Shown here one piece after another: positions 1 to 64,000 of a stretch of 64,000 nt of DNA. How positions within the stretch are numbered: the first letter of the stretch is position 1; every line of letters starts with the position of its first letter. Source of the stretch: a bacterium (GTDB taxonomy: Bacteria; Electryoneota; RPQS01); assembly GCA_036504735.1 (NCBI GenBank), contig DASXUQ010000008.1, positions 1 through 64,000 of the forward strand. Direction: 5' to 3'. The notes beneath the pieces are model-generated. The model had not been told where the DNA came from. It saw only the letters and a list, made by a program, of their open reading frames with translations, and did no database searches. The translations under genes were made by a program, and so were the position numbers.

Positions 1-22
1 GGGAAAGGGCTGGGGATAGGGG
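1..22. repeat. Dispersed intergenic repeat module
   Basis: This matches 51161-51182 at 21 of 22 bases, and its GGGGATAGGGG core recurs inverted at about 17807-17816. It lies outside coding sequence at all three sites. Confidence 0.55.
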
Positions 23-118
23 CCTGCCCCGCTGGGCGTTAGTGTGGCCATGGATCAGCACGCCGGAGCATGCTGGCTAGTGGGTATGAGGGGAAGAAAG
101 GAGCCCCGCATCCTCCTG

Positions 119-156
119 CCTTAGCCGGGCATGCGAAATCCCCAGACGCATGCCGC
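119..156. repeat. Dispersed repeat, copy 1 (inverted copy at 56015)
   Basis: These 38 bases are the reverse complement of 56015-56052 with one mismatch. Both copies are intergenic and contain GCATGC near each end. No repeat family is recognised. Confidence 0.8.
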
Positions 157-362
157 GGCGAAGCATAGGTCCGCGGCAACGCTCAAGCTTCATCCCCCGC
201 AGCAGGCTGAAGTCCTTCCCCCACGTTGTGGGGGAAGTTAGATGGGGGTGAATTTCAGCATTTTCCTAAAGTAACGGGGTTCGTTTGGTACAAAAACATT
301 TTCCTGTTAAGACGCGGACCTAACACGCTAAACTGCCACTCTTTGCCACCGAAAACAGGCCC

Positions 363-394
363 AAAAAAAAGAGCGAACCTTGCGGCTCGCTCTT
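363..394 (-). terminator. Rho-independent terminator of the 426-2162 gene
   Basis: Read leftward, an 11-bp stem (369-379 with 384-394, one G-U pair) closes a GCAA tetraloop and is followed by eight T residues (363-370 on the plus strand are A). It lies 32 bases beyond the stop codon. Confidence 0.9.
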
Positions 395-425
395 CTGCGC
401 GTTACGATTTGCTGCGAAAAAGACG

Positions 426-2162
426 CTACTTGACCAGCAACAGCTTGTGCGTGAGCACGGTCGTTCCGGCATTCAAACGGACCAGATAAACGCCCGTAGG
501 CAGATTGGCGCCGTTGAAATTCAGGCGATGCTCTCCGGCGGCAAAGCTGGCATTGGCCAGATCCGATACCAGACGGCCCGTGCAGTCAAACACCGAAAGG
601 TTCACCCGCGACGCTTCCGGCAGCGTGAAAGTCAAAGAGGTGTTGGGATTGAAGGGATTGGGATAGGCGCTGAGGGAGTACTCGCTGATCACCGCCGCAC
701 CCTGCACCGTCGCCGAAGCTATCTGCTCGCGGTGTTCGGTGCGCGCGCCATTGGCATCCACGTTCACCAGGTAATACCAGTAGGTCTGGCCTTCCGCGAC
801 CGTCTGATCGGTGAAGTGATAATTCTGCTGCGTGGTGGAATTCCCCTGCGACGCCAAATCCGTCAGCTTGCTGAACGGGCCGTCCGCCGCTTCGCCGCGC
901 CAGATTTCAAAGGAGGCCACATCGGTCTCCGACGCCGTGCTGAAGCGCACATCCACCGCACTGCCTACGACCACCGCATCAAACGCCGACAGTTCCACGG
1001 GAAGGGTCTGATCGGCGGCAAGCTTTACAAGCCATAGGTCGCCGCTGCCTGCGCCATAGGAGTATGTCCAGCCAGCCAACATATATCCGCCATCCGATGT
1101 CTGCTGGAGCGCCTGGATTTCGTCCTGACCGTAGCCGCCGTAGAAGCGGTTCCAGAGCATAGAGCCATTATAGTCTGTCCGGACCAGCCACATATCGAGG
1201 TCGCCACCACCGTAACTTTGCGTCCAACCACCGACCGCATAACCGCCGTTGGCTGGTTCGATGACCGACGTGGCCCATTCATTGACACCGCCGCCAAAAT
1301 GTCTCTGCCACTGCATAAGGCCCGACGGATCAGTCTTCACCAGCCAGAAATCCTTCGCGCCACTGGTGAAGGACATGCTCTCACCGGTCATGATAAAGCC
1401 GCCGTCCCGTGTAGGCTTCATATCCCAGCATCTCTCAGACGCTGAACCGCCATAAACATGGTTCCAAACCATGTTCCCTGAGAGGTCGGTCTTGATCAGC
1501 CAGAAATCATCCATGCCTGCGCCATACGACAATGTGAATCCGCCCAAGGCATAGCCATCCGGCATGGCATGAACGGCATGGCACTCGTCCTCGTTGTAGC
1601 CACCATAGGCGCGATTCCACTGCATGGTGCCGACGGCATCCGTCTTGACAAGCCATACGTCACCGCCGCCGCTGCCATACGAATGGGTGTACCCCGCGAC
1701 GATATAGCCGCCATCCGGCGTCTGCTCAACGGACTTTGCGCCATCGTCGTTGTTGCCACCATAGGTGTGATTCCACTGCATGAGGCCGTCAGCATCCGTC
1801 TTAATCAGCCAAAAGTCGTTGCTTCCTGCCCCGTACGATGACGTCATGCCAGCGAGGACATATCCGCCATCGAAGGTCTGCTGAATCGCCCAGCACTCAT
1901 CCAAGCCAGCTCCGCCAAAGGTGCGGGTCCACTGACTGGTGCCTTGGGCATCTGTCTTAACGATCCAAAAATCGGCGCCGCCCGCTCCATACGAGTGTGT
2001 GTGACCCGCCAGTATATAACCGCCATCAGCAGTTTGCTGCGCGGCCTGAAGCCACTCCTCGTTGTACCCGCCATACGTGTGACTCCACTGAGTTTGTGGA
2101 GGTTGGGGCAGCGCTTGCGCAGCCAAGAGCAAAAGTAGGGTGAGACTAAGGCAAAGTTTCAT
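426..2162 (-). CDS. Secreted repeat protein with T9SS type A sorting domain
   Basis: This is a 578-residue secreted protein. A signal peptide (MKLCLSLTLLLLLAAQALPQ) is followed by seven repeats of about 50 residues with the pattern (T/F)YGG..E(D/E)E...QT.DGGY..AG.T.SYG.G..D.WL(V/I)KTD..G...W. Such DGG/KTD repeats are typical of beta-propeller-like surface proteins. A fibronectin-like segment (LPVELSAFDA onward) and a C-terminal sorting tail (SAYPNPFNPNTSL ... LTHKLLLVK) follow. The start at 2162 is preferred over an upstream frame because the signal peptide begins there and AGGAAA lies just upstream. The protein is inferred to be exported by the Sec system and anchored or released through T9SS. 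Its ligand is unknown. Confidence 0.88.
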   Translation of the reverse strand: MKLCLSLTLLLLLAAQALPQPPQTQWSHTYGGYNEEWLQAAQQTADGGYILAGHTHSYGAGGADFWIVKTDAQGTSQWTRTFGGAGLDECWAIQQTFDGGYVLAGMTSSYGAGSNDFWLIKTDADGLMQWNHTYGGNNDDGAKSVEQTPDGGYIVAGYTHSYGSGGGDVWLVKTDAVGTMQWNRAYGGYNEDECHAVHAMPDGYALGGFTLSYGAGMDDFWLIKTDLSGNMVWNHVYGGSASERCWDMKPTRDGGFIMTGESMSFTSGAKDFWLVKTDPSGLMQWQRHFGGGVNEWATSVIEPANGGYAVGGWTQSYGGGDLDMWLVRTDYNGSMLWNRFYGGYGQDEIQALQQTSDGGYMLAGWTYSYGAGSGDLWLVKLAADQTLPVELSAFDAVVVGSAVDVRFSTASETDVASFEIWRGEAADGPFSKLTDLASQGNSTTQQNYHFTDQTVAEGQTYWYYLVNVDANGARTEHREQIASATVQGAAVISEYSLSAYPNPFNPNTSLTFTLPEASRVNLSVFDCTGRLVSDLANASFAAGEHRLNFNGANLPTGVYLVRLNAGTTVLTHKLLLVK

Positions 2163-2346
2163 GGTGCGTTTCCTGAAGTTTCGGGGTATACACGCAATGT
2201 AATGCCCTGCACGTGGTGAAGCAAGCCTGTCAACCACTCTTCTTGAATGGAGTGGGCACTAACTTGCGCACTCTGCAACTATACTTTTCATAGTGAAGGG
2301 TCAGCACAAATTAGGATGGGCTGTGAAGTGGACAAAGTGAGGCCAC

Positions 2347-2382
2347 ATAACAAGCGAGCGCCAATTGGCGCTCGCTTGTTAT
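2347..2382. terminator. Perfect 16-bp inverted repeat with AATT loop
   Basis: Arms 2347-2362 and 2367-2382 are exact complements around AATT. The hairpin sits 21 bases beyond the stop of the leftward zinc-finger gene and probably ends that operon. The flanking T-run is short (TTGTTAT). Confidence 0.7.
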
Positions 2383-2403
2383 ACGCTGGACTCCGGCATC
2401 GGC

Positions 2404-2655
2404 TTAGAGGAACATCTTGTCTACATAGCACCAACGCCAGTCTTCACCGGGTTCGAAGGAGCGGATAAGGGGATGGTTGGTGGCGTGAAAGTGCTTGGTG
2501 GCATGTTTGTTTTTGGACTGATCACAGCAGCCAACGTGCCCGCAGATCAAGCACATCCGCAAATGCAGCCAGGTGTCGCCGCTCTTCAGGCAGTCCTCGC
2601 AGCCCGCAGCGCTGGGGGTGACCTCCCGGATTTGGTTCACGTGCGTACAGTCCAC
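2404..2655 (-). CDS. UBP-type zinc finger protein
   Basis: This 83-residue protein is essentially one zinc-finger UBP domain. Visible ligands include C3, H5, C19, C22, C35, C38, C43, H51, H55, H57 and H61, in the order seen in the ubiquitin-hydrolase zinc finger (C.H ... C..C ... C..CG..GC ... H...H ... H). Free-standing bacterial copies are common and their partner is not established; ubiquitin is not expected here. It is the last gene of a leftward operon and starts two bases after the stop of the DUF5996 gene, so translational coupling is likely. Confidence 0.88.
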   Translation of the reverse strand: MDCTHVNQIREVTPSAAGCEDCLKSGDTWLHLRMCLICGHVGCCDQSKNKHATKHFHATNHPLIRSFEPGEDWRWCYVDKMFL

Positions 2656-2657
2656 AG

Positions 2658-3632
2658 TCAGCTCCTTCCCAGTTCCGTAACGGCTTGCTCCTCAAAAACC
2701 ATGTCCGCCCGTTCCAGCGCGGCGCGGTCCCACTTGGCGGTTTCGGCGGCAGCTTCGTAGGTGCTTTGGAGAAAGCTCAGCACGGCCTGATCGGGGGCTG
2801 TGCCGGTGCGCACCGCGTTGTACGGTAACAGAAACTCTCCGATCTCCGGGCTGTAGAAGGCTTCTGTCGGTTTCACCGGATAGGTTTTGAATCCCGCAGG
2901 TTCGGGATAGGCGTAGGCATAGAAGGCTGGTTCTCCATAGCCCAGGCCCGGCCAGAAGCCGCAGGAACTGACCTCGTGGGAGTAGGCTTCGAGCATCACA
3001 TACCGGCCAACGTTGGGGCTGCCCGGGTGGGGGGGAGCTTTGCGTCCGGAAAAACGCGTCACCGCGAGGTCCATCGCACCCCAAAAAAAGTGCACCGGAC
3101 TTGCTTTGCCCACAAATCGCGAGCGGAACAGGTTCAGAAGGCGGTCTGCTTGCAGCAATATCCGCCAGAACCGCTGCACGTATTCCCGGTCATAGGAGGC
3201 ATGCTTCGTATCCTGTTCGAAGGGTGTGCGTTCATCCACCTCGACCGGCATGGTCCAGATTTTTACGTCCAATCCCAAGGCATGCAGCGCGGCCATGACA
3301 TCCCGGTAGAAGAATGCTACGGATCGCGGAGACAGAGCAATTCTCCGGCCCCGCCCCTCACTGGTTTCGATCACTAACTCGTGTTCGAGAAAATCGAAAT
3401 CGATATGGAAGGTGCGCACGCCGTGAGGAACAGGCCCGGTGGTCAGGCCGCGCGGCGTGACCAACAGAGTGACATTCCACCAGTGGTTGATCAGCGGACA
3501 CTGCGCGAGCTTGATCTTCCCGACAATCTGCATCCAGCGCTGCAAGGTTTCGTAGGTATCCTGCCATGCGCTGAGCGGCAACTCCGGCCAGGCCTCTGAA
3601 ACGGGCATGCGCGTTTCCAATTTATCGGCCAT
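2658..3632 (-). CDS. DUF5996 family protein
   Basis: The 324-residue protein is recognised as DUF5996 from the N-terminal LPLSAWQDTYETLQRWMQIVGKI segment and the downstream INHWWNVTLLVTPRGLTTGP and HPGSPNVGRYVMLEAYSHE motifs. It has no signal peptide or membrane helices, so it is likely cytoplasmic. The biochemical role of the family is unknown. Its start is only three bases after the stop of the phosphosulfolactate synthase-like gene and its stop is two bases before the zinc-finger gene, so all three are probably cotranscribed. Confidence 0.82.
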   Translation of the reverse strand: MADKLETRMPVSEAWPELPLSAWQDTYETLQRWMQIVGKIKLAQCPLINHWWNVTLLVTPRGLTTGPVPHGVRTFHIDFDFLEHELVIETSEGRGRRIALSPRSVAFFYRDVMAALHALGLDVKIWTMPVEVDERTPFEQDTKHASYDREYVQRFWRILLQADRLLNLFRSRFVGKASPVHFFWGAMDLAVTRFSGRKAPPHPGSPNVGRYVMLEAYSHEVSSCGFWPGLGYGEPAFYAYAYPEPAGFKTYPVKPTEAFYSPEIGEFLLPYNAVRTGTAPDQAVLSFLQSTYEAAAETAKWDRAALERADMVFEEQAVTELGRS

Positions 3633-3635
3633 CGG

Positions 3636-4466
3636 TCATTCCTTATACGTCAGCACTCGTCCCCACAGGCTCTTGGTCCCCCAGATGCCCGAGCGGAGAC
3701 ATTCCAGTTGGACGATCTGGCTATGATCCACAAACAGGTTCATCTCCACGCCGTAGTTCTTGATGTACCAGGCAAACACGGCGGGATCCGCCGCTTCGAA
3801 CATCAGCTTCTCCGGCCCGAGTTCACTGATAAAGCGTGCGGGAATTTCCGTGCGCCACGGTTCGACATTTTCCGTGATGCCTTCGGACTCGATCATGATC
3901 ATGTAAGCGCCCGCGTCCAGAAAACGTCTGGCCTGCGCGATGGCCTGCGCCGGATCGCGCACACCTTCGGCGGCCAGTTCCGCCGCCGCGGTAGCGCCAC
4001 CGGCACCGAATTGAATACCGACCTCCGGCTTGGCTTTCAGCCCCGCTTTCTGCACACGCTCCACAAGCCGCAGCCAGTCATCGGTGGGGATGGTAATAAA
4101 TCCCGCCGAGATTTCGATGATGTCGAAGCCGAGGCTCTTGCAATCCTCGATGTAGCGATGTACCGCCTCGGTCCCCTGTGTAAGCACATACTCGATGAAG
4201 CCTCCGGTGGAGACCAGTACATTGTGCTGATGGCAAAGGTCATTGAGATCACGCACCCGCGCCGGGGGCATCAGCGAGAAGGATCCGCCCGCATACTTCA
4301 GCGAATCCACGTACGCGCCCATCGTCTCCAGCACATCGGTCAGGTAGTTCAGGCCCATCACGCTGTAATAGGGGCCGCGGATTTCGGTAATCCCCCGCGT
4401 GCGTGGTTTCTGTCCACGATCATTGCGCCGTAAATACTCGAAGCCGCGCGCAGGCTCTGTCGGCAT
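3636..4466 (-). CDS. Phosphosulfolactate synthase (ComA/HSA32-like)
   Basis: The 276-residue protein resembles ComA, a TIM-barrel enzyme that adds sulfite to phosphoenolpyruvate to give (2R)-phospho-3-sulfolactate. It is closer in wording to the plant HSA32 branch: KPRTRGITEIRGPYYS near the N terminus, LKYAGGSFSLMP, EISAGFITI, AKPEVGIQFG, MIMIESEGI, MFEAADP and NLFVDHSQIVQLECLRSG. The start at 4466 is chosen because GGGAGGAGCC lies immediately upstream; the longer frame would run into the neighbouring PrpD gene. The stop precedes the DUF5996 start by three bases. The family assignment is firm, but the exact substrate in this operon is inferred. Confidence 0.82.
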   Translation of the reverse strand: MPTEPARGFEYLRRNDRGQKPRTRGITEIRGPYYSVMGLNYLTDVLETMGAYVDSLKYAGGSFSLMPPARVRDLNDLCHQHNVLVSTGGFIEYVLTQGTEAVHRYIEDCKSLGFDIIEISAGFITIPTDDWLRLVERVQKAGLKAKPEVGIQFGAGGATAAAELAAEGVRDPAQAIAQARRFLDAGAYMIMIESEGITENVEPWRTEIPARFISELGPEKLMFEAADPAVFAWYIKNYGVEMNLFVDHSQIVQLECLRSGIWGTKSLWGRVLTYKE

Positions 4467-4492
4467 GGCTCCTCCCTTCAATGGTTTATCGG

Positions 4493-5869
4493 TTATCGGC
4501 CGTTGGGAATTTTCACCCGGGTCAGAAGCTGCATTAAGTCCGCGGTACGGATGGTCTCCAGATTGATCACGGCTTTGAGAATGTCTCCGCGCAAGGAGGC
4601 CTCCGCATAGGGTGCCGCCAGCGAATTGAACTTGTGGGAAACGGTATCCCAAGTCATGGGGCGGGTATGAAAGCCTTCGTAATCTTCCTTTAAAAGGGAG
4701 AAGGGTTCCCCATCGCGCGGATGAATCGTGACGCGGCAGACCATCTCCGAAGGAAAACGGCGGCTGAACTCTTCGACGGGCTGTACGTGCACCTTGCGCA
4801 AGAGCGACTGCACATCGGTTTGCACGATGCGCGCGGGACGGTACTGCTCGGGTGTAACCCGCTTATCGAGAATCGCCACAGCGACCATGTAGGGCAGACT
4901 GTGATCGGCTTCCTCTTTGGTGCGGATCTCCATTTTCGATCCTTCCTCGCCACCGCCGATAATGTTGTAGGCCACGTCGAAGGTTTCCACATCGACGCTC
5001 TCGATATCGGAGGGATCCAGAGGATGCTCTTTCAGCAGATCCAGTACGCCTTCGAGAGTGGATTGCGAATGGATTTCGGCGTTATACCGCTTGATGATGG
5101 TGCGTGTGATGCGCTCGAGGTCTTCCTGTGACCAATCCAGATTGAATGGCCCGGCAATCGCCTCCTGAAAACCCTTATTGCCTTCGAATACTTCCAACGG
5201 CCCACTGATGCCGCGCATGGCCAGGAACGCGGCTTGTGTGCCTGCAAAACAGGTGAAGGGATAGGCCAAGCCCTTCCAGTGGGAGAGTGCTCCGGTGCGG
5301 GTCACACGCAGCGCATTCAGGGCGGTGCCGCTGATGGCTACAGCGTTGGCGGTTTTCGCACGGTCCAGCCGCAACGCCTTGGCCACGCCTGCGGCGACGG
5401 CGTAGGCGCCTTGTGTAGTGTGGTCGAATCCTTTGGCGCGGACGGGAGCTTCATCGGAGAGCCTGCACTGGACCTGATAGGCCACCGCCAGCGCGGTCAT
5501 CAATTCCTTGCCGCTGCTTCCGGCATATTCCGCCGCGGCGAGGATGGCACCCAGGTTGTCACTGGGATGGCAGGTCTCGCCCTTGGCCAGATAGCTGTCA
5601 TTGAAATCGAGATAGCGCACGAGGGCGCTGTTGTAGAGCGCGGCAAGGTCCGGCGCGGTGCCGCCGCCGCCGATAAGAGTGCAGTGCGGATTGCCGCCGA
5701 AATCGTGGATCTGTTCACGGATCTTCCGCACAGGCAATCCTTCCACCGCGCCGATGGCGCAACCCAGTGCGTCGGCGATGTGCACTTTGATCTGCTGGCG
5801 CGCCGCCACCGAAAGCCGGTCAAAAGACGCGTGGTGGACAAACCCCGCCAGATCTTCTACAATGGGCAT
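4493..5869 (-). CDS. MmgE/PrpD family protein
   Basis: This 458-residue protein belongs to the MmgE/PrpD fold, which includes 2-methylcitrate dehydratase and cis-aconitate decarboxylase. Family features include the helical start (EDLAGFVHHASFDRLSVAARQQIKVHIADALGCAIGA), YLDFNDSYLAKGETCHPSDNLGAILAAAE in place of the usual D.ND.. / HPSD..., and GFDHTTQGAYAVAAG. It is the first gene of the leftward operon, 26 bases before the phosphosulfolactate synthase-like gene. That context is unusual: no prpB or prpC is nearby, so a propionate role is not supported. It may act as a lyase on a carboxylate or sulfonate made in the same operon. No strong Shine-Dalgarno sequence is visible. Confidence 0.82.
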   Translation of the reverse strand: MPIVEDLAGFVHHASFDRLSVAARQQIKVHIADALGCAIGAVEGLPVRKIREQIHDFGGNPHCTLIGGGGTAPDLAALYNSALVRYLDFNDSYLAKGETCHPSDNLGAILAAAEYAGSSGKELMTALAVAYQVQCRLSDEAPVRAKGFDHTTQGAYAVAAGVAKALRLDRAKTANAVAISGTALNALRVTRTGALSHWKGLAYPFTCFAGTQAAFLAMRGISGPLEVFEGNKGFQEAIAGPFNLDWSQEDLERITRTIIKRYNAEIHSQSTLEGVLDLLKEHPLDPSDIESVDVETFDVAYNIIGGGEEGSKMEIRTKEEADHSLPYMVAVAILDKRVTPEQYRPARIVQTDVQSLLRKVHVQPVEEFSRRFPSEMVCRVTIHPRDGEPFSLLKEDYEGFHTRPMTWDTVSHKFNSLAAPYAEASLRGDILKAVINLETIRTADLMQLLTRVKIPNGR

Positions 5870-6023
5870 GAGAGTCTGCTCGAAACGGTAAGGGACGGGA
5901 GCATGAACAAACGGGCTGTGGTGTGGAGTTCAGCGCAATCCACACAAATCTATTACAGGGCGCAGAGGAGTGTAGTTCCCGCTTGGCAGTGCGCGGAAAG
6001 ATAGAGCAGGAGAGAGGTAGGAA

Positions 6024-6052
6024 CAAAAGCGGGCGGATCTTTCGATCCGCCC
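6024..6052 (-). terminator. Rho-independent terminator
   Basis: Read leftward, GGGCGGATC pairs with GATCCGCCC (arms 6031-6039 and 6044-6052) and is followed by GCTTTTGTT. It lies 28 bases beyond the stop of the 6080-7420 gene. A similar GGCGGATCT hairpin occurs at 12187-12205. Confidence 0.85.
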
Positions 6053-6079
6053 GTCAAATAACATCGGCTGTGGTGTCGA

Positions 6080-7420
6080 TCAAAATTTCAGATGTGCGCC
6101 GATTCCCGGAACGAGTCTCACCTTAGCAGCGGAAGACAGACTGGACATAGGCTGCGGCGCTACGCGCAAATCCCAGGATGAGGTCTTCTTGTCCGCGTGT
6201 GGTGCAAAAGCTTTGTAAGTAAGCCAGAAGCCTGCGGTACCACCCAGAGCCGCCAGTCCAAGATAAGCCTTCTCGTCGCCCTTACCGCGCTTGGCGATGT
6301 AAGCAATACCCGCACCGGTGAGCGCGCCGCCCAGTTCGCCCAAAGCAATCAGGGATCCTTGCCCTTCGGTGAAACTGGTGTGGCGGGTCAGCGAGTGGCC
6401 GGCGGCGAATCCGGCGACGGATCCCAGCATAGAGGTTACGAGAAATACGTCGCCGTCGGTGTCGAGCGTGCCGAGCATATCAGCGACGGCAAACATGACT
6501 CCTCCGCCCAGTATGGTGACAGACTCCAGCACGTGAGCATCGCCCTTGGTGTAGGGATGTACATCGTACATCAGTTTGCCCATCAGGATTCCTGCTCCGT
6601 GCGCCGCCAGTATGGTGCCGACGGCTTCACGCTGATGACTGCCGTCATAAAAGCGCGCGAGTTGCGCCGCGCCGGCACCGAAGGCAAACCCGTAGTCTCC
6701 GCCGAAAGCCAGGAGCGCCGCCTGACCGGAGGTGATGTTGAACTTGTCCGCCACCGACAGCATCGTCAGCATCTCCGCCACGCTGACCACGACCCCGGAA
6801 GCATACAATCCGCGTGTGTCCACGTTCTTGCCGCTAATGGCAAGATCCAGCAGCATGCCGTGGGCAATGCCGCGCGAGCCGCCGTACCAGGCCATGCTGG
6901 CCATGCCGTCGGTGATCTTTGAATTCCGCGTGGTCAGATAGGGAACGAAATATCCCGCACTGCCGATCAGCAGATAGCCGGCCACGGCCGACGCGCTACT
7001 GCCGACGTCCATCATCGCAGGCACGGCCCAGCCATAATAGCCGAGAGCCAGTGTTGTCGTTCCCCGCACGAACTGCGCACGGCCATCCTGATTCAAGCCG
7101 TAGTTGGGCGCGAACTTCAGCAGATTGTCCCCGACCTGACGGCGCAGGGTTGCCACACCATCGGCAGTCAACGGCTTGCGTTCACGGATGACCTGACTGT
7201 CTGGCCGGTAGAGCACTTCGAGCACATACAGCGTATCCGAAAGCCGAAACAGCCGGGCCTCGCGGAAGTTGGAGTACTCACCAAAGAGTTGCAGCCGCTT
7301 CTGCAAATCCGCCGTGATGCTCTCCACTTTGCCCGTGGAATCCAGCGGCACCAGAGCATCCTGAGCGTGGGCACAGGTGAAGAGGCAGAAGAGGGCGATG
7401 GTCAAAATGAACGGCTTCAT
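6080..7420 (-). CDS. Hypothetical multi-pass membrane protein with signal peptide
   Basis: The 446-residue product is not recognised. It begins with a signal peptide (MKPFILTIALFCLFTCAHAQD). A soluble part of about 100 residues follows (SITADLQKRLQLFGEYSNFREARLF...), then about ten Gly/Ala-rich hydrophobic stretches from residue 120 to 400, such as TLALGYYGWAVPAMMDVGSSASAVAGYLLIG. The last 40 residues (SWDLRVAPQPMS...GIGAHLKF) end in a short strand. Cleavage of the signal and the small-residue helices suggest an envelope protein. GAGG lies upstream of the start. It stands alone, with a terminator behind it and a repeat region ahead. Confidence 0.7.
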   Translation of the reverse strand: MKPFILTIALFCLFTCAHAQDALVPLDSTGKVESITADLQKRLQLFGEYSNFREARLFRLSDTLYVLEVLYRPDSQVIRERKPLTADGVATLRRQVGDNLLKFAPNYGLNQDGRAQFVRGTTTLALGYYGWAVPAMMDVGSSASAVAGYLLIGSAGYFVPYLTTRNSKITDGMASMAWYGGSRGIAHGMLLDLAISGKNVDTRGLYASGVVVSVAEMLTMLSVADKFNITSGQAALLAFGGDYGFAFGAGAAQLARFYDGSHQREAVGTILAAHGAGILMGKLMYDVHPYTKGDAHVLESVTILGGGVMFAVADMLGTLDTDGDVFLVTSMLGSVAGFAAGHSLTRHTSFTEGQGSLIALGELGGALTGAGIAYIAKRGKGDEKAYLGLAALGGTAGFWLTYKAFAPHADKKTSSWDLRVAPQPMSSLSSAAKVRLVPGIGAHLKF

Positions 7421-7487
7421 GGGAAGGCCTCACGGTGAAAAATCAACGGGGCTGCGGGTGGGAATCAGATCGGGTGTCACCACCACA

Positions 7488-7581
7488 TTGTCATCCTGCA
7501 TTTGTCTTCAAATGCAGGATCTCTCTTTCATGCTGCTCCCCGAGAGATCCTGCATCCCGAAGACGGGCTGCAGGATGACAA
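7488..7581. repeat. Nested inverted repeat (foldback element)
   Basis: Outer arms 7488-7500 and 7569-7581 are exact complements (TTGTCATCCTGCA), and inner arms 7512-7525 and 7542-7555 are also exact complements (ATGCAGGATCTCTC). The TGCAGGAT word is present in all four arms. The element is about 94 bases and lies between the starts and stops of leftward genes. It resembles a small palindromic (REP/MITE-like) element rather than a simple terminator. Confidence 0.75.
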
Positions 7582-7622
7582 GCTTAGGGGCGCGTGAACC
7601 CAGACGGACAGGCCCGCGATGT

Positions 7623-9995
7623 TCAGGTCAGTTCTACCACCGTGCTGCCGAAATCCATGCTGTCGCGGCCACCGTCATGATAGCTGCGAACCAGCGGGTG
7701 GGTGTTCAAAAAGGTGTGAACCTTGGTGCGCAAGGCGCCGGTGCCTTTGCCGTGAATCAGCGTGACGGTTTTCAGGCGGGCCTCGACGGCAGCGGCGAGG
7801 TAGCTGTCGATTTCGGGAATGGCTTCCTCGCCATATTTGCCGCGCAGATCGAGCTGATCGTTGACATATGCCGTGTCCAGCGTGAAGTCCATCTTCACTC
7901 GCGGCGCGCCGCGTTTGGCCTCGACGGGTGCGGCATAGAGCCGTTTGACGTCCACCGTTAAGCGTGCGCCGCCGATCTCGATATCCACGCGCTTGCCGTT
8001 TTTCTGAATGGCCAGCACTCTGCCGACGCCCTGCAAGTCTTCGATCTCGACGCGGTCGCCGACGCGGACCGTGTCCAGAGGAATGCGCTCGGGCTTTTCG
8101 GGTTCGAGAATCTTTTCGGTTTCGCGCCGTGTCTTCTCGACCTCTTCGCGCACGGTCATAATGGTCTCGCGCGCGGCCTTGACGGTTTCCTTGCTGGCGC
8201 TCTGTTTTTTGATTTCCTTGATGGCTGCATCCATGTCGCGGCCCGCCTTGGCAATCATGGCATCGGCTTCGGCCACGGCGCGGGCTTTGGCTTCGGCCTG
8301 AATCTTTTTAAGCTGGTTGGTGCGTTCCTGATAGAGCTTTTGCAGCGCGCCGTATTCGGTGAGCTTCAGGTCACTCTGCTGCCGCAATTTTTCATAGTCT
8401 TCGATCTTTCGGGACAGTTCGCTGACCAACTGCTCGAGTCCCAGCATTCCCGTGCCGGCAAAGGCGCGCGCGGCCTCAAGCAGGTGGTGCGGGAAACCTA
8501 CGCGCTCGGCAATTTCCAATGCATAACTGCTGCCGGGAAGGCCGGCGCGGAAGGTATAGGTGGGCACCAGGCTGTTCTCATCGAAGGACATGGAACCGTT
8601 TTCGATGCCGTCGGTCTCGTGAGCAAAGGCTTTCAGAGAACCGTGGTGCGTCGTCACCAGCGTAATCGCTTCCTGCTTCACCAGTTCGAGCAGCACCGCC
8701 TGCGCCAGAGCGGCGCCCAAAGCCGGATCGGTAGAAGAGCCGATTTCGTCGATCAAAATAAGTTTGGGCCGGCTCTCGTCTTCGACCATGCGCTTGAGCC
8801 GGGCGACGTGGGCGGTGAAGGTGGAGAGGTCGCTCTCGATGGACTGGGCGTCGCCGATATCGGCGTGGATGCCGGCAAAAAAGGGCAGTTCGCAGCCGGG
8901 AGAGGCGGGAATAAACAGTCCGGCAGCGGCCATCATGCAGAAAAGGCCGACGGTTTTGAGCACTACGGTTTTGCCTCCGGCATTGGGGCCGGAAATGACA
9001 AAGGTGCGCAGCGGCGGCTGCATTTCCATCGTCAGCGGAATAACGTTGCTCTTCAGCCGTTCGAGCAATAGCGGATGACGGCCCCGCAGAATGCGCACCG
9101 CGCCGCGTTCGCTGAAGGCCGCATCGACGCCGTCCCAGCGCAGCGCCAGCCGCGCACGGCCATAATACTCATCCAGATCCGCCATGGCATTCATCACCTG
9201 CCAGAACTCATCGAGGTGGGAATGGACGCGGGAGGTGAGGTCGAGCATGATGCGATGGATTTCGCGCCGCTCTTCGAGTTCGAGCTGCCGGAGGCGGTTG
9301 GAGACTTCGAGGGTTTCCACCGGCTCCATAAACACCGTGGCGCCGGAGGCAGATTGATCGACAATCACGCCCTGCACGCGGTTGCGCATTTCATCTTTGA
9401 CGGGCAGCGCGAGGCGGCCTTCGCGGTAGCTGATGATGGAGTCCTGCAAATAGCCGCGGTCGGCCCACTTCTGCAAGATGCCGTTGAGCTTGCCTTCGAG
9501 AGCCTTGGTTTCGCTGCGGATGGTCTGGCGGATGCGTTTGAGACCGGGTGACGCATCATCCTTGATGGTGCCGTCGGCATCAATCGCGCTCTGAATATCC
9601 TGTGCGAGTTTTTTTAGATCGGCAAGATCGCGGACCATCTCAAAGAGCAGAGGAGAGGTCTGGCGGCGCGCACCCAGGAAGGCTTTGACCGCCACGGATA
9701 CGGCGGCACATTCGGCAACCCGCAGCAGCGATTCCGGATCGAGCGCCGCGCCGGAAATGGAAGCCGCGCGCAGTTCCTCGCGGATGTCGGTGAGGCCGAA
9801 GATGGGGAACTCGGTGGCGGAGAGAATGGTGACCATTTGCCCGGTGCGCATCAGGCACAATTCGGCATCGCCGACGTCAGAAAACGGCAGGAGCGCCGCC
9901 AGCCGGTCGCTCCCCAGCGCCGACGCGCAGAGCCCCGCCGCAATCTTGCGCACGCGGTCAAATTCGAGAGTATGGAGGGTTTCTTCGAAAATCAT
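7623..9995 (-). CDS. mutS2: Endonuclease MutS2
   Basis: This is a complete 790-residue MutS2, which binds branched or stalled nucleic acids and also acts in ribosome rescue in some bacteria. The N-terminal FDRVR segment and MutS-like core lead to a Walker A motif (GPNAGGKT, about residues 336-343) and Walker B (LILIDEIGSSTDP). A long coiled region follows (about 510-640, rich in E, K and R). The C terminus is an Smr nuclease domain with LDLRGKYGEEA and HGKGTGALR. MutS mismatch-recognition domains are absent, as expected for MutS2. It follows cvpA by 104 bases and is probably cotranscribed with it. Confidence 0.96.
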   Translation of the reverse strand: MIFEETLHTLEFDRVRKIAAGLCASALGSDRLAALLPFSDVGDAELCLMRTGQMVTILSATEFPIFGLTDIREELRAASISGAALDPESLLRVAECAAVSVAVKAFLGARRQTSPLLFEMVRDLADLKKLAQDIQSAIDADGTIKDDASPGLKRIRQTIRSETKALEGKLNGILQKWADRGYLQDSIISYREGRLALPVKDEMRNRVQGVIVDQSASGATVFMEPVETLEVSNRLRQLELEERREIHRIMLDLTSRVHSHLDEFWQVMNAMADLDEYYGRARLALRWDGVDAAFSERGAVRILRGRHPLLLERLKSNVIPLTMEMQPPLRTFVISGPNAGGKTVVLKTVGLFCMMAAAGLFIPASPGCELPFFAGIHADIGDAQSIESDLSTFTAHVARLKRMVEDESRPKLILIDEIGSSTDPALGAALAQAVLLELVKQEAITLVTTHHGSLKAFAHETDGIENGSMSFDENSLVPTYTFRAGLPGSSYALEIAERVGFPHHLLEAARAFAGTGMLGLEQLVSELSRKIEDYEKLRQQSDLKLTEYGALQKLYQERTNQLKKIQAEAKARAVAEADAMIAKAGRDMDAAIKEIKKQSASKETVKAARETIMTVREEVEKTRRETEKILEPEKPERIPLDTVRVGDRVEIEDLQGVGRVLAIQKNGKRVDIEIGGARLTVDVKRLYAAPVEAKRGAPRVKMDFTLDTAYVNDQLDLRGKYGEEAIPEIDSYLAAAVEARLKTVTLIHGKGTGALRTKVHTFLNTHPLVRSYHDGGRDSMDFGSTVVELT

Positions 9996-10018
9996 TTATT
10001 GCAGGAAAAAGGATTGTC

Positions 10019-10040
10019 GGGCGGCCACAGGCGGCCGCCC
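10019..10040. repeat. Palindromic GC-rich repeat between cvpA and mutS2
   Basis: GGGCGGCC (10019-10026) pairs with GGCCGCCC (10033-10040) across a six-base loop and is followed by CCTACAG. It looks like a REP-type element. It falls inside the cvpA-mutS2 transcript and may form an RNA hairpin. Confidence 0.55.
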
Positions 10041-10099
10041 CTACAGTTATGAAGGTGCGATCTGTCTTCTTTTCGAGTTTCTAATTTCTAATTTCGCCT

Positions 10100-10597
10100 T
10101 CAGACCCACTGTTTTTTGCTGGGGGATTCCCAGCGCATGACGTTGCTGACGGTCTCTTTGCCCCACTGGATGAGGTGGGAGTGCCAGATGAATTCGCGGA
10201 CCTGGCCGCCTTCACCGACCCACTCAATCGAGGCCACCAGCAGCCCGATCAGCACCGCGCCCTTCAGCGCGCCGCCGGCAATGCCCAGCAGATTGTCCAC
10301 CCAGCCGAAAGGCGTGCGGGCAAGGGCTTCATGCAGGCGGTGACCGATGGCGGCAAAACCAAGGTAGATCACCATGAAGAAGAACAGGAACACCAGGCCG
10401 CCGATCCAGGGCCGCTGCCAACCGGGCGAAGAAATGCGCAGCACAAGGTCCATCAGCTCAACATGATAGGCATAGGTGAGCGCAAAACCCAGCAGCAGAC
10501 CGAGGACAATAAACAGCTCCCAGACCACACCGTGGCGGATTCCGGAAATGGCAAAAACCAGCAGAACGGTCAGGACGACCAGATCAGGAAGAGTCAT
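10100..10597 (-). CDS. CvpA family membrane protein
   Basis: The 165-residue protein has the CvpA/colicin V production pattern: four membrane helices beginning LPDLVVLTVLLVFAISGIRHGVVWELFIVLGLLLGFALTY, then GGLVFLFFFMVIYLGFAAIGHRLHEA, a central GWVDNLLGIAGGALKGAVLIGLLVASI and an amphipathic tail. The start at 10597 is chosen because the first transmembrane segment begins there; the upstream extension is unlike the family. CvpA proteins sit in the inner membrane and affect envelope integrity. It precedes mutS2, a pairing seen in many bacteria. A promoter is proposed at 10651-10679. Confidence 0.88.
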   Translation of the reverse strand: MTLPDLVVLTVLLVFAISGIRHGVVWELFIVLGLLLGFALTYAYHVELMDLVLRISSPGWQRPWIGGLVFLFFFMVIYLGFAAIGHRLHEALARTPFGWVDNLLGIAGGALKGAVLIGLLVASIEWVGEGGQVREFIWHSHLIQWGKETVSNVMRWESPSKKQWV

Positions 10598-10650
10598 GGC
10601 AAAAATTCTCTTATGTGAGCGGGCTTCACCGTCCGCAGTAATTGTCCTAC

Positions 10651-10679
10651 AAAATACGGATCGCACGGGGATATAGCAA
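10651..10679 (-). promoter_or_regulatory. Putative sigma-70 promoter of cvpA-mutS2
   Basis: Read leftward, TTGCTA (10674-10679) and TATTTT (10651-10656) are separated by 17 bases. The match is moderate. It would give a leader of about 50 bases. Confidence 0.5.
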
Positions 10680-10770
10680 GTGCATGCCGCCCCGGTCGAG
10701 TTCCCATCACCCTAAGCCGGGCACGTGATGACCCTCTGCGGATTATTTTTGCGGTACCGGGATGATTATG

Positions 10771-10808
10771 CAAAGAAAACCGCCTGAACCTCACAGAGGG
10801 ACAGGCGG
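10771..10808 (-). terminator. Terminator of rpsU
   Basis: CCGCCTG (10780-10786) pairs with CAGGCGG (10802-10808), followed leftward by GTTTTCTTTG. It lies 28 bases beyond the rpsU stop. Confidence 0.8.
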
Positions 10809-10835
10809 CAGATAGAGCGACGAACAAAAGTCGGC

Positions 10836-11033
10836 TTATCGGTTCTCCAAGTAGCGCATCTTGCGCATCTTGCGGTGGGCGGCATTCTCTTCGCGCTTGC
10901 GGATTTCGCACGGTTTTTCGTAGCGCTGCCGTCTGCGGATTTCGGCCATCAGGCCGCTTTTCTCGCAGCTCTTCGTGAAGCGGCGGAACGCCCGGTCGAA
11001 GGGTTCGCCTTCGCGAACTTTGACGAATGGCAA
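10836..11033 (-). CDS. rpsU: 30S ribosomal protein S21, TTG start
   Basis: The 65-residue product is ribosomal protein S21: [48 protein letters not shown], with a basic C terminus. S21 joins the 30S platform and helps initiation. The start is set at the TTG at 11033 because AAAGGAGGT lies seven bases upstream and the protein then begins MPFVKVRE as in the family; the ATG at 11117 would add 28 unrelated residues and precede the ribosome binding site. A strong promoter (11089-11117) ends about 56 bases upstream of that start, which also rules out the longer reading. Confidence 0.95.
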
Positions 11034-11088
11034 AGTGAGTACACCTCCTTTCAAGCCGTTTTGAGATACAGAATCCTTAAAGCTTACA

Positions 11089-11117
11089 AATATAAGCAGA
11101 AATTCAGCCAGAGTCAA
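11089..11117 (-). promoter_or_regulatory. Strong sigma-70 promoter of rpsU
   Basis: Read leftward, TTGACT (11112-11117) and TATATT (11089-11094) are separated by exactly 17 bases. The predicted leader is about 50 bases and contains the strong AAAGGAGGT site before the TTG start. Confidence 0.8.
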
Positions 11118-11338
11118 GGGTCGCGATGATCAAAAGGTATTGATAAACAAATATTTGTGAAAACAGGTCTTCATGCCTCTCTGAGTTGACGCCAAAATAT
11201 TTGATCAAGATAAGTTAATCTATACGAACGTATCCACAATCGGAACCTCCTCCGATCAAGAGCGTGTAAGCCCATACAAGACCTGCTCGTCAATTTGCCT
11301 TATCTTTTTTATTGAGAATAATCTTAGAGGACACAATC
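11118..11338. other. Divergent intergenic region between rpsU and sod
   Basis: The 305-base gap between the two start codons is AT-rich. Besides the leftward rpsU promoter, a weaker rightward candidate for sod is TTGACG (11186-11191) with GATAAG (11109-11114 offset by 11100, that is 11209-11214) after 17 bases. No small gene or known riboswitch is seen. Confidence 0.4.
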
Positions 11339-11956
11339 ATGCAGTTCACGCCCCAGAATTTCCGGCCCACCATTTTTGAGCTTGATGGCATCTCCCGTAA
11401 GACCGTTGACGAGCATCTGAAGCTATACCACGGCTATGTGGCCAAGACGAACGAGATCCTCGAGAAGCTGACCAAAGTGGATCTGTCCACAGCCAATCAG
11501 GTGTTCAGCGATGCGCGTTCGCTGAAAGTGGAACTGAGCTTTGCCGTGGGCGGCATGCGTAATCATGAAATTTATTTCTCCCATCTGAAGAAGGGGGCGG
11601 GCACTCCGCCGCGCGAACTGGCGCAGCAGATTGACAAGGACTTCGGTGGGTTCGACAATTACCTGAAGGACCTCAAGGCTTCGGGCTTGGCGGGGCGTGG
11701 CTGGGCATGGACGGCATGGTGGCCCGAGGCACAGCGGCTGATTAACTGGGTGGGTGACAGCCAGAACACGTATCTGGGATGGAATCTGCAGCCGATCCTG
11801 GCGCTGGATGTCTATGAGCATGCCTATCTGCTGGACTTCGGCGTGAACCGCGGCGCATACATCGACACCTTTGTCCGCAACCTTGACTGGGAAGTGATCG
11901 CCGAGACCTATGATCGCGTGCGCACCATGACCGAGCAGGAAGTGGCTCACAAGTAG
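11339..11956 (+). CDS. Superoxide dismutase (Fe/Mn family)
   Basis: The 205-residue protein is an iron/manganese superoxide dismutase, converting superoxide to oxygen and hydrogen peroxide. Family landmarks are EHLKLYHGYV (metal-ligand His), VGGMRNHEIYFSHL (second His region), AGRGWAWTAW, and LALDVYEHAYLLDFG, which holds the Asp and last His ligands. Iron or manganese use cannot be decided from sequence. There is no signal peptide, so it is cytoplasmic. The start at 11339 follows AGAGG at a suitable distance; an upstream ATG in frame lacks conserved sequence. It is monocistronic with a terminator at 12131-12175. Confidence 0.93.
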   Translation: MQFTPQNFRPTIFELDGISRKTVDEHLKLYHGYVAKTNEILEKLTKVDLSTANQVFSDARSLKVELSFAVGGMRNHEIYFSHLKKGAGTPPRELAQQIDKDFGGFDNYLKDLKASGLAGRGWAWTAWWPEAQRLINWVGDSQNTYLGWNLQPILALDVYEHAYLLDFGVNRGAYIDTFVRNLDWEVIAETYDRVRTMTEQEVAHK

Positions 11957-12130
11957 CGGTTTGCCGTGACCAGTCTCGCCGGCCTTCATCAAATGATGTT
12001 AAAGGATTCCGGATGAGCGGCCACGGCGTATTTCCAAAAACGCGTCTCATGCGCGTTGACAGGAAAGGCGGCATCGGCGGGGTGCCGCTTTTCTTTTGTT
12101 TGTTGCTGGCCTGGCGCGAATCTGCGAAAC

Positions 12131-12175
12131 GTGAACAGGCTCCCCTGTAGAGAGGAGCCTGTTCACGTTTTTGTT
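12131..12175 (+). terminator. Terminator of sod
   Basis: GTGAACAGGCTCC (12131-12143) and GGAGCCTGTTCAC (12154-12166) are exact complements, followed by GTTTTTGTT. Confidence 0.9.
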
Positions 12176-12186
12176 ATTGGCCGGCG

Positions 12187-12230
12187 GGCGGATCTCAGAT
12201 CCGCCTCGCCGACAACCGCCCGGGGCGGTT
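12187..12230 (-). terminator. Paired hairpins after the VWA-protein gene
   Basis: AACCGCC/GGCGGTT (12214-12220 with 12224-12230) overlaps the stop codon. GGCGGATCT/AGATCCGCC (12187-12205) follows. Neither has a clear T-run, so termination is plausible but not certain. Confidence 0.45.
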
Positions 12231-15153
12231 ATTTCATCAACAGCATCTTCTTTTCGGCGGAGAAGCCGTTGACATTCAGCCGATAGAGGTACAGGCCCGA
12301 GGACAGGTGGCTGGCATCAAAGCTGACGACGTGACGGCCACTGGTCAGGGTGCCGTTGATCACCGATGCCACTTCCTGACCCATCAGGTTGTACACCTTC
12401 AGGCTCACAAAACCGTTGTCCACCAGATCCAGAGCAATGCTGGTCGTCGGATTGAACGGGTTCGGGTAGTTCTGGTGCAACGCATATTCGGTGATGGTTG
12501 CGGCCTCGGTATTGGGCGTCGCCGAGGCGATCCAGCCCAGCGGATGCATAGAGCCGTCGGCTTCATGAGCAAACAGGCGATAGCCGTACAACGTGCCTGT
12601 GACAACGTCGGCATCACGATGGGTGTAGGTGTGACCGGCGACGTTATCGCCGAGACCTTCGATGCGGGCGATAGTGGTCCAGCGGCCATCGGCACCCTGG
12701 CGGTTCAGGTCATAGCCGGTGATGCTGCGTTCCGAGGCGGTGACCCACGTTACATCCACACAGTTGGCATTGCCGACGGCGGTGAAGCTGGACAGCTCCA
12801 CGGGCAGAATCTGATCGCAATCCGGCAACACGAGGAAGCCCTCACAATGATTCCCGCCATCGAAGTTGTTATTGATCGCGTCTACGATGCCGTTGAGATC
12901 GGAAAGCGAAATTCCGGCAGGCAGAGCGCCGATGTTGCCTCCGAGAACCTGACTCGCGAGAGTGAAAATGTCATTGACGGTCCATCCGGCAAAGGGCCCT
13001 GTGGGGCTATGAATACCTCTCGGGACAACCAAATCGCCTAATCCGGGGCAGAAGCAGAGCACTGCGGCGTTGGAGAAGGCGAGATTAATGGCCAGAGTCA
13101 CGACCTGTCCACCGAAGACGTGCGCTTCGGTCGACGTAGGATCGACATGATTGGAGGTCAGGACGTGGGGAGAACCGCCCGCAGGCAGATACGCCTGGAC
13201 CGCGTCGGCTGACGTGAAGTGGATGGTAAAGCCGCCGCCTACCGTCAGACCGGATGGGAAGACCGCCACGAAGTTGGAATCCAAAATGCAACCGGGGTTG
13301 CCGCAGAGACCATGGTGATCATGCTCACCGCCGTCGCGCTCGCCATCCGGATGGCAATGGTGGCCCCAGCCACCCTGTGTTTCGGTGCGGTAACAGCCGG
13401 GAGGAATTTCGCAGGGATCTTCGATGTGGCAGGTGCAACCGCTGACCTGACAGGCCGGAGCATTGAAGCAGAGATCCACGAAGGCCGGAGGACAGGCCGC
13501 CGAGGTCAAATCGGCATGGAAGCAGATAGCGCCACCTGCGGGGAGTGCGCTCAGGGCCGCGCTCACCGGAATATTCACCGAAGCTCCAGCAGCCAGATCA
13601 CCGATCGGCACGTTGGCGGGAGTGATGGTTCCGGTTCCACCGGTGCCGGTGCCGGCGCCAATGGCCAGCGTGACGCCCGAGCAGCTCAGGTTGCCTGAGT
13701 TGGTGACGGTAAGAGTAAACAAGGCAGGGTTGGGAGTGATCTGGCCGTTGACGCAGGTGAGCGCCGGCGGCTGTCCGACTACCTGTAAAATGCCCTGACC
13801 GCAATCGGCAACCAGTGCGCCGATGGCCGCACCTGTCCCGTCGCCATTATAGGCGGTCTGACGGAAGGATCCGGATGTGGTGGCAGAATAATCCTGCATG
13901 ATGGGGACGATGATCGGACTGTTCGGCGGAGTTGTGGGCACATACACCGCGGCGATACGGATGCCTGCCGCTTGCGCCGCCAAAGCAACGGCGTGGGCAT
14001 GCACGTCATCGGTGCCGGGAACGAAGGCGTCATCACACCCTCCCGGAGGCGCGTCGGTCACCAGCACGACGATCTTGGTGGCGGTGGGACGGAACACGGA
14101 GGTCCAGTCATTGACGACGCAGGAACTCGTGCCGTTGATCACTTCGAGCAGCGCTTCATCCGAGGCTTCGGGGATGCCGCTTCCTCCAGCCGCCGTGAGG
14201 GCGGCGATGCTGGCTTGCACAGCGGCCTCATTCGTTGTCAACTGCTGATTCACCACCACCTGATCGCCGAAAGTGACCAGACCGAGGCGAACGTCGCAGG
14301 AGAAATAGTTGGCCGTGGTGATGATGTTGGGCAGTTCCGCGACGACGCTGTTGATGGCACCCGTCATGGAGCCGGTGGTGTCAATCACGAACACCAGGTC
14401 CATCGGCCCGCAGATGCACTGCGGCGGGGGAGGTGGGCAGGGCGTATCACAGGTTTCGCCGGGCGCAAAGACTCCGCTTAAGGCCTCACAACTGATATTT
14501 GTCGTCGTGGCACACAGCAGATTGTTGTTGTAGCAGCAGCGGCCATTGATCACTTCGACGATGTTGAGCGCATAGTCGCCGGCCTCGGAGGCAAAACCAT
14601 CCACGACGATGTAGTAGGTGGTGCCGGCGGTCAGCGTGACGTTGTCCACTTCCGACTGAACGCCGCAGAAGTCATCGTTGCAGGCAATGGGCGATCCCGC
14701 ACAGCTTCCTTCAAAAATGTAAAGGCCCGTGTCGTACGATGAGCCGCACAGACTGACGTTGACGACTTGAGCCGTAGCGGGCGTGTAGGCATACACCACA
14801 TCCGGCGCACCGCTGCCGACGCAACCACCGTCATAATCGTTGGCAAAACCGACAGTCGTGCCGGTATCGGAATAGGGAAGCGAGGAAATGAGCGTGGCGG
14901 AGGCGCAATCCTCACCGCCCTGATCGAGATGCGCCCCGGCGCGATGCGCTGGGGCGGGTGAAACGAGAGCGTTGTAACTGTGCCAGAGCGCTGCATCGTA
15001 GTGGCCTTCTGCTTTCAGTTTTTCGATGCGGGTTTTCAATTCGGCGATCTGATTTTGATTTGCGGTCAGGCTTCCCTGCGGCAGCGGATTGGCGGCATAC
15101 AGCAAAGAGGCCATTCCAAGACACAATAGACAGATAAGAGCAATCCTGTTCAT
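12229..15153 (-). CDS. VWA-domain surface protein with T9SS sorting domain
   Basis: This is a 974-residue secreted protein. After a signal peptide (MNRIALICLLCLGMASLLYA) comes a PPC-like domain (CASATLISSLPYSDTGTT ... CNDDFC ... YYIVVDGF). A von Willebrand A domain follows, with an intact metal-ion adhesion motif (DLVFVIDTTGSMTGAINSV, later VVLVTDAPPGG). A DUF11/CARDB-like segment (PALFTLTVTNSGNLSCSG), Cys- and His-rich linkers (CTCHIEDPCEIPPGC; HHCHPDGERDGGEHDHHG), a fibronectin-like domain and the tail LHQNYPNPFNPTTSI ... KKMLLMK complete it. The start at 15153 has GAGGAGA upstream. An adhesion or matrix-binding role at the cell surface is inferred. Confidence 0.9.
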   Translation of the reverse strand: MNRIALICLLCLGMASLLYAANPLPQGSLTANQNQIAELKTRIEKLKAEGHYDAALWHSYNALVSPAPAHRAGAHLDQGGEDCASATLISSLPYSDTGTTVGFANDYDGGCVGSGAPDVVYAYTPATAQVVNVSLCGSSYDTGLYIFEGSCAGSPIACNDDFCGVQSEVDNVTLTAGTTYYIVVDGFASEAGDYALNIVEVINGRCCYNNNLLCATTTNISCEALSGVFAPGETCDTPCPPPPPQCICGPMDLVFVIDTTGSMTGAINSVVAELPNIITTANYFSCDVRLGLVTFGDQVVVNQQLTTNEAAVQASIAALTAAGGSGIPEASDEALLEVINGTSSCVVNDWTSVFRPTATKIVVLVTDAPPGGCDDAFVPGTDDVHAHAVALAAQAAGIRIAAVYVPTTPPNSPIIVPIMQDYSATTSGSFRQTAYNGDGTGAAIGALVADCGQGILQVVGQPPALTCVNGQITPNPALFTLTVTNSGNLSCSGVTLAIGAGTGTGGTGTITPANVPIGDLAAGASVNIPVSAALSALPAGGAICFHADLTSAACPPAFVDLCFNAPACQVSGCTCHIEDPCEIPPGCYRTETQGGWGHHCHPDGERDGGEHDHHGLCGNPGCILDSNFVAVFPSGLTVGGGFTIHFTSADAVQAYLPAGGSPHVLTSNHVDPTSTEAHVFGGQVVTLAINLAFSNAAVLCFCPGLGDLVVPRGIHSPTGPFAGWTVNDIFTLASQVLGGNIGALPAGISLSDLNGIVDAINNNFDGGNHCEGFLVLPDCDQILPVELSSFTAVGNANCVDVTWVTASERSITGYDLNRQGADGRWTTIARIEGLGDNVAGHTYTHRDADVVTGTLYGYRLFAHEADGSMHPLGWIASATPNTEAATITEYALHQNYPNPFNPTTSIALDLVDNGFVSLKVYNLMGQEVASVINGTLTSGRHVVSFDASHLSSGLYLYRLNVNGFSAEKKMLLMK

Positions 15154-15671
15154 CTTTCTCTCCTCGATAATGGGGTACTCTAAACAGACGTAATAGGGAC
15201 TACGGCCAGAAGAAATTTTGTGCTGGGATATGCAGACGGCTCGGACGGAAACATCAGCAGTGCAGAAAGCGGGTGCGACGCACGATAGAAGTGATGTGGA
15301 GAAAATATAGAGAGTCCGGAACATCAAGTCAAGACAAATATCCATAAACGTATGACTAATGATGATAATGATAGGAATGGCCCGCAGTGTTTCACCGGAA
15401 TTTTGCGTTATGCTTGCCCGGGAGCCTTTGACCCGAGCAAACCTTTGCTAACCACTCCTTCATTTGCTCGTGGCAAGTGGAGAGGATTGGGCGAAAGAGT
15501 AAGTCAACGCGGGCCGTTTGTGTTCCATAGAACAATATGGAACAAATCTTCAAGCGTATGCCTCTCACAGTAAGCGGACCTGATAATTTGTGCCCAATGT
15601 GCCCGCGAATGTCTGTCGGAGGATCGCTCCATCCTTGCAATTATGATCTGCCTTTTGTATTATTTAAAGTT
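15154..15671. other. Divergent intergenic region (518 bases)
   Basis: This separates two divergent envelope genes. It holds the leftward promoter at 15304-15332 and a leader of about 145 bases. Rightward open frames here are short, use unlike codons and lack ribosome binding sites. Nothing else was recognised. Confidence 0.5.
15304..15332 (-). promoter_or_regulatory. Strong sigma-70 promoter of the VWA-protein gene
   Basis: Read leftward, TTGACT (15327-15332) and TATATT (15304-15309) are separated by exactly 17 bases, the same arrangement as the rpsU promoter. Confidence 0.8.
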
Positions 15672-17687
15672 ATGCAAAAGAAGCACCTGCATTTGTTTTT
15701 GCTACTCTTGGCACTGGCCGGGTGCTCCCCTCGGAAGTTCTCTGAGGAGAACCCATATTTCACCAAGAAAAATCATTTTGCTATAGATTTAGATGACGAG
15801 GCGCAGGGAACGCTGCTTTACGGGGGCGTAGACCTGCGGACTCGTGGCCTCTCCACGCCCTCTTTTCGCGCCCAGTGCGCCCCGTACATTGATGGGTATT
15901 GGGAGGTGCAGTGGTCGAATGGACGCGGCGAGCCTCTGGATTTATCGCACCGCACCACCTCCCGGTCGCTGCTGGCCCTCGAATATGCAGATACCACCGT
16001 GGGGTTTTCCGAGCGCGCCTTGCCGCTGCCGGATGGCCGCGGTGTGGCCTTTTATCTCGACAGCAAGGTCAGCGGGCCATTTACGATCTCTCTTGCGATG
16101 GCCTTTGATGACACTCTCTGGTCTCACAAGCCGCGCAAGCTTACCGACAAGCTGCTGGTGATTGAAGGCCCGGATTCCACCGTGTTGCTGGTGGGGTCGG
16201 GCGACGGCATCGTCTCGGCGACCTCTACCTCACCAGATGGCAAAGCTCCCTCGTTTGATTTTCAGTTTTCCAAGACCCGCACCCCGCATCTGACACTGGT
16301 GTTCGGACACCGCCTGACGGAAGTCCGGCCGAGGGCGGAGCGCTATCTGGGTTTGTCGGAAAAGGCTCTCGAAGCTGCCACAACGGAGGAGTTGGGAAAG
16401 CAGGCGGGGTTCTCGCTACACACCTCCGATGAGCGCGCCAATCAGACGGCGGCGTTGCTCTCCACTGCGCTGGCCGGCGCGGATTGCCGTTTGCCGAAAA
16501 CCAGCCATGCCCAGATCGAAGATTACTCGCAGATTGCTCCGGCACTGTTTCTTTCTTCCCGGCAGCGGCCGCAGATGGTCTTTCCGCCGACCTTGAAATT
16601 CTACACCGAGCAACTCCAACGGGATCATTTGCGCTGGGGCAGCGCGGCTTTCCGCAGCGCCCTGAACTGGGGCATGGCGGACGATGACACGCTGCACTGG
16701 TTGAGTCTGGATATTCTCTCCGGGCTGCAGCGGCTGCAAGCCGAATATATGACCTCCGACGTGGCGGTGGTGGCGGATGAATCGCTGCCGGACAGTCTGA
16801 TGCGCCTGGCGGTGGCCCATGTGCGCCTCGCGGGGTTGATGGGCCTCGGCGAAGAGATCTGCTTTGCGCGCGGCGACCATGAGGCGCAAAACAATTTCCG
16901 CCGTGAATCACTCTGGGCCTCCAAACGCGCGCAGGAATATTTTACCAAGTCCGCCAAGGAGTACCGCAACACGGTCAGCCCGCCGCGGATGCAACTCGAA
17001 ACCACGCTGGATACCAATACGGTGGCCGAGCCGGTGGACAGCGAAGAGCCACCGGACCATCCCGGCACTTTTCCCGACACAGCACTGTTTTTGTCGGCGG
17101 GAGCGCGCTACGGATTTACCTGGATGGACCCGCGGCCCGTGCTCTTCTGGAATCCTCGGCTGTCCGTGGGCGGCTTCACCTGGCAAAAGTGGATAGCCTT
17201 CCGGATGCGGGGCGACGTGAAGGTCAGCGAAACTCCGGACTTCGACAGTCTGGCAACCTTGGTGCTGGACGGACCTCTGCCGGGAATGCTGACCAATGAC
17301 CCGGGCTATACCGGTGAGCCGTCGATGATGGTGATGGCGGCGGCCTTTCAGAATCTGGCGGAGATCTATCTGGGTGTCAAACCCGATGCCTTTGGGCACA
17401 AGGTGTGGATCGAGCCGCGTCTGCCGTCGAGTTGGGGCCATACCGCCGCGCGGGTGCCGTTCAGCGGTGGATTTCTGCACTTGGAATACGATTTCGCGCA
17501 CGACTATGCGACGGTCAGCATGAGCGAAATTTCCCGCGAAGAACAGATTTTCTTCGGCTATCCGTTGCCCAGCGGCGGTTTTCTGCGCACGCAGTTTTCG
17601 CTGGTCCCCGGCGAGCACGGCCAACGGATTGCGCTCCGTCAGAAGGATAATAACCGGGTGGAGCTGGTGGTGACGGATATTCCATAA
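15672..17687 (+). CDS. Lipoprotein with glycosidase-like C-terminal region
   Basis: The 671-residue protein begins with a lipoprotein signal (MQKKHLHLFLLLLALAGC, lipid Cys at 18), so it is likely an envelope lipoprotein. A beta-rich N-terminal half (YGGVDLRTRGLSTPSFRAQCAPYIDGYWEVQW...) leads to helical segments (about 240-470) and a beta-sandwich end (GHKVWIEPRLPSSWG ... VPFSGGFLHLEYDF). This arrangement recalls six-hairpin glycosidases and glycogen-debranching-type enzymes, whose C-terminal sandwich carries similar wording. I cannot point to catalytic acids with confidence, so a sugar-related role is tentative. The start is set where the signal begins; no strong Shine-Dalgarno is visible. 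Confidence 0.72.
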   Translation: MQKKHLHLFLLLLALAGCSPRKFSEENPYFTKKNHFAIDLDDEAQGTLLYGGVDLRTRGLSTPSFRAQCAPYIDGYWEVQWSNGRGEPLDLSHRTTSRSLLALEYADTTVGFSERALPLPDGRGVAFYLDSKVSGPFTISLAMAFDDTLWSHKPRKLTDKLLVIEGPDSTVLLVGSGDGIVSATSTSPDGKAPSFDFQFSKTRTPHLTLVFGHRLTEVRPRAERYLGLSEKALEAATTEELGKQAGFSLHTSDERANQTAALLSTALAGADCRLPKTSHAQIEDYSQIAPALFLSSRQRPQMVFPPTLKFYTEQLQRDHLRWGSAAFRSALNWGMADDDTLHWLSLDILSGLQRLQAEYMTSDVAVVADESLPDSLMRLAVAHVRLAGLMGLGEEICFARGDHEAQNNFRRESLWASKRAQEYFTKSAKEYRNTVSPPRMQLETTLDTNTVAEPVDSEEPPDHPGTFPDTALFLSAGARYGFTWMDPRPVLFWNPRLSVGGFTWQKWIAFRMRGDVKVSETPDFDSLATLVLDGPLPGMLTNDPGYTGEPSMMVMAAAFQNLAEIYLGVKPDAFGHKVWIEPRLPSSWGHTAARVPFSGGFLHLEYDFAHDYATVSMSEISREEQIFFGYPLPSGGFLRTQFSLVPGEHGQRIALRQKDNNRVELVVTDIP

Positions 17688-18049
17688 GGCGAATGGCAGA
17701 TGGGCAGAGCATGGCCCTTGGGGCAATCCCCTTTTGAAGACGGGCACGACATGGCCCTTCGGCCACCCCCCTGAATCCCCCCACTGAAGTGGGGAGAACA
17801 CAGAACCCCTATCCCCTACGGCGGATGCCATACCTTGATGTGATCGGTGTAGGGGAGGGTTAAGGTCTTCCGCAACCCTCCCGTCTTGCCTATTGCCGGG
17901 ATCATAACGGGCGGGTTGCGCGTGAGGCATCTACCGTCTGGCAACATTCTTCTGCTTAACCCGCCCCTACGATGTTTTCCGATGTTTTTCTTTATGGCGG
18001 CGGGTGTCTCGCGCATCTTTGCTCATTTAGTGAGATAGCACTTTCCATC
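17688..18049. other. Repeat-rich intergenic region
   Basis: No gene is supported. Two direct copies of a GGGCA(G/C)(A/G)(A/G)CATGGCCCTT word occur at about 17703 and 17744. A dispersed palindromic repeat is at 17777-17816. GGGAGGGTT/AACCCTCCC and GGCGGGTT/AACCCGCC pairs follow at about 17853-17970. The arrangement suggests several overlapping REP-like elements before the ROK gene. Confidence 0.5.
17777..17816. repeat. Dispersed modular repeat
   Basis: It contains CCCCACTGAAGTGGGG and, inverted, the GGGGATAGGGGTTCT module. Both modules recur at 51151-51187 in a different order. Confidence 0.55.
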
Positions 18050-18976
18050 ATGTCAGAACCTTTGATTCTCGGACTCGATCTGGGAGGGACCAACATTAAG
18101 GTGGGTCTGGTCACGCCGGAAGGTGCGCTGGTGGATCATGCCATCGGCACAACGCCGCCGCGGCGGGAGGTAGACGACGTGGTGGCGGTGCTGGCAAGTA
18201 CGGTGCGGCAATTGATGGGGCGGCATCCGGGAGTGCATCCTGCGGGCGCGGGGCTGGCGGCGCCGGGGGTGGTGGACCTTGAGGGCGAGCGCGTGGTGCG
18301 CGCGCCGAATTTTCCCACGTGGAACAATGTACCGCTGCGGCAGGCTCTGGAAGACGCGCTGCGGCTGCCCTGTGTGATGGGCAATGATGTGGATCTGTTC
18401 GGTGTCGGCGAACACCGCTGGGGAGCGGCGGTGGGGCTGCGGCACTTTGTAGCGGTGGCGGTGGGTACGGGGGTGGGCGGCGCAATCTTTACCGATGGCA
18501 AGCTGTATCGCGGCGCACACGGCGGCGCGGCGGAACTGGGGTTTACGATTATTGCGCCGCACGGACCGTCGGTGCTGGGAGTGGAAGGCTGCCTTGAAGG
18601 GTATATCGGGCGACGCGGCTTCGACGACATTGTGCTGCGGCTTTTTCCGACCGGCGAGGTGCCGACGCCACGGCGGATAACCGAAATGGCGGCGGCAGGA
18701 GACGTGCGCGCGCGGCAGGTGCATACGGAAATCGCCGGCTATCTGGCGGAAGCCGCGGCCACGTGGCTGCACATTCTGAATCCCGAAGCGATTATCCTCG
18801 GCGGCGGCACACTGGCGGGGGCAACGTTCCTGATTGAGGAGTTCGAGCAGCGGCTCCGGGAGCGTGCCCTGAAGACTCACACTGCCCATCTGAAAATCCT
18901 GCTCAGCAAGCTGGGCTACTTTGCCGGAGTGCACGGCGCGGCGGCGCTGTGGATCTCAAGGAAGGATGAAGGATGA
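18050..18976 (+). CDS. ROK family protein (sugar kinase-like)
   Basis: This 308-residue ROK protein has the phosphate-binding start GLDLGGTNIKVGLV, the catalytic-Asp motif GNDVDLFGVGEHRWGA (usual NDAN), and AVGTGVGGAIFTDGKLYRGAHGGAAELG. Such proteins phosphorylate glucose or related hexoses in the cytoplasm. The zinc-binding part is degenerate: the usual GH is AELGF, and the CxCGxxGC motif is reduced to VLGVEGC, keeping only the last Cys. There is no DNA-binding domain, so a kinase is likelier than a repressor. The last residues (RKDEG) and the stop codon are encoded by a heptamer repeat. The start at 18050 matches the family N terminus. Confidence 0.85.
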   Translation: MSEPLILGLDLGGTNIKVGLVTPEGALVDHAIGTTPPRREVDDVVAVLASTVRQLMGRHPGVHPAGAGLAAPGVVDLEGERVVRAPNFPTWNNVPLRQALEDALRLPCVMGNDVDLFGVGEHRWGAAVGLRHFVAVAVGTGVGGAIFTDGKLYRGAHGGAAELGFTIIAPHGPSVLGVEGCLEGYIGRRGFDDIVLRLFPTGEVPTPRRITEMAAAGDVRARQVHTEIAGYLAEAAATWLHILNPEAIILGGGTLAGATFLIEEFEQRLRERALKTHTAHLKILLSKLGYFAGVHGAAALWISRKDEG

Positions 18977-18983
18977 AGGATGA
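18963..18983 (+). repeat. Heptamer repeat (AGGATGA) x3
   Basis: Three exact AGGATGA units overlap the 3' end of the ROK gene and supply its last codons and TGA stop. Confidence 0.85.
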
Positions 18984-19061
18984 AGGCCTCTCGTTGACTG
19001 GATTGATTTTCTGATTTTGGTTTTTTGGCTTTTGGAAACCTGCGGCGGAGGTGGTATGTTG

Positions 19062-20372
19062 ATGCGGTACACGTTGTTTGCGGCATTGCTCCTTGCGGCC
19101 TCCGGCGCGCTGGCGCAGCCGGCGAATGTCTCCTTCAATTATCCGTGGACGGACCAGAATCCGCCGCTACAGTGCTCATGCAACCGGGGAACTCCTTACG
19201 CGGACGGCGTCGGCGTCTATCTCGTTTGTGACAACAATACGAACGGCCCCGATTCGGCGGATGTGATCCTGGGCAACTGGGTGATCAACAGCACGGCGAA
19301 CGGCTTTCCTGCGGGATATTTCACCGCGGAAACGCCGCTGGGAGTGGATTCTGTTTTTGTCCCGCGTCCCTGCTATGTCCGGATCAATGATGGCGGCTGT
19401 TGCTGGCTGACCCGAATGTACAGCCTCGCGCCCGGCACGCAGCAGACGGATATCCTGTCGACGGACTGGACCTGTCAGGATCAGGCCTGCTGGCAGGCTC
19501 AGGAGCTTTCCGCGCCGACGAATTTCCGCGCTTCGGATGACAGTTTATGCGCGCACGTGGCCTTCACGTGGGAACATGACGGCGTGGGGAACAGCGGATT
19601 TCAGATTTGCCGCGCAACGGACAGCATGCTGGTCACGCGGATTGCCGGCAATGTGCGGTCTTATGTGATGCAGGTTGGATCGCCCGAGCCGCAGGACTAT
19701 TTTGTGCGCGCAACGGGCGGCGGACAATCAGGACCATCCAATGCGGACGCGGGCAGCCCGCATCTGGTGCATTTTGCCGATGACTCCACGGGAGACATTC
19801 GCGGTACGCAGTTTGGCGGCGCGGCTTTCACGCTGGCCATGGCCGAGGGGGCTATTCAAGAGGACCAGTGCGCGACCACGGACAGTCTGATTCTGCTGGC
19901 AAATAATGGACGGGAAGCGGTGCTGGCTGTGGGGCATGATGTCTCGGAAATCAGCGGCCACTTCCCCAATCTTGCTTTAACGGACTGCCGTGTGCTGTCG
20001 GTCTTCTATTATGAAGCCAACGGACGCGGTTTTGTGAGCACGGACACCACGACGTCCACCTTTGTTCTGGTGCCCAACGGCGCGCAACCGCAGACGACGC
20101 CCCTGCCTTTGCGGACGGAACTTTCGCAGGTGTATCCCAATCCCTTCAATCCGGCGGCGACGATTACGTTTTCCGTGGCACGGGAAGGGATGGTGAAACT
20201 GGTGGTCTTCGATGTGCTGGGCCGGCAGGTGCGAACCCTGGCCGACGGACGGTTCGATGCCGGAGAACATAAGGTGCCGCTGGATGGCGCCGGGCTGTCT
20301 TCGGGAATCTACTTTGTGCGCATGGAAACCGGCGCGCGGGTGCACACGGCAAAGGTGATGCTTTTGAAATAG
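19062..20372 (+). CDS. Secreted FnIII-like protein with T9SS sorting domain
   Basis: The 436-residue protein has a signal peptide (MRYTLFAALLLAASGALAQ). Its N-terminal domain of about 130 residues (CDNNTNGPDSADV...FVINS...PCYVRINDGGCCWLTRMYSL...GTQQTD...DWTC) is also found in the genes at 60076 and 61693. A fibronectin-like domain (PTNFRASDDSLCAHVAFTW ... YFVRATGGGQSG), a further beta domain and the sorting tail (LSQVYPNPFNPAATI ... AKVMLLK) follow. GGAGGT lies nine bases upstream of this ATG; the ATG six bases earlier is too close to it. It is probably a surface or released protein. The role is unknown. Confidence 0.85.
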   Translation: MRYTLFAALLLAASGALAQPANVSFNYPWTDQNPPLQCSCNRGTPYADGVGVYLVCDNNTNGPDSADVILGNWVINSTANGFPAGYFTAETPLGVDSVFVPRPCYVRINDGGCCWLTRMYSLAPGTQQTDILSTDWTCQDQACWQAQELSAPTNFRASDDSLCAHVAFTWEHDGVGNSGFQICRATDSMLVTRIAGNVRSYVMQVGSPEPQDYFVRATGGGQSGPSNADAGSPHLVHFADDSTGDIRGTQFGGAAFTLAMAEGAIQEDQCATTDSLILLANNGREAVLAVGHDVSEISGHFPNLALTDCRVLSVFYYEANGRGFVSTDTTTSTFVLVPNGAQPQTTPLPLRTELSQVYPNPFNPAATITFSVAREGMVKLVVFDVLGRQVRTLADGRFDAGEHKVPLDGAGLSSGIYFVRMETGARVHTAKVMLLK

Positions 20373-20436
20373 GGATGAGGGCGGAGGGCGGAGGGCGGAG
20401 GGATGAAGGATGAAGGATGAAGGATGAAGGATGAAG
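20373..20436 (+). repeat. Heptamer repeat array, nine units
   Basis: The units read GGGATGA, GGGCGGA x3, GGGATGA and AGGATGA x4. The array starts directly after the stop codon of the preceding gene. Confidence 0.9.
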
Positions 20437-20561
20437 AGAAGAAGGCTCCTCATCCGGCTTGATCTTTACATTTTTGTTTTTTGATTTGTTTCCACTTTGG
20501 CGGACTGTACTGCTGCCGACAGCAACTTAACCCTTAACTGAACCAAACTACAAGGTACTCT

Positions 20562-22679
20562 GTGTCCAAGATCTTCTTCTCGCTGGGAATTCATAATCAC
20601 CAGCCGGTTGGTAACTTCGATCCGGTCTTTGAGCAGGCTTTCCGGCAGAGCTATAAGCCGTTTATCGAGACGGTCCTCGAACATCCGCATATCAAATTTT
20701 CCCTGCATGTCTCCGGCTGCCTCTGGGAGTGGCTGGAAAAACATCAATCCGGATATTTCGATTTAGTGGGCAAGTTGCTTGCGCGCGACCAGGTAGAACT
20801 GCTGGGCGGCGCGTTTTATGAGCCGATTCTCTCCGTACTGCCGCGCGAGGACGCTCTCGAGCAGATTGCGCGCATGCGTCAGTATATCAAGAAGCGTTTC
20901 GGAATCGCCGTGCGCGGTGCATGGCTGGCCGAGCGCGTGTGGGAGCCGAGCCTCGCCGGGCTGCTGGCCAAAGCCGGCGTGGAATATCTGCCGATTGACG
21001 ACGAGCACTTCTTGTCGGCGGGCCACCGCCTGAAGGATCTGTCAGGCTATTACCTGACCGAAGCCGGGCAGGGACCCGTGGCGATGTTCCCCATCCACAA
21101 GCGGCTGCGCTACACGATCCCCTTTGAAGAGCCTCAGGCTTCGCTCGACTATATGCGGCAGTATGCGACCGGCAAAGAACAGCCGCTGTTTGTAATGGCC
21201 GATGACGGCGAGAAGTTCGGCCTCTGGCCCCATACCTACGAATGGGTCTACGAAAAACGCTGGCTGCACCGCTTCTTCGAAATGCTGGAGCAGAATGCGG
21301 ACGAAGTGGAACTGCTGACCCTCGGGCAGGCGCGCGACAAGATTGCCCCCTTGGGCCGCACCTATCTGCCCACGGGCTCCTATTTCGAAATGAGCGAATG
21401 GGCGCTGCCGCCGCAAACCAGCCGCCGCTTTGCCGAGTATGTCGACGAGTTCAAGGTCCGTCCCGACTGGGAGGATCTGCGGCCCTTTATGAAAGGCGGC
21501 TTCTGGCGCGGATTTCTCTCCCGCTACGAAGAGGTCAACATCCTCCACAAGAAGATGCTGCGCACCAGCCGCAAGTACCACGATCTCTCGCCGCGCAAGC
21601 GCCGCACCGATCTGTACACCCCGCTGCTGCGCGGGCAGTGCAACTGTCCCTACTGGCACGGCGTCTTCGGCGGCCTGTACCTGCCGCACCTGCGCCACGC
21701 GGTGTGGAAGCAGCTTCTGGCCGCCGAATACGGCATGGACAATGTGTCCCATCGCGGCCGCAAGTGGGTAGACATCGAGAAGACGGATTTCGACGCCGAC
21801 GGCGCGACGGAACTGCTGATGGAAAATTCCTACATGAACGCGTACGTCGCCCCCAAGCGCGGCGGAATGCTCTTCGAGTGGGATTACCGTCCGCGCGGCT
21901 ACAATCTGCTGAATACGCTGACGCGCCATGAAGAGGCCTACCACGCCAAACTGGTGCGCGGCGCGGCGGAACCGGCGGCCAATGCCTCCGGCGAACATGC
22001 CTCGATCCATGATCTGGTGCTCTCCAAGGAGCCCGGTCTCGAAAAAGTCCTGCACTATGACAACTGGCCGCGCACGGCGCTGCTGGATCATTTCCCCGGC
22101 TGGAACTCCAGCGTCGCGGAATTCCGCGACGGCACTATGGCGGACTACGGCAATTTCCTGCGCGAACCGTATGAACTGACCGAACTGTTCACCGACGGCC
22201 TCACGCTGCGGCGGCGGGGCAATGTCGGCGGCACGGCCATCGAGCTGGCCAAGACGCTGCGGATTGTTCCGGGACGGCCCGTGCTGCGGGTGCACTATCG
22301 CATCCGCAACCTTGCGACCTTCGATCTGCACAGCCCCTTCGGTGTGGAGTGGAATCTTGCGCTGCAAGGGCCTCATTCCTCCAAGCATAGCTTCAGTCTG
22401 CCGGAATTGGGCGTCATCGGACGGTTCCTTGATGAGACGGCGGAGTACCCCGCCGCGCGTGATATTCTGCTGGCCGATGAGCACGAAGGTGTCACCGCAC
22501 GCTTCGAATTCGATCAGCCGGTGCGGCTGTGGCGCGCGCCGATCGAGAGCATCTCGCTGTCCGAGGGCGGCTTCGAGCGGATCTTCCAGTCCGTCGCGCT
22601 GCTCTTCTTATGGGATCTGCACCTTGTGCCCAACGAAACCTCCGATAAGGTGTTCACAGTGACACTCGCCGACGCATGA
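20562..22679 (+). CDS. GH57 4-alpha-glucanotransferase / alpha-amylase
   Basis: The 705-residue protein is a glycoside hydrolase family 57 enzyme with the DUF1925 and DUF1926 C-terminal domains of the Thermococcus 4-alpha-glucanotransferase type. It moves alpha-1,4-glucan chains between acceptors and likely acts in glycogen or maltodextrin metabolism. Motif 1 is HNHQPVG (residues 11-17). The nucleophile region LAERVWEPSL gives Glu124 and MADDGEKFGLWP gives Asp214/215, matching the known Glu123 and Asp214 positions. GSYFEMSEWALP and the C-terminal beta domain (GVEWNLALQGP) are also present. It has no signal peptide and is cytoplasmic. The start is GTG, preceded by AAGG. Confidence 0.93.
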   Translation: MSKIFFSLGIHNHQPVGNFDPVFEQAFRQSYKPFIETVLEHPHIKFSLHVSGCLWEWLEKHQSGYFDLVGKLLARDQVELLGGAFYEPILSVLPREDALEQIARMRQYIKKRFGIAVRGAWLAERVWEPSLAGLLAKAGVEYLPIDDEHFLSAGHRLKDLSGYYLTEAGQGPVAMFPIHKRLRYTIPFEEPQASLDYMRQYATGKEQPLFVMADDGEKFGLWPHTYEWVYEKRWLHRFFEMLEQNADEVELLTLGQARDKIAPLGRTYLPTGSYFEMSEWALPPQTSRRFAEYVDEFKVRPDWEDLRPFMKGGFWRGFLSRYEEVNILHKKMLRTSRKYHDLSPRKRRTDLYTPLLRGQCNCPYWHGVFGGLYLPHLRHAVWKQLLAAEYGMDNVSHRGRKWVDIEKTDFDADGATELLMENSYMNAYVAPKRGGMLFEWDYRPRGYNLLNTLTRHEEAYHAKLVRGAAEPAANASGEHASIHDLVLSKEPGLEKVLHYDNWPRTALLDHFPGWNSSVAEFRDGTMADYGNFLREPYELTELFTDGLTLRRRGNVGGTAIELAKTLRIVPGRPVLRVHYRIRNLATFDLHSPFGVEWNLALQGPHSSKHSFSLPELGVIGRFLDETAEYPAARDILLADEHEGVTARFEFDQPVRLWRAPIESISLSEGGFERIFQSVALLFLWDLHLVPNETSDKVFTVTLADA

Positions 22680-22683
22680 AGAA

Positions 22684-22718
22684 AGGATGAAGGCGGAAGG
22701 ATGAGGGATGAAGGCGGA
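22684..22718 (+). repeat. Heptamer repeat array, five units
   Basis: AGGATGA, AGGCGGA, AGGATGA, GGGATGA, AGGCGGA. It begins four bases after the stop of the GH57 gene. Confidence 0.85.
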
Positions 22719-22759
22719 TCCGAGATCCTTCACGCATTCAGAATGATAAGCGAGAGTGG

Positions 22760-25609
22760 GTGCACAGGAAGCAGGATGATCAGCAACTGGGAAACGGGTG
22801 GACCCACGATGGCCCTAACTTGAAATTCGTGCGCTTTTCATACATCATACTGGCAGTTCTTCTTGCGGCCTCCGCCTTCGGGCAGGAGGCTCGCGTGGCT
22901 CCGGTGGATACTATGCGGCGAGTCGTGCTGGATTCCCTGCGGACGGACTCTGTACGAGCCGATACCACACGCCCCCGGCGAGAAGAGGGCGTGGATACGC
23001 TGGTGAACTATTCAGCCAACGAGATTGATTTCGCCGTGGGCCGGCGGCTCACGACGCTGCGTGGCAACGCCGTGGTCACCTACAAGGACATGAAGCTCGA
23101 AGCGGGCCGGATCGACGTCGATTGGGACAAGCAGGTGCTCACCGCGGTGGGCGTTTCCGATACGACGTGGACCGACAGCAGCGAGACCGAAATCGACACC
23201 ATCAAGATGGTGGGCCGCCCGCACTTTGCGCAGGCCGCCGAAGAATTCTTCGGTGACGAGATTGCCTACAACATGAAGACCAAGGTTGGCCGGGTGCGGG
23301 GCGGAACCACCGAATATGAGCAAGGCTACTATTCGGGCAAACAATTCAACCGGCTGCCGGACAATGTGATCACCGTCAACAAGGGTGATTTCACCACCTG
23401 CAACGCCGATCCGCCGCACTACCACTTCTGGGCCAAGGAACTGAAAGTGATGGTGGGCAAACGCGTAATCGCGCGGCCCGTGGTGCTCTATTTCGGCGAT
23501 GTGCCGATCATGGCGGTGCCGTTCGGCATTTTCCCGCAGCAGCATGGCCGGTCCTCGGGCATTCTGGTGCCGACCTTCGGCGAATCCTCCTCGGAAGGAC
23601 GGTTTCTGAAGAACATCGGCTACTACTGGGCGATGTCCGATTATATGGACGCGCAGGGCAGCGTGGACTACTATGAGATCGAAGGCCTGCTGGGACGCGG
23701 CTCCTACCGCTACGCCAAACGCTATTCACTGGATGGGGAAATCGACGGCGATTTCAACACCGCGCAGCAGCCCGGATCGGTCCGCCGCCGCGACTATTCC
23801 ATCCGCGCACGCCATAATCAGATTCTCAATCAGTATACCCGCCTGACGATTGCCGGCAGCTATGCCTCCAGCCGCGCCTATCAGCGGGCCATTGGCAATC
23901 AGCAGGATTTTCTGAATCAGCGTCTCGAATCCAATGCCACTCTGAGCCGCTCCTGGGAATACTGGCCGTGGTCCCTCAGCGCCAATGCCGGGTACACCCA
24001 GTTTCTGAATCTGGGCACGTGGAGTGCGGTGCTGCCGGGCATCAGCTTTACCCACCGCAACGGCCTGATTTTTCCGGCACCCAAAGCTCCGCGCAACATC
24101 CGCGGCGCCGTAGCGCCAAAGGAACTCAATCCCCCGTGGTACCGCGCGTTTTCCTGGAATTATGGTGTCACGCTGCGCGACGAACTTTCCATGCCGCATC
24201 TGCGCCGGCAAACCGGCATCCAGCCGGGACTGGTGGGGCTGAATGGTCTGCAGGGAGCGGATTCGGCGCTGTTCGGCACGGACACGACGCAGGTCTTTCA
24301 GCACGACGGCGCGGTACACTCCGGAAGCATTGCGGCCCAGGCGAAGATTCTGCGCTATCTGAATCTGACGCCGCGCCTCAGTTTGCGCGCTCTGACCACC
24401 CGCCGGGCGGTGCGTTACATTCCACAGGGCAAAATCTTTGTGCGTGACGATGAGTACGGGCTCTTCCAGCGCAGCAGTTTCGATCTGGGAACGTCGGCCA
24501 CGACCAAGCTCTACGGTATGTTGCAGCGGCCCTTCGGACTGGCCGCCAGCTTCCGCCACGTGCTCACCCCGACGGTGGGTTTCACCTGGCATCCTGATTT
24601 CGCAGACCGCCAGTGGGGCTATTTCAAGACGGTCTCGCTGCCCGATGGCCGCAAGCTGCGTTACGACCGCTTCCCGGCCTCGGAGAATATTTCGGGCGCG
24701 GGCGGTTCTCCGGCGGGACTTTCCGAGCGAATGAACTTCGGGCTGGACAACCTGTTCCAGATGAAAATGGGTGACTCCACCATGGGCGGCAAGGAAACCA
24801 AGTTCGATCTCTTGAGCTGGAGCCTGGGCACGGGAGTGGATTTCAAACGGGACACTTTGAAATGGGATAATCTGGGAATGACCTTCCGCACGACGATTCC
24901 CGGCAAAGTGGCCGGACCGTTGCAGGCGGTGTCGATGGATCTTTCCACGCAGCATTCCCTGTATCAGATGGTCGGGTCCACGCCCGTCAACCGCTTCTTC
25001 TGGGACCGCCCCGGAGCCAAATGGTATGCGCCGCTGAATCTGACCAGCGCCAACATCAACCTTGCGGCGACGATCCGCGCGGACGATCTGGGAGGGCTGT
25101 TCAGCTTCGGCAAGAGCGCCAAAAAGGATACGGCGGCTGTTCCCGATTCCCTGGTGATTCCCTTCGGCAACGCGAACACTACGGACTTTTCGCAATCGGC
25201 ATTTCCACCTCCGCCTCCGCCGCCCGGTGGCAAAGAGCAGGAGTCGGATAAGGAGAAGGCTCCGAAGGGACCTGCCGAGTTGTATCAGATGCCGCTGACG
25301 CTGACCCTCAACGTGCATGAGAGCCATGATTACGTGTTCCGTTCGCGGACGTCCGGCTTCGGCGCGCGGGCCAGCTACAGCCTGACGCCCCTGTGGGACA
25401 TGAGCATGGACTACAGCTATGACCTGCAGCACAAGCAGGTAAACAACGTCGGGATCTTCGTCACCCGTGATCTGCACTGCTGGGAGATGGCCTTCCAGTG
25501 GTACCCGCTGGGATATCGTCCCGGCTATTTCTTCCGTCTCGGGTTGAAATCGCCCATGCTGCGCGACGTGAAGATCGAACGCAACCGCATTTCCGGCGGT
25601 TTGCGCTAA
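22760..25609 (+). CDS. lptD: LPS-assembly outer membrane protein LptD-like
   Basis: The protein of up to 949 residues is an LptD/OstA homologue, the outer membrane barrel that inserts lipopolysaccharide. The N-terminal OstA/LptA-like domain reads YSANEIDFAVGRRLTTLRGNAVVTYKDMKLEAGRIDVDWD. It leads into GVPRVRGG-type strands (MKTKVGRVRGGTTEYEQGYYSG) and the LptD hallmark KRVIARPVVLYFGDVPIMAVPFGIFPQQHGRSSGILVPTFG. The remainder is a long barrel of amphipathic strands with a Pro-rich loop (about 815-840). The start is uncertain: GTG 22760 is given, but a signal peptide starts near TTG 22820 (LKFVRFSYIILAVLLAASAFGQ) and no clear Shine-Dalgarno decides. It sets this organism as diderm. Confidence 0.88.
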   Translation: MHRKQDDQQLGNGWTHDGPNLKFVRFSYIILAVLLAASAFGQEARVAPVDTMRRVVLDSLRTDSVRADTTRPRREEGVDTLVNYSANEIDFAVGRRLTTLRGNAVVTYKDMKLEAGRIDVDWDKQVLTAVGVSDTTWTDSSETEIDTIKMVGRPHFAQAAEEFFGDEIAYNMKTKVGRVRGGTTEYEQGYYSGKQFNRLPDNVITVNKGDFTTCNADPPHYHFWAKELKVMVGKRVIARPVVLYFGDVPIMAVPFGIFPQQHGRSSGILVPTFGESSSEGRFLKNIGYYWAMSDYMDAQGSVDYYEIEGLLGRGSYRYAKRYSLDGEIDGDFNTAQQPGSVRRRDYSIRARHNQILNQYTRLTIAGSYASSRAYQRAIGNQQDFLNQRLESNATLSRSWEYWPWSLSANAGYTQFLNLGTWSAVLPGISFTHRNGLIFPAPKAPRNIRGAVAPKELNPPWYRAFSWNYGVTLRDELSMPHLRRQTGIQPGLVGLNGLQGADSALFGTDTTQVFQHDGAVHSGSIAAQAKILRYLNLTPRLSLRALTTRRAVRYIPQGKIFVRDDEYGLFQRSSFDLGTSATTKLYGMLQRPFGLAASFRHVLTPTVGFTWHPDFADRQWGYFKTVSLPDGRKLRYDRFPASENISGAGGSPAGLSERMNFGLDNLFQMKMGDSTMGGKETKFDLLSWSLGTGVDFKRDTLKWDNLGMTFRTTIPGKVAGPLQAVSMDLSTQHSLYQMVGSTPVNRFFWDRPGAKWYAPLNLTSANINLAATIRADDLGGLFSFGKSAKKDTAAVPDSLVIPFGNANTTDFSQSAFPPPPPPPGGKEQESDKEKAPKGPAELYQMPLTLTLNVHESHDYVFRSRTSGFGARASYSLTPLWDMSMDYSYDLQHKQVNNVGIFVTRDLHCWEMAFQWYPLGYRPGYFFRLGLKSPMLRDVKIERNRISGGLR

Positions 25610-25638
25610 GCTGAAACCGGATACTTTCTAAAGGACCT

Positions 25639-26616
25639 ATGCCGGACTATAGTTCGATTGTCACCCATTACGATTTTGACGGGCTGGGCAGCGCGGCGCT
25701 GCTCTCCTGGGCCTTTGATATCGAGGATATCCGCTTTGCCGGACCGATCACGATTTCCAAGGCGGAGATTTCCATCACGAAGGACGACATCGTCAGTGAT
25801 CTGCCGTATCCTGTCGAGTGCGGCATGTGGTTCGACCATCACACGGGCAACCTTGCCGAGCTGAGTCTGCGCGGCATCGATCCGGCCACCATTCCCGGGC
25901 GGTTTGCTCCGGCTCCCTCCTGTGTGCGCGTGGTCTATGACTATCTGCTGGCCGAAGGCGATCTTCCCGAGGATTACGCCGAGCTGGCGCGCGAAGGCGA
26001 TATCATCGACAGCTTCTCCTATCCGGATCTGGACGCGTGGCGCGCCGACACTCCCGCCAACCGCATTGACCGCGCCCTGAAGGCGTCCTCGGCCAGCCGC
26101 AAAGAGCAGGAGACTTTTCAGCGCGACGTAGTGTTCATGATGCGCGATCTGTCGCTCTCCGAAATCGCCGCCGACTCGACCGTCATCACTCGCGCCAAAC
26201 GCTACGCCGCCGAAGAAGAGATGATGCTGGATACCATCCGCAAGTACGGACGGGTTCTGGGCGAGGCGGGCGAACTGTTTCTGGTGGACACGACGGGCTT
26301 TATGAATCCGGCGCGGATCGACAAGAAGCTGATCGGTCTGGTGCACCCCGAAGCCAAGGGCTATGTGGAGATGAAACCGGTATTCCGCAGCGGACAGAAG
26401 ACGCAGGATCTCTCGGTGTCGCTGTCGCTCGCCTTATCTATGCAGCAGAGCGCCCACAAAAAGGATATGGGCGAGATCGTGCGTGACCTGAACATCGGTG
26501 ACGGCCACATCGGCGCGTCGGCGGGTGTGTGGCGTTCATCGTCCACCCGCGAATTCCAAAGAGCCAAAGAGGAACTGCCGCAGAAGATTCTGGAGATCTG
26601 GACGGCGCAGGGGTAA
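25639..26616 (+). CDS. DHH family phosphoesterase
   Basis: The 325-residue protein belongs to the DHH/DHHA1 superfamily, manganese-dependent phosphoesterases acting on nucleotides, cyclic dinucleotides or oligoribonucleotides. The first metal motif is THYDFDGLGSAAL, the DHH motif is WFDHH, and the DHHA1 end carries GDGHIGASAGV, equivalent to GGGH..AAG. It has no membrane or signal segment. AAAGGACCT precedes the ATG. It follows lptD by 29 bases and may be cotranscribed. The natural substrate cannot be assigned. Confidence 0.85.
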   Translation: MPDYSSIVTHYDFDGLGSAALLSWAFDIEDIRFAGPITISKAEISITKDDIVSDLPYPVECGMWFDHHTGNLAELSLRGIDPATIPGRFAPAPSCVRVVYDYLLAEGDLPEDYAELAREGDIIDSFSYPDLDAWRADTPANRIDRALKASSASRKEQETFQRDVVFMMRDLSLSEIAADSTVITRAKRYAAEEEMMLDTIRKYGRVLGEAGELFLVDTTGFMNPARIDKKLIGLVHPEAKGYVEMKPVFRSGQKTQDLSVSLSLALSMQQSAHKKDMGEIVRDLNIGDGHIGASAGVWRSSSTREFQRAKEELPQKILEIWTAQG

Positions 26617-26641
26617 AGAAGGTTGTCTTATCTGAGATATA

Positions 26642-26671
26642 AGAAGAGGCGCGTATCCACGCGCCTCTTCT
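26642..26671. terminator. Bidirectional terminator between convergent genes
   Basis: AGAAGAGGCGCG (26642-26653) pairs with CGCGCCTCTTCT (26660-26671) around a six-base loop, between the DHH gene and the leftward secreted-protein gene. Confidence 0.8.
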
Positions 26672-26700
26672 CGTCTGCACATTTTCGAAACAGGGAGGGC

Positions 26701-28788
26701 TCAGTTGCCTCGATAGGTGTAGGTCCAGGTGTGACCGACATGCTTGTTGGTGATCCAGTAGGCGGCTCCCGGTGTGATATGCTCGAGAGAGCCGGCCCAG
26801 CCGCATTCCGCGGTGTTGCGGCTTGGTGTGCACGGCAGATACCTCCATGCAATATTACCGCCGGATTGAGCAACCACACGATCAGACTGGAGGAATGCGG
26901 TAGCGCCGGTGAAGCCATCCGTCGCGAGATTGAGGAGATTAATTGCCCGGTCCTGCGAATCCCGCCACGAAACCGGGATCCACGTCTCCCCGCCTTGCTC
27001 CGGGGGAGCGAGGATGTTCCGCGTGGCGTAGTAGCCCGAGTTGTTCACTTTCCCGGCGAGGACGATGACACGGTCGGCGCCCGACCTGTTGGCGTAGTAA
27101 TAGGCGTAACCCGGGCGCATACCGGGATCGGTTTCCAAAGGACCGGTCCACGAGCAGGACGAGGCGGAATTCCGCCATCCGCCGGCTCCACCGCTCTGGG
27201 CGGAGATTCGGTCGGCTGTGCTGGGGGTGCCGCAGGCGGACTGATCGCGGATGATGTCGGAGGGGGCATAGCTGACGGTGCCCCATTGCGGAACGCCGTT
27301 CACGGTTTGCCAGAAGTCAAAGGGCAAGCCGAAACAGGTGGTGACTGTTTGAGCGCCGCCGGTGCAGGTGAGCGCCACGTACCCGACGGTGTCGGACCAG
27401 GCCGACGTGGCGGGCGGGTCGGTGTAGCTGCAGTACGCTTTCACCACATAGTACATACGGGGATTTGACGGCAGGTTGTCATCCACGAACTCCGGTGTGT
27501 TGAGCCCGCCAGTCGGGTAGGCCCAGGGATCGCTCTCTCCCATGGGCGAGATGCCGATATCCCAATGATCCACGTATGCCGGCTGATCCCAGGAGACGGT
27601 CACGTAGTTGTTCTGGCCGAAACGGGTGATGACCACATGGGGTGTGTCGAGGCCGTTCAGGACAGAGACCGTGAGTCCGTACCACGGATAGCCGCTCGCC
27701 GTGCAGGCGAGAATGAGTTGATTGTCGGCGGTCTCCACCATGCTGGAGAGTGTGTTCTCCTGGCTTGAAGGCAAAGGGGCAAAGGTCCATTGCAGGTTGC
27801 CGCTCAGGTCATAGCACAGGATCACGCTCTGCCTGCTTTCGCCGATGTCGTCGGTGCTGAATCCTCCCACCACGATGTTGCCGAGCTGCGAGTAGAGAAC
27901 CGTTGACCCGTAGCTCCAGTGATCGGAGTCACCGTTCCAACGTTCCCACACGCGGGCACCGCTCGCATTGAAGCGCACCACGAAGAACCGCATCGACTGT
28001 GTGCCAATGTACGCAGAGCCGGTCACCACATAGCCCCCGTCGGGAGTCTGCACCACATCGGCAACCTCACGGGTCGTGTCCGGCGAGATCAGGCTGGTCG
28101 TCCATACGATATGGCTGTCCGCCTGCATTTTGCACAGGAAGACGCCGGTAGTGCCATTATGCGTATCGCCTGTGATGATGAACGCGCCGTCACTCGTGGG
28201 TTTGATTGCCCGGGCGATGGTGCTACCGAGTGCGATGCCTAAATGCCGGTCCCACAGCTTGGTGCCGTTGAAACCCGTCTTGACGATGTAGGGAAAGTTC
28301 GTGTTGCCGGTGTTGTGAGTTTGCCCGACAAACAGGTAGCCGTCGTCCGCGACGGCCACATCCCAAGCCGACCCTCCGGCGGCCATTCCCGGATCGCTGC
28401 TGTGATATTCCGTGAACCACTCCTGAACACCGTCCTCGTCCACTTTCCAGCCTTCAAAAGGATCGCTACAGGAGAGGATGAACCCGCCGTCCGACGTTGG
28501 AGTGATTCCGGTCGCGGAGGCCACGTTCGCCGGATCGTTACTGTCTTGTTCCCATACCAACGTGCCGGAGGCGTCCGTCTTGTAGAGATAGCGATCCGTG
28601 TTCGTCGGGAAGTCGCCGCCGATGTAGCCCGCGAAGACGAAGCCGCCGTCGGCGGCTCGTGCCACATCCGAGAATTGAGTGTACTCTGCTGTCAGGGTGT
28701 GGGACCAGAGCGTTCCCGGTCGCCGCTGGGCCAGTCCGGAGGAAACAACCGATAAACACAACAAAACCAGAATACCGAACCGTTTCAT
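26701..28788 (-). CDS. Secreted repeat protein with a two-part C-terminal domain
   Basis: The 695-residue protein has a signal peptide (MKRFGILVLLCLSVVSSGLA). Six to seven DGG/KTD repeats follow (ADGGFVFAGYIGGD..., TPDGGYVVTGSAYIG...), related to those of the 426-2162 protein. A fibronectin-like segment leads to a C-terminal domain of about 220 residues in two similar halves (FGLPFDFW ... TADRI.AQ.GG ... RNSASSCSW.G.LET.P and GFTG.T...SDRVVAQSGG ... W.GSLE..TPGAAYWITNKHVGHTWTYTY). The same domain makes up the protein at 59159. There is no YPNPFNP tail, unlike most neighbours. GGAGG precedes the chosen start. Confidence 0.83.
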   Translation of the reverse strand: MKRFGILVLLCLSVVSSGLAQRRPGTLWSHTLTAEYTQFSDVARAADGGFVFAGYIGGDFPTNTDRYLYKTDASGTLVWEQDSNDPANVASATGITPTSDGGFILSCSDPFEGWKVDEDGVQEWFTEYHSSDPGMAAGGSAWDVAVADDGYLFVGQTHNTGNTNFPYIVKTGFNGTKLWDRHLGIALGSTIARAIKPTSDGAFIITGDTHNGTTGVFLCKMQADSHIVWTTSLISPDTTREVADVVQTPDGGYVVTGSAYIGTQSMRFFVVRFNASGARVWERWNGDSDHWSYGSTVLYSQLGNIVVGGFSTDDIGESRQSVILCYDLSGNLQWTFAPLPSSQENTLSSMVETADNQLILACTASGYPWYGLTVSVLNGLDTPHVVITRFGQNNYVTVSWDQPAYVDHWDIGISPMGESDPWAYPTGGLNTPEFVDDNLPSNPRMYYVVKAYCSYTDPPATSAWSDTVGYVALTCTGGAQTVTTCFGLPFDFWQTVNGVPQWGTVSYAPSDIIRDQSACGTPSTADRISAQSGGAGGWRNSASSCSWTGPLETDPGMRPGYAYYYANRSGADRVIVLAGKVNNSGYYATRNILAPPEQGGETWIPVSWRDSQDRAINLLNLATDGFTGATAFLQSDRVVAQSGGNIAWRYLPCTPSRNTAECGWAGSLEHITPGAAYWITNKHVGHTWTYTYRGN

Positions 28789-28888
28789 GAGTGCCTCCAT
28801 CGGTTAAAAGTGTTTGCAGAACTGTGTCTGTCGCGATACGAGCACTCCCATCATACTTACCCTATATGGCGCTCTATACCGCACATGA

Positions 28889-28917
28889 ATTATACATTCT
28901 TATGACCAATGAGTCAA
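28889..28917 (-). promoter_or_regulatory. Strong sigma-70 promoter of the 26701-28788 gene
   Basis: Read leftward, TTGACT (28912-28917) and TATAAT (28889-28894, consensus) are separated by exactly 17 bases. The leader would be about 95 bases. Confidence 0.82.
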
Positions 28918-28974
28918 CAAGAAAATCAGTTCATCGGAAATTTCCAGGAAGAATCCTCGATCATCGGAAAACCA

Positions 28975-29018
28975 CAGAGATAGAAAAGGCGACCGAAAGG
29001 TCGCCTTTTCTATCTCTG
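28975..29018 (-). terminator. Terminator with perfect 20-bp arms
   Basis: Arms 28975-28994 and 28999-29018 are exact complements around a GAAA tetraloop. The stem itself contains a T-run in both directions (CCTTTTC). It follows the stop of the C25-like gene by 18 bases. Confidence 0.9.
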
Positions 29019-29036
29019 CTTATGAGATTCAGCAGC

Positions 29037-32000
29037 TTACTTAATCAGCATCAGCTTGCGCACCTGCGTGTTCGAGCCGGCGGTCAGGCGGGCAAAGTAG
29101 AGGCCAGATGGCAGATTGGTCGCGTTAAAGGAGACCGTGTAGGTTCCCGCAGCGCGGTGACCGTCCACCAGTGTGGCCACATCGCGGCCGAGCATGTCAT
29201 ACACCCGCAGCGTCGCATTCCCGGCGCGGGGCAGATCAAACTGCAGTTCCGTCGTCGGGTTGAACGGATTGGGGTAGGCCTCGTGCAGGGCAAACTGCTT
29301 CGGCAGAGGTTTGACGACCGGATCGGCGGCGTTGAAGTTGTCCGGTGCCTGAGTCGTGATGCGGATGGCGCGTCCCGGCCGCATCGTGTCGACGGACGCA
29401 GGGAAGACGTTGGCAAAGGTGAGCGTCATGCCGCGTTCATGGTAGGAATCTTCCCAGCCCACGGTCGCGTAGTTGTTGCCATCATTGCCCGCGTTGTCGA
29501 AGAACACCGAGGCATACTGGAGGAGAATGCTGCCGTCACCGGAGCTGGGATACTCCAGAATCGCTTCGAAGGTACAGGAGTCGTTGTCAGGATGGCCGCC
29601 GGAAAGCCCGGCACGCAGGAACGTCCGCCACTGGATGATGAAGCGGTTCGGGTTGGTATCGTACCGCGTCCAGATGTAATGCAGCGTGTCGTTATTGGGC
29701 ATGGTGCGATCGCCCGTCAGATCGGTCCACAGCGGAGCAACCAGTGACGGCGAGCCGATCGGCGATGGCAGTTCCCAATTGCGGAACTCGGGGAGACGCG
29801 GCCCCTGCTGGAAGCTGAACCAGCCGTTGGAGCAAACCCAGACGCTGTCATAGGCTTGGCCGTAGTACGTGAAGGGGGCGGGCAGGGGCATCGTGAAGTA
29901 CGTATCATCCCGCACCTGATGGGCTACCGCACCACTGCCGCCGCGTGCCGGATCCAGTTCCACCCAGTTGTAGGTTGGGGTAGCGCCGAAGCCGTTGTCG
30001 ATATCTTCGTAGGCGTAGTAGCCGTAAGCATCCGGACCCGTGGGGGCGTGCGTCGTAACCACGCCTGTGGGCAGCAGATAGAAAGCCTGCGCGCAAATCA
30101 CGCCGTTCTGGCGGAATTCAAAACGCAGCGTGATTTGACGGCCCGGGGTGACGCCCGAAGGAACCGTCGCGTTGAAGGCGGTGCCGCTCTCCAGAGTGTC
30201 ACCCACATTCAGCGTGGTCCAGTTGGCCGTGCCGTTGGGGAAGGAGATGGCGTTGTCCCAGGAGCTGACCGTGACCGTCATGTTGGCCGCGGCCTGACCG
30301 CCGACATTGGTGGCCGTGATGTACACCGGAATATTGCTTTCGCCGGCCTCAAGGATTCCATTGCCGCCATCGGCCACGCGCAGCGAGGTGATAACCATCT
30401 GCGGTGCGGCGATCGGCACTTCGATTTCACGGGTCACACTGTTCGAGCCGTCCTGCAGCACAACACTCAGGTGCGGATGTTCGCCGTTAAACAGCTCGCC
30501 GGACAGGGCAATGGCCAGCGACGTACTGGTTCCCGACTCATTGGGTTGCAGCGTCGACACTGTGCCGCTGCCCGAGGTAACGGTGATGCGCGAATCGAGG
30601 GAGGTGACCGTCGCCGTCAGCGTGGCAGGAGACGTGCCCACATTCTGAACGGACAGAGTGTAGTTGATGGTCTCGCCGGGATTAGGACGGTTGTCGCCGC
30701 CATCGGACCAGGTGATGCCGGTGACCTTGGGGTCGAAGGCTGTTGCACCAATGGGAATATCAATCCGCTGCATGAAGTTGGCACTCTTCCAGACGGTGAG
30801 TTGCGCCGTCCCCGCGGCGGAGAAGTTGGCCGGCAGATTGGCATGGCCACCGCCATCGGTGCGCGCCGACTGCACCTCATCACTGCCCGCCACCCGCAAG
30901 GTGACCATGGCATTACCCACCGGGTTGCCGCCGGAGGTGACGGTAATCGGCACCAGCGTCTGGCCGATGGTCAGGTTGCTGGGATTGGTGACCGCCATCG
31001 TACCGGGGAGACCGATGTAAAGCTGCGTTTCCGGATCACCCAGCAAATTAAACACGTGCATAATATAATAGTAACCCGAGGCGTGCTCCTGGCCGTTGCC
31101 ATTATTACGCTCCATGGGGAACTGCCGCCAGCCTTCCATCTTTCCTGCGACTAACAGCGCGCCTGCGCTGCGGATGCCGCCCATCATGATGCCTTCCACA
31201 ATGCCCGCAAGAATCGCGTTGTTGTGGCGGGTGTTGGTATGGAGGTCCGAAGCGCCGATGTAGATGATGCCGCCCTTGGGCTGGGTGACCGAGCCGCAGC
31301 CGGTGGTGAACATTTCACCGAGGCAGGAGCCGGCGTCGAAGCCGAAGTTGCCGCTGCCGCACACGATGGCAAAGATCGCCGGGGTGCGGCGGTAGTTGTT
31401 GAGCTGGCTGGCATCATTGTTTCCGAAGATCGGATATTGCCAGGCCTGAGATCCCGCCCAGCCGCGATAGATTACCGCGCACACTCCCGAGTCGATATCC
31501 TGACGGATGGGGACAGTGTACTGGTGGGGATCGTCGATGCTGTTATGGTAATAGAAGGTGTCGGCGTTGGTGATAAAATTGTCGCGCATCATGCGGTCGC
31601 GCGCCCAATTCACGTTCCACACCGGGGTAACGGGATAGGTGCCGTCGGTGGCGAAATTGCCCGCGACGCATGTCATGGATTGGAACCAGTGCGTGTTATC
31701 GATGTAGGGGTTGGTCTCATAGCTCACCACCTTGGCAAAATAGGCGGCGTACTGCGCGCCGAACCGTCCCGACACGCGTCCGCCGAGCACATCCGGAAGA
31801 GGATCCGTGCCATTTAGGCGGTAATAGCCATTGTCTCCCACCGAACTCTCGTTGCCGACTTCTGGATTGTCCAGCTTGAAAGTGGCCATCTCCAGCGTGT
31901 CGCCGATGATCATGACATACTCGAGGTCGCGCATGCTATGATCATTATAGGCAGCCTGGATCGCGCTGCGAACATTGTCCGTGCTGCGGTTGGTGAGGCC

Positions 32001-32702
32001 GACAATCTGCAACTGGTAGCCTTTGCGCTTCTTCAGATCCATCCACTGCTGCCAGTAGGTCAGGTTGGCCATACTGTCCAGACGCGACTGCGCGGCCACG
32101 ACCAGAAAACGGCCGGGAGTGCGCTGGGCGACTTCCGGATACAGATCGTCGAGGTTGGCGACCAACTGGCGGTAGAGCGGATAGAAGGCCGAGGACATGG
32201 TCATCGGATCGTTGATCTCATTGGGACCGGCGCCGGTGGTGGTCTCGACGTCAGCGCGAATGCGGCGAACCGTGCGGATCGTGCCGGAGGCGTCACGCAT
32301 GAGAGCGCGGTAGTTCAGAGTCACAATGCGGAGGTCATGGAATGCAGCGGGCTCGCTGAGCATTACCAATTCTTCGGGAGAGGAGGCGATGTCCTGCGCG
32401 GCAAGGCTCATCGTCGTCTGAATCGCGTCACCCAGTTCATAATCCTGAACGTGGGCTACGGGACGTCCATGTCCGGCAATGGCGAGGATCGTCCCCAAGC
32501 CATCCGAGGGACGGTCACCCATGTCCATACTGGACAACCGAGTGTGGAGGGCGGCCTGATCAAAGTCCGCCGCCACCACCGTTTGATGGGAGGATGCGGC
32601 GAGAATTTGGGTACTCAGGATCTTTTCCGGAGCTTCTGCGGCAAAGGCCAACAGCGGCAACAGAATTACGCCCAAAAGTAAAAACCAAGATGCTTGTCTC
32701 AT
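29037..32702 (-). CDS. Gingipain-like C25 peptidase homologue with T9SS sorting domain
   Basis: This 1221-residue secreted protein has a signal peptide (MRQASWFLLLGVILLPLLAFAAEA) and a C25 propeptide-like region (about 80-170). A C25 domain follows: RFLVVAAQSRLDSMANLTYWQQWMDLKKRKGYQLQIV, YVMIIGDTLEM, CAVIYRGWAGSQAW and TPAIFAIVCGSGNFG. In gingipains the catalytic pair is His (GHG) and Cys 33 residues later. Here Cys448 is kept, but residue 415 is Trp, so activity is doubtful or differently arranged. Next come CARDB-like repeats (NPGETINYTLSVQNVG), a lectin-like surface domain (YDSVWVCSNGWFSFQQG) shared with the genes at 44387, 51244 and 53820, and the tail LHEAYPNPFNPTTEL ... RKLMLIK. AAGGAG precedes the start. 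Confidence 0.87.
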   Translation of the reverse strand: MRQASWFLLLGVILLPLLAFAAEAPEKILSTQILAASSHQTVVAADFDQAALHTRLSSMDMGDRPSDGLGTILAIAGHGRPVAHVQDYELGDAIQTTMSLAAQDIASSPEELVMLSEPAAFHDLRIVTLNYRALMRDASGTIRTVRRIRADVETTTGAGPNEINDPMTMSSAFYPLYRQLVANLDDLYPEVAQRTPGRFLVVAAQSRLDSMANLTYWQQWMDLKKRKGYQLQIVGLTNRSTDNVRSAIQAAYNDHSMRDLEYVMIIGDTLEMATFKLDNPEVGNESSVGDNGYYRLNGTDPLPDVLGGRVSGRFGAQYAAYFAKVVSYETNPYIDNTHWFQSMTCVAGNFATDGTYPVTPVWNVNWARDRMMRDNFITNADTFYYHNSIDDPHQYTVPIRQDIDSGVCAVIYRGWAGSQAWQYPIFGNNDASQLNNYRRTPAIFAIVCGSGNFGFDAGSCLGEMFTTGCGSVTQPKGGIIYIGASDLHTNTRHNNAILAGIVEGIMMGGIRSAGALLVAGKMEGWRQFPMERNNGNGQEHASGYYYIMHVFNLLGDPETQLYIGLPGTMAVTNPSNLTIGQTLVPITVTSGGNPVGNAMVTLRVAGSDEVQSARTDGGGHANLPANFSAAGTAQLTVWKSANFMQRIDIPIGATAFDPKVTGITWSDGGDNRPNPGETINYTLSVQNVGTSPATLTATVTSLDSRITVTSGSGTVSTLQPNESGTSTSLAIALSGELFNGEHPHLSVVLQDGSNSVTREIEVPIAAPQMVITSLRVADGGNGILEAGESNIPVYITATNVGGQAAANMTVTVSSWDNAISFPNGTANWTTLNVGDTLESGTAFNATVPSGVTPGRQITLRFEFRQNGVICAQAFYLLPTGVVTTHAPTGPDAYGYYAYEDIDNGFGATPTYNWVELDPARGGSGAVAHQVRDDTYFTMPLPAPFTYYGQAYDSVWVCSNGWFSFQQGPRLPEFRNWELPSPIGSPSLVAPLWTDLTGDRTMPNNDTLHYIWTRYDTNPNRFIIQWRTFLRAGLSGGHPDNDSCTFEAILEYPSSGDGSILLQYASVFFDNAGNDGNNYATVGWEDSYHERGMTLTFANVFPASVDTMRPGRAIRITTQAPDNFNAADPVVKPLPKQFALHEAYPNPFNPTTELQFDLPRAGNATLRVYDMLGRDVATLVDGHRAAGTYTVSFNATNLPSGLYFARLTAGSNTQVRKLMLIK

Positions 32703-32902
32703 GGAGCTACTCCTTGTATGTTGAGGGCTGGCGTAGATTGCATGGGTGAGTGCAAAGAAATTGGAGAAGTATGCAGACTTTGCGTAATTGGGGGACGTGA
32801 CCATGAGTAACGACACTGACTACCGTGTAAAATCAATATCTTAAAACCTGGTGGCGTCGGTGCCGATACTCATTATCGCAAAGCTTGGGCCGGAAGAGGG
32901 AA

Positions 32903-32937
32903 GGGCTAAGGGCTAAGGGATAAGGGATAAGGGATAA
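32903..32937 (+). repeat. Heptamer repeat array GGGNTAA x5
   Basis: The units are GGGCTAA x2 and GGGATAA x3. An inverted partial copy (CTTATCCCTTAGTCTTATC) lies at about 32972-32992, so the two could pair in RNA, just beyond the hslU stop. Confidence 0.8.
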
Positions 32938-32992
32938 GTAGGTGCGGTGTGGTTTCAGCCTCTTTCTTCGGCCCTTATCCCTTAGTCTTATC

Positions 32993-34387
32993 TTAGAGGA
33001 TGAACCGCGAGAGGTCCTCGTCCTCGGCGATGTCGGCGAGCATCTTGATGACGCGTTCCTTGGTGATCGAAATCTTGGCGCTCTTTACCTGCGGTGCGTC
33101 GAACAGAATGTCATCGAGCAGCGTGGTCATCAGGGTATGCAACCGGCGCGCACCGATGTCTTCCGTGCGCTGGTTGACTTTGTGGGCAATGTTGGCGATT
33201 TCCCGCAGGGCATCCCGCGTGAAAGTCAGGATGATTCCTTCCGTAGCCAGAAGGGCCGTATATTGCTTGACCAGCGCATTCTTCGGTTCGGTCAGGATGC
33301 GCAGAAATTCCTCCGCCCCGAGCTTTTCCAACTCCACACGGATCGGAAAGCGGCCCTGCAATTCGGGGATCAGATCCGAGGGTCGCGCCACGGTAAAGGC
33401 TCCGGCGGCGATAAACAGGATGTGATCGGTATTGACCAGGCCGTATTTGGTGGTCACGGTGGTGCCTTCCACTACGGGCAGAATATCGCGCTGCACGCCG
33501 CTGCGGCTCACGTCGGGGCCGCCGTCGCTTTCGGAGGGCGCGGCGATCTTGTCGATCTCATCGAGGAACACGATGCCCGCGGTCTCTGTGCGGCGCACGG
33601 CTTCGCGGATCACGCGGTCCATGTCAATCTGCCGCTCCAGTTCCTCTTCGGTGATGTAATCACGCGCCTCGGCTACGGTGACTTTCCGCCGCCGCATCCG
33701 CCGTCCGCCGTCGCCGCCCATCAAGTCCGGCAGACTGAAGCCCATCTCTTCGATCCCTTGCGAGGAGAAGATCTGCATCAGCGGCATCTGGTCTTCGGGG
33801 ACTTCCAGTTCGACGGTTTCGGCATCCAGAAGACCGGCCATCAGCTCGACGCGCATCTTTTCACGCTGCCGGCGGCGGCGGTCCTGCTCGGCCCGGCGTG
33901 TGCGCCGGCCCGCTTCATTGTCTTCTCCACGGCGACGCCGCGAGCGGGGCGCAGGCAGCATCAGGTCCAGCAATCTCTCCTGTACCGAGTGCTCGATCAG
34001 AATCTGCAGGGCTTCGCGCTGCTCGGCCTTGACCTTGGCCACCGCCGTGTCCATCAGATCGCGGATCATCGACTCGACGTCGCGGCCCACATAGCCGACC
34101 TCCGTGTACTTGGAGGCTTCCACCTTGATGAACGGCGCACCCGCGAGGTTGGCCAGGCGGCGCGCCAGTTCGGTCTTGCCCACGCCGGTGGGGCCGATCA
34201 GAATAATATTGTTGGGATAGATTTCCTGGCGGAGTTCACCCTCCACCTGCTGGCGGCGCCAGCGGTTGCGCAGGGCGATGGCCACGGCGCGCTTGGCGCC
34301 GGTCTGGCCGATAATATACTTGTCCAGCTCCCGGACGATGTCGGCGGGAGTCAGTTGTTTGATCGGGGATGCAATCGGAGGATTCAT
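32993..34387 (-). CDS. hslU: ATP-dependent protease ATPase subunit HslU
   Basis: This 464-residue AAA+ unfoldase forms the hexameric cap that feeds proteins to HslV. It has the N-terminal LTPADIVRELDKYIIGQTGAKRAVAIALRNRWRRQQV, Walker A GPTGVGKTELARRLA, YVGRDVESMIRDL pore-region wording, a charged I-domain (about 150-240, rich in R and E), Walker B IVFLDEIDKI, and the C-terminal ISITKERVIKMLADIAEDEDLSRFIL that docks to HslV. The ATG at 34387 is chosen with GAGG upstream; a TTG at 34441 would overlap hslV. It lies 37 bases after hslV and is cotranscribed with it. Confidence 0.96.
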   Translation of the reverse strand: MNPPIASPIKQLTPADIVRELDKYIIGQTGAKRAVAIALRNRWRRQQVEGELRQEIYPNNIILIGPTGVGKTELARRLANLAGAPFIKVEASKYTEVGYVGRDVESMIRDLMDTAVAKVKAEQREALQILIEHSVQERLLDLMLPAPRSRRRRGEDNEAGRRTRRAEQDRRRRQREKMRVELMAGLLDAETVELEVPEDQMPLMQIFSSQGIEEMGFSLPDLMGGDGGRRMRRRKVTVAEARDYITEEELERQIDMDRVIREAVRRTETAGIVFLDEIDKIAAPSESDGGPDVSRSGVQRDILPVVEGTTVTTKYGLVNTDHILFIAAGAFTVARPSDLIPELQGRFPIRVELEKLGAEEFLRILTEPKNALVKQYTALLATEGIILTFTRDALREIANIAHKVNQRTEDIGARRLHTLMTTLLDDILFDAPQVKSAKISITKERVIKMLADIAEDEDLSRFIL

Positions 34388-34424
34388 CAGTAAAACCTCG
34401 CTGGACAGTTCGGGAGAGGTTTCG

Positions 34425-34964
34425 TTAATCGAGTTCTTCAACAGTGATATTGGAGTTGGTGTAGATACAAATTTCGGACGCGATCTGCAGGGATTCCTGC
34501 GCGATCTCGCGCGCGGACTTATCGGTGAACTTCATCAGGGCGCGGGCCGCGGCAAGGGCATAGGGACCGCCCGAGCCTAAGGCCATCACTTCATCGTCGG
34601 GCTCCACAACCTCGCCCAGGCCGGAGAGCATGAACATCTTGTCGTTGTCGATCACCACCATGTCGGCTTCAAGCTTGCGCAGGTTGCGATCCATCCGCCA
34701 TTCCTTGGCGACTTCGATCACCGAGCGGGTCAGGTCGCCGTTGTACTGCTTGAGCTTGCTTTCGAACAGTTCGAGCAACGCGAGGGCATCCGCCGCCGCG
34801 CCCGCATAGCCCACCAGCACTTTGCCGTCGAACAGCTTGCGCACTTTCTTGCCGCCGCCTTTAATGATAATATCTTCGAGCGTAAGCTGGCCATCACCGG
34901 CAATCGCGGCCTTGCCGTTGCGGCGGAGCGCCAGAATAGTCGTTCCATGTAAATCGGGTCGCAT
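34425..34964 (-). CDS. hslV: ATP-dependent protease proteolytic subunit HslV
   Basis: The 179-residue protein is the proteasome-like peptidase of the HslVU complex. A seven-residue propeptide (MRPDLHG) precedes the catalytic Thr8 (TTILALRRNGKAAIAGDGQ). KVRKLFDGKVLVGYAGAAADALALLELFE, MFMLSGLGEVVEPDDEVMALGSGGPYALAAARALM and CIYTNSNITVEELD complete the fold. The start at 34964 gives the proper propeptide and has AGGATA upstream; the longer frame would add 19 residues unlike the family. hslV precedes hslU, as in most bacteria. Confidence 0.96.
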   Translation of the reverse strand: MRPDLHGTTILALRRNGKAAIAGDGQLTLEDIIIKGGGKKVRKLFDGKVLVGYAGAAADALALLELFESKLKQYNGDLTRSVIEVAKEWRMDRNLRKLEADMVVIDNDKMFMLSGLGEVVEPDDEVMALGSGGPYALAAARALMKFTDKSAREIAQESLQIASEICIYTNSNITVEELD

Positions 34965-35022
34965 GAATCTTATCCTGATGTAACTTTTAACGGTTTCGGT
35001 TATATTATGTCCGGAACCCAAT

Positions 35023-35508
35023 ATGATCAGCTTTCACGACCTTTATCAGCGCCATGCGCAGGATGTCTACCGCTTTGCCTACTGGCTGTGCGGGGATGTC
35101 GCCGAAGCCGAGGACATTGCGGCCGAGACCTTTGTGCGCGCCTGGACCGCCTCCGATCATCTGCAAACACAGACAGTTAAAGCCTACCTGCTGACCATTG
35201 CCCGCCATCTGTATCTGCAAGGGCGCAAACGTCAGGCACGGCAGGTGGCATTAGATGAACAGATGGAATCCGCCACGCCCGATCCGGCGCAAGCCGCAGA
35301 GACCCGCAGCGAACTGGATGCAGTCGCCAAAGTGCTAAGTACGCTGCCGGACGTTGACCGCGCCGTGCTGCTGATGCGGGCTCAGGATGGCATGAGTTAT
35401 GAAGACATTGCTGCGGCAAGCGGAATTTCCGTGGCCGCCGCCAAAGTCAAAGTTCACCGCGCCCGGCTTAAACTTGCCCGGCTGCGCACACCCGAGGAAC
35501 CCCGATGA
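35023..35508 (+). CDS. RNA polymerase sigma factor, ECF type
   Basis: The 161-residue protein is a sigma-70 family ECF factor. Region 2 reads FHDLYQRHAQDVYRFAYWLCGDVAEAEDIAAETFVRAWTA and region 4 reads LPDVDRAVLLMRAQDGMSYEDIAAASGISVAAAKVKVHRARLKL, a helix-turn-helix contacting the -35 element. It starts 58 bases from the divergent hslV start. Its stop overlaps the next gene by four bases (ATGA), so sigma and the following membrane protein are translationally coupled. Its target promoters are not evident in this window. Confidence 0.92.
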   Translation: MISFHDLYQRHAQDVYRFAYWLCGDVAEAEDIAAETFVRAWTASDHLQTQTVKAYLLTIARHLYLQGRKRQARQVALDEQMESATPDPAQAAETRSELDAVAKVLSTLPDVDRAVLLMRAQDGMSYEDIAAASGISVAAAKVKVHRARLKLARLRTPEEPR

Positions 35509-35927
35509 ACAGCCCTGTTTCCCGCGACGTGATTCTCGACCTGCTGCCGGCCTACCTGGCCGGTGATGTCAGCAGCGATTCGCGCGCACTGATCGAAAAC
35601 TACATGCAGCAAGATCCCGAGTTCGCCGCGCTGGTGAAGCGGGAATCCAAATCTACCCTGACACCTGCCGCACCGCCCGCCATGCGCCGTGACGTGGAGA
35701 TGGACGCGCTGCGCAAAACCAAGCGGCTGCTGCGCCGCCGCGCGTGGTATGTGGGTCTGGCGATCTTCTTCAGCCTGACCACCATCTCTTATCAGTACGG
35801 ACCGGAAGGTTTCAAATGGACCTTCGCCGATGCGCCCGCCGCCTCCGTGCTTTGTGCGCTTGTGGCTCTGGCGTTCTGGGGAATCTACTTCCGCAGCAGG
35901 CAGCGGATGAAAACCATCGGCGTCTGA
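35505..35927 (+). CDS. Putative membrane anti-sigma factor without zinc site
   Basis: The 140-residue protein overlaps the ECF sigma gene by four bases, the classical position of its anti-sigma partner. The N-terminal SRDVILDLLPAYLAGDVSSDSRALIENYMQQDPEFAAL resembles the helical anti-sigma domain of the zf-HC2 type (LLPAYLxG.L....R..IE.HL..CP.C). However, the H...C..C ligands are absent: the equivalent of the CxxC region reads QQDPEFA. Two membrane helices follow (AWYVGLAIFFSLTTISY and ASVLCALVALAFWGIYF). The anti-sigma role is inferred mainly from position and helix pattern. Confidence 0.72.
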   Translation: MNSPVSRDVILDLLPAYLAGDVSSDSRALIENYMQQDPEFAALVKRESKSTLTPAAPPAMRRDVEMDALRKTKRLLRRRAWYVGLAIFFSLTTISYQYGPEGFKWTFADAPAASVLCALVALAFWGIYFRSRQRMKTIGV

Positions 35928-35936
35928 TGCCGGATT

Positions 35937-36353
35937 TTAGCGCGCGGACGCGCCCATCATCGCGCCGCCGGTATCATTGCCCTTGGAGCGGTGCTGGCTG
36001 AGAATCGAGATGACAAAGAACGTGGCGATGCCCACGCCCACTCCGGCGATGACCAGCGCCCGGGTGCTGGTATCGGTCTGCCGCACCCGCAGCAGGCAGA
36101 CGGAGTCGAGGGGCACGCGGCGCGGCCGCAGCTCGGAAAAGTCATTGCGGATACTGCCCACCACCATCCGCCCCTGAATGGTCGCCGGATCCTCGTCATC
36201 GAAGCGCACGACGCTACTGTCGGTCTTGATCGCATAGGCGATCTCCCACTCCGGCTTCACGTCTTGCGGCTTGTAAGGCTTCAGCGTGTAGCACCCGATC
36301 TCGAAAAATGCAAAGCTGACAAGCAAAACAACAGCAACTAACCGCTGGAACAT
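35937..36353 (-). CDS. Small lipoprotein
   Basis: The 138-residue protein has a lipoprotein signal (MFQRLVAVVLLVSFAFFEIGC, lipid Cys at 21). A small beta domain follows (YTLKPYKPQDVKPEWEIAYAIKTDSSVVRFDDEDPATIQGRMVVGSI...RRVPLDSVCLLRVRQTD), then a C-terminal membrane helix (ALVIAGVGVGIATFFVISILS). The pattern of a transmembrane end after a short charged domain is seen in several unnamed FCB lipoproteins. AAGGGG precedes the start. It begins 54 bases after the dnaG stop and may be cotranscribed with it. Confidence 0.78.
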   Translation of the reverse strand: MFQRLVAVVLLVSFAFFEIGCYTLKPYKPQDVKPEWEIAYAIKTDSSVVRFDDEDPATIQGRMVVGSIRNDFSELRPRRVPLDSVCLLRVRQTDTSTRALVIAGVGVGIATFFVISILSQHRSKGNDTGGAMMGASAR

Positions 36354-36407
36354 AAGCCACCCCTTTCGGCTCAAAGTTGTTTTCTGCCCCCGAAACCTGC
36401 CCCTGAT

Positions 36408-38183
36408 CTACGTCGGCTTGCGCCGCAACTCTTTTTCCTTCTTCATCAAATTCTGCATCTGAGTCAGCAGATCCATATCGTCGGGTGATTTGGTCAACCG
36501 GCGTTTGAGATCCGCCAGCTCCTCGCGCACACGGTCGGCTTCGAGGTTGCGCAGGCTGTCCAGCACAAACTGCCGGTCCGCATCCAAGGCGCGGTCGGCG
36601 TCTTCGGATTCTCCGGACTCGAAGAGCGAGTCACTGACAAAATCGCGCAACGGCGGTTCGACAAACACGTCGAGCAGCGCCACCGGTTCGCGGCCATCCC
36701 CGTGCCGCCATTCCTCATACATCACCTTGAACAGTTCGCGCATGGTGGGATCTTCAATCCGCAGCGAGGCCCAGTTGGCGAAGGCCACGGGCCGCAGTTC
36801 AGGCCGGCGGATGAGCGTCCGGGCCAGGTCGGTGAGAATTCCCGGCGGCGGCCAGTTGGTGCGCGGGGGCGTCACCTGCTGGCTGTCCTGGCGAATTGGC
36901 GCGCGCGATCTGTCCAGTTCGCGGCGCATGGCATCGAGGCTTACGCCCGTTTGCTCGGCGGCTTCCCGCAAAAACACATCCTGCTCTACCGGGCTCTCGA
37001 TCAGCGCGGCGCTCTCCACCAGCCGCCGCGCGGCTTCGGAAGCGTTGCGTCCGGAGTGCTTGGCCAGCAGAAGCTGGAACTCGGCAGGAGAGAGGGCAGA
37101 TTCATTCTTGAGCTTCCACACCGCTTCCCCGCCGTGCTTGCGCACATAGGAATCGGGATCTTCCTCCGGCGGAAGAACAATGACGCGCGGCGATGTTCCC
37201 GCGGCCAGCAGCACGTCAATCGCCCGCCGTGCTGCGCCCAGCCCCGCGTTATCCCCGTCGTACAAAATGTACACGTTCTGCGCAAACCGCTTGACCAGCC
37301 GCGCCTGATTCTCCGTCAGGGCCGTGCCCAGAGAAGCTACCGCGGTACTGACTCCGGCCATCACCAGAGACAGGCAGTCGGTATAGCCTTCCACCAGCAT
37401 CGCTTCTTCGCGCGTGCGGATGTCATTGCGTGCTTCCCACAGTCCGAATAATTCCCGCCCCTTGCGGTAGACGGCGCTCTCCGGGGAATTGATGTACTTG
37501 GCGGTCTCCGCCTCATCCCGCAGCCGCCGTCCGCCGAAGGCAATCACCCGGCCCGCCAGATTGCGGATGGGAAAGATGATGCGGTGTCGATAGGCGTCGT
37601 AGTACCGTCCGTCTTTCTCTTTGAGCAGACCCGCCTGCAGGAAAACCGTCGTTGGGATTCCGGTTGATCTGGCGAACTTGGTGAATTCATCCCAGGAGTC
37701 CGGCGCATAGCCCAGCAGATAGCGCTCGATCACGGCGCTGCCGTAGCCCCGGGACTCCAGATAGCGGCGCGCTTCCTCGGCGCCGGCGGAGCGGCCATCG
37801 GTGAGCTGCTTGTAGAAGAAGTCCCGCGCCAGCCCGTTGGCCTTAACCAGTTGCTCGCTTTCCGACTCCTCTTCATCGCTGCCGCCGCGCATGGCGGGCA
37901 GTTCAATGCCCGCGCGTTCGGCCAGCATCTTCACCGCTTCGGTGAAGGAGACGCGCTCCATCTCCATCAGAAAGCTGAACACATTGCCGCCGCGCCCGCA
38001 ACTGAAGCAGTGGAAAATCTGTTTGCCCGTGTGCACCGAGAAACTGCCCTGGGTCTCGGCGTGCCACGGACAGAGCCCAAACCAGTTCTGACCCCGCTTC
38101 TTCAGCGCAACATAGCCCTGCACCACCGTCAAAATGTCGGTCGCCGAACGGACTTCCTCGATCTTGTGTTCCGGTATTTTCAC
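36408..38183 (-). CDS. dnaG: DNA primase DnaG
   Basis: The 591-residue protein is the replicative primase. It has the CHC2 zinc ribbon CPWHAETQGSFSVHTGKQIFHCFSC, the catalytic core YINSPESAVYRKGRELFGL, a TOPRIM domain with MLVEGYTDCLSL and ILYDGDNAGLGAARRA, and a C-terminal helicase-binding region (PGILTDLARTLIRRPELRPVAFANW). Family length is about 580-640. The start is GTG at 38183, giving MKIPEHKIEEVRSATDILTVV, which matches the usual N terminus; upstream codons encode unlike sequence. No strong Shine-Dalgarno sequence is seen. Confidence 0.95.
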   Translation of the reverse strand: MKIPEHKIEEVRSATDILTVVQGYVALKKRGQNWFGLCPWHAETQGSFSVHTGKQIFHCFSCGRGGNVFSFLMEMERVSFTEAVKMLAERAGIELPAMRGGSDEEESESEQLVKANGLARDFFYKQLTDGRSAGAEEARRYLESRGYGSAVIERYLLGYAPDSWDEFTKFARSTGIPTTVFLQAGLLKEKDGRYYDAYRHRIIFPIRNLAGRVIAFGGRRLRDEAETAKYINSPESAVYRKGRELFGLWEARNDIRTREEAMLVEGYTDCLSLVMAGVSTAVASLGTALTENQARLVKRFAQNVYILYDGDNAGLGAARRAIDVLLAAGTSPRVIVLPPEEDPDSYVRKHGGEAVWKLKNESALSPAEFQLLLAKHSGRNASEAARRLVESAALIESPVEQDVFLREAAEQTGVSLDAMRRELDRSRAPIRQDSQQVTPPRTNWPPPGILTDLARTLIRRPELRPVAFANWASLRIEDPTMRELFKVMYEEWRHGDGREPVALLDVFVEPPLRDFVSDSLFESGESEDADRALDADRQFVLDSLRNLEADRVREELADLKRRLTKSPDDMDLLTQMQNLMKKEKELRRKPT

Positions 38184-38487
38184 AGGGTATGAGTTTTGAC
38201 AAACGGTGATCGATACAGCCGGACGGGCAGGGCGGATTCTTATCCTCTTTAGATTTTGCCCGCAGACCTCTATCCCCCGGCCCCCGCCTTCGTCGAGGTC
38301 CGGGACCTTTCCCCATGAAATAGGGAAAGGGGAGAAAGAGGGACCGCGCGGCCTTCCGCGCTGTCCCCCCGCCGAAGGCGGCCCCGTGATCCAACGCACT
38401 GCGTTGGGGTGCAGGGGTTACCCCTGCGGTGGCACCGGCTTTGCCTTATAGGGGTACAGAGATACGACGCAAAGCCGAAAGAGAATC
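38184..38487. other. Intergenic with several short palindromes
   Basis: No gene is supported. Palindromes include CTTTCCC/GGGAAAG at about 38309-38331, CCAACGC/GCGTTGG at about 38391-38407 and GCAGGGG/CCCCTGC at about 38411-38427. The first resembles the dispersed module at 51151-51187. Confidence 0.45.
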
Positions 38488-38706
38488 ATGCAAAAAGAAC
38501 CTAAGTCCCCGGCGTGGCTGTCACTTGTAGAACGCGCCCCGGAAGATGGACCGCTGCTGCGACTGATGATGTTGAATCCGATGAACAGCGAGATGTGTGT
38601 TTTTGTCAACGGGTTGATCGACACCGACCCCGACGGCTACGCACCATCGGCTGCGGACCTGCACACCTTTGCGTACTCGGATGCAAGGATGAAGGATGAA
38701 GGATAA
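38488..38706 (+). CDS. Small hypothetical protein (72 residues)
   Basis: The frame encodes an acidic protein (LVERAPEDGPLLRLMMLNPMNSEMCVFVNGLIDTDPDGYAPSA). Codon use resembles the neighbours and AAAGAGA precedes the ATG. The last residues (DARMKDEG) and the TAA stop are supplied by a heptamer repeat, so the original C terminus may have been different. No domain is recognised and it may not be expressed. Confidence 0.4.
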   Translation: MQKEPKSPAWLSLVERAPEDGPLLRLMMLNPMNSEMCVFVNGLIDTDPDGYAPSAADLHTFAYSDARMKDEG

Positions 38707-38713
38707 AGGATAA
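38686..38713 (+). repeat. Heptamer repeat x4
   Basis: Units AGGATGA x2 and AGGATAA x2. The array overlaps the end of the 72-residue frame and supplies its stop. Confidence 0.85.
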
Positions 38714-38735
38714 AGGGAAGAGGAACTCATCCTGA

Positions 38736-39101
38736 TCACGCGGACTCCTTCTGCTTGACCCGTTTGGTCATGGTCACGATGATAGCGGTCAGTTGATCCG
38801 CTTCATCCATGAGGGGCTTTAGTCTGTCGGGTTCGATGAGTTTGACGTCGGACAACAGCTCCAACCAGTAAGCCGTTTCATCCAGTTCCTGCAAGGCTCC
38901 TTCTAATTTACTGATGAAGTCGGCGTTTGATTTGGCCCGGCATGCTTCACGGTACTGCGCGCCGACCGAAGTGCCCGAGCGCAATATCTGTTTCCCCAAA
39001 ACGTGAGCGGGATCGCTCTGGGGAAGAGCCATATAAAGACGAATAATGCGGTGCGCGAATCCGCGTGTACGGTCCCGCAGACTCTGGATGTCTTTATTCA
39101 T
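38736..39101 (-). CDS. Four-helix bundle protein (23S rRNA-IVP family)
   Basis: The 121-residue protein is a member of the four-helix bundle family first found encoded by intervening sequences in 23S rRNA: SLRDRTRGFAHRIIRLYMALPQSDPAHVLGKQILRSGTSVGAQYREACRAKSNADFISKLEGALQELDETAYWLELL. It is cytoplasmic with no known activity. The gene is not inside an rRNA here, as is common for this family. Its ATG lies inside a heptamer repeat (read leftward AAGGATGAAT), so the repeat provides both the ribosome-binding purines and the start codon. It follows lemA by 28 bases. Confidence 0.88.
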   Translation of the reverse strand: MNKDIQSLRDRTRGFAHRIIRLYMALPQSDPAHVLGKQILRSGTSVGAQYREACRAKSNADFISKLEGALQELDETAYWLELLSDVKLIEPDRLKPLMDEADQLTAIIVTMTKRVKQKESA

Positions 39102-39125
39102 CCTTCATCCTTCCGCCTTCATCCT
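39098..39125 (-). repeat. Heptamer repeat x4 at a start codon
   Basis: Read leftward: AGGATGA, AGGCGGA, AGGATGA, AGGATGA. The last unit contains the ATG of the four-helix bundle gene. Confidence 0.85.
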
Positions 39126-39129
39126 TGTC

Positions 39130-39693
39130 TTAGAATTTCACCTTCGGTGCCGTCCTTGCTTCGGCGGGGGCTTCGAGCAGCGGGCGGCGCTGGAAACCGA
39201 AGATTCCGGCGACCATGTTGCCCGGCACACGGCGGATGCGCTTGTTGAACTCGGTGGCGACTTCATTGTAGCGGCGGCGTTCCACGGCGATGCGGTTTTC
39301 CGTACCCGATAATTCATCCTGTAAGGCCAGGAAATTCTGATTGGCCTTAAGCTGCGGATAGGCTTCCGCCACGACCAGCAACCGGGACAACGCTCCGGTG
39401 AGCTGGTTTTCTGCATTAATCCGGCTCTCGGGAGTCGTGGCCTGGCCCACGCGCGAACGGGCCTCGGTCACCTGTGTCAGAACGTCTTTTTCATGGGTCG
39501 CATATCCCTTGACCGTTTCCACCAGGTTGGGAATCAGATCAAAGCGCCGCTGCAACACCACGTCTACCTGCGCATAGGCCTTATTCGCTTCCTCGTCTAA
39601 ATTGACAAGGCTGTTATACGTCCCGTAAACCCACATGCCGATCACCAGCGCAAAGCCGACGATCACCAAAAGTAAGATCGCGAAAGCCCTCAT
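39130..39693 (-). CDS. LemA family protein
   Basis: The 187-residue protein has one N-terminal membrane anchor (AFAILLLVIVGFALVIGMWVYGTY), followed by the LemA signature NSLVNLDEEANKAYAQVDVVLQRRFDLIPNLVETVKGYATHEKDVL. A helical body with AYPQLKANQNFLALQDELSGTENRIAVERRRYNEVATEFN and the closing FP-like IRRVPGNMVAGIFGF complete it. The domain is expected outside the cytoplasmic membrane. LemA is often next to TPM-domain proteins, and here both lie in the same leftward cluster. AAGGAGG lies upstream of the ATG. Confidence 0.92.
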   Translation of the reverse strand: MRAFAILLLVIVGFALVIGMWVYGTYNSLVNLDEEANKAYAQVDVVLQRRFDLIPNLVETVKGYATHEKDVLTQVTEARSRVGQATTPESRINAENQLTGALSRLLVVAEAYPQLKANQNFLALQDELSGTENRIAVERRRYNEVATEFNKRIRRVPGNMVAGIFGFQRRPLLEAPAEARTAPKVKF

Positions 39694-39712
39694 GGGAGCC
39701 TCCTTAAGAAAA

Positions 39713-39744
39713 TGCTGAAATACTGAAAATCTGAAATGTTGAAA
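39713..39744 (+). repeat. Octamer repeat NNCTGAAA x4
   Basis: TGCTGAAA, TACTGAAA, ATCTGAAA, TGTTGAAA, in the gap between lemA and the nucleotidyltransferase gene. Confidence 0.75.
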
Positions 39745-39790
39745 GACGAGGGCCGTTTCTTCGGTTGCATCCCTCCGCCTTCATTTCTTC

Positions 39791-40519
39791 TTATTCGTCC
39801 GGCAGACTGTCAAAATAGCGGACTAAAGAGCGGGCCTGTTCGATGTATTCGAGAATCAGGGGCAGCAGTTCGGCGCGGTCAACTTTTTGTCCCTGCTTGG
39901 CCATGCCGCGTAATCTCTTCCAGACCATCGGCGCAAACCAGGTCAGTCGAGACAGCTCCACAAAGGCTTCATCGAGGGACAGCGGATCAACCGACCGCCG
40001 GTTCAGCAGGGCCGCGCCGCGCAGCAGCGCCAGATAGCCGGGCACGGTTTCGCAGATCAGGGCCTCGTAGGCCTTATCCTTTCCGCCCGAAGCCATCCAG
40101 CGGCGCTTCAAATAGATGGTCTTTTGCCGGGATTCATGCTCCAACTCGTTGCGCACTTCCTTCCAATCCGGAGAGTATCCCTTAAACGGATCATCGCCCA
40201 AAAGGATCTTGTGGGTGCACGCCATCTCCGCCAATTCGAGGGCAAAGGTGTCGGCACTGCGCTGAAGTTGTGGAAATTCAAAGATTACCGGGGCCGTTGC
40301 CCCCAATTTTTGCCAGCCGGGGACGACACTTAGGAGCGGTTTGATCGAGGTGGCGTGGCTGTCCTTGACCACCATGAAGAGATTGATGTCACTTCGGGCG
40401 TGGGCTTCTCCCCGGGCATGAGAGCCATAGAGCACCAGAGAGAGCAAATTCTCCCCCAGCGCCGCCTTCGCCTCGCCAGTAATCTGCTCTAACCTCTTGG
40501 AAACATCGGTGTCTGCCAT
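39791..40519 (-). CDS. Nucleotidyltransferase-domain protein
   Basis: The 242-residue protein has a polymerase-beta-like nucleotidyltransferase motif (LYGSHARGEAHARSDINLFMVV, about 28-49), followed by a helical region (about 120-240) that could be HEPN-like. The usual SD(I/L)D has Asn at the second metal-binding position (SDIN), so transferase activity may be weakened. A later acidic residue cannot be placed with certainty. It sits between the TPM and LemA genes, flanked on both sides by octamer repeats, and may not belong functionally to that pair. Confidence 0.78.
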   Translation of the reverse strand: MADTDVSKRLEQITGEAKAALGENLLSLVLYGSHARGEAHARSDINLFMVVKDSHATSIKPLLSVVPGWQKLGATAPVIFEFPQLQRSADTFALELAEMACTHKILLGDDPFKGYSPDWKEVRNELEHESRQKTIYLKRRWMASGGKDKAYEALICETVPGYLALLRGAALLNRRSVDPLSLDEAFVELSRLTWFAPMVWKRLRGMAKQGQKVDRAELLPLILEYIEQARSLVRYFDSLPDE

Positions 40520-40542
40520 ATGTGCTCTCCGATTGAAGAAAA

Positions 40543-40574
40543 ATCTGAAAGGCTGAAAGGCTGAAAATCTGAAA
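40543..40574 (+). repeat. Octamer repeat NNCTGAAA x4
   Basis: ATCTGAAA, GGCTGAAA, GGCTGAAA, ATCTGAAA. It can pair with the inverted array at 40611-40642. Confidence 0.8.
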
Positions 40575-40610
40575 GGAAAGAGGTTGGCTGCGTTCGGCGG
40601 GGTGTCCGCC

Positions 40611-40642
40611 TTTCAGCCTTTCAGTATTTCAACATTTCAGCG
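40611..40642 (-). repeat. Octamer repeat, inverted, x4
   Basis: TTTCAGCC, TTTCAGTA, TTTCAACA, TTTCAGCG. This is the same family as 40543-40574 in the opposite direction, so an RNA hairpin can form between the TPM stop and the next start. Confidence 0.8.
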
Positions 40643-40648
40643 TTTTCT

Positions 40649-41494
40649 TCAGTAGCCTCCGCTGCTGCCGCCTCCGCCGGACATGCCGCCGCCGAAGCCT
40701 CCAAAGCCGCCTCCGCCACCACCGCCGCCCCAGCCTCCACCACCGAAGCCTCCTCCGATGAACGGGCCTCCGATAAACGGACCGCCGCCGCCCCGGTAGC
40801 GATTCTTGCGGGAGATGGCGATGAGGAAGATTATCCCAAAGAAAATCAACAACGGCAAGGGTAAACCCCGGCCCCGACGGCCTTGGCCGTTGGTCTGGGG
40901 CACCTGTACTTGAACGCCGGAAAGGGAGGAAAGGGTGACGTTCTTATCCTTGGCGATAATCGAGGCCAGCGCGGCTACCGCGCCAAGGTATGCCTCTCCG
41001 TACTTGCCTGCCTGCAACAGAGGGTTCATGATGTCGCGGCGCACCCGCCCGGCTACGGCATCGGGAATAATCGGTTCGAGTCCATAGCCAACTTCAATCC
41101 GCACCTTGCGATCCGTGATGGCGTTGACAATCAGAATTCCGTTATTGACACCCTTCTGCCCGGGCATCCACTGATCAAACAGCCGGGTCGTAAATCCGTC
41201 AATTTCATCACCTCCGAGGTCCGGAAAGGCCGCCACCGCGATCTGTGCGCCGGTCTTCTGGTCGAGCTCCTGGCAGATGGCCATGATCTGGTTCTTGGAT
41301 GCCTCGTCTATGACCTGAGCGAAGTCGTTGACGTATCCGGTCGGGCGGGGCAACGGTTTGTCGGCTGCCAGAAGTGACGCAAAGAGGAATAAAACAAGCA
41401 CAACCGCGCCCAAGGCCATCCGACAATGCGGTGCCCCAAAGCGGCCCTTGGCAGGGAATTTTGTGTCAACTTGTTTATTCATCGAAATTTGCAT
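40649..41494 (-). CDS. TPM domain protein with Gly-rich C terminus
   Basis: The 281-residue protein has a hydrophobic export segment (MALGAVVLVLFLFASLLAAD) and a TPM (TLP18.3/Psb32/MOLO-1) domain: PTGYVNDFAQVIDEASKNQIMAICQELDQKTGAQIAVAAFPDL ... GILIVNAITDRKVRIEVGYGLEPIIPDAVAGRVRRDIMNPLLQAG. A membrane helix (LPLPLLIFFGIIFLIAIS) and a Gly-rich tail (GGGGWGGGG, SGGGGSSGGY) follow. These proteins are commonly paired with LemA. The promoter at 41503-41531 places transcription start about two bases before the ATG at 41494, implying a leaderless message; an internal ATG at 41482 is the alternative. Confidence 0.88.
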   Translation of the reverse strand: MQISMNKQVDTKFPAKGRFGAPHCRMALGAVVLVLFLFASLLAADKPLPRPTGYVNDFAQVIDEASKNQIMAICQELDQKTGAQIAVAAFPDLGGDEIDGFTTRLFDQWMPGQKGVNNGILIVNAITDRKVRIEVGYGLEPIIPDAVAGRVRRDIMNPLLQAGKYGEAYLGAVAALASIIAKDKNVTLSSLSGVQVQVPQTNGQGRRGRGLPLPLLIFFGIIFLIAISRKNRYRGGGGPFIGGPFIGGGFGGGGWGGGGGGGGFGGFGGGMSGGGGSSGGY

Positions 41495-41502
41495 GAACTC
41501 TC

Positions 41503-41531
41503 AATATAGGAATCCCCCTCCATATTGTCAA
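41503..41531 (-). promoter_or_regulatory. Sigma-70 promoter directly before the TPM gene
   Basis: Read leftward, TTGACA (41526-41531, consensus) and TATATT (41503-41508) are separated by exactly 17 bases. The start codon follows eight bases after the -10 element. Confidence 0.8.
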
Positions 41532-41700
41532 GGCAAAGCAGGCCGCTAACCCTGTTCAATATCTTTCTGTTCTTAGCTGACCACAGGCAGTTGATCACAG
41601 CAAATGCAATCTTGACTTGCTTTTCCCCAGTGGAGTTGGTAAATTGCTATATTAGGTTAATCGCGTACAGATTGGGGACTTACATGGGAGCCGCCGTCGC

Positions 41701-42417
41701 ATGATCCGTGGCGTGCTGTTTGATCTGGATAACACGCTGCTGGATTTCATGCGTGTCAAGCGCGCCTCCATCGAGGCCGCAGCGGCTGCTATGGTCGATG
41801 CCGGAATGCCGATGCCGTGGCAAGAAGCTTTCGAAGAGATCTACCGCATCTACGGGGAAGTGGGCATCGAGCATCAGGAGATCCTCGACCTCTTTTTGAA
41901 GCAGCGCTTCGGCGGCATCGAATTCAAATGGCTGGCTGCCGGGATTGTCGCTTACCGCCGGGCGCGTAACGGCACCATGGTGACCTATTCCCATGTGCGC
42001 GGCACGCTGACCGAACTGGTGCGGCGCGGCCTCGAACTGGCGGTGATCAGCGATGCGCCGCGCCTGAACGCATGGCTGCGGCTCTGCCAGCTTGAACTGC
42101 ACCACATGTTCGATCCGGTGGTGGCCTTCGAAGACACTGGACACCGCAAGCCGTCTCCCATGCCGTTTACCCGCGCCCTGCAACTGATGGCCCTGAAGCC
42201 CCATGAAGTGATTATGATCGGCGACTGGCCGGAACGCGACATGGTGGGGGCCAGCCAGATGGGCATCAAAACGATTTTTGCGCGCTATGGCGACACCAAA
42301 GGCGTCACCCTGAGCGGCGCGGACTATGAGATTGATGATATCAGCCAGATTTTGCAGGTTCTTGACCGGATCGAGCACGAGGACGTGCTGAAGGACTTCC
42401 CCGGCGAGAAGCCATAA
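41701..42417 (+). CDS. HAD family hydrolase
   Basis: The 238-residue protein is a haloacid dehalogenase-type phosphatase. Motif I is FDLDNTLLDF (nucleophile and acid Asp at 8 and 10), motif II is VISDAP, motif III Lys is in GHRKPSP and motif IV is MIGDWPERDM. A helical cap lies between residues 15 and 95. Its substrate cannot be told. It has no signal peptide. GGGAGCC lies upstream. It is divergent from the TPM cluster. Confidence 0.9.
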   Translation: MIRGVLFDLDNTLLDFMRVKRASIEAAAAAMVDAGMPMPWQEAFEEIYRIYGEVGIEHQEILDLFLKQRFGGIEFKWLAAGIVAYRRARNGTMVTYSHVRGTLTELVRRGLELAVISDAPRLNAWLRLCQLELHHMFDPVVAFEDTGHRKPSPMPFTRALQLMALKPHEVIMIGDWPERDMVGASQMGIKTIFARYGDTKGVTLSGADYEIDDISQILQVLDRIEHEDVLKDFPGEKP

Positions 42418-42563
42418 GCCGCCTGTGTCGCCGATAAATGATGACCTTACCGATGAGATAAGAGAAGCAACTGAAGCCCGGATGACGGAAGGAGAGAGCC
42501 GGCTCCGGCAATGGCGTGCCGTCGCGAACAGAGGTCCATAACTCCGGACAGGAGGTCCGGTCT

Positions 42564-44195
42564 ATGATGCGGTTGATCAGTCTTTTTATCCTGACGATCC
42601 TTGTGATGAGCGCCACCGCCTTGGCGGACACGACTTGGGTGGCGGGGGGCAGTGCCGTTTCCGGTCAGTGGAGCGATGTGGGCAGTCCCTATATTATTCA
42701 GGGGGATATCCACATTGCGCCATTCGACACCCTGAAGGTCGGCCCCGATGTATTGGTCTTCTTTGACCGCCTCGGGCGGTTCACGGTCGAAGGCGTCCTG
42801 CTGGTCTCCGGCACCCCCGGCGCGGAGGTGTGCTTCACCGCCGACACGCTGGCCAACACGCTCAGTTGGGGCGGCATCCGTCTCATCTCACCTACGGGAG
42901 TCAGCCAGTTTGCGCATGCGATCATCCAGTACGGGCATGCCCTCGCCTCCGGCGAGTTCGGCTTCGGCGGCGGTATTTACTGCAATGGCGCCAACATTGT
43001 CATGAACAATTGCACGGTGCGCTGGTGCCGGGCCACCTCGGGGCAGGGAATCTACCTGTCCAATCACTCGACGGCGACGCTGGCCGAGTGCACCATCCGC
43101 GAAAACGGCTCGCCCGACGGCCTCGGCGGCGGTTTCTATCTCCGGAACGGGTGCACGGCGACACTGGCCGATTGCTATGTGTCGCGCAATCAGGCTCTCT
43201 ACGGCGGCGGCATGTCGGTGGATGCGTCCACGGTTACTCTGACGCGCTGCCATATCAGCAAGAACAATGCAGTGGTGTCTGGCGGCGGCCTTTTCTGTTC
43301 CACGGCATCCGTCGTCAACGCGTCGAACTGCCTCTTCCTCGCCAACTCCTCCATGGGCGGCGGCGCGATGGATGGCCGGTTCGAAGTGAATTTGCTGATG
43401 GACCATTGCCTCATCGAAAGCAACATCGCCATGCGGCAGGGTGGAGAGGGACCGGGCGGCGGTCTGGCCTTTGCCGGCGGCCATCAGCGGGTCACCAACT
43501 GCACCTTCGTCAACAATGCGGCGGGTCAGGGCGGTGCCGTCTGGGCCGGCGCCAATACGGTGCTGGAAAACTGCATTTTCGCCTTTCAGGTGGCCGGCGG
43601 CGGCGTCCGCTTCCCTTATGCGGGCTCTACGCTGCAGTTCTGCTGCTTTGCCAACAATGAAGACGGCGACATCACGGGCACGCTCGGTCCCATCGGCGTC
43701 GGCGGCGTCGCCTACACCAATGCCAACGGTGATTCCTGCGACCGCTACCAGAATCTGTTTCTCAACCCCCGGTTCGACGGCAGCGCCACTCAGGCCTATC
43801 ACCTCGCCGCGGGATCTCCCTGCATCAACTCCGGCAGTCCCGTCACCGCGCACGATCCCGACGGCACGATTGCCGATATGGGAGCCTACTACTACGATGG
43901 CCTCCGGGCCGATGAGCCCGTCACGCTGCATCCGTCGTCGTTTGCGCTGTCGTCCTATCCGAATCCCTTCAACCCGTCCACTTCCCTGCACTATGACCTC
44001 GCGCATAGTGGGCCGGTCTCGCTCAGAATTTTCGATCTGATGGGGCGGCAAGTGGCGGTGCTGGAGAACGGTCCGCGTCTCGCCGGGAGTTATACCGTGA
44101 CCTGGGATGCGTCGTCCCAGCCCTCCGGCAGCTACTTTGCCGTGCTCGAATCGGCAGGGCTGCACCGCACGCAGAAACTGCTGTTGCTGAAGTAA
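42564..44195 (+). CDS. Parallel beta-helix protein with T9SS sorting domain
   Basis: The 543-residue secreted protein begins with a signal peptide (MMRLISLFILTILVMSATALA). A right-handed parallel beta-helix follows (about 50-420), with repeated turns such as NNCTVRWCRATSGQGIYLSNHSTATLAECTIRENGSPDGLGGGFYL, as in pectate-lyase-like and NosD-like folds, and a sorting tail (LSSYPNPFNPSTSLHYDL ... TQKLLLLK). It may bind or cut a polysaccharide, but no catalytic site is identified. GGAGGT lies eight bases upstream of the ATG at 42564. Confidence 0.88.
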   Translation: MMRLISLFILTILVMSATALADTTWVAGGSAVSGQWSDVGSPYIIQGDIHIAPFDTLKVGPDVLVFFDRLGRFTVEGVLLVSGTPGAEVCFTADTLANTLSWGGIRLISPTGVSQFAHAIIQYGHALASGEFGFGGGIYCNGANIVMNNCTVRWCRATSGQGIYLSNHSTATLAECTIRENGSPDGLGGGFYLRNGCTATLADCYVSRNQALYGGGMSVDASTVTLTRCHISKNNAVVSGGGLFCSTASVVNASNCLFLANSSMGGGAMDGRFEVNLLMDHCLIESNIAMRQGGEGPGGGLAFAGGHQRVTNCTFVNNAAGQGGAVWAGANTVLENCIFAFQVAGGGVRFPYAGSTLQFCCFANNEDGDITGTLGPIGVGGVAYTNANGDSCDRYQNLFLNPRFDGSATQAYHLAAGSPCINSGSPVTAHDPDGTIADMGAYYYDGLRADEPVTLHPSSFALSSYPNPFNPSTSLHYDLAHSGPVSLRIFDLMGRQVAVLENGPRLAGSYTVTWDASSQPSGSYFAVLESAGLHRTQKLLLLK

Positions 44196-44386
44196 AAAAA
44201 ACCTGCTTTCGCCCTGCCTGCATGGTTCCCGCCCTGCAGGCAGAACCGCTCGTTGCACCTTGATTGTCAATCCAAGCTGGACATAACGGGGAACTCTATT
44301 CGACTGATTTTGCATTCCCGACGTACTGCAGAATAGATCCAGGAACACTGCTCCTCCAAAGGGAGCAAATCAACGTGGAGGTCATC

Positions 44387-46498
44387 ATGAAGACTCTGGG
44401 ACTGATTTTCTGCTGTCTCGTGTTTGCCGCAGCGGCATTTGCCGTCAGCGGGCCGTCGCAGCCTTTTGTGCGCGGGAACGGCAATGATGGATCGCTGGAC
44501 ACGCGCTGGGGTCCGGACACTTACGGGTACACGGCGCGGGATACTCTGGAAGCGGACGGGCCGCATCGGGGCTGGATGGACATCAGCGCCACCGGCACAC
44601 CGGTCACCGGACTGGCGGACGACAACGTTGTGGGACCGTTTCCCATCGGTTTTGCGTTCCACTACTACTGGTATGATGTCACCCAGTTCTGGATCGGTTC
44701 CAACGGCTACATCAAGTTCTCCAGTGCCGGGCAGCTCGCCCAGCCGATTCCGACCTTCCCCACGGCGACTGCGCCCAATGACATCATCGGCCCGTATGTG
44801 GCGGACTGGATCCTGGGCGGCACCGAACCCGGACGCTGTTACTATGAAACGCGCGGCACCGACTCGCTGATCGTGATGTGGAAGAACATTCGCGCCTGGG
44901 GCACGGGCGGCAACGTCGGCGACCACAACTTCGAACTGATTCTCTCCCGTCTCGATTCGAGCATCACCTTCGAGTACGGCACCATGACCACGGGCGACGT
45001 CTCCAATACCAGCATCTCGGTGGGCATGGAGAACGTCACCGGGCAGATCGGCATCTCCTGCTATCACAATGCCTATCCGCCGCAGAACAATGCCATCAAG
45101 TTTTACTATCCGGCCTCGACCACCTATGTCGCCCATGACATGGCCGTCGGCGCCGTGCAGAACCCGATTTCCGGCGGGTTCTTTATGCTCGTAGGGGATA
45201 CCCTTCATCCGTGGCTGTCCGCGCACAATGTGGGCAACCAGAACGAGGCCACATTCCGTGCGGTCTATTCGGTGCGCAGCAACAGCAACACGCTGCTGGC
45301 CGCCGCCGACTCCACCGTCGGCCCGCTGGCTCCTTCCGCTTTCCTGAATATTCAGTATCCGCCGCTGTGGGTTGCGGGCGCGACCAATGTCTACAAGATC
45401 ATGGGCCGCGTGAACATGACCGGGGACATCAACCACACCAACGATTCGACGCAGGTGCAGTTGCATACCCTGACGCTCCCCGGCGAACTGTACTACGACG
45501 ACAACGGCGACGAGCAAGACTGGAGCTGGGACGGTGGCAACGGCGGCATGGCCAACCAGTTCGTGCCCCCGGTTTATCCGGTGCGGATCACGCATGTGAG
45601 GTATTACCTCGGCGCGGCGACGGCCGGATTCACGGCGAGGATTTTCGCGGACAGCGCCGGCGCGCCGGGCCGCCAGTTGTGGTCGCAGGACGTGCCGACC
45701 CCGACCGCTAATGCGTGGAACGACTTCACGCTGACCGATACCGTGCGGATTGATTCCGGCGCATTTTATGTGGCGTGGACGCAGACCGCAGCCGGCGCCA
45801 CCTTTGGGATTGATACCACGACCACGCAGGGCGTCTCCCGCCGCACGTGGGAGTTCGCCGGCGGTTGGGCGGAATTCCGCGAAGGCCAGGTGGCCAACGC
45901 CATGATCCGCTGCACCATCGCCAGCGGCGCGCCCGACCGTCCGCCGGTCATTTCCGCGCACACGCCGACGACGCTGGACACCGCCTATCAGGATTCGACC
46001 TATCATTTCACCGTGACCGCGTCCGATCCGGATAACGATTCGCTGCGCTATCGCTGGACCCGCAACGGATCATTGGTCGGCAATAACAGCAGCGCCAATA
46101 TTCTGTTCCCGAGTCTCGGCGCCACGGTGGTCAAGTGCGTGGTCTCCGACGGTCAGCTCGCGGACAGCGTGATGTGGAACGTCATGGTGGTCGAAACGCC
46201 GAACGCGGTGGGAGATCCGACCTCTACCCTCCCGGTAAGCTTCGCCCTGCGCGCCGCCTATCCGAATCCTTTCAACCCCTCGACCTCCCTCAGCTATGAC
46301 ATCGCCCGCGAAGGAGACGTCACGCTGAAGATCTACGACGTGCTGGGGAACGAAGTCACGACGCTGATCAACACCCGTCTGGCCGCCGGTCGCTATACGG
46401 CGCAGTGGAATGCCTCGGCCAACGCCTCAGGCACCTACTTTGCCGTGCTGCAGGCCAAGGACGTGCGACTGATGCAGAAGCTGCTTCTCATGAAATAA
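44387..46498 (+). CDS. Secreted protein, paralogue of 51244 and 53820, T9SS tail
   Basis: The 703-residue protein has a signal peptide (MKTLGLIFCCLVFAAAAFA). A lectin-like domain with RWGPDTYGYTARD, WMDISATGTPVTGLADDNVVGPFPIGFAFHYYWYDVTQFWIGSNGYIKF and NDIIGPYVADW follows, shared closely with the two downstream genes. Two further beta domains (HDMAVGAVQNP...; GELYYDDNGDEQDWSW...), an Ig/cadherin-like segment (TASDPDNDSLRYRW) and the tail LRAAYPNPFNPSTSL ... MQKLLLMK complete it. GGAGG precedes the start. A surface role is inferred; the ligand is unknown. Confidence 0.86.
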   Translation: MKTLGLIFCCLVFAAAAFAVSGPSQPFVRGNGNDGSLDTRWGPDTYGYTARDTLEADGPHRGWMDISATGTPVTGLADDNVVGPFPIGFAFHYYWYDVTQFWIGSNGYIKFSSAGQLAQPIPTFPTATAPNDIIGPYVADWILGGTEPGRCYYETRGTDSLIVMWKNIRAWGTGGNVGDHNFELILSRLDSSITFEYGTMTTGDVSNTSISVGMENVTGQIGISCYHNAYPPQNNAIKFYYPASTTYVAHDMAVGAVQNPISGGFFMLVGDTLHPWLSAHNVGNQNEATFRAVYSVRSNSNTLLAAADSTVGPLAPSAFLNIQYPPLWVAGATNVYKIMGRVNMTGDINHTNDSTQVQLHTLTLPGELYYDDNGDEQDWSWDGGNGGMANQFVPPVYPVRITHVRYYLGAATAGFTARIFADSAGAPGRQLWSQDVPTPTANAWNDFTLTDTVRIDSGAFYVAWTQTAAGATFGIDTTTTQGVSRRTWEFAGGWAEFREGQVANAMIRCTIASGAPDRPPVISAHTPTTLDTAYQDSTYHFTVTASDPDNDSLRYRWTRNGSLVGNNSSANILFPSLGATVVKCVVSDGQLADSVMWNVMVVETPNAVGDPTSTLPVSFALRAAYPNPFNPSTSLSYDIAREGDVTLKIYDVLGNEVTTLINTRLAAGRYTAQWNASANASGTYFAVLQAKDVRLMQKLLLMK

Positions 46499-46517
46499 CC
46501 GACGGTTTGTAAAGAGC

Positions 46518-46547
46518 ACCGCGCGGAGGGCGAACCCTCCGCGCGGT
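46518..46547 (+). terminator. Strong GC hairpin after the 44387 gene
   Basis: Arms 46518-46530 and 46535-46547 pair fully around CGAA. The following tract is GGCTCTCGTCCTATC, with few T residues. Confidence 0.7.
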
Positions 46548-46617
46548 GGCTCTCGTCCTATCTTAAACTTATGACTGCTCTTATTCGCTGACGGCGTATC
46601 GCACGGGAGGCATAAAA

Positions 46618-48396
46618 ATGTGGCGTTTCTGGGGTATTCCGCTCGGTCTATGTATGATCTTAATGCCGGCCTTTGCGCAGACGTTTTCCCGCATTACGGA
46701 CGGCGTGGAAGTCACCGACACCTGCGACTCGCGCGCAGTGAACTGGATCGACTACGACGCCGATGGTGACCTGGACCTGTTTGTGACCAACGGGACTCAG
46801 GGCGGGGCGAACAATTTCCTGTACCGCAATGACGGCGGGACCTTTACCCGGCTGACAGGCGATTCCATCGGCAGCGATCATCGCAGTTCCGACGGCGCCA
46901 CGTGGGGCGACTTCGACAACGACGGCGACCTCGATTGTTTCGTTGCCAACTGGTACAACCAGAACAATCTTCCGTACCGAAATAACGGCGACGGCAGTTT
47001 TACGCTGATCACCGGTAGTCCGCTCTTTACCGACCGGGGCTACAGCGAGAGTGCAAGCTGGTGCGATTACGACGGCGATGGTCTGTTGGATCTTGTGGTG
47101 GCCAACAGCGCCGGACTGCCGCTGGTGAATTTCCTCTATCATAATGACGGCGGCGGCACCTTTACCCGCGTGACCGACGGCCCCATTGCCAACGATGCGA
47201 CCTATCCCTCGCGCTGTCCGGCGTGGGCAGACTATGACAACGATGGCGATCAGGACTTGCTGATTGCCAACGAGGATCTTCACAACGAGTATCTTTATCG
47301 CAATGACGGCGGCGGAACGTTTGTACGGATCACGGCAGATCCCTTAGTGCAGGCCGGGGGCAGCACCACCAGCGCAAGTTGGGGGGACTATGACAACGAC
47401 GGCAATCTGGATGTGATTCTGGCCAACGCGGGATCCTTCGACGGCCCCTGCGGCGAAGCGGAGGCGCTGTTTCGCGGCAATGGTGATGGAACGTTCACCC
47501 AAGTCCACGATAGCGCGATTGCGGCGGCGGGCGGCTGTTCTTTCGGGTCGTTGTGGGGAGATTTCGACAATGACGCGGACCTTGACCTGCTGATCACCAA
47601 TGGCTTCGATGCCGGTGGCAACGCCAACTTCTATTTTTCCAATAACGGCGACGGTAGCTTTACACGCGTGACCGATGGCCCGCTGGCGACCGATTCGGGC
47701 TGGTCTTACGGCTGCGCGGCGGCGGATTTCGACCGCGACGGCGACTTGGACATCTTTGTGGCCCACTGGCAACCGTCCGGCGATCACAATGCCTTTTACC
47801 TCAATCATGCCACCGGTGAAAACGCCAATCATTGGCTCACGTTAAAACTGGCGGGCACCACATCGAATCGCTCGGCCATTGGGGCGCGAGTCCGCGTCAA
47901 GGCGCACGTCGGCGGCAGGGACGTGTGGCAGATGCGCGAGGTTGCCGGACAGTCGGGGTACTGCGGGCAGACGCTGGAGCAGCATTTCGGGTTGCGCGAT
48001 GCGGCCATCATCGACTCTCTGTGGATTCGCTGGCCATCGGGCCTCGTGGAAACGTACACGGGAATTGCGGCGAACCAGTATTTGACCATCACGGAAAATG
48101 GCGGCTATACCGCCGTCCAAAAGCCTGCCCGTCCGCTGCCGCTGCACACGGCGCTGGTGAGCAGCTTTCCCAACCCTTTCAACGCGGGAACCGAGATTCG
48201 TTTCACCCTGCCGCAGCCGGCGCAGGCCCACCTGACCGTGTATGATCTTACCGGCAGGCAGGTAGCTCTGCTGCTCGACGAGTTTCGCGCCGCGGGAGAC
48301 TTCCGCGTTCTGTGGAAGGCGGAGGCCCGGGCAATCTGTCACTGGCCAGCGGGACGTATTTCTGCCGGCTGGAAGCCGGGCCGTATGTGGCCGTGA
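46618..48396 (+). CDS. FG-GAP/ASPIC-UnbV surface protein, frameshifted sorting tail
   Basis: The 592-residue reading has a signal peptide (MWRFWGIPLGLCMILMPAFAQ) and seven FG-GAP/VCBS repeats with calcium-loop motifs (DYDADGDLDLFV, DFDNDGDLDCFV, DYDGDGLLDLVV, DYDNDGDQDLLI). An ASPIC/UnbV domain (NRSAIGARVRVKAHVGG...EVAGQSGYCGQ...WPSGLVETYTGIAANQYL) and the start of a sorting tail (SFPNPFNAGTEI ... FRVLWKAE) follow. After about 48322 the frame shifts: the +1 frame continues NLSLASGTYFCRLEAG... VTKLIKLQ to a stop at 48417-48419, exactly the missing tail. One G lost in GGAGGCCCGGG would explain it. AcpS begins 24 bases after the restored stop. Confidence 0.88.
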   Translation: MWRFWGIPLGLCMILMPAFAQTFSRITDGVEVTDTCDSRAVNWIDYDADGDLDLFVTNGTQGGANNFLYRNDGGTFTRLTGDSIGSDHRSSDGATWGDFDNDGDLDCFVANWYNQNNLPYRNNGDGSFTLITGSPLFTDRGYSESASWCDYDGDGLLDLVVANSAGLPLVNFLYHNDGGGTFTRVTDGPIANDATYPSRCPAWADYDNDGDQDLLIANEDLHNEYLYRNDGGGTFVRITADPLVQAGGSTTSASWGDYDNDGNLDVILANAGSFDGPCGEAEALFRGNGDGTFTQVHDSAIAAAGGCSFGSLWGDFDNDADLDLLITNGFDAGGNANFYFSNNGDGSFTRVTDGPLATDSGWSYGCAAADFDRDGDLDIFVAHWQPSGDHNAFYLNHATGENANHWLTLKLAGTTSNRSAIGARVRVKAHVGGRDVWQMREVAGQSGYCGQTLEQHFGLRDAAIIDSLWIRWPSGLVETYTGIAANQYLTITENGGYTAVQKPARPLPLHTALVSSFPNPFNAGTEIRFTLPQPAQAHLTVYDLTGRQVALLLDEFRAAGDFRVLWKAEARAICHWPAGRISAGWKPGRMWP

Positions 48397-48443
48397 CCAA
48401 ACTGATCAAATTGCAATAAAAGAAGTGAGCGACTGCCGCCCGG

Positions 48444-48827
48444 ATGGATACACCGCCCAAACCGATTCTGCCGTCCTGCGGCATTGACCTGATGGATGTC
48501 GAGCGCATCCGCAAGATGCTCGACGACACCGAATTTCTGGAACGGATTTTTACCGAGCAGGAGCGCGCCGACTGCCTGAGCCGGATTCGCGCCGACGAAT
48601 GCCTGGCCGCGCGCTGGGCCGCCAAAGAAGCCGTGGCCAAGGCGCTGGGCGTGGGCATCGGCCAGTATCTGGCATTCCGCGATGTCGAAGTAACCATCAC
48701 CAAAGGCCAGCCGCCGCAGATCCGGATTCACGGCGCTTATGCCGACTATCCGATGCGTATTGCGGTGAGCCTGACTCACACCCGCACCACCGCTGCCGCC
48801 GTTGTCATGATTTATCCGGATGAGTGA
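48444..48827 (+). CDS. acpS: Holo-[acyl-carrier-protein] synthase
   Basis: The 127-residue enzyme transfers 4'-phosphopantetheine from coenzyme A to acyl carrier protein. The magnesium-binding motifs are GIDLMDVERI (Asp) and AARWAAKEAVAKALG (Glu), and the C terminus has IAVSLTHTRTTAAAVVMI, as in the family (usual SLSH..). The family is about 120 residues, so it is complete. It is cytoplasmic and lies between two surface-protein genes, probably by chance of order. No strong Shine-Dalgarno sequence is visible. Confidence 0.93.
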   Translation: MDTPPKPILPSCGIDLMDVERIRKMLDDTEFLERIFTEQERADCLSRIRADECLAARWAAKEAVAKALGVGIGQYLAFRDVEVTITKGQPPQIRIHGAYADYPMRIAVSLTHTRTTAAAVVMIYPDE

Positions 48828-48902
48828 TCCGGCGAAAGTTCGCCGCGTTTGCCGGTCCGGTCTTATCGTTTGTTCCGCCACGCACATGCAGAGGGAGGTC
48901 TC

Positions 48903-51035
48903 ATGAGAATTCTCAAGGCTTTGGCTGTTGTTGTCCTTGCACTAATGTTCGTGCCGCGCCTTGGCGCGCAGACGTGGCAGTGGCAAAATCCGCAGCCCAA
49001 CGGTAATGCTGTCAATCATGTGGCCTTTGCCGATTCCCTGACGGGCTGGGCCGTGGGCGGCTTCGGTATGATCCTGAAGACCACCGACGGTGGCGTGACG
49101 TGGACCGAACAGACGGTGAACTCCCGTGCCCGTTTTGAAAGCGTGGCCTGCGTGGGCTCGCAGCATGTCTGGGCGGCAGGCTACAATTGGCAGACCCGGC
49201 GCGGCACTATGGCCCGCTCGACCGACGGCGGACAGACGTGGACGCTGCAATACGGCTGGCAGAATCTCTGGTTTCAGCAGGTGCTCTTTACCGATACGGC
49301 CAACGGTTGGGCGGCTGGCGACGGAAAGATCTACCACACCGCCAACGGCGGCCAAACATGGCAGGCGCAGTTCACCAATAACAACTACGGTCTGTATGGC
49401 CTGACGGCCTTGGACGCGCAGACCGCGTGGGCCGTGGGCTATGACTACATGAGCTACGCCGCCGTGATTCTGCACACCACCGACGGCGGCGCCAACTGGC
49501 AGCACCAGTTTTCCAACAGCCTCGGGCATTTGTGGGATGTTTCGTTTGTCAACGCCGACACCGGCTGGGTGGTGGGTGTGGACCGCAACATCCTCAACAC
49601 CACCGATGGCGGCCAGACGTGGACGGAGTGGGTTTCCGAGACGGTCTCGCCGCATAATGTCCAGTTTCTCAGCGCGCAGACCGGGTTCATCGCCTGTTAT
49701 GACGGCATCGTACTGCATACGGCCAATGCGGGCGCATCGTGGGACACGCTGCGTTTTTCCACCAGCGCCTACCCACGGGACATCTATTTTGACAGTGAGC
49801 AGCGCGGCTGGATCTGCGGCACCGGCAGTGCCATCTATCGCACGACGGACGGCGGGCAGAACTGGAGCGCCCGTGGCAGCGGCACTGGAGCTTTCCTGAA
49901 TGGTGTGTGCTTCACGGATACCAGCAACGGCTGGGCCTCGGGGAGTCTGGGCACCATGCTGCATACCACCAACGGCGGGGCTCAGTGGGCACCGCAGAAT
50001 ACGGGAAGCACCCGCCACTTCTTTGCCGACGTGCAGTTTGTCAACTCGCAGGAAGGCTGGGCGTGCGGCACGACGATTATCCACACCACCGATGGCGGCA
50101 GCACATGGATCACGCAGGACAGCACGCTGGAGTCCGGACTCGAGCGGCTGGCCTTTGCCGATGCGCGTCATGGCTGGGCGGTGGGCTTCGGCGGGTCGAT
50201 TCTGCATACCACCGACGGTGGGCAGACGTGGACGCCGCAGTCCTCTCCGCGCAGCACGGACTTCTATGATATTGCCTGCACGGACAGCCTGCATGCCTGG
50301 GCCGTTACCCACGATGACAGCGATCCTTACAACGGCTATGTGATCGCCACCACGGACGGCGGTGTCAATTGGGTCATCCGCGCCACGTTGCAGTACGGCT
50401 ATGTTTTCAGCATCACCATGCAGGACAGCCTGCACGGCTTCATCGCCGGGGCCTCGCTGCTTAACGGCTCGGCGATGATTGCGACGACGTTGGACGGCGG
50501 GGCCACGTGGATCCCTTCCAGTAACAACTTCGGTGCCATCTTCCTCTCGATTCGCGCTTCCGGCCAGACCGTCGTTGCCGCGTCCACGTGGGGGCTGATC
50601 ATGCGCTCCTCGGACGGCGGCCAGAACTGGGGGGTGGATACCACCGTCACCGATAACCAGCTTTGGGCCTTGGCTCTGGCCGGGCCGGATCATGCCTGGG
50701 CGGTCGGCGAGGGCGGATCCATTTTGCGCTGCGCCAGCGCGCCCGCCGCGGCGGATCCGGTGACTCCGCTGCCCGCAGCCTTCAGTGTCTGTGCCTATCC
50801 CAATCCCTTCAATCCGATTTCTACTCTCGAACTCACCTTGCCGCGCACTACGCGTGTGCGGGTGTCGCTCTATGACATTCAGGGCCGTCTGGTCACCCTA
50901 TTGACAGACCGCCTGTTTGCCGCGGGAACCCAGCGGATTACCGTCGATGGCCGCGCTCTGGCCAGCGGTCTCTACTTCGCCCGCATCGAGTCCGGCGACT
51001 TTGTAAGAACGCAGCGTCTGATGCTGCTGAAGTAA
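48903..51035 (+). CDS. YCF48-like repeat protein with T9SS sorting domain
   Basis: The 710-residue secreted protein has a signal peptide (MRILKALAVVVLALMFVPRLGAQ). About twelve repeats of roughly 45 residues follow, with the pattern F.D...GWAVG..G.IL.TTDGG.TW..Q, the YCF48/BNR-type beta-propeller repeat. The tail is SVCAYPNPFNPISTL ... TQRLMLLK. YCF48-like repeats occur in photosystem assembly factors, but in FCB secreted proteins they serve as propeller scaffolds, and nothing here points to photosynthesis. GGGAGG precedes the start. Confidence 0.9.
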   Translation: MRILKALAVVVLALMFVPRLGAQTWQWQNPQPNGNAVNHVAFADSLTGWAVGGFGMILKTTDGGVTWTEQTVNSRARFESVACVGSQHVWAAGYNWQTRRGTMARSTDGGQTWTLQYGWQNLWFQQVLFTDTANGWAAGDGKIYHTANGGQTWQAQFTNNNYGLYGLTALDAQTAWAVGYDYMSYAAVILHTTDGGANWQHQFSNSLGHLWDVSFVNADTGWVVGVDRNILNTTDGGQTWTEWVSETVSPHNVQFLSAQTGFIACYDGIVLHTANAGASWDTLRFSTSAYPRDIYFDSEQRGWICGTGSAIYRTTDGGQNWSARGSGTGAFLNGVCFTDTSNGWASGSLGTMLHTTNGGAQWAPQNTGSTRHFFADVQFVNSQEGWACGTTIIHTTDGGSTWITQDSTLESGLERLAFADARHGWAVGFGGSILHTTDGGQTWTPQSSPRSTDFYDIACTDSLHAWAVTHDDSDPYNGYVIATTDGGVNWVIRATLQYGYVFSITMQDSLHGFIAGASLLNGSAMIATTLDGGATWIPSSNNFGAIFLSIRASGQTVVAASTWGLIMRSSDGGQNWGVDTTVTDNQLWALALAGPDHAWAVGEGGSILRCASAPAAADPVTPLPAAFSVCAYPNPFNPISTLELTLPRTTRVRVSLYDIQGRLVTLLTDRLFAAGTQRITVDGRALASGLYFARIESGDFVRTQRLMLLK

Positions 51036-51036
51036 G

Positions 51037-51057
51037 GGATGAAGGCGCAGGGATGAG
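51037..51057 (+). repeat. Heptamer repeat x3
   Basis: GGGATGA, AGGCGCA, GGGATGA, starting two bases after the stop of the YCF48-like gene. Confidence 0.75.
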
Positions 51058-51079
51058 ACTACTCCCCATCTGACTTGTC

Positions 51080-51112
51080 ATTCTGGACCCCGCGTCAGCG
51101 GGTGTCCAGAAT
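51080..51112. repeat. Palindromic repeat ATTCTGGAC...GTCCAGAAT
   Basis: ATTCTGGAC pairs with GTCCAGAAT and the inner CCGC with GCGG around GTCA. The sequence resembles the widespread CATTCTGG-type REP elements. It may also act as a terminator for the gene before it. Confidence 0.65.
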
Positions 51113-51150
51113 CCCAAACCCCAGCGGCCTGTATTCTTTCTCCCTTTCTC

Positions 51151-51187
51151 CACTTCAGTGGGGAAAGGGCCGGGGATAGGGGTTCTA
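51151..51187. repeat. Dispersed modular repeat
   Basis: CACTTCAGTGGGG is followed by the AAAGGGCCGGGGATAGGGG module that also begins the window (1-22). Both modules recur in another order at 17777-17816. Confidence 0.55.
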
Positions 51188-51243
51188 TCTTCTATAATTT
51201 TCGCTTTTTGGTTTTTGGCTCTTCACATCAACGGGAGGCAACT

Positions 51244-53694
51244 ATGAAAGTCTTCTTGTGTGTACTTTGCTGTCTGGCACTGGCAGGAATGCTGCTGGCC
51301 GAAGGTGGCGATCCCTGGGCTGGAGTTGTTCAACGTGGCGGCAGCGGCAGCCTCGATCAGCAATGGGGTCCGGATGCCTACGGCTATCGCGCCAAAAACC
51401 AGCAGGAAACCGGAGGGCCTACGCCGCAATGGCTGGACATCGTCGGCCTGGGCAGTCAAATTACCGGACTGCAGGATGACAACGTGGTCGGCCCGCTTCC
51501 CATCGGATTCAACTTTCACTACTACTGGTATGATGTGGATGAGTTCTCTGTGGGCTCCAACGGCTACATCAAGTTCTCCACCCGCGGCCAGATCGCCTCG
51601 CCCTTTGTGCAGTTTCCCAATGCGGCTCCGCCTAATGACGTCGTCGGCGTGTATGTGACCGACTGGGTGTTCGGCGGTGCCACCGATTCCAGCCGCTGCT
51701 ACGCCTGGAGCAACGCCGTCGATACTCTGGTGGTGGCGTTCCTCAACGTCCCGGCCTACAGCGGCGCGGGCTCGCATAATTTCGAGATCATTCTCTCGGG
51801 GGTGGATTCGTCCATCACCTTCCAATATGGCGACCAAATCGGCACCGCCAGCGGCGCGGTGGCCGTCGGCATCGAGAACCTCAGCGGCACCGTCGGTTTA
51901 AATACTCTGTTCGGCACTCATCCCACCTCCAATACGGCGATCCGATTTGAGTATCCCGACACGGTGACCTATACCAACAGCAGTCTGGCCGTTGCCGCAC
52001 TGCAGAACCCGCTGTCCAACGGGTTCTTTGTGCAGGCCGGCGACACGGTCCGTCCGTGGCTGCAAATCGCCGACATGGGCAACCAGCCGCAGCCGGCCTG
52101 TTCGGTCAGCTACAGTATCCGCCGCCTGTCCACCGGGATTGTCGCCAGCTTCGATACGGTCCTCGGAGTGATTGAACCTTCCGATACGCTGACCCTGACT
52201 CCTTCCTTGCGCTGGCAGGCGGTGGACACCGGCGCGTATCTGGCCGAGGCACGGGTCTCCGGCACGTTCGGCAGCAACACGGCGCGCACCGAGTTCCACG
52301 TGGTCACTCTGCCGGGGGAACTGGCGTATGATGACGGCGGTTCGGACCGGCCTTCCAGTTGGACCGGCGCTAACCGTGGCGTGGCGATGGAATTTGTCCC
52401 GCCCGCCTATCCTGTCACCGTGTCTCAGACACGGTTGTATGTCAGCAGCGGAAGCGGCGCGTATGATGTGGCCCTCTTCCACAATGACGGTCCCAACGGT
52501 TCACCGGGAACGGAGTTCTGGCGGCATCATTTCACCGGCGCGACCACCGGTTGGAATGCCATTGCGGTACCGCGAGATAGTGGCCTGATTCAGGACGGCT
52601 CCTTCTTTGTGGCCTACTACACGCCCGCATCATTCCAGTTCGGCGTGGATACCACGTCCGCGCAGGGCTTTTCCCACCGCTGCTGGGAATTTGTCAACAG
52701 TTGGGGGCAGAACAAATTCTGGAACATCGGCGACCTCATGATCCGCTGTTCCCTGCGGCCCATCTATCCGCCTCCCGGACCCTTTACGCGCACGGTTCCG
52801 GCCAACGGGGCCACCGTGCCGTGGATGCAGGGTCTGGTGCGCTTTGCGTGGACTCCGTCGCTTGACCCGGGAACCACCGTCAGCTATCATCTGAATGTCA
52901 GCTCCGGCGACTATCACCGCACGTTCGTTACCCCCGACACCATGTACTATGACAGTCTGTCGTGGTTCTACGGCGGCTTCCCGCGGGCGGATGTCACCTG
53001 GACGGTATGGGCCACCAACGGTCAGGATTCGGTGCAGGCCACCAACGGCCAGGGATTCTTCCATCTCAATGCCAACCACGCGCCGGGCGCGTTTAGCCGC
53101 GTCGCGCCGCGTGATACGCTGCAGCCCCTTGCGGCGACTGTGGTGTGTCGCTGGTCGCACTCCACGGATGTGGACAGCGATCCCGTGCGCTATGTGTTCC
53201 ATATCGAGCAGCGCCCCGGTTCCTATCCGGTTGCGCCGCACGATACGGTGACGTCCGATACCCTCGTTACGGTCCGCATTCCCATCCCTGTAGATCCTTT
53301 GGCTGTGATCCACAACTTCTACTGGACGGTGCGCGCCACGGACATTTTCGACACCACCAACGCGTCCAATGGCGAGGGCCATTTCACCATGGACATTCCG
53401 GCAGGAACCGGCGATCTGTCGATGCCGCTGATCACGGAATATGCTCTGTCGAGTTATCCGAATCCGTTCAATTCGACGGCGGCGATCAGCTACGATCTTC
53501 CTCATGCGTCCACCGTGGAACTGAGGGTCTACAACCTGATGGGTGAACAGGTCGCCTTGCTGCAGCAAGGTTACCGGGCTCCGGGCCGTTACCGCATCGA
53601 GTGGAACGCCGCCGCCCAGGGTTCAGGCACCTACTTTGCCGTGTTGAAAGCGGGCAATACCACCAAAATCCAAAAACTGTTGCTGATGAAGTAA
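51244..53694 (+). CDS. Secreted protein, paralogue of 44387 and 53820, T9SS tail
   Basis: The 816-residue protein has a signal peptide (MKVFLCVLCCLALAGMLLA). The shared lectin-like domain follows (QWGPDAYGYRAKNQQETGGPTPQWLDI ... DDNVVGPLPIGFNFHYYWYDVDEFSVGSNGYIKF). Two beta domains and two fibronectin-like domains follow (PANGATVPWMQGLVRFAWTPS; APRDTLQPLAATVVCRWSHSTD). The tail is LSSYPNPFNSTAAISYDL ... IQKLLLMK and is almost identical to that of the next gene. It is longer than its neighbour by one fibronectin-like domain. GGGAGG lies upstream. Confidence 0.86.
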   Translation: MKVFLCVLCCLALAGMLLAEGGDPWAGVVQRGGSGSLDQQWGPDAYGYRAKNQQETGGPTPQWLDIVGLGSQITGLQDDNVVGPLPIGFNFHYYWYDVDEFSVGSNGYIKFSTRGQIASPFVQFPNAAPPNDVVGVYVTDWVFGGATDSSRCYAWSNAVDTLVVAFLNVPAYSGAGSHNFEIILSGVDSSITFQYGDQIGTASGAVAVGIENLSGTVGLNTLFGTHPTSNTAIRFEYPDTVTYTNSSLAVAALQNPLSNGFFVQAGDTVRPWLQIADMGNQPQPACSVSYSIRRLSTGIVASFDTVLGVIEPSDTLTLTPSLRWQAVDTGAYLAEARVSGTFGSNTARTEFHVVTLPGELAYDDGGSDRPSSWTGANRGVAMEFVPPAYPVTVSQTRLYVSSGSGAYDVALFHNDGPNGSPGTEFWRHHFTGATTGWNAIAVPRDSGLIQDGSFFVAYYTPASFQFGVDTTSAQGFSHRCWEFVNSWGQNKFWNIGDLMIRCSLRPIYPPPGPFTRTVPANGATVPWMQGLVRFAWTPSLDPGTTVSYHLNVSSGDYHRTFVTPDTMYYDSLSWFYGGFPRADVTWTVWATNGQDSVQATNGQGFFHLNANHAPGAFSRVAPRDTLQPLAATVVCRWSHSTDVDSDPVRYVFHIEQRPGSYPVAPHDTVTSDTLVTVRIPIPVDPLAVIHNFYWTVRATDIFDTTNASNGEGHFTMDIPAGTGDLSMPLITEYALSSYPNPFNSTAAISYDLPHASTVELRVYNLMGEQVALLQQGYRAPGRYRIEWNAAAQGSGTYFAVLKAGNTTKIQKLLLMK

Positions 53695-53707
53695 CAGACA
53701 TCTATTT

Positions 53708-53755
53708 GCCGCGCGGGGCAGACCTTTCGCCCCGCGCGGCGCGGCTATTTTCTTT
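53708..53755 (+). terminator. Terminator between the two tandem paralogues
   Basis: GCCGCGCGGGGC (53708-53719) pairs with GCCCCGCGCGGC (53729-53740), followed by GCGGCTATTTTCTTT. Confidence 0.8.
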
Positions 53756-53819
53756 GGGAGATTGTTTACTGGTTCTGGGAGGGTAAGAAACTTACGGGTC
53801 GCAAACTTGGGAGGCAGCT

Positions 53820-55970
53820 ATGAGAACGCGCATTTTGGTCGTGCTGTGTAGTCTGTTGCTTGCGGTCAGTGTCTATGCGGAAGGCCCTTGCGCCAGCGGT
53901 CGGCTGGTTCAGGGTGATGATGGCAGAGGTTTGGATCAATCATGGGGGCCGGATGGGTGCGGCTACCGCGCCAAGGACAGCAATGAGCCCGGCGGCCCGG
54001 AGGTGCAATGGCTGGACATCAGCGGGTTCGGCACAGAGGTCAACGGGCTGGCCGATGATAATATCGTCGGCTCCTTTGCCATTGGTTTCCCGTTCCATTA
54101 TTACTGGTACAATGTCCACCAGTTCTGGATCGGTTCCAACGGTTACATCAAGTTTTCGTCACCGGGCATGATGGTCGCGCCGCTGCCGACGTTCCCCAAT
54201 GCGGCACCGCCCAATGACGTCATCGGTCCGTATGTCGCAGACTGGGTCTTCGGACCTGAAGACTCCAGCCGCTGTTACTATTGGTCCAACCATGCCGACA
54301 CGCTGGTCGTGATGTGGAAGTCCATCGAGCCCTATAGCGGCACGGATCGGTTCAATTTCGAAATGATCCTGTGCGCGGTGGATTCCTCAATCACCTTTCA
54401 GTACGGGTCCCGGGAGGGAACCCATGCGCTGCCCGTTGGCGCCATTGCGGGGATCGAGGACCTGAACGGACTTTGCGGGTTGACCACGGGCTACGGTTTC
54501 GGCCCGCGCTTCAACTATGCCATCCATTTTGCCTCGCCGGTGGGTGGGGCACAGTCCGGGCATGACATGGCGGTGCTGGCGGTGCAGAACCCGCAGTCAG
54601 CGGGCTACTTCCTCGTTCCCGGTGACGTCGTGCATCCCTGGGTACAGATCGCCAACCTCGGCGCCTACGCCGAGCCGGCCTGTTCCCTGCACTTCGTCAT
54701 CCGGCGGCCCAACCACACGGTGCTCGCCGCCTTTGACACAACCCTCGGCGCCACCAACCCACTGGATACATTGACGGTTGCCTGGCAAAGGGAATGGGTT
54801 GCCGCCGACACAGGCACCTACCTTGCCGAAGCCGTTGTCGAAATTTCCGACGACCATGTGGCACGGAATGATACCCAACGCGCGGAAATTCATGTTGCCC
54901 CTGTGGGCGGGGAATTGGGGTATGATGACGGCGTCGCCGATCGGGAAGCCGGCTGGATGTTTCCGGCAGGGCATGCTATGGCCATGCAGTTCGCGCCGCC
55001 GGTCTATCCCGTGGCGCTGACACAGGTGCGGATCTACAACATGTGGGTAGACGATTTTTCGTATGATCTATCTATCCTCGCCGGTGACGGCCCGGGCGGC
55101 GCTCCGGGGACGGAACTGTGGCGGCGAACGGTAACCGTCACGAGCGGGTGGACGAGCGCCGATCTGCCTGTAGACAGCGTCATCATTCGCAGCGGCACAT
55201 TTTACGTGGCGTCGTGGGTGCCGTCGCAATGCGGGTTCTTCCTCGATACCACGTCCGCTCAGGGGATCTCCCACCGCCTGTGGGAATACTATCCCAATGG
55301 CGGCTGGGAGCAGGCCCGCTGGTGGGCCGGTGGTGAACTGATGGTGCGCGCATCCTACCGTGCGATATTTGCGCCGCCCGCGCCCTTCACCCGCCTGGAG
55401 CCTGCCGATCAAAGTTCGCAAACGTGGCTGCAAGGAGAAATCCCCTTCCGCTGGACGGCATCGCGGGATTCGGGAGCGACGGTGACCTATCATCTGACCA
55501 TCCATTCCGGTGACTACAGCCGCACCATCGCCACCACCGACACATTCTATGCGGACAGTTGTGACTGGTTCTACTTGGGCAACCCGCGCGCGGACGTGCA
55601 ATGGTCGGTCATGGCGACCAACGGTGTGGACAGCACCAGCGCCACCAACGGCGAGGGCTACTTCTGGCTCTTCACCCTCGGCGCTCCGCAGGAAGCTCCA
55701 TCCCTGATCACGGAATATGCTCTGTCGAGTTATCCCAATCCGTTCAATTCGACGGCGGCCATCCGCTATGACCTGCCGCAAGCTTCGCAGGTGGAACTGA
55801 AGGTCTACAACCTGATGGGTGAACAGGTGGCCTTGCTTCAGCAGGGTTACCGCGCTCCGGGCCGTTACCGTATCGAATGGAACGCCGCCGCCCAAGGCTC
55901 GGGCACTTACTTTGCCGTGTTGAAAGCGGGCAGCACTACCAAAATCCAGAAGCTGCTGCTGATGAAGTAA
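53820..55970 (+). CDS. Secreted protein, paralogue of 44387 and 51244, T9SS tail
   Basis: The 716-residue protein has a signal peptide (MRTRILVVLCSLLLAVSVYA) and the shared lectin-like domain (SWGPDGCGYRAKDSNEPGGPEVQWLDISGFG ... HYYWYNVHQFWIGSNGYIKF ... NDVIGPYVADW). A beta domain (GELGYDDGVADREAGW) and one fibronectin-like domain (PADQSSQTWLQGEIPFRWTAS) follow. The tail LSSYPNPFNSTAAIRYDL ... IQKLLLMK differs from that of 51244 at only a few residues, while the bodies differ widely. GGGAGG lies upstream. The gene probably arose by duplication. Confidence 0.86.
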   Translation: MRTRILVVLCSLLLAVSVYAEGPCASGRLVQGDDGRGLDQSWGPDGCGYRAKDSNEPGGPEVQWLDISGFGTEVNGLADDNIVGSFAIGFPFHYYWYNVHQFWIGSNGYIKFSSPGMMVAPLPTFPNAAPPNDVIGPYVADWVFGPEDSSRCYYWSNHADTLVVMWKSIEPYSGTDRFNFEMILCAVDSSITFQYGSREGTHALPVGAIAGIEDLNGLCGLTTGYGFGPRFNYAIHFASPVGGAQSGHDMAVLAVQNPQSAGYFLVPGDVVHPWVQIANLGAYAEPACSLHFVIRRPNHTVLAAFDTTLGATNPLDTLTVAWQREWVAADTGTYLAEAVVEISDDHVARNDTQRAEIHVAPVGGELGYDDGVADREAGWMFPAGHAMAMQFAPPVYPVALTQVRIYNMWVDDFSYDLSILAGDGPGGAPGTELWRRTVTVTSGWTSADLPVDSVIIRSGTFYVASWVPSQCGFFLDTTSAQGISHRLWEYYPNGGWEQARWWAGGELMVRASYRAIFAPPAPFTRLEPADQSSQTWLQGEIPFRWTASRDSGATVTYHLTIHSGDYSRTIATTDTFYADSCDWFYLGNPRADVQWSVMATNGVDSTSATNGEGYFWLFTLGAPQEAPSLITEYALSSYPNPFNSTAAIRYDLPQASQVELKVYNLMGEQVALLQQGYRAPGRYRIEWNAAAQGSGTYFAVLKAGSTTKIQKLLLMK

Positions 55971-56014
55971 GGCCAGCCTACTTCTTCTAAGGGGAGGACC
56001 CGCTAACCGTTGAT

Positions 56015-56052
56015 GCGGCATGCGTCTGGGAATTTCGCATGCCCGGCTAAGG
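56015..56052. repeat. Dispersed repeat, copy 2
   Basis: This is the reverse complement of 119-156 with one mismatch in 38 bases. It lies between the T9SS cargo gene and nnr. Confidence 0.8.
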
Positions 56053-56171
56053 CAGTGTTGAGCGGGGCAGGTCAAAGCCCAAGAGACCTGCCGCCGCGAC
56101 GCTTGTGGGGGTTCTGCTCTTCGTATTTTTTTGCTTTTCGTTTTTTCGCTTTTTCATATTTTCGGAAACCC

Positions 56172-57779
56172 ATGCTTCCACTTTTAACGTCCGAACAGAT
56201 GCGCCAACTGGATGCGCATGCGATAGATACCGTCGGCATTCCGGGGATTGTCCTCATGGAAAATGCCGCGCGGGCCGTGCTGGAAACCATTGAAGACCGC
56301 TACGGCGATGTGGATGCGCTGAATGTGGCCGTCGTCTGCGGACCGGGCAATAACGGAGGGGACGGCTTTGCCATCGCCCGCCAGCTTCTGCTGCGCGGCG
56401 CGGATGTGGATGTGTTCTTCCTCGGCGAAGAAAAACAGATCACAGGTGACGCGCTCACCAACTTTTTACTGCTCGATCCGCTGGGGCTGTCCGTGGTCCA
56501 CTGGCATGGGCAGGATGAAGGCGTGTCCCTGTCCGATTATGACCTGATTGTGGATGCCATCTTCGGCACGGGAAACACCCGCGCCCCTTCCGGGGTATAC
56601 CAACAGGCGATAGAAGCGATCAATGAGTCCGCCGCGCACGTGGTATCGGTGGATGTGCCTTCCGGCGTGGATGCCACCAGCGGTTCTGTGCCCGGCATCG
56701 CGGTTGAAGCGGATGTGACCGTCACCTTTCAGCAGGTCAAGTGCGGGCTGATGCTCCCGCCCGGACGGAATTTCGCCGGCGATCTCATCGCCAGTCCGAT
56801 TTCCATTCCCGATATCGAAGAGGTGCTGGCCAGTGCGCCGTTTGCCCTGCCCGAAGACGCGGATATTCTGGAGAACCTGCCTGCCCGCCCGCGGGAAGCA
56901 CACAAGGGAATCTTCGGCAATCTCCTGATTATCGCCGGCTCGCGCGGGATGAGCGGTGCGGCGCGGCTGATGAGCCTGGCGGCTTTGCGCTGCGGAGTGG
57001 GCCTGGTCAAGGTGGCCACCCCGGAGAGCATCCGCGCGGAAGTGGCAACCTTCCGGCCCGAAGTGATGACCATCGGCCTGCCCGAAACCGCTTCAGGAGC
57101 TATTGCCGCATCCGCGCTGGAAACTCTCCAGCCCTATCTGGAGTGGGCAAACTGCATCGCAATCGGTCCCGGAATGGGCACCGATGCGGAGACGGCGCAG
57201 TTCCTCGCCGGGCTGTTTGCAGCGGCATCGCTGCCGATGGTGATCGACGCCGACGCACTCAACATCATTTCTGCAAATAATTTACTTGACAAATTGCCCA
57301 AAGATGTTATCCTAACGCCGCACCCCGGCGAGTTTGACCGCTTGACAGGCAGGAAGCACACGGACCTTCAGGAACGGATCGTGGCCGCGGCGGCATTCGC
57401 TGAAGGCCACGGCCTGAATCTGGTGCTCAAGGGCGCGCCGACCGTCTGCTTTGATGCCGATGGCTTTGGCGTGATCAATCCCACGGGCAACCCCGGACTG
57501 GCTACGGCGGGCTCGGGAGACGTGCTGGCGGGCATTATCGGGGCGCTGCGCACCCAAGGGCTGGAATCCTACACTGCCGCCTGGGTGGGGTGCTATCTTC
57601 ATGGGCGGGCGGCGGACCTGGTGGTGGAAAGCGCAGGCACGGCAATGCTCGTCGCGGGCGACGTGATCACCTATCTTCCCCCCGCCTTCGGTTCGGTCCA
57701 GCCTAAAGAAGCCGTGGAGGAGGGGGAATCGTCCTCTCACCACGGCTGCGACGGACACTGCAACAAACATCATTCATGA
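56172..57779 (+). CDS. nnr: Bifunctional NAD(P)H-hydrate epimerase / dehydratase
   Basis: The 535-residue protein repairs damaged NAD(P)H hydrates. The N-terminal YjeF epimerase domain (MLPLLTSEQMRQLDAHAIDTVGIPGIVLMENAARAV, CGPGNNGGDGFAIARQL, DAIFGTG, SVDVPSGVDATSG) is followed by the carbohydrate-kinase-like dehydratase domain (GNLLIIAGSRGMSGAARLMSLAALRCGVGLV, IGPGMGTD, VIDADALN, LTPHPGEFDRLTG, NPGLATAGSGDVLAGIIGAL). The last 16 residues are His/Cys-rich (SSSHHGCDGHCNKHHS), unusual for the family and a possible metal-binding tail. The start at 56172 gives the family N terminus. It overlaps the next gene by four bases. Confidence 0.94.
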   Translation: MLPLLTSEQMRQLDAHAIDTVGIPGIVLMENAARAVLETIEDRYGDVDALNVAVVCGPGNNGGDGFAIARQLLLRGADVDVFFLGEEKQITGDALTNFLLLDPLGLSVVHWHGQDEGVSLSDYDLIVDAIFGTGNTRAPSGVYQQAIEAINESAAHVVSVDVPSGVDATSGSVPGIAVEADVTVTFQQVKCGLMLPPGRNFAGDLIASPISIPDIEEVLASAPFALPEDADILENLPARPREAHKGIFGNLLIIAGSRGMSGAARLMSLAALRCGVGLVKVATPESIRAEVATFRPEVMTIGLPETASGAIAASALETLQPYLEWANCIAIGPGMGTDAETAQFLAGLFAAASLPMVIDADALNIISANNLLDKLPKDVILTPHPGEFDRLTGRKHTDLQERIVAAAAFAEGHGLNLVLKGAPTVCFDADGFGVINPTGNPGLATAGSGDVLAGIIGALRTQGLESYTAAWVGCYLHGRAADLVVESAGTAMLVAGDVITYLPPAFGSVQPKEAVEEGESSSHHGCDGHCNKHHS

Positions 57780-58231
57780 CGTCACCCTTTTCTTCGCGCA
57801 CGGGATCTTCGTTTCGGTTTTTTGTACAGGCATTCTGGTTGATGGCGGCGCTGGCCTGGACCGCCGTGGTGCTGGATCTGGCGCTGGGGCCGCCGGGCAA
57901 GACGGGCTGGATTACGAAACTGCTGGGGGGTGACAAGGTGGTGCATGCCCTTGCCTTTACGGTCGGAGAGATCGTGTGGGTGAAGAGCATCGAGACGCTG
58001 GCGCGGCTGCGGCACTGGGCAGCGGTCATTGTCGGGACGCTGATTGCCTTAGCCGTTGGTGTAGCCATAGAGCTTGCGCAGCGCTACACTCCGTCGCGGA
58101 CCTCCGACATCAAGGATTTTTTTGCCGACGTCGTGGGAGTCCTCCTTGCGCTGGTGGTTTTGAGCCTATGGGCAATCTGGCACACGTCGCGCAGGTCCAC
58201 ACCCCTTGATTCGCATGGAATTACGAAGTAG
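57776..58231 (+). CDS. VanZ-like family membrane protein
   Basis: The 151-residue protein has four membrane helices and VanZ-like wording: GDKVVHALAFTVGEIVWV, then AVGVAIELAQRYTPSRTSDIKDFFADVVGVLLALVVL, matching the family pattern (DK..H...F..., E..Q...P.R..D..D...N..G). VanZ homologues are membrane proteins with poorly defined roles in envelope stress or teicoplanin resistance. It overlaps nnr by ATGA and is therefore translationally coupled to it. It precedes ssb by 51 bases. Confidence 0.85.
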   Translation: MTSPFSSRTGSSFRFFVQAFWLMAALAWTAVVLDLALGPPGKTGWITKLLGGDKVVHALAFTVGEIVWVKSIETLARLRHWAAVIVGTLIALAVGVAIELAQRYTPSRTSDIKDFFADVVGVLLALVVLSLWAIWHTSRRSTPLDSHGITK

Positions 58232-58282
58232 ACATTCCTATTCGGACACATCCAATCTTATTGATTATGAAGGAGAATTAAC

Positions 58283-58723
58283 TTGTCAGGCACCGTCAAC
58301 CGCGTTATATTAGTGGGGAGACTCGGGAAAGACCCGGAGATCAAGTACACGCCTTCGGGAATGGCTATGGCCACGTTCTCACTGGCCACCGATGAGAACC
58401 GCAAAGACAACGAAGGCAAGTGGCAGTCCCAGACGGAATGGCACAATATCATTCTCTGGGGCAAGGAGGCCGAGCGGGCCGGAGAGTTCCTCAAGAAGGG
58501 TCGCCTCATCTACGTCGAGGGTCGCCTCCAGACCCGAAGCTGGGATGATCCACAAGGAGGGGGCCAGAGATACCGCACCGAGATCATCGGCAACCGCTTT
58601 GTGATGTTAGGTGCGCGTCAGGAAGGTGCAGAAAGTTCGGGGACTACTACTACTTCCGCACCGATGCCGACCCCTGCTGACAGTACAGAACGATCTGCTG
58701 AGGATGAGGACTTGCCGTTTTAG
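58283..58723 (+). CDS. ssb: Single-stranded DNA-binding protein, TTG start
   Basis: The 146-residue protein is SSB. The OB fold reads VNRVILVGRLGKDPEIKYTPSGMAMATFSLATDENRKDNEGKWQSQTEWHNIILWGKEAERAGEFLKKGRLIYVEGRLQTRSWDD, followed by a flexible Thr/Ser-rich linker and the acidic tip EDEDLPF that binds partner proteins. The start is TTG with GGAG nine bases upstream; it gives MSGTVNRVILVG, the family N terminus. Confidence 0.95.
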   Translation: MSGTVNRVILVGRLGKDPEIKYTPSGMAMATFSLATDENRKDNEGKWQSQTEWHNIILWGKEAERAGEFLKKGRLIYVEGRLQTRSWDDPQGGGQRYRTEIIGNRFVMLGARQEGAESSGTTTTSAPMPTPADSTERSAEDEDLPF

Positions 58724-58763
58724 GATAGGCGTGGGAAAATTTCTACGGCGTGTCCGAAAACTC

Positions 58764-58792
58764 TTGACAACCGGAGAAAATTTAGCTATTCT
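58764..58792 (+). promoter_or_regulatory. Sigma-70 promoter upstream of the 59159 gene
   Basis: TTGACA (58764-58769, consensus) and TATTCT (58787-58792) are separated by exactly 17 bases, in the gap after ssb. Transcription would start near 58800. Confidence 0.8.
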
Positions 58793-59158
58793 AAACTGGC
58801 TACTCGGTAAAGGGGACGGATTCCCCTTGACTGTTGCCAGTGGGTCTTAGAAATCAATATCTTGCCAACAGTTTTGACCCCTCGATTCCACAAAAAACGG
58901 GGGGCAGGGACAAGAGGGTGCAGCCGTGACTGTGCCACGAGGTCGGGTCAGTTGTGACCCGAAAAAAATGTCCTTAATCAAAACTATACTTAATGCACTT
59001 GAGTTGGCGGGTAGAGTGGTGGAAAAGGTCCAAGTTGAAGAAAGTGACTAAGTTGGAAGGGCCATGAGGCCAGGTATAGAAACGCTGTGTTCGTAGTGTT
59101 AGAGGAGTTAGGTCAAAGGGATTCTCTCCAGAAATCTCTGTGTCTAAGGAGAAAGATG
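58793..59158 (+). other. Long untranslated leader (about 360 bases)
   Basis: Between the promoter and the next start there is no supported frame. A hairpin CGGGTCA/TGACCCG followed by seven A residues lies at about 58943-58967, and CTGTTG/CAACAG plus GGGTC/GACCC pairs occur at about 58831-58890. It matches no riboswitch I can recognise. The leader may regulate the small secreted-protein gene. Confidence 0.45.
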
Positions 59159-60010
59159 ATGAAGAAAGTCATGTTTGTGTTGGTCAGCTTGCTCGTCGTA
59201 AGCTCGTTTGCCTTCGCGTTGGAGTCTGGACCCTCCAACAAAGTTGGCTACGTGAAGATTCAGTGCAACGGCGGCACGTCTGCGGTGTATACGGCGTTCG
59301 GTCTGCCGTTCAAGTTCTGGACCGTGCCCACGGGCAACGTTCCGACCTACGGTACCGAGTCTCGTAAGCCGTCGAGCATCGTGGGTACGCAGACCAACTG
59401 CGGTACGTCTTTGACTGCCGACCGTATCGTGCGTCAGGACGTAGGCCGGTTTGCCTATCGTAACAGCGCGTCGAGCTGCACGTGGGCGGGCCAGTTGGAG
59501 ACGAACCCGGCCGATATGGAACCGGGACGCGCCTACTGGTATCGCAACAATTCCGGTGCGGTCCGTAACCTCGTGCTGGCAGGCGAAGCCGACACCACGG
59601 GTATTGGCATCCCCACCGTGACGATTACCGCCCCGACTACGCAACCGCTTATCCCCACGCCCTATTCCTGGCGTGATCCCCGCGATGTCCCGCGTGAGCG
59701 TCTGAACCTTCTGGCTCAGGGCTTCACGGGTGGTACCAGCTTGACGTCGGACAAGGTTCTGGCTCAGGTCGGCGGCGCGGCGTTTACGTATAATACCAGC
59801 ACCAACCTCTGGTCTGGCGGCTTGACCGTAGTTTCCCCGGGCGTTGCTTATTGGATCCAGAATAAGCATTCGGGCCATACGTGGAACTACACCTACAACG
59901 CTTCTGGCGTTCCCCTCACGATGCCCGACGGCAACACCATTTCGACCATGAAGATCAGCACCCATAAGGTTGCTCCGGTCGCCAAGAATACCGTCAAGGC
60001 AGGCAATTAA
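59159..60010 (+). CDS. Small secreted protein with the two-part domain of 26701
   Basis: The 283-residue protein has a signal peptide (MKKVMFVLVSLLVVSSFAFA). The rest is the duplicated domain also seen at the C terminus of the 26701-28788 protein: FGLPFKFW, CGTSLTADRIVRQDVG, YRNSASSCTWAGQLETNP, PGRAYWYRNNSGAVRNLVLAG, then GFTGGTSLTSDKVLAQVGG and WSGGLTVVSPGVAYWIQNKHSGHTWNYTY. It has no YPNPFNP tail. AAGGAG lies seven bases upstream; an ATG three bases earlier is possible. It probably shares the promoter at 58764. The function is not known. Confidence 0.82.
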   Translation: MKKVMFVLVSLLVVSSFAFALESGPSNKVGYVKIQCNGGTSAVYTAFGLPFKFWTVPTGNVPTYGTESRKPSSIVGTQTNCGTSLTADRIVRQDVGRFAYRNSASSCTWAGQLETNPADMEPGRAYWYRNNSGAVRNLVLAGEADTTGIGIPTVTITAPTTQPLIPTPYSWRDPRDVPRERLNLLAQGFTGGTSLTSDKVLAQVGGAAFTYNTSTNLWSGGLTVVSPGVAYWIQNKHSGHTWNYTYNASGVPLTMPDGNTISTMKISTHKVAPVAKNTVKAGN

Positions 60011-60075
60011 TCGACTTCGATGAATACGAATTGGTCACGGATTAGACTGGCGCTTAAAAAGTAAGGAGAAGGTTC

Positions 60076-61449
60076 ATGAAGGTCAAATTGTTAGTTTTTG
60101 CGGCAGCCCTGCTCGCGCTGACGTCGCTCAGCTTCGCGCAGAACTTCGTCGCTTGTTTTTACTACGACGGAAGTCAGCTCACCGCCAATTGTGACGGCAC
60201 CGGCGGCGCGCTTCCCGACGGTACCCCCATGGTCATCTATTACGACGCTAACAGCAACGGCCCGGACGCTGCTGATCAGCCGGCTACTGTTTGCTCCAAT
60301 CCGCCCGACTGCGCCGATGGCCCCGCCGGTACGGTTAACTTCAATACGTTCGTTATCAACAGCGCTGAAGTGGGTCTTGAGCCCGGCCAGTTCCTGAGCG
60401 AGCCGTGCTTCACCAGTTCGGGCATCACCCCTTCGCCGTCCCGTTACTACATCAAGCTCACGGCTGCCAACGGCTTGGTTTGGATGAGCCCGGTGTTCAC
60501 GCTTGCGGTTGGTCCGCAGGACGTCTATTGCGGCCCCTGGACCTGCACCCCTCCTCCTCCCCCGACCTGCACCCCGATCCCCGACACCCGCGCCGTGACG
60601 TTCGCCCCGGTGTCCGGTAATGTTCAGGATCAGGCTGCCTGCATCACCCTGTGCCACGCCTATCCGACCGTGACCGTGTGTGTTGGCCCGACGCTGTTTG
60701 GCCGCCTGCCGGAAGTTGTCGCCAGCTCGAACTGCCAGTGCGACCCGCATCAGGCCGCTGGCTACACGTTTGACGGCAGCATGGCCGGCCCGTGGGTTTG
60801 GAATGCCGCCACGATGAGCTATTGCCAGCAGATCGTCCTCGGCCCCAACGGCACCGAAGGCTGCGTTGAGCTGCATTTTGATTACATCTTGGCCGCCCGT
60901 GTCACCGACGTGCAGATTCTCCCGCGTGACAATTCGGTCAGCGTCAGCTTCAAGACGGCTTCCGAAACCAACATGGCCCGTTACGAAGTTCGCCGCAATG
61001 GCAACGTGGTCGCCCGCCTGGATGCCAACAATGGCTCCACCGAGCATAGCTACAGCTACACCGACAACAGCGCTGCCAATGGCACCACCTACACCTACGA
61101 ACTGGTGTCCGTGAGCGTTGACGGTTCGACCAACCTCGAAGCCACCCAGGCTGTGACGCCGGATCAGAACCACGCGCTGGTGACCGAGTACGCTCTGCAC
61201 CAGAACTTCCCGAACCCCTTCAACCCGACGACCTCGATTCGGTTTGACCTGGTCGAGAACAACTTCGTCAGCCTGAAGATCTACAATGCCAACGGCCAGG
61301 AAGTGTCGACGATCGTCAATGGCAACCGCCAGGCGGGTGTCAATGTCGTCAACTTCGACGCCACCAACCTGACCAGCGGCCTGTATTTCTACACCGTGAA
61401 GGTCGGCAATGTTTACAGCGCCACGAAGAAGATGCTTCTGGTGAAGTAA
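60076..61449 (+). CDS. Secreted Cys-containing protein with T9SS sorting domain
   Basis: The 457-residue protein has a signal peptide (MKVKLLVFAAALLALTSLSFAQ). Its N-terminal domain (YYDANSNGPDAADQ ... NFNTFVINS ... GQFLSEPCFTSSGITPSPSRYYIKL ... WMSPVFTLAVGPQDVYCGPWTC) is shared with 19062 and 61693. A Cys-rich middle part, a fibronectin-like domain (VTDVQILPRDNSVSVSFKTASETNMARYEVRRNGNVV) and the tail LHQNFPNPFNPTTSI ... KKMLLVK follow. AAGGAG lies upstream. It follows 59159 by 65 bases and may be in its operon. Confidence 0.87.
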   Translation: MKVKLLVFAAALLALTSLSFAQNFVACFYYDGSQLTANCDGTGGALPDGTPMVIYYDANSNGPDAADQPATVCSNPPDCADGPAGTVNFNTFVINSAEVGLEPGQFLSEPCFTSSGITPSPSRYYIKLTAANGLVWMSPVFTLAVGPQDVYCGPWTCTPPPPPTCTPIPDTRAVTFAPVSGNVQDQAACITLCHAYPTVTVCVGPTLFGRLPEVVASSNCQCDPHQAAGYTFDGSMAGPWVWNAATMSYCQQIVLGPNGTEGCVELHFDYILAARVTDVQILPRDNSVSVSFKTASETNMARYEVRRNGNVVARLDANNGSTEHSYSYTDNSAANGTTYTYELVSVSVDGSTNLEATQAVTPDQNHALVTEYALHQNFPNPFNPTTSIRFDLVENNFVSLKIYNANGQEVSTIVNGNRQAGVNVVNFDATNLTSGLYFYTVKVGNVYSATKKMLLVK

Positions 61450-61469
61450 GCGGATTGGTTTGTCCCTTT

Positions 61470-61502
61470 CAGAGCGGGGTCTGGCCTCCAGACCCCGCTC
61501 TG
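61470..61502 (+). terminator. Hairpin after the 60076 gene
   Basis: CAGAGCGGGGTCTGG pairs with CCAGACCCCGCTCTG around a CCT loop (arms 61470-61484 and 61488-61502). No T-run follows. Confidence 0.65.
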
Positions 61503-61570
61503 CGTAAGGGCACTCCGGAAATGGAATTCAAAAAGTGAAAAACGAAAAGGTGTTGGATCAGGAATTCGCA

Positions 61571-61591
61571 TTTTTCGTTTTTCATTTTTAG
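61571..61591. repeat. T-rich heptamer repeat x3
   Basis: TTTTTCG, TTTTTCA, TTTTTAG. A near-inverted copy (AAAAAGTGAAAAACGAAAA) lies at about 61532-61551, so a hairpin can form. Similar T-rich pieces occur near 19004-19035, 51190-51218 and 56123-56165. Confidence 0.6.
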
Positions 61592-61692
61592 TTTAGTAAT
61601 GGGATATGATGACAAGTGCCCCGGCGCGGATCCCGTCCCGGTTGGCACAAACGTTGCAGCGTTCTGTGTGGTTAAAACACAGGAAGAGGAAG

Positions 61693-62241
61693 ATGATAAT
61701 GGTTCGCTGGTTTGCTGGCATAGCCACACTGCTTTTACTGCTGACGGTCACTGCGTCCGCACAACCTTTCTCCGCCACGTGGATCTACATTTCGGACGGC
61801 GGAAATGCCGCGCTGACGACCGCGTGTCCGCCGCAAGGGACCACTCCGATCCCCGACGGACGAATTGTCAAGATTTTCTGGGATTCCAACAACAACGGTC
61901 CCGATCTGGTAGACCCGCAACCGCAGGTCTGCATTGATCCCCCCGATTGTATTGATGGCCCTCCCGGATCGGTGAATTACAATCAGTTCCAAATGAATGG
62001 AACGGCTGGAGGTTACGGCGCGGGTTACTTTGTCACGGACAACCCGAACTTTGCCAGCAGCGGTGTTACACCGGATCCTTCACGCTATTATCTGCGAATT
62101 TATCAGCCGGATGGTGTCACCGTGTTGTGGACCAGCCGTGCCTTTACGATTACCACAGGCGCCCAGGAAATCTGGATGCAGCAGAGCGACTGGACCTGCG
62201 GAACCGGACCCCAGTGCGTGGTTCGGGACGAGCACGAATAG
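61693..62241 (+). CDS. Small secreted protein sharing the 60076 N-terminal domain
   Basis: The 182-residue protein has a signal peptide (MIMVRWFAGIATLLLLLTVTASAQ) and then only the domain shared with 19062 and 60076: FWDSNNNGPDLVDPQPQVC, CIDGPPGSVNYNQFQMNG, GYFVTDNPNFASSGVTPDPSRYYLRIYQPDGVTVLWTSRAFTITTGAQEIWMQQSDWTC. It has no sorting tail. It could be a free-standing version of the domain or the remnant of a longer protein. AGAGG precedes the start. Confidence 0.78.
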   Translation: MIMVRWFAGIATLLLLLTVTASAQPFSATWIYISDGGNAALTTACPPQGTTPIPDGRIVKIFWDSNNNGPDLVDPQPQVCIDPPDCIDGPPGSVNYNQFQMNGTAGGYGAGYFVTDNPNFASSGVTPDPSRYYLRIYQPDGVTVLWTSRAFTITTGAQEIWMQQSDWTCGTGPQCVVRDEHE

Positions 62242-62552
62242 TTCGCGTTTGTGGCCTTAACAGCATATGAGACGTCTGCGAGGCGCATCATCCGGTGCGC
62301 CTTTTTCTTCAGACGCGGCGAGGAATCGTCAGAAACGGGTGGGACTGAAGCGGAATTCGCGAGTGGAAGGCCGAATTATGAATCGGATACTATGGATCCG
62401 GTTTGACGGATGATCTTGTCAGCGCACAATTTCCGAAGTGTCAAGACAAGGTCAGGCCTTGCAATTTTGAGGGAAACTTGGTACCTTTTCTTCCGTATAA
62501 AGACTGAGTCTTTATTCGACATTAGAATACACACACAAGGCGTGGAAAGGCA
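62242..62552. other. Intergenic before the selenoprotein gene
   Basis: Beyond the terminator at 62281-62309, a palindrome ATAAAGAC/GTCTTTAT (62497-62515, three-base centre) lies about 37 bases before the next start and could be an operator. No gene and no convincing promoter were found. Confidence 0.45.
62281..62309 (+). terminator. Terminator of the 61693 gene
   Basis: AGGCGCA (62281-62287) pairs with TGCGCCT (62296-62302), followed by TTTTCTT. Confidence 0.85.
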
Positions 62553-63599
62553 ATGCAGAAACGATTAATTGCAGTGCTGGCTGTGGTGGTGGCGATGACC
62601 GGCATGTTCATCACCAACGGCTGCGAGCGGGCCAAAGCGCAGGGCAAGCTGCAGATCATGTACAGCGGCAACATTCGGGGAAACGTCGTCCCCTGCGGTT
62701 GACACGACAAAAAAGGTGGAGTGGCCCGGTGGGCTGCTTTTATCAACCGGCAGAAGAATCCCGACGCCTCATGGCTGACGGTGGACGCCGGAGACTATGT
62801 GGATCGCGGTGGGAATGGCGGATGCACGAACAAGTGCCAGTTCATGGTGACCAGCTATAAGGATCTCCATTACGATGTGCTGAACATCGGCAAGCAGGAG
62901 GTCTGGATGGGCTATGACGCGCTGGACTCGCTGATTCGGGCGACCAAGGCCGCCAAGGGCACGCAGTTCGTATCGGCAAACCTGGTGAACGTGAAGACCA
63001 AACGGCCGCTCACGAACCCCACGGTGGTCAAGGATTACGGTCATTTCCGCGTGGGCCTGATCGGCTTGCTGGCGGAGGCGGATTTCCCCAAGGGATCCAC
63101 GCTGCTGGACAGCACGCATCTGGCGGTCACGCCCTACATGGACGCGGCCAAAAAGTATCTGCCGTCTCTGCTCAAGAAGACGGACGCGGTGGTGGTGCTG
63201 GGTGAACTGACCTCAGGTCAGATCGACACGCTGGTGAAGGCCTATCCGGACATCGACGTGGTGATTTCCACCGGTGCGGTCAAGACCGGCGAGGCGCCGT
63301 ACGTCGTGGGCAAGACCCATGTCCTCGGAACAGGCAGCTCGGGCTACAGCGGCCATTATGCCATGCTGGAGTTTAATCCCTCCCGCTCGGACAGCGTGGG
63401 CTTTACCCAGTATCAGGATCAGTTGACGGAAACGTACGAAGAAAAGGGCCTGTGGGCGGACAAGATCGCCGCTTTCAGCGCCATGCCGGCTGCGCCGGCG
63501 CAGCCGCTGAAGACGCCGAACCCCGCACTGAACACGTTGCCGACCCAGCCGAAGCCGGCGGCACCGACAGGCGTATCTACGAAGCCCAACGCGGGCTGA
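62553..63599 (+). CDS. UshA-like selenoprotein (in-frame TGA read as selenocysteine)
   Basis: The 348-residue frame starts at ATG 62553 (AAAGG upstream) with a lipoprotein signal (MQKRLIAVLAVVVAMTGMFITNGC, lipid Cys24). It reads MYSGNIRGNVVPCGUHDKKGGVARWAAFINRQ, with TGA at 62700-62702 as residue 50. The next gene has PCGCHVSKGGVARW at this place, aligned without gaps, so the TGA stands for Cys or its selenium analogue. Downstream, LTVDAGDYVDRGG and VLNIGKQEVWMG resemble the 5'-nucleotidase metallophosphatase fold, but the GNHE metal motif is GKQE, so a redox rather than hydrolytic role is inferred. Ordinary prediction would start at GTG 62721 and lose the signal and the active site. Confidence 0.82.
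62719..62739 (+). promoter_or_regulatory. Candidate bacterial SECIS stem-loop
   Basis: A nine-pair stem (62719-62727 with 62731-62739, including G-U pairs) closes a GGU loop (62728-62730). The loop G lies 26 bases after the TGA, inside the spacing usual for bacterial selenocysteine insertion elements. The stem is also present in the Cys paralogue. Confidence 0.6.
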
Positions 63600-63668
63600 T
63601 CGCTGACTGGCGATTCCCATTGAATCCTGCCGGCGACTGCCTGTTGCCGGCCATCATTCGACTACAAC

Positions 63669-63694
63669 ACCTCTCCCGGTTCGCCGGGAGAGGT
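63669..63694 (+). terminator. Hairpin with UUCG loop between the tandem genes
   Basis: ACCTCTCCCGG (63669-63679) pairs with CCGGGAGAGGT (63684-63694) around TTCG. No T-run follows, so it may only partly terminate or may stabilise the upstream message. Confidence 0.6.
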
Positions 63695-63736
63695 CTTGCA
63701 CAGAATCGGATCAGGAATTCAATGAAAGGGATCGTC

Positions 63737-64000
63737 ATGCGAAAGTGTTGGACAATGCTGGGAGCGGCGGCGCTGTTGTTGATCGCCGCCGCTTTTCTTG
63801 CGTCATGCAGCAGCCGGAGTGAAGCACAGGGCAAGCTGCAAGTCATGTACAGCGGCAACATCCGGGGCAATGTCTCACCGTGTGGTTGCCATGTTTCCAA
63901 GGGCGGCGTGGCCCGGTGGGCTGCTTTTATCAACCGGCAGAAGAATCCCGACGCCTCGTGGCTGACGGTGGACGCCGGAGACTATGTGGATCGCGCGGGG
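63737..64000 (+). CDS. UshA-like lipoprotein, Cys version (partial at window end)
   Basis: The first 88 codons of a paralogue of the preceding gene are present and the frame is open at the window edge. The lipoprotein signal (MRKCWTMLGAAALLLIAAAFLASC) is followed by MYSGNIRGNVSPCGCHVSKGGVARWAAFINRQKNPDASWLTVDAGDYVDRAG. Where the neighbour has TGA this gene has TGC (63887-63889, Cys51). Bases 63908-63995 match 62721-62808 at 87 of 88 positions, including silent sites, while the signal regions differ. An in-frame ATG at 63722 is an alternative start. Confidence 0.87.
   Translation, partial: MRKCWTMLGAAALLLIAAAFLASCSSRSEAQGKLQVMYSGNIRGNVSPCGCHVSKGGVARWAAFINRQKNPDASWLTVDAGDYVDRAG

Follow-up and report, generated by a model that had tools for sequence, protein, structure and literature searches.

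Genes for UshA-like candidate selenoproteins in a Sec/Cys array of an Electryoneota bacterium

Gene A, which lies near the end of the DNA stretch analysed here (64,000 nucleotides; hereafter the window), almost certainly encodes a selenoprotein, in that its single internal UGA appears to be read as selenocysteine (Sec). On comparative sequence evidence, we hold with very high confidence that this gene directs Sec decoding of an exported protein with an UshA-type fold. The window corresponds to contig C8:1-64000 of a 4.16-Mb genome (98% complete), which was searched piecewise. Gene A stands at the head of an array of paralogues (Table 1) and within a gene neighbourhood that is largely shared by its relatives.

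Table 1. Features of the array and its surroundings (window positions unless contig C8 or locus L018 is named)
Feature	Position	Strand	Remarks
Secreted protein, type IX C-terminal sorting domain	60076..61449	+	PF18962 Por_Secre_tail 36.4 bits, cut-off 27
Small secreted five-cysteine protein	61606..62241	+	Adjoins A; C-terminus WTCG..GPQC.V.DE.E
Gene A, UshA-like selenoprotein (almost certain)	62553..63599	+	348 residues plus stop; apparent lipoprotein signal ..ITNG-C24
Putative Sec-UGA codon of gene A	62700..62702	+	Residue 50; CxU motif Cys48-Gly49-Sec50
Predicted bSECIS hairpin of gene A	62720..62738	+	8-bp stem; GGU apical loop 62728-62730; UGA-loop spacing 25 nt
Gene B, 5' part, Cys paralogue PCGC-H	63722..64000	+	Runs on to C8:64767; frameshifted near C8:64288
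Gene C, second UshA-like Sec gene	C8:64811-65962 (L018 4811-5962)		ELEPCG-U-HAKKGG; own SECIS hairpin; just past window end
Gene D, conserved secreted protein	L018 about 5979-6638		Directly 3' of C in relatives; motif H.HGH.IQ.I.DGGN..QDPP..DG.PGGDDSLA.GNFN

Selenocysteine decoding of gene A

The frame at 62553-63599 contains exactly one internal TGA, at 62700-62702, just as the first-pass annotation of this DNA had reported, and it ends in a terminal TGA at 63597-63599. Across the internal codon the product reads NIRGNVVPCG-U-HDKKGGVARWAAF (also given as NIRGNVVPCG-U-HDKKGGVARW), with PCG-U-H at residues 47-51. The same annotation had pointed to a lipoprotein signal at the start of this frame and to PCGC-H at the aligned codon of the adjoining gene. 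The latter is indeed present in gene B, and the former is plausible, since a [G/S]-C pair follows the signal peptide in the alignment of all eleven A genes. Its further claim, that A and B differ mainly at silent positions on both sides of the TGA, holds close to the codon and behind it (dN/dS of 0.09 over the 19 preceding and 0.20 over the 266 following codons), but not in the signal peptide (over the whole stretch 5' of the TGA, 23 codons carry replacements and 10 carry silent changes, with 15 unchanged). Besides, genes like A would probably be truncated or mis-started by standard annotation, because the 292-residue frame downstream of the UGA opens with a GTG.

Among the 118 genomes searched, we found gene A encoded in eleven, namely the window's own, nine of the same family and one more of the same order. 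The orthologous proteins are 50-61% identical to that of the window within the family and 34% identical in the outer member, and all eleven genes have a TGA at the homologous codon. Downstream of it, dN/dS values of 0.07-0.15 between orthologues indicate purifying selection. When gene C is included, TGA occupies the aligned codon in each of the 21 genes; the B paralogues have TGC or TGT there, and a further copy, X, has a Cys. That the TGA of gene A might be a true stop in a pseudogene, or a sequencing error for TGC or TGT, could be argued from the TGC of the neighbouring copy and from the frameshift in gene B, which indicates that local errors or decay do occur in this array. Yet the TGA recurs in separate assemblies (11/11 A and 10/10 C genes), purifying selection persists 3' of it, conservation of the hairpin described below extends to synonymous sites and the genome possesses Sec machinery. 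We consider an error or a pseudogene vanishingly improbable and, given 21 TGAs in separate genes and genomes together with purifying selection, ruled out. Reading gene A as a selenoprotein gene, as the first-pass annotation had proposed, is thus supported by the conserved TGA, the machinery and the hairpin.

As to the machinery, selA (524 bits), selB (362), selD (345) and tRNA-Sec (56.2), whose absence the first-pass annotation would have held against its proposal, are all present and score above the curated cut-offs. The selA and selB genes lie side by side at C5:152-160 kb, tRNA-Sec with its TCA anticodon (ARAGORN) at C5:141 kb and selD at C5:630 kb. Both selA and selB are common across the phylum. 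G006 (88% complete, 160 contigs) is the sole genome among the eleven with gene A in which neither selA nor selB was seen, and its sister G009 has both. SelD of the window's genome appears to be a selenoprotein itself, with a TGA in CAG-U-ASK (L021 4635-4637, minus strand, C5).

Published limits for bSECIS hairpins comprise a loop of 3-9 nt with G in the first two loop positions, a stem of 4-16 bp, a UGA-loop spacing of 16-37 nt and an MFE of at most -7.5 kcal/mol (PMC13188914). The gene A hairpin falls within every one of them (3-nt GGU loop, 8 bp, 25 nt, -14.3 kcal/mol). In all 21 Sec genes an 8-bp hairpin with a GGN apical loop starts 20 bases past the T of the UGA. Its inner pairs GCCC/GGGC are retained throughout (21/21, with one C-G to U-G change), and the outer pairs covary (G-C with A-U; G-C, C-G, U-A). 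The proportion of paired cells in the hairpin alignment is 94.6%, compared with 31-58% once the partner strand is shifted out of register, and none of 500 shuffles reached the covariation score. In addition, the loop arginine is encoded by CGG in 21 of 21 cases, a codon that accounts for 28% of the arginine codons in these genes. The hairpin is also kept in four Sec relatives from other lineages, one of which (L054) has U-A in place of C-G at one stem pair. Altogether, the four inner pairs occur in 25/25 Sec genes versus 1/12 Cys homologues. This comparative evidence strongly indicates that SelB and tRNA-Sec decode the UGA of gene A as Sec with the aid of the hairpin at 62720-62738.

Paralogues and the origin of the Cys copies

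The first-pass annotation had described a tandem Sec/Cys pair. Sec gene A does stand beside Cys gene B, but a second Sec gene, C (PCGU-H), follows B, so that the actual array is Sec-Cys(frameshifted)-Sec. Gene C occurs in ten of the eleven gene A genomes, has PCGU in all ten and adjoins A in nine; in G008 it is located on a separate short contig. With an identity of only 26%, A and C are old paralogues, in both of which Sec has been kept. The aforementioned X is the fourth copy of the window's genome (C5:553512) and carries GCGC, without Sec.

Gene B starts about 120 bases 3' of A, with an ATG at 63722 or 63740. A one-base deletion near C8:64288 (L018 about 4288), outside the window, shifts its frame in the assembly, so gene B is either broken or misassembled, through real decay or an assembly error. 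Its identity to A reaches 97-98% in stretches of the middle and drops to about 50-80% at the ends, a pattern resembling a mosaic left by gene conversion. Gene B of the window's genome, whose codon is TGC, is the sole Cys homologue with the four inner hairpin pairs, and its long tracts of identity with A make it look like a recently converted copy that carries a relic SECIS.

Cys copies of the B type are also present in G007 and G008, and G003 has a B-type fragment that does not include the Sec/Cys site. In the whole-gene tree, the B genes nest among the Sec genes in three places, and the well-supported branches force three changes. An arrangement with one Cys clade was rejected when the main part of the gene was tested (p-AU 0.0003), whereas the N-terminal 85 columns alone did not reject it (p-AU 0.057); a single origin of the Cys copies is therefore rejected for the former and not for the latter, short part. 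Accordingly, either Sec changed to Cys on more than one occasion, or gene conversion overwrote an old Cys copy several times. The second account, in which gene B would be one ancient Cys paralogue overwritten time and again by A, is a live possibility, if one that we lean against. It draws on the A/B mosaic of the window's genome, on the N-terminal columns just mentioned and on the residues V-S-K after the Cys that G000B and G007B have in common; it has to contend with the rejection of one Cys clade over the remaining gene, with the three forced changes and with G007B, which groups with its own genus even in the N-terminal part. The position of G007B, which falls within its own group for either part of the gene, makes at least two events likely for the Cys copies.

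Replacement of Sec by Cys in bacteria is rare and has been documented mainly for FdhA and SelD (PMC13188914, a 2026 review). The B paralogues, which nest among Sec genes, seem to add to these instances. In total, 21 Sec members of this short variant come from a single order. Some have a Cys paralogue as neighbour, which allows the two versions of one protein, with Sec and with Cys, to be compared within the same cluster.

Fold, family and possible chemistry

A profile of 31 homologues matched a solved 5'-nucleotidase with E = 1.6e-24 and SoxB with E of about 1e-14. The predicted structure of the gene A product (pLDDT 84, pTM 0.81) retrieved the same proteins in Foldseek (5'-nucleotidase, E = 1.7e-17; SoxB, 4e-16; TM-score 0.6-0.68 on the query). 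Profile and model thus assign to the gene A product the N-terminal domain fold seen in 5'-nucleotidase and SoxB. Gene A shares the fold and order of this domain with 5'-nucleotidase/UshA, 2',3'-cyclic nucleotidase and SoxB. Unlike them, however, it has lost most metal ligands, lacks the C-terminal substrate domain and has the CGU motif inserted after motif I. Compared with 3ivd, DLH has become NIR, GNHE has become GKQE and GHAH has become STGAV. Where the dinuclear metal site calls for DxH, GD, GNH and GHxH, gene A has NIR, GD, GKQ and STGAV. The motif-I D and H, the asparagine and histidine of GNHE and the GHAH histidines are all replaced in both A and C, and motif II, DAGD in the window's gene A, is DAGN in most A genes. 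No Pfam family matched gene A above its cut-off, and Pfam Metallophos matched none of the 31 homologues.

With most metal-binding residues replaced, the gene A product is probably not a phosphatase, although the copy in the window may bind metal weakly through its retained motif-II aspartate (DAGD). Ten columns are invariant over the 31 homologues: Cys48, Gly49, residue 50 (Sec or Cys), Gly55-Gly56 and five scattered ones. The invariance of Cys48-Gly49-residue 50, alongside the loss of most of the metal motifs, indicates that the conserved centre is the CGU motif and not the metal site. One could nevertheless imagine that the UGA encodes Sec in an enzyme that has remained a metal-dependent nucleotidase or thiosulfohydrolase and uses Sec as ligand or nucleophile. 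The fold match to 5'-nucleotidase and SoxB, the presence of SoxB, an enzyme acting on sulfur compounds, among the weaker family matches (34.6 bits), the DAGD of the window's gene A and a Cys relative (G011X) that keeps NDTHG would all fit such an enzyme. The replaced ligands of motif I, GNHE and GHAH in A and C, the DAGN of most A genes and the absence of Metallophos matches count against it, and we consider it unlikely.

Instead, the CGU motif as conserved centre suggests a thiol/selenol redox role. Judging from the motif and the family pattern, we are inclined to favour an extracytoplasmic redox protein with a Cys48-Sec50 centre. The product would be exported, apparently as a lipoprotein, and Cys48-Gly49-Sec50 would most likely form a reversible selenenylsulfide. 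Bacterial Cys/Sec redox selenoproteins (CxU, CxxU, UxxC) likewise have a short redox-type Sec motif and Cys homologues; gene A differs from them in that its scaffold is derived from a hydrolase and is not a thioredoxin fold.

A 2008 study of marine metagenomes reported UshA-like CxU selenoproteins (COG0737; PMC2398784), and a 2026 review lists UshA-like CxU proteins together with a CxxU family 2 (PMC13188914). The first-pass annotation was thus right in pointing to a known PCGC/PCGU UshA-like group, which also exists as a named NCBIfam family, NF041198 (UshA_like_PCGU). Each of the 31 homologues has NF041198 as its best-matching family, and this family shares with gene A the Sec at the PCGU site, the UshA-like N-terminal domain and the sequence of the SECIS hairpin. 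The suggested membership of gene A in this group, in turn, stands as far as relatedness goes but not by score: at 129.6 bits, with a match covering model positions 9-269 of 519, gene A misses the curated cut-off of 275, as do C (96.5) and X (143.5). Three proteins from other lineages score at or just under this cut-off (L042, 294.7; L046, 273.7; L045, 270.8). They have the PCGU site and the hairpin in common with gene A, and their PCGU domain is followed in the same protein by a cytochrome c554-like domain with four CxxCH motifs (PF13435 match). Gene A lacks the C-terminal cytochrome c554 of the long NF041198 members examined. Given the missed cut-off and the missing cytochrome part, we file gene A as a new short, cytochrome-less variant rather than as a member of NF041198. 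L054 is another short Sec form without a cytochrome. NF049981, the UshA-like (seleno)protein family 2, resembles gene A in its broad fold and in a Sec in the N-terminal region, but its motif is CxxU (PMC13188914) and its cut-off 140, whereas gene A has CxU and scores 30.1 bits.

The fused cytochrome c554 of the long relatives speaks for a redox function of that form. If the short form does similar work, its redox partner would have to be a separate protein, speculatively one encoded in the conserved cluster. Gene A might even operate in the manner of the cytochrome-linked NF041198 family, using a cytochrome that a different gene encodes. This would agree with NF041198 being the best family for every homologue and with the PCGU site, hairpin and fused cytochrome of the three long proteins (271-295 bits). 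It sits less well with the wide gap between 129.6 or 96.5 and 275 bits, and scans of five cluster proteins brought up no cytochrome match; such a division of labour strikes us as doubtful.

In contrast to NF041198, the order studied here has two divergent tandem Sec genes and a gene neighbourhood of its own. We did not find previous descriptions of two divergent tandem Sec genes, of a conserved cluster of UshA-like Sec genes with type IX cargo or of Cys duplicates nested within Sec genes, nor did we find a paper that assigns a function to UshA-like selenoproteins.

Gene neighbourhood and type IX secretion

In most relatives, a gene for a type-IX-tailed protein comes first, followed by that for the five-cysteine protein and then by A, (B), C and D; a gene for a second type-IX-tailed protein usually closes the series. 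The neighbour gene at 60076-61449 is conserved in relatives, and its sorting domain, together with a SprA match in the genome, bears out the earlier remark that this lineage possesses a type IX secretion system (T9SS). In the protein encoded at 61606-62241, five cysteines are invariant in 8/8 orthologues. Neither this protein nor that of gene D has a Pfam match. A domain of the five-cysteine protein recurs in the N-terminal part of the type-IX-tailed protein of 60076-61449.

Among the neighbours, the five-cysteine protein is the best, albeit speculative, candidate for a partner of A. Disulfide chemistry on D was considered and set aside, as D has no conserved cysteine. Taking this a step further, A and C might be dedicated selenium-dependent redox enzymes that are built on a dead phosphatase scaffold and treat the cysteines of T9SS-exported surface proteins encoded next to them. 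We regard this as a long shot; if true, it would place selenium chemistry in the service of protein export, in a system whose duplicates repeatedly swap Sec for Cys with the Sec copy being retained. Apart from one incidental paper, we found no literature on selenocysteine together with type IX secretion.

Terminator-like hairpins, identified as pattern matches only, are located 5' of A behind the 61606 gene (62280-62303) and after D (C8:66664-66691). Their positions suggest that A-B-C-D may form a single transcription unit from which the flanking genes are separate. Between A and B, there is an inverted repeat at about 63672-63696, CCTCTCCCGG-TTCG-CCGGGAGAGG, with no T-run after it, which is possibly a regulatory or processing hairpin.
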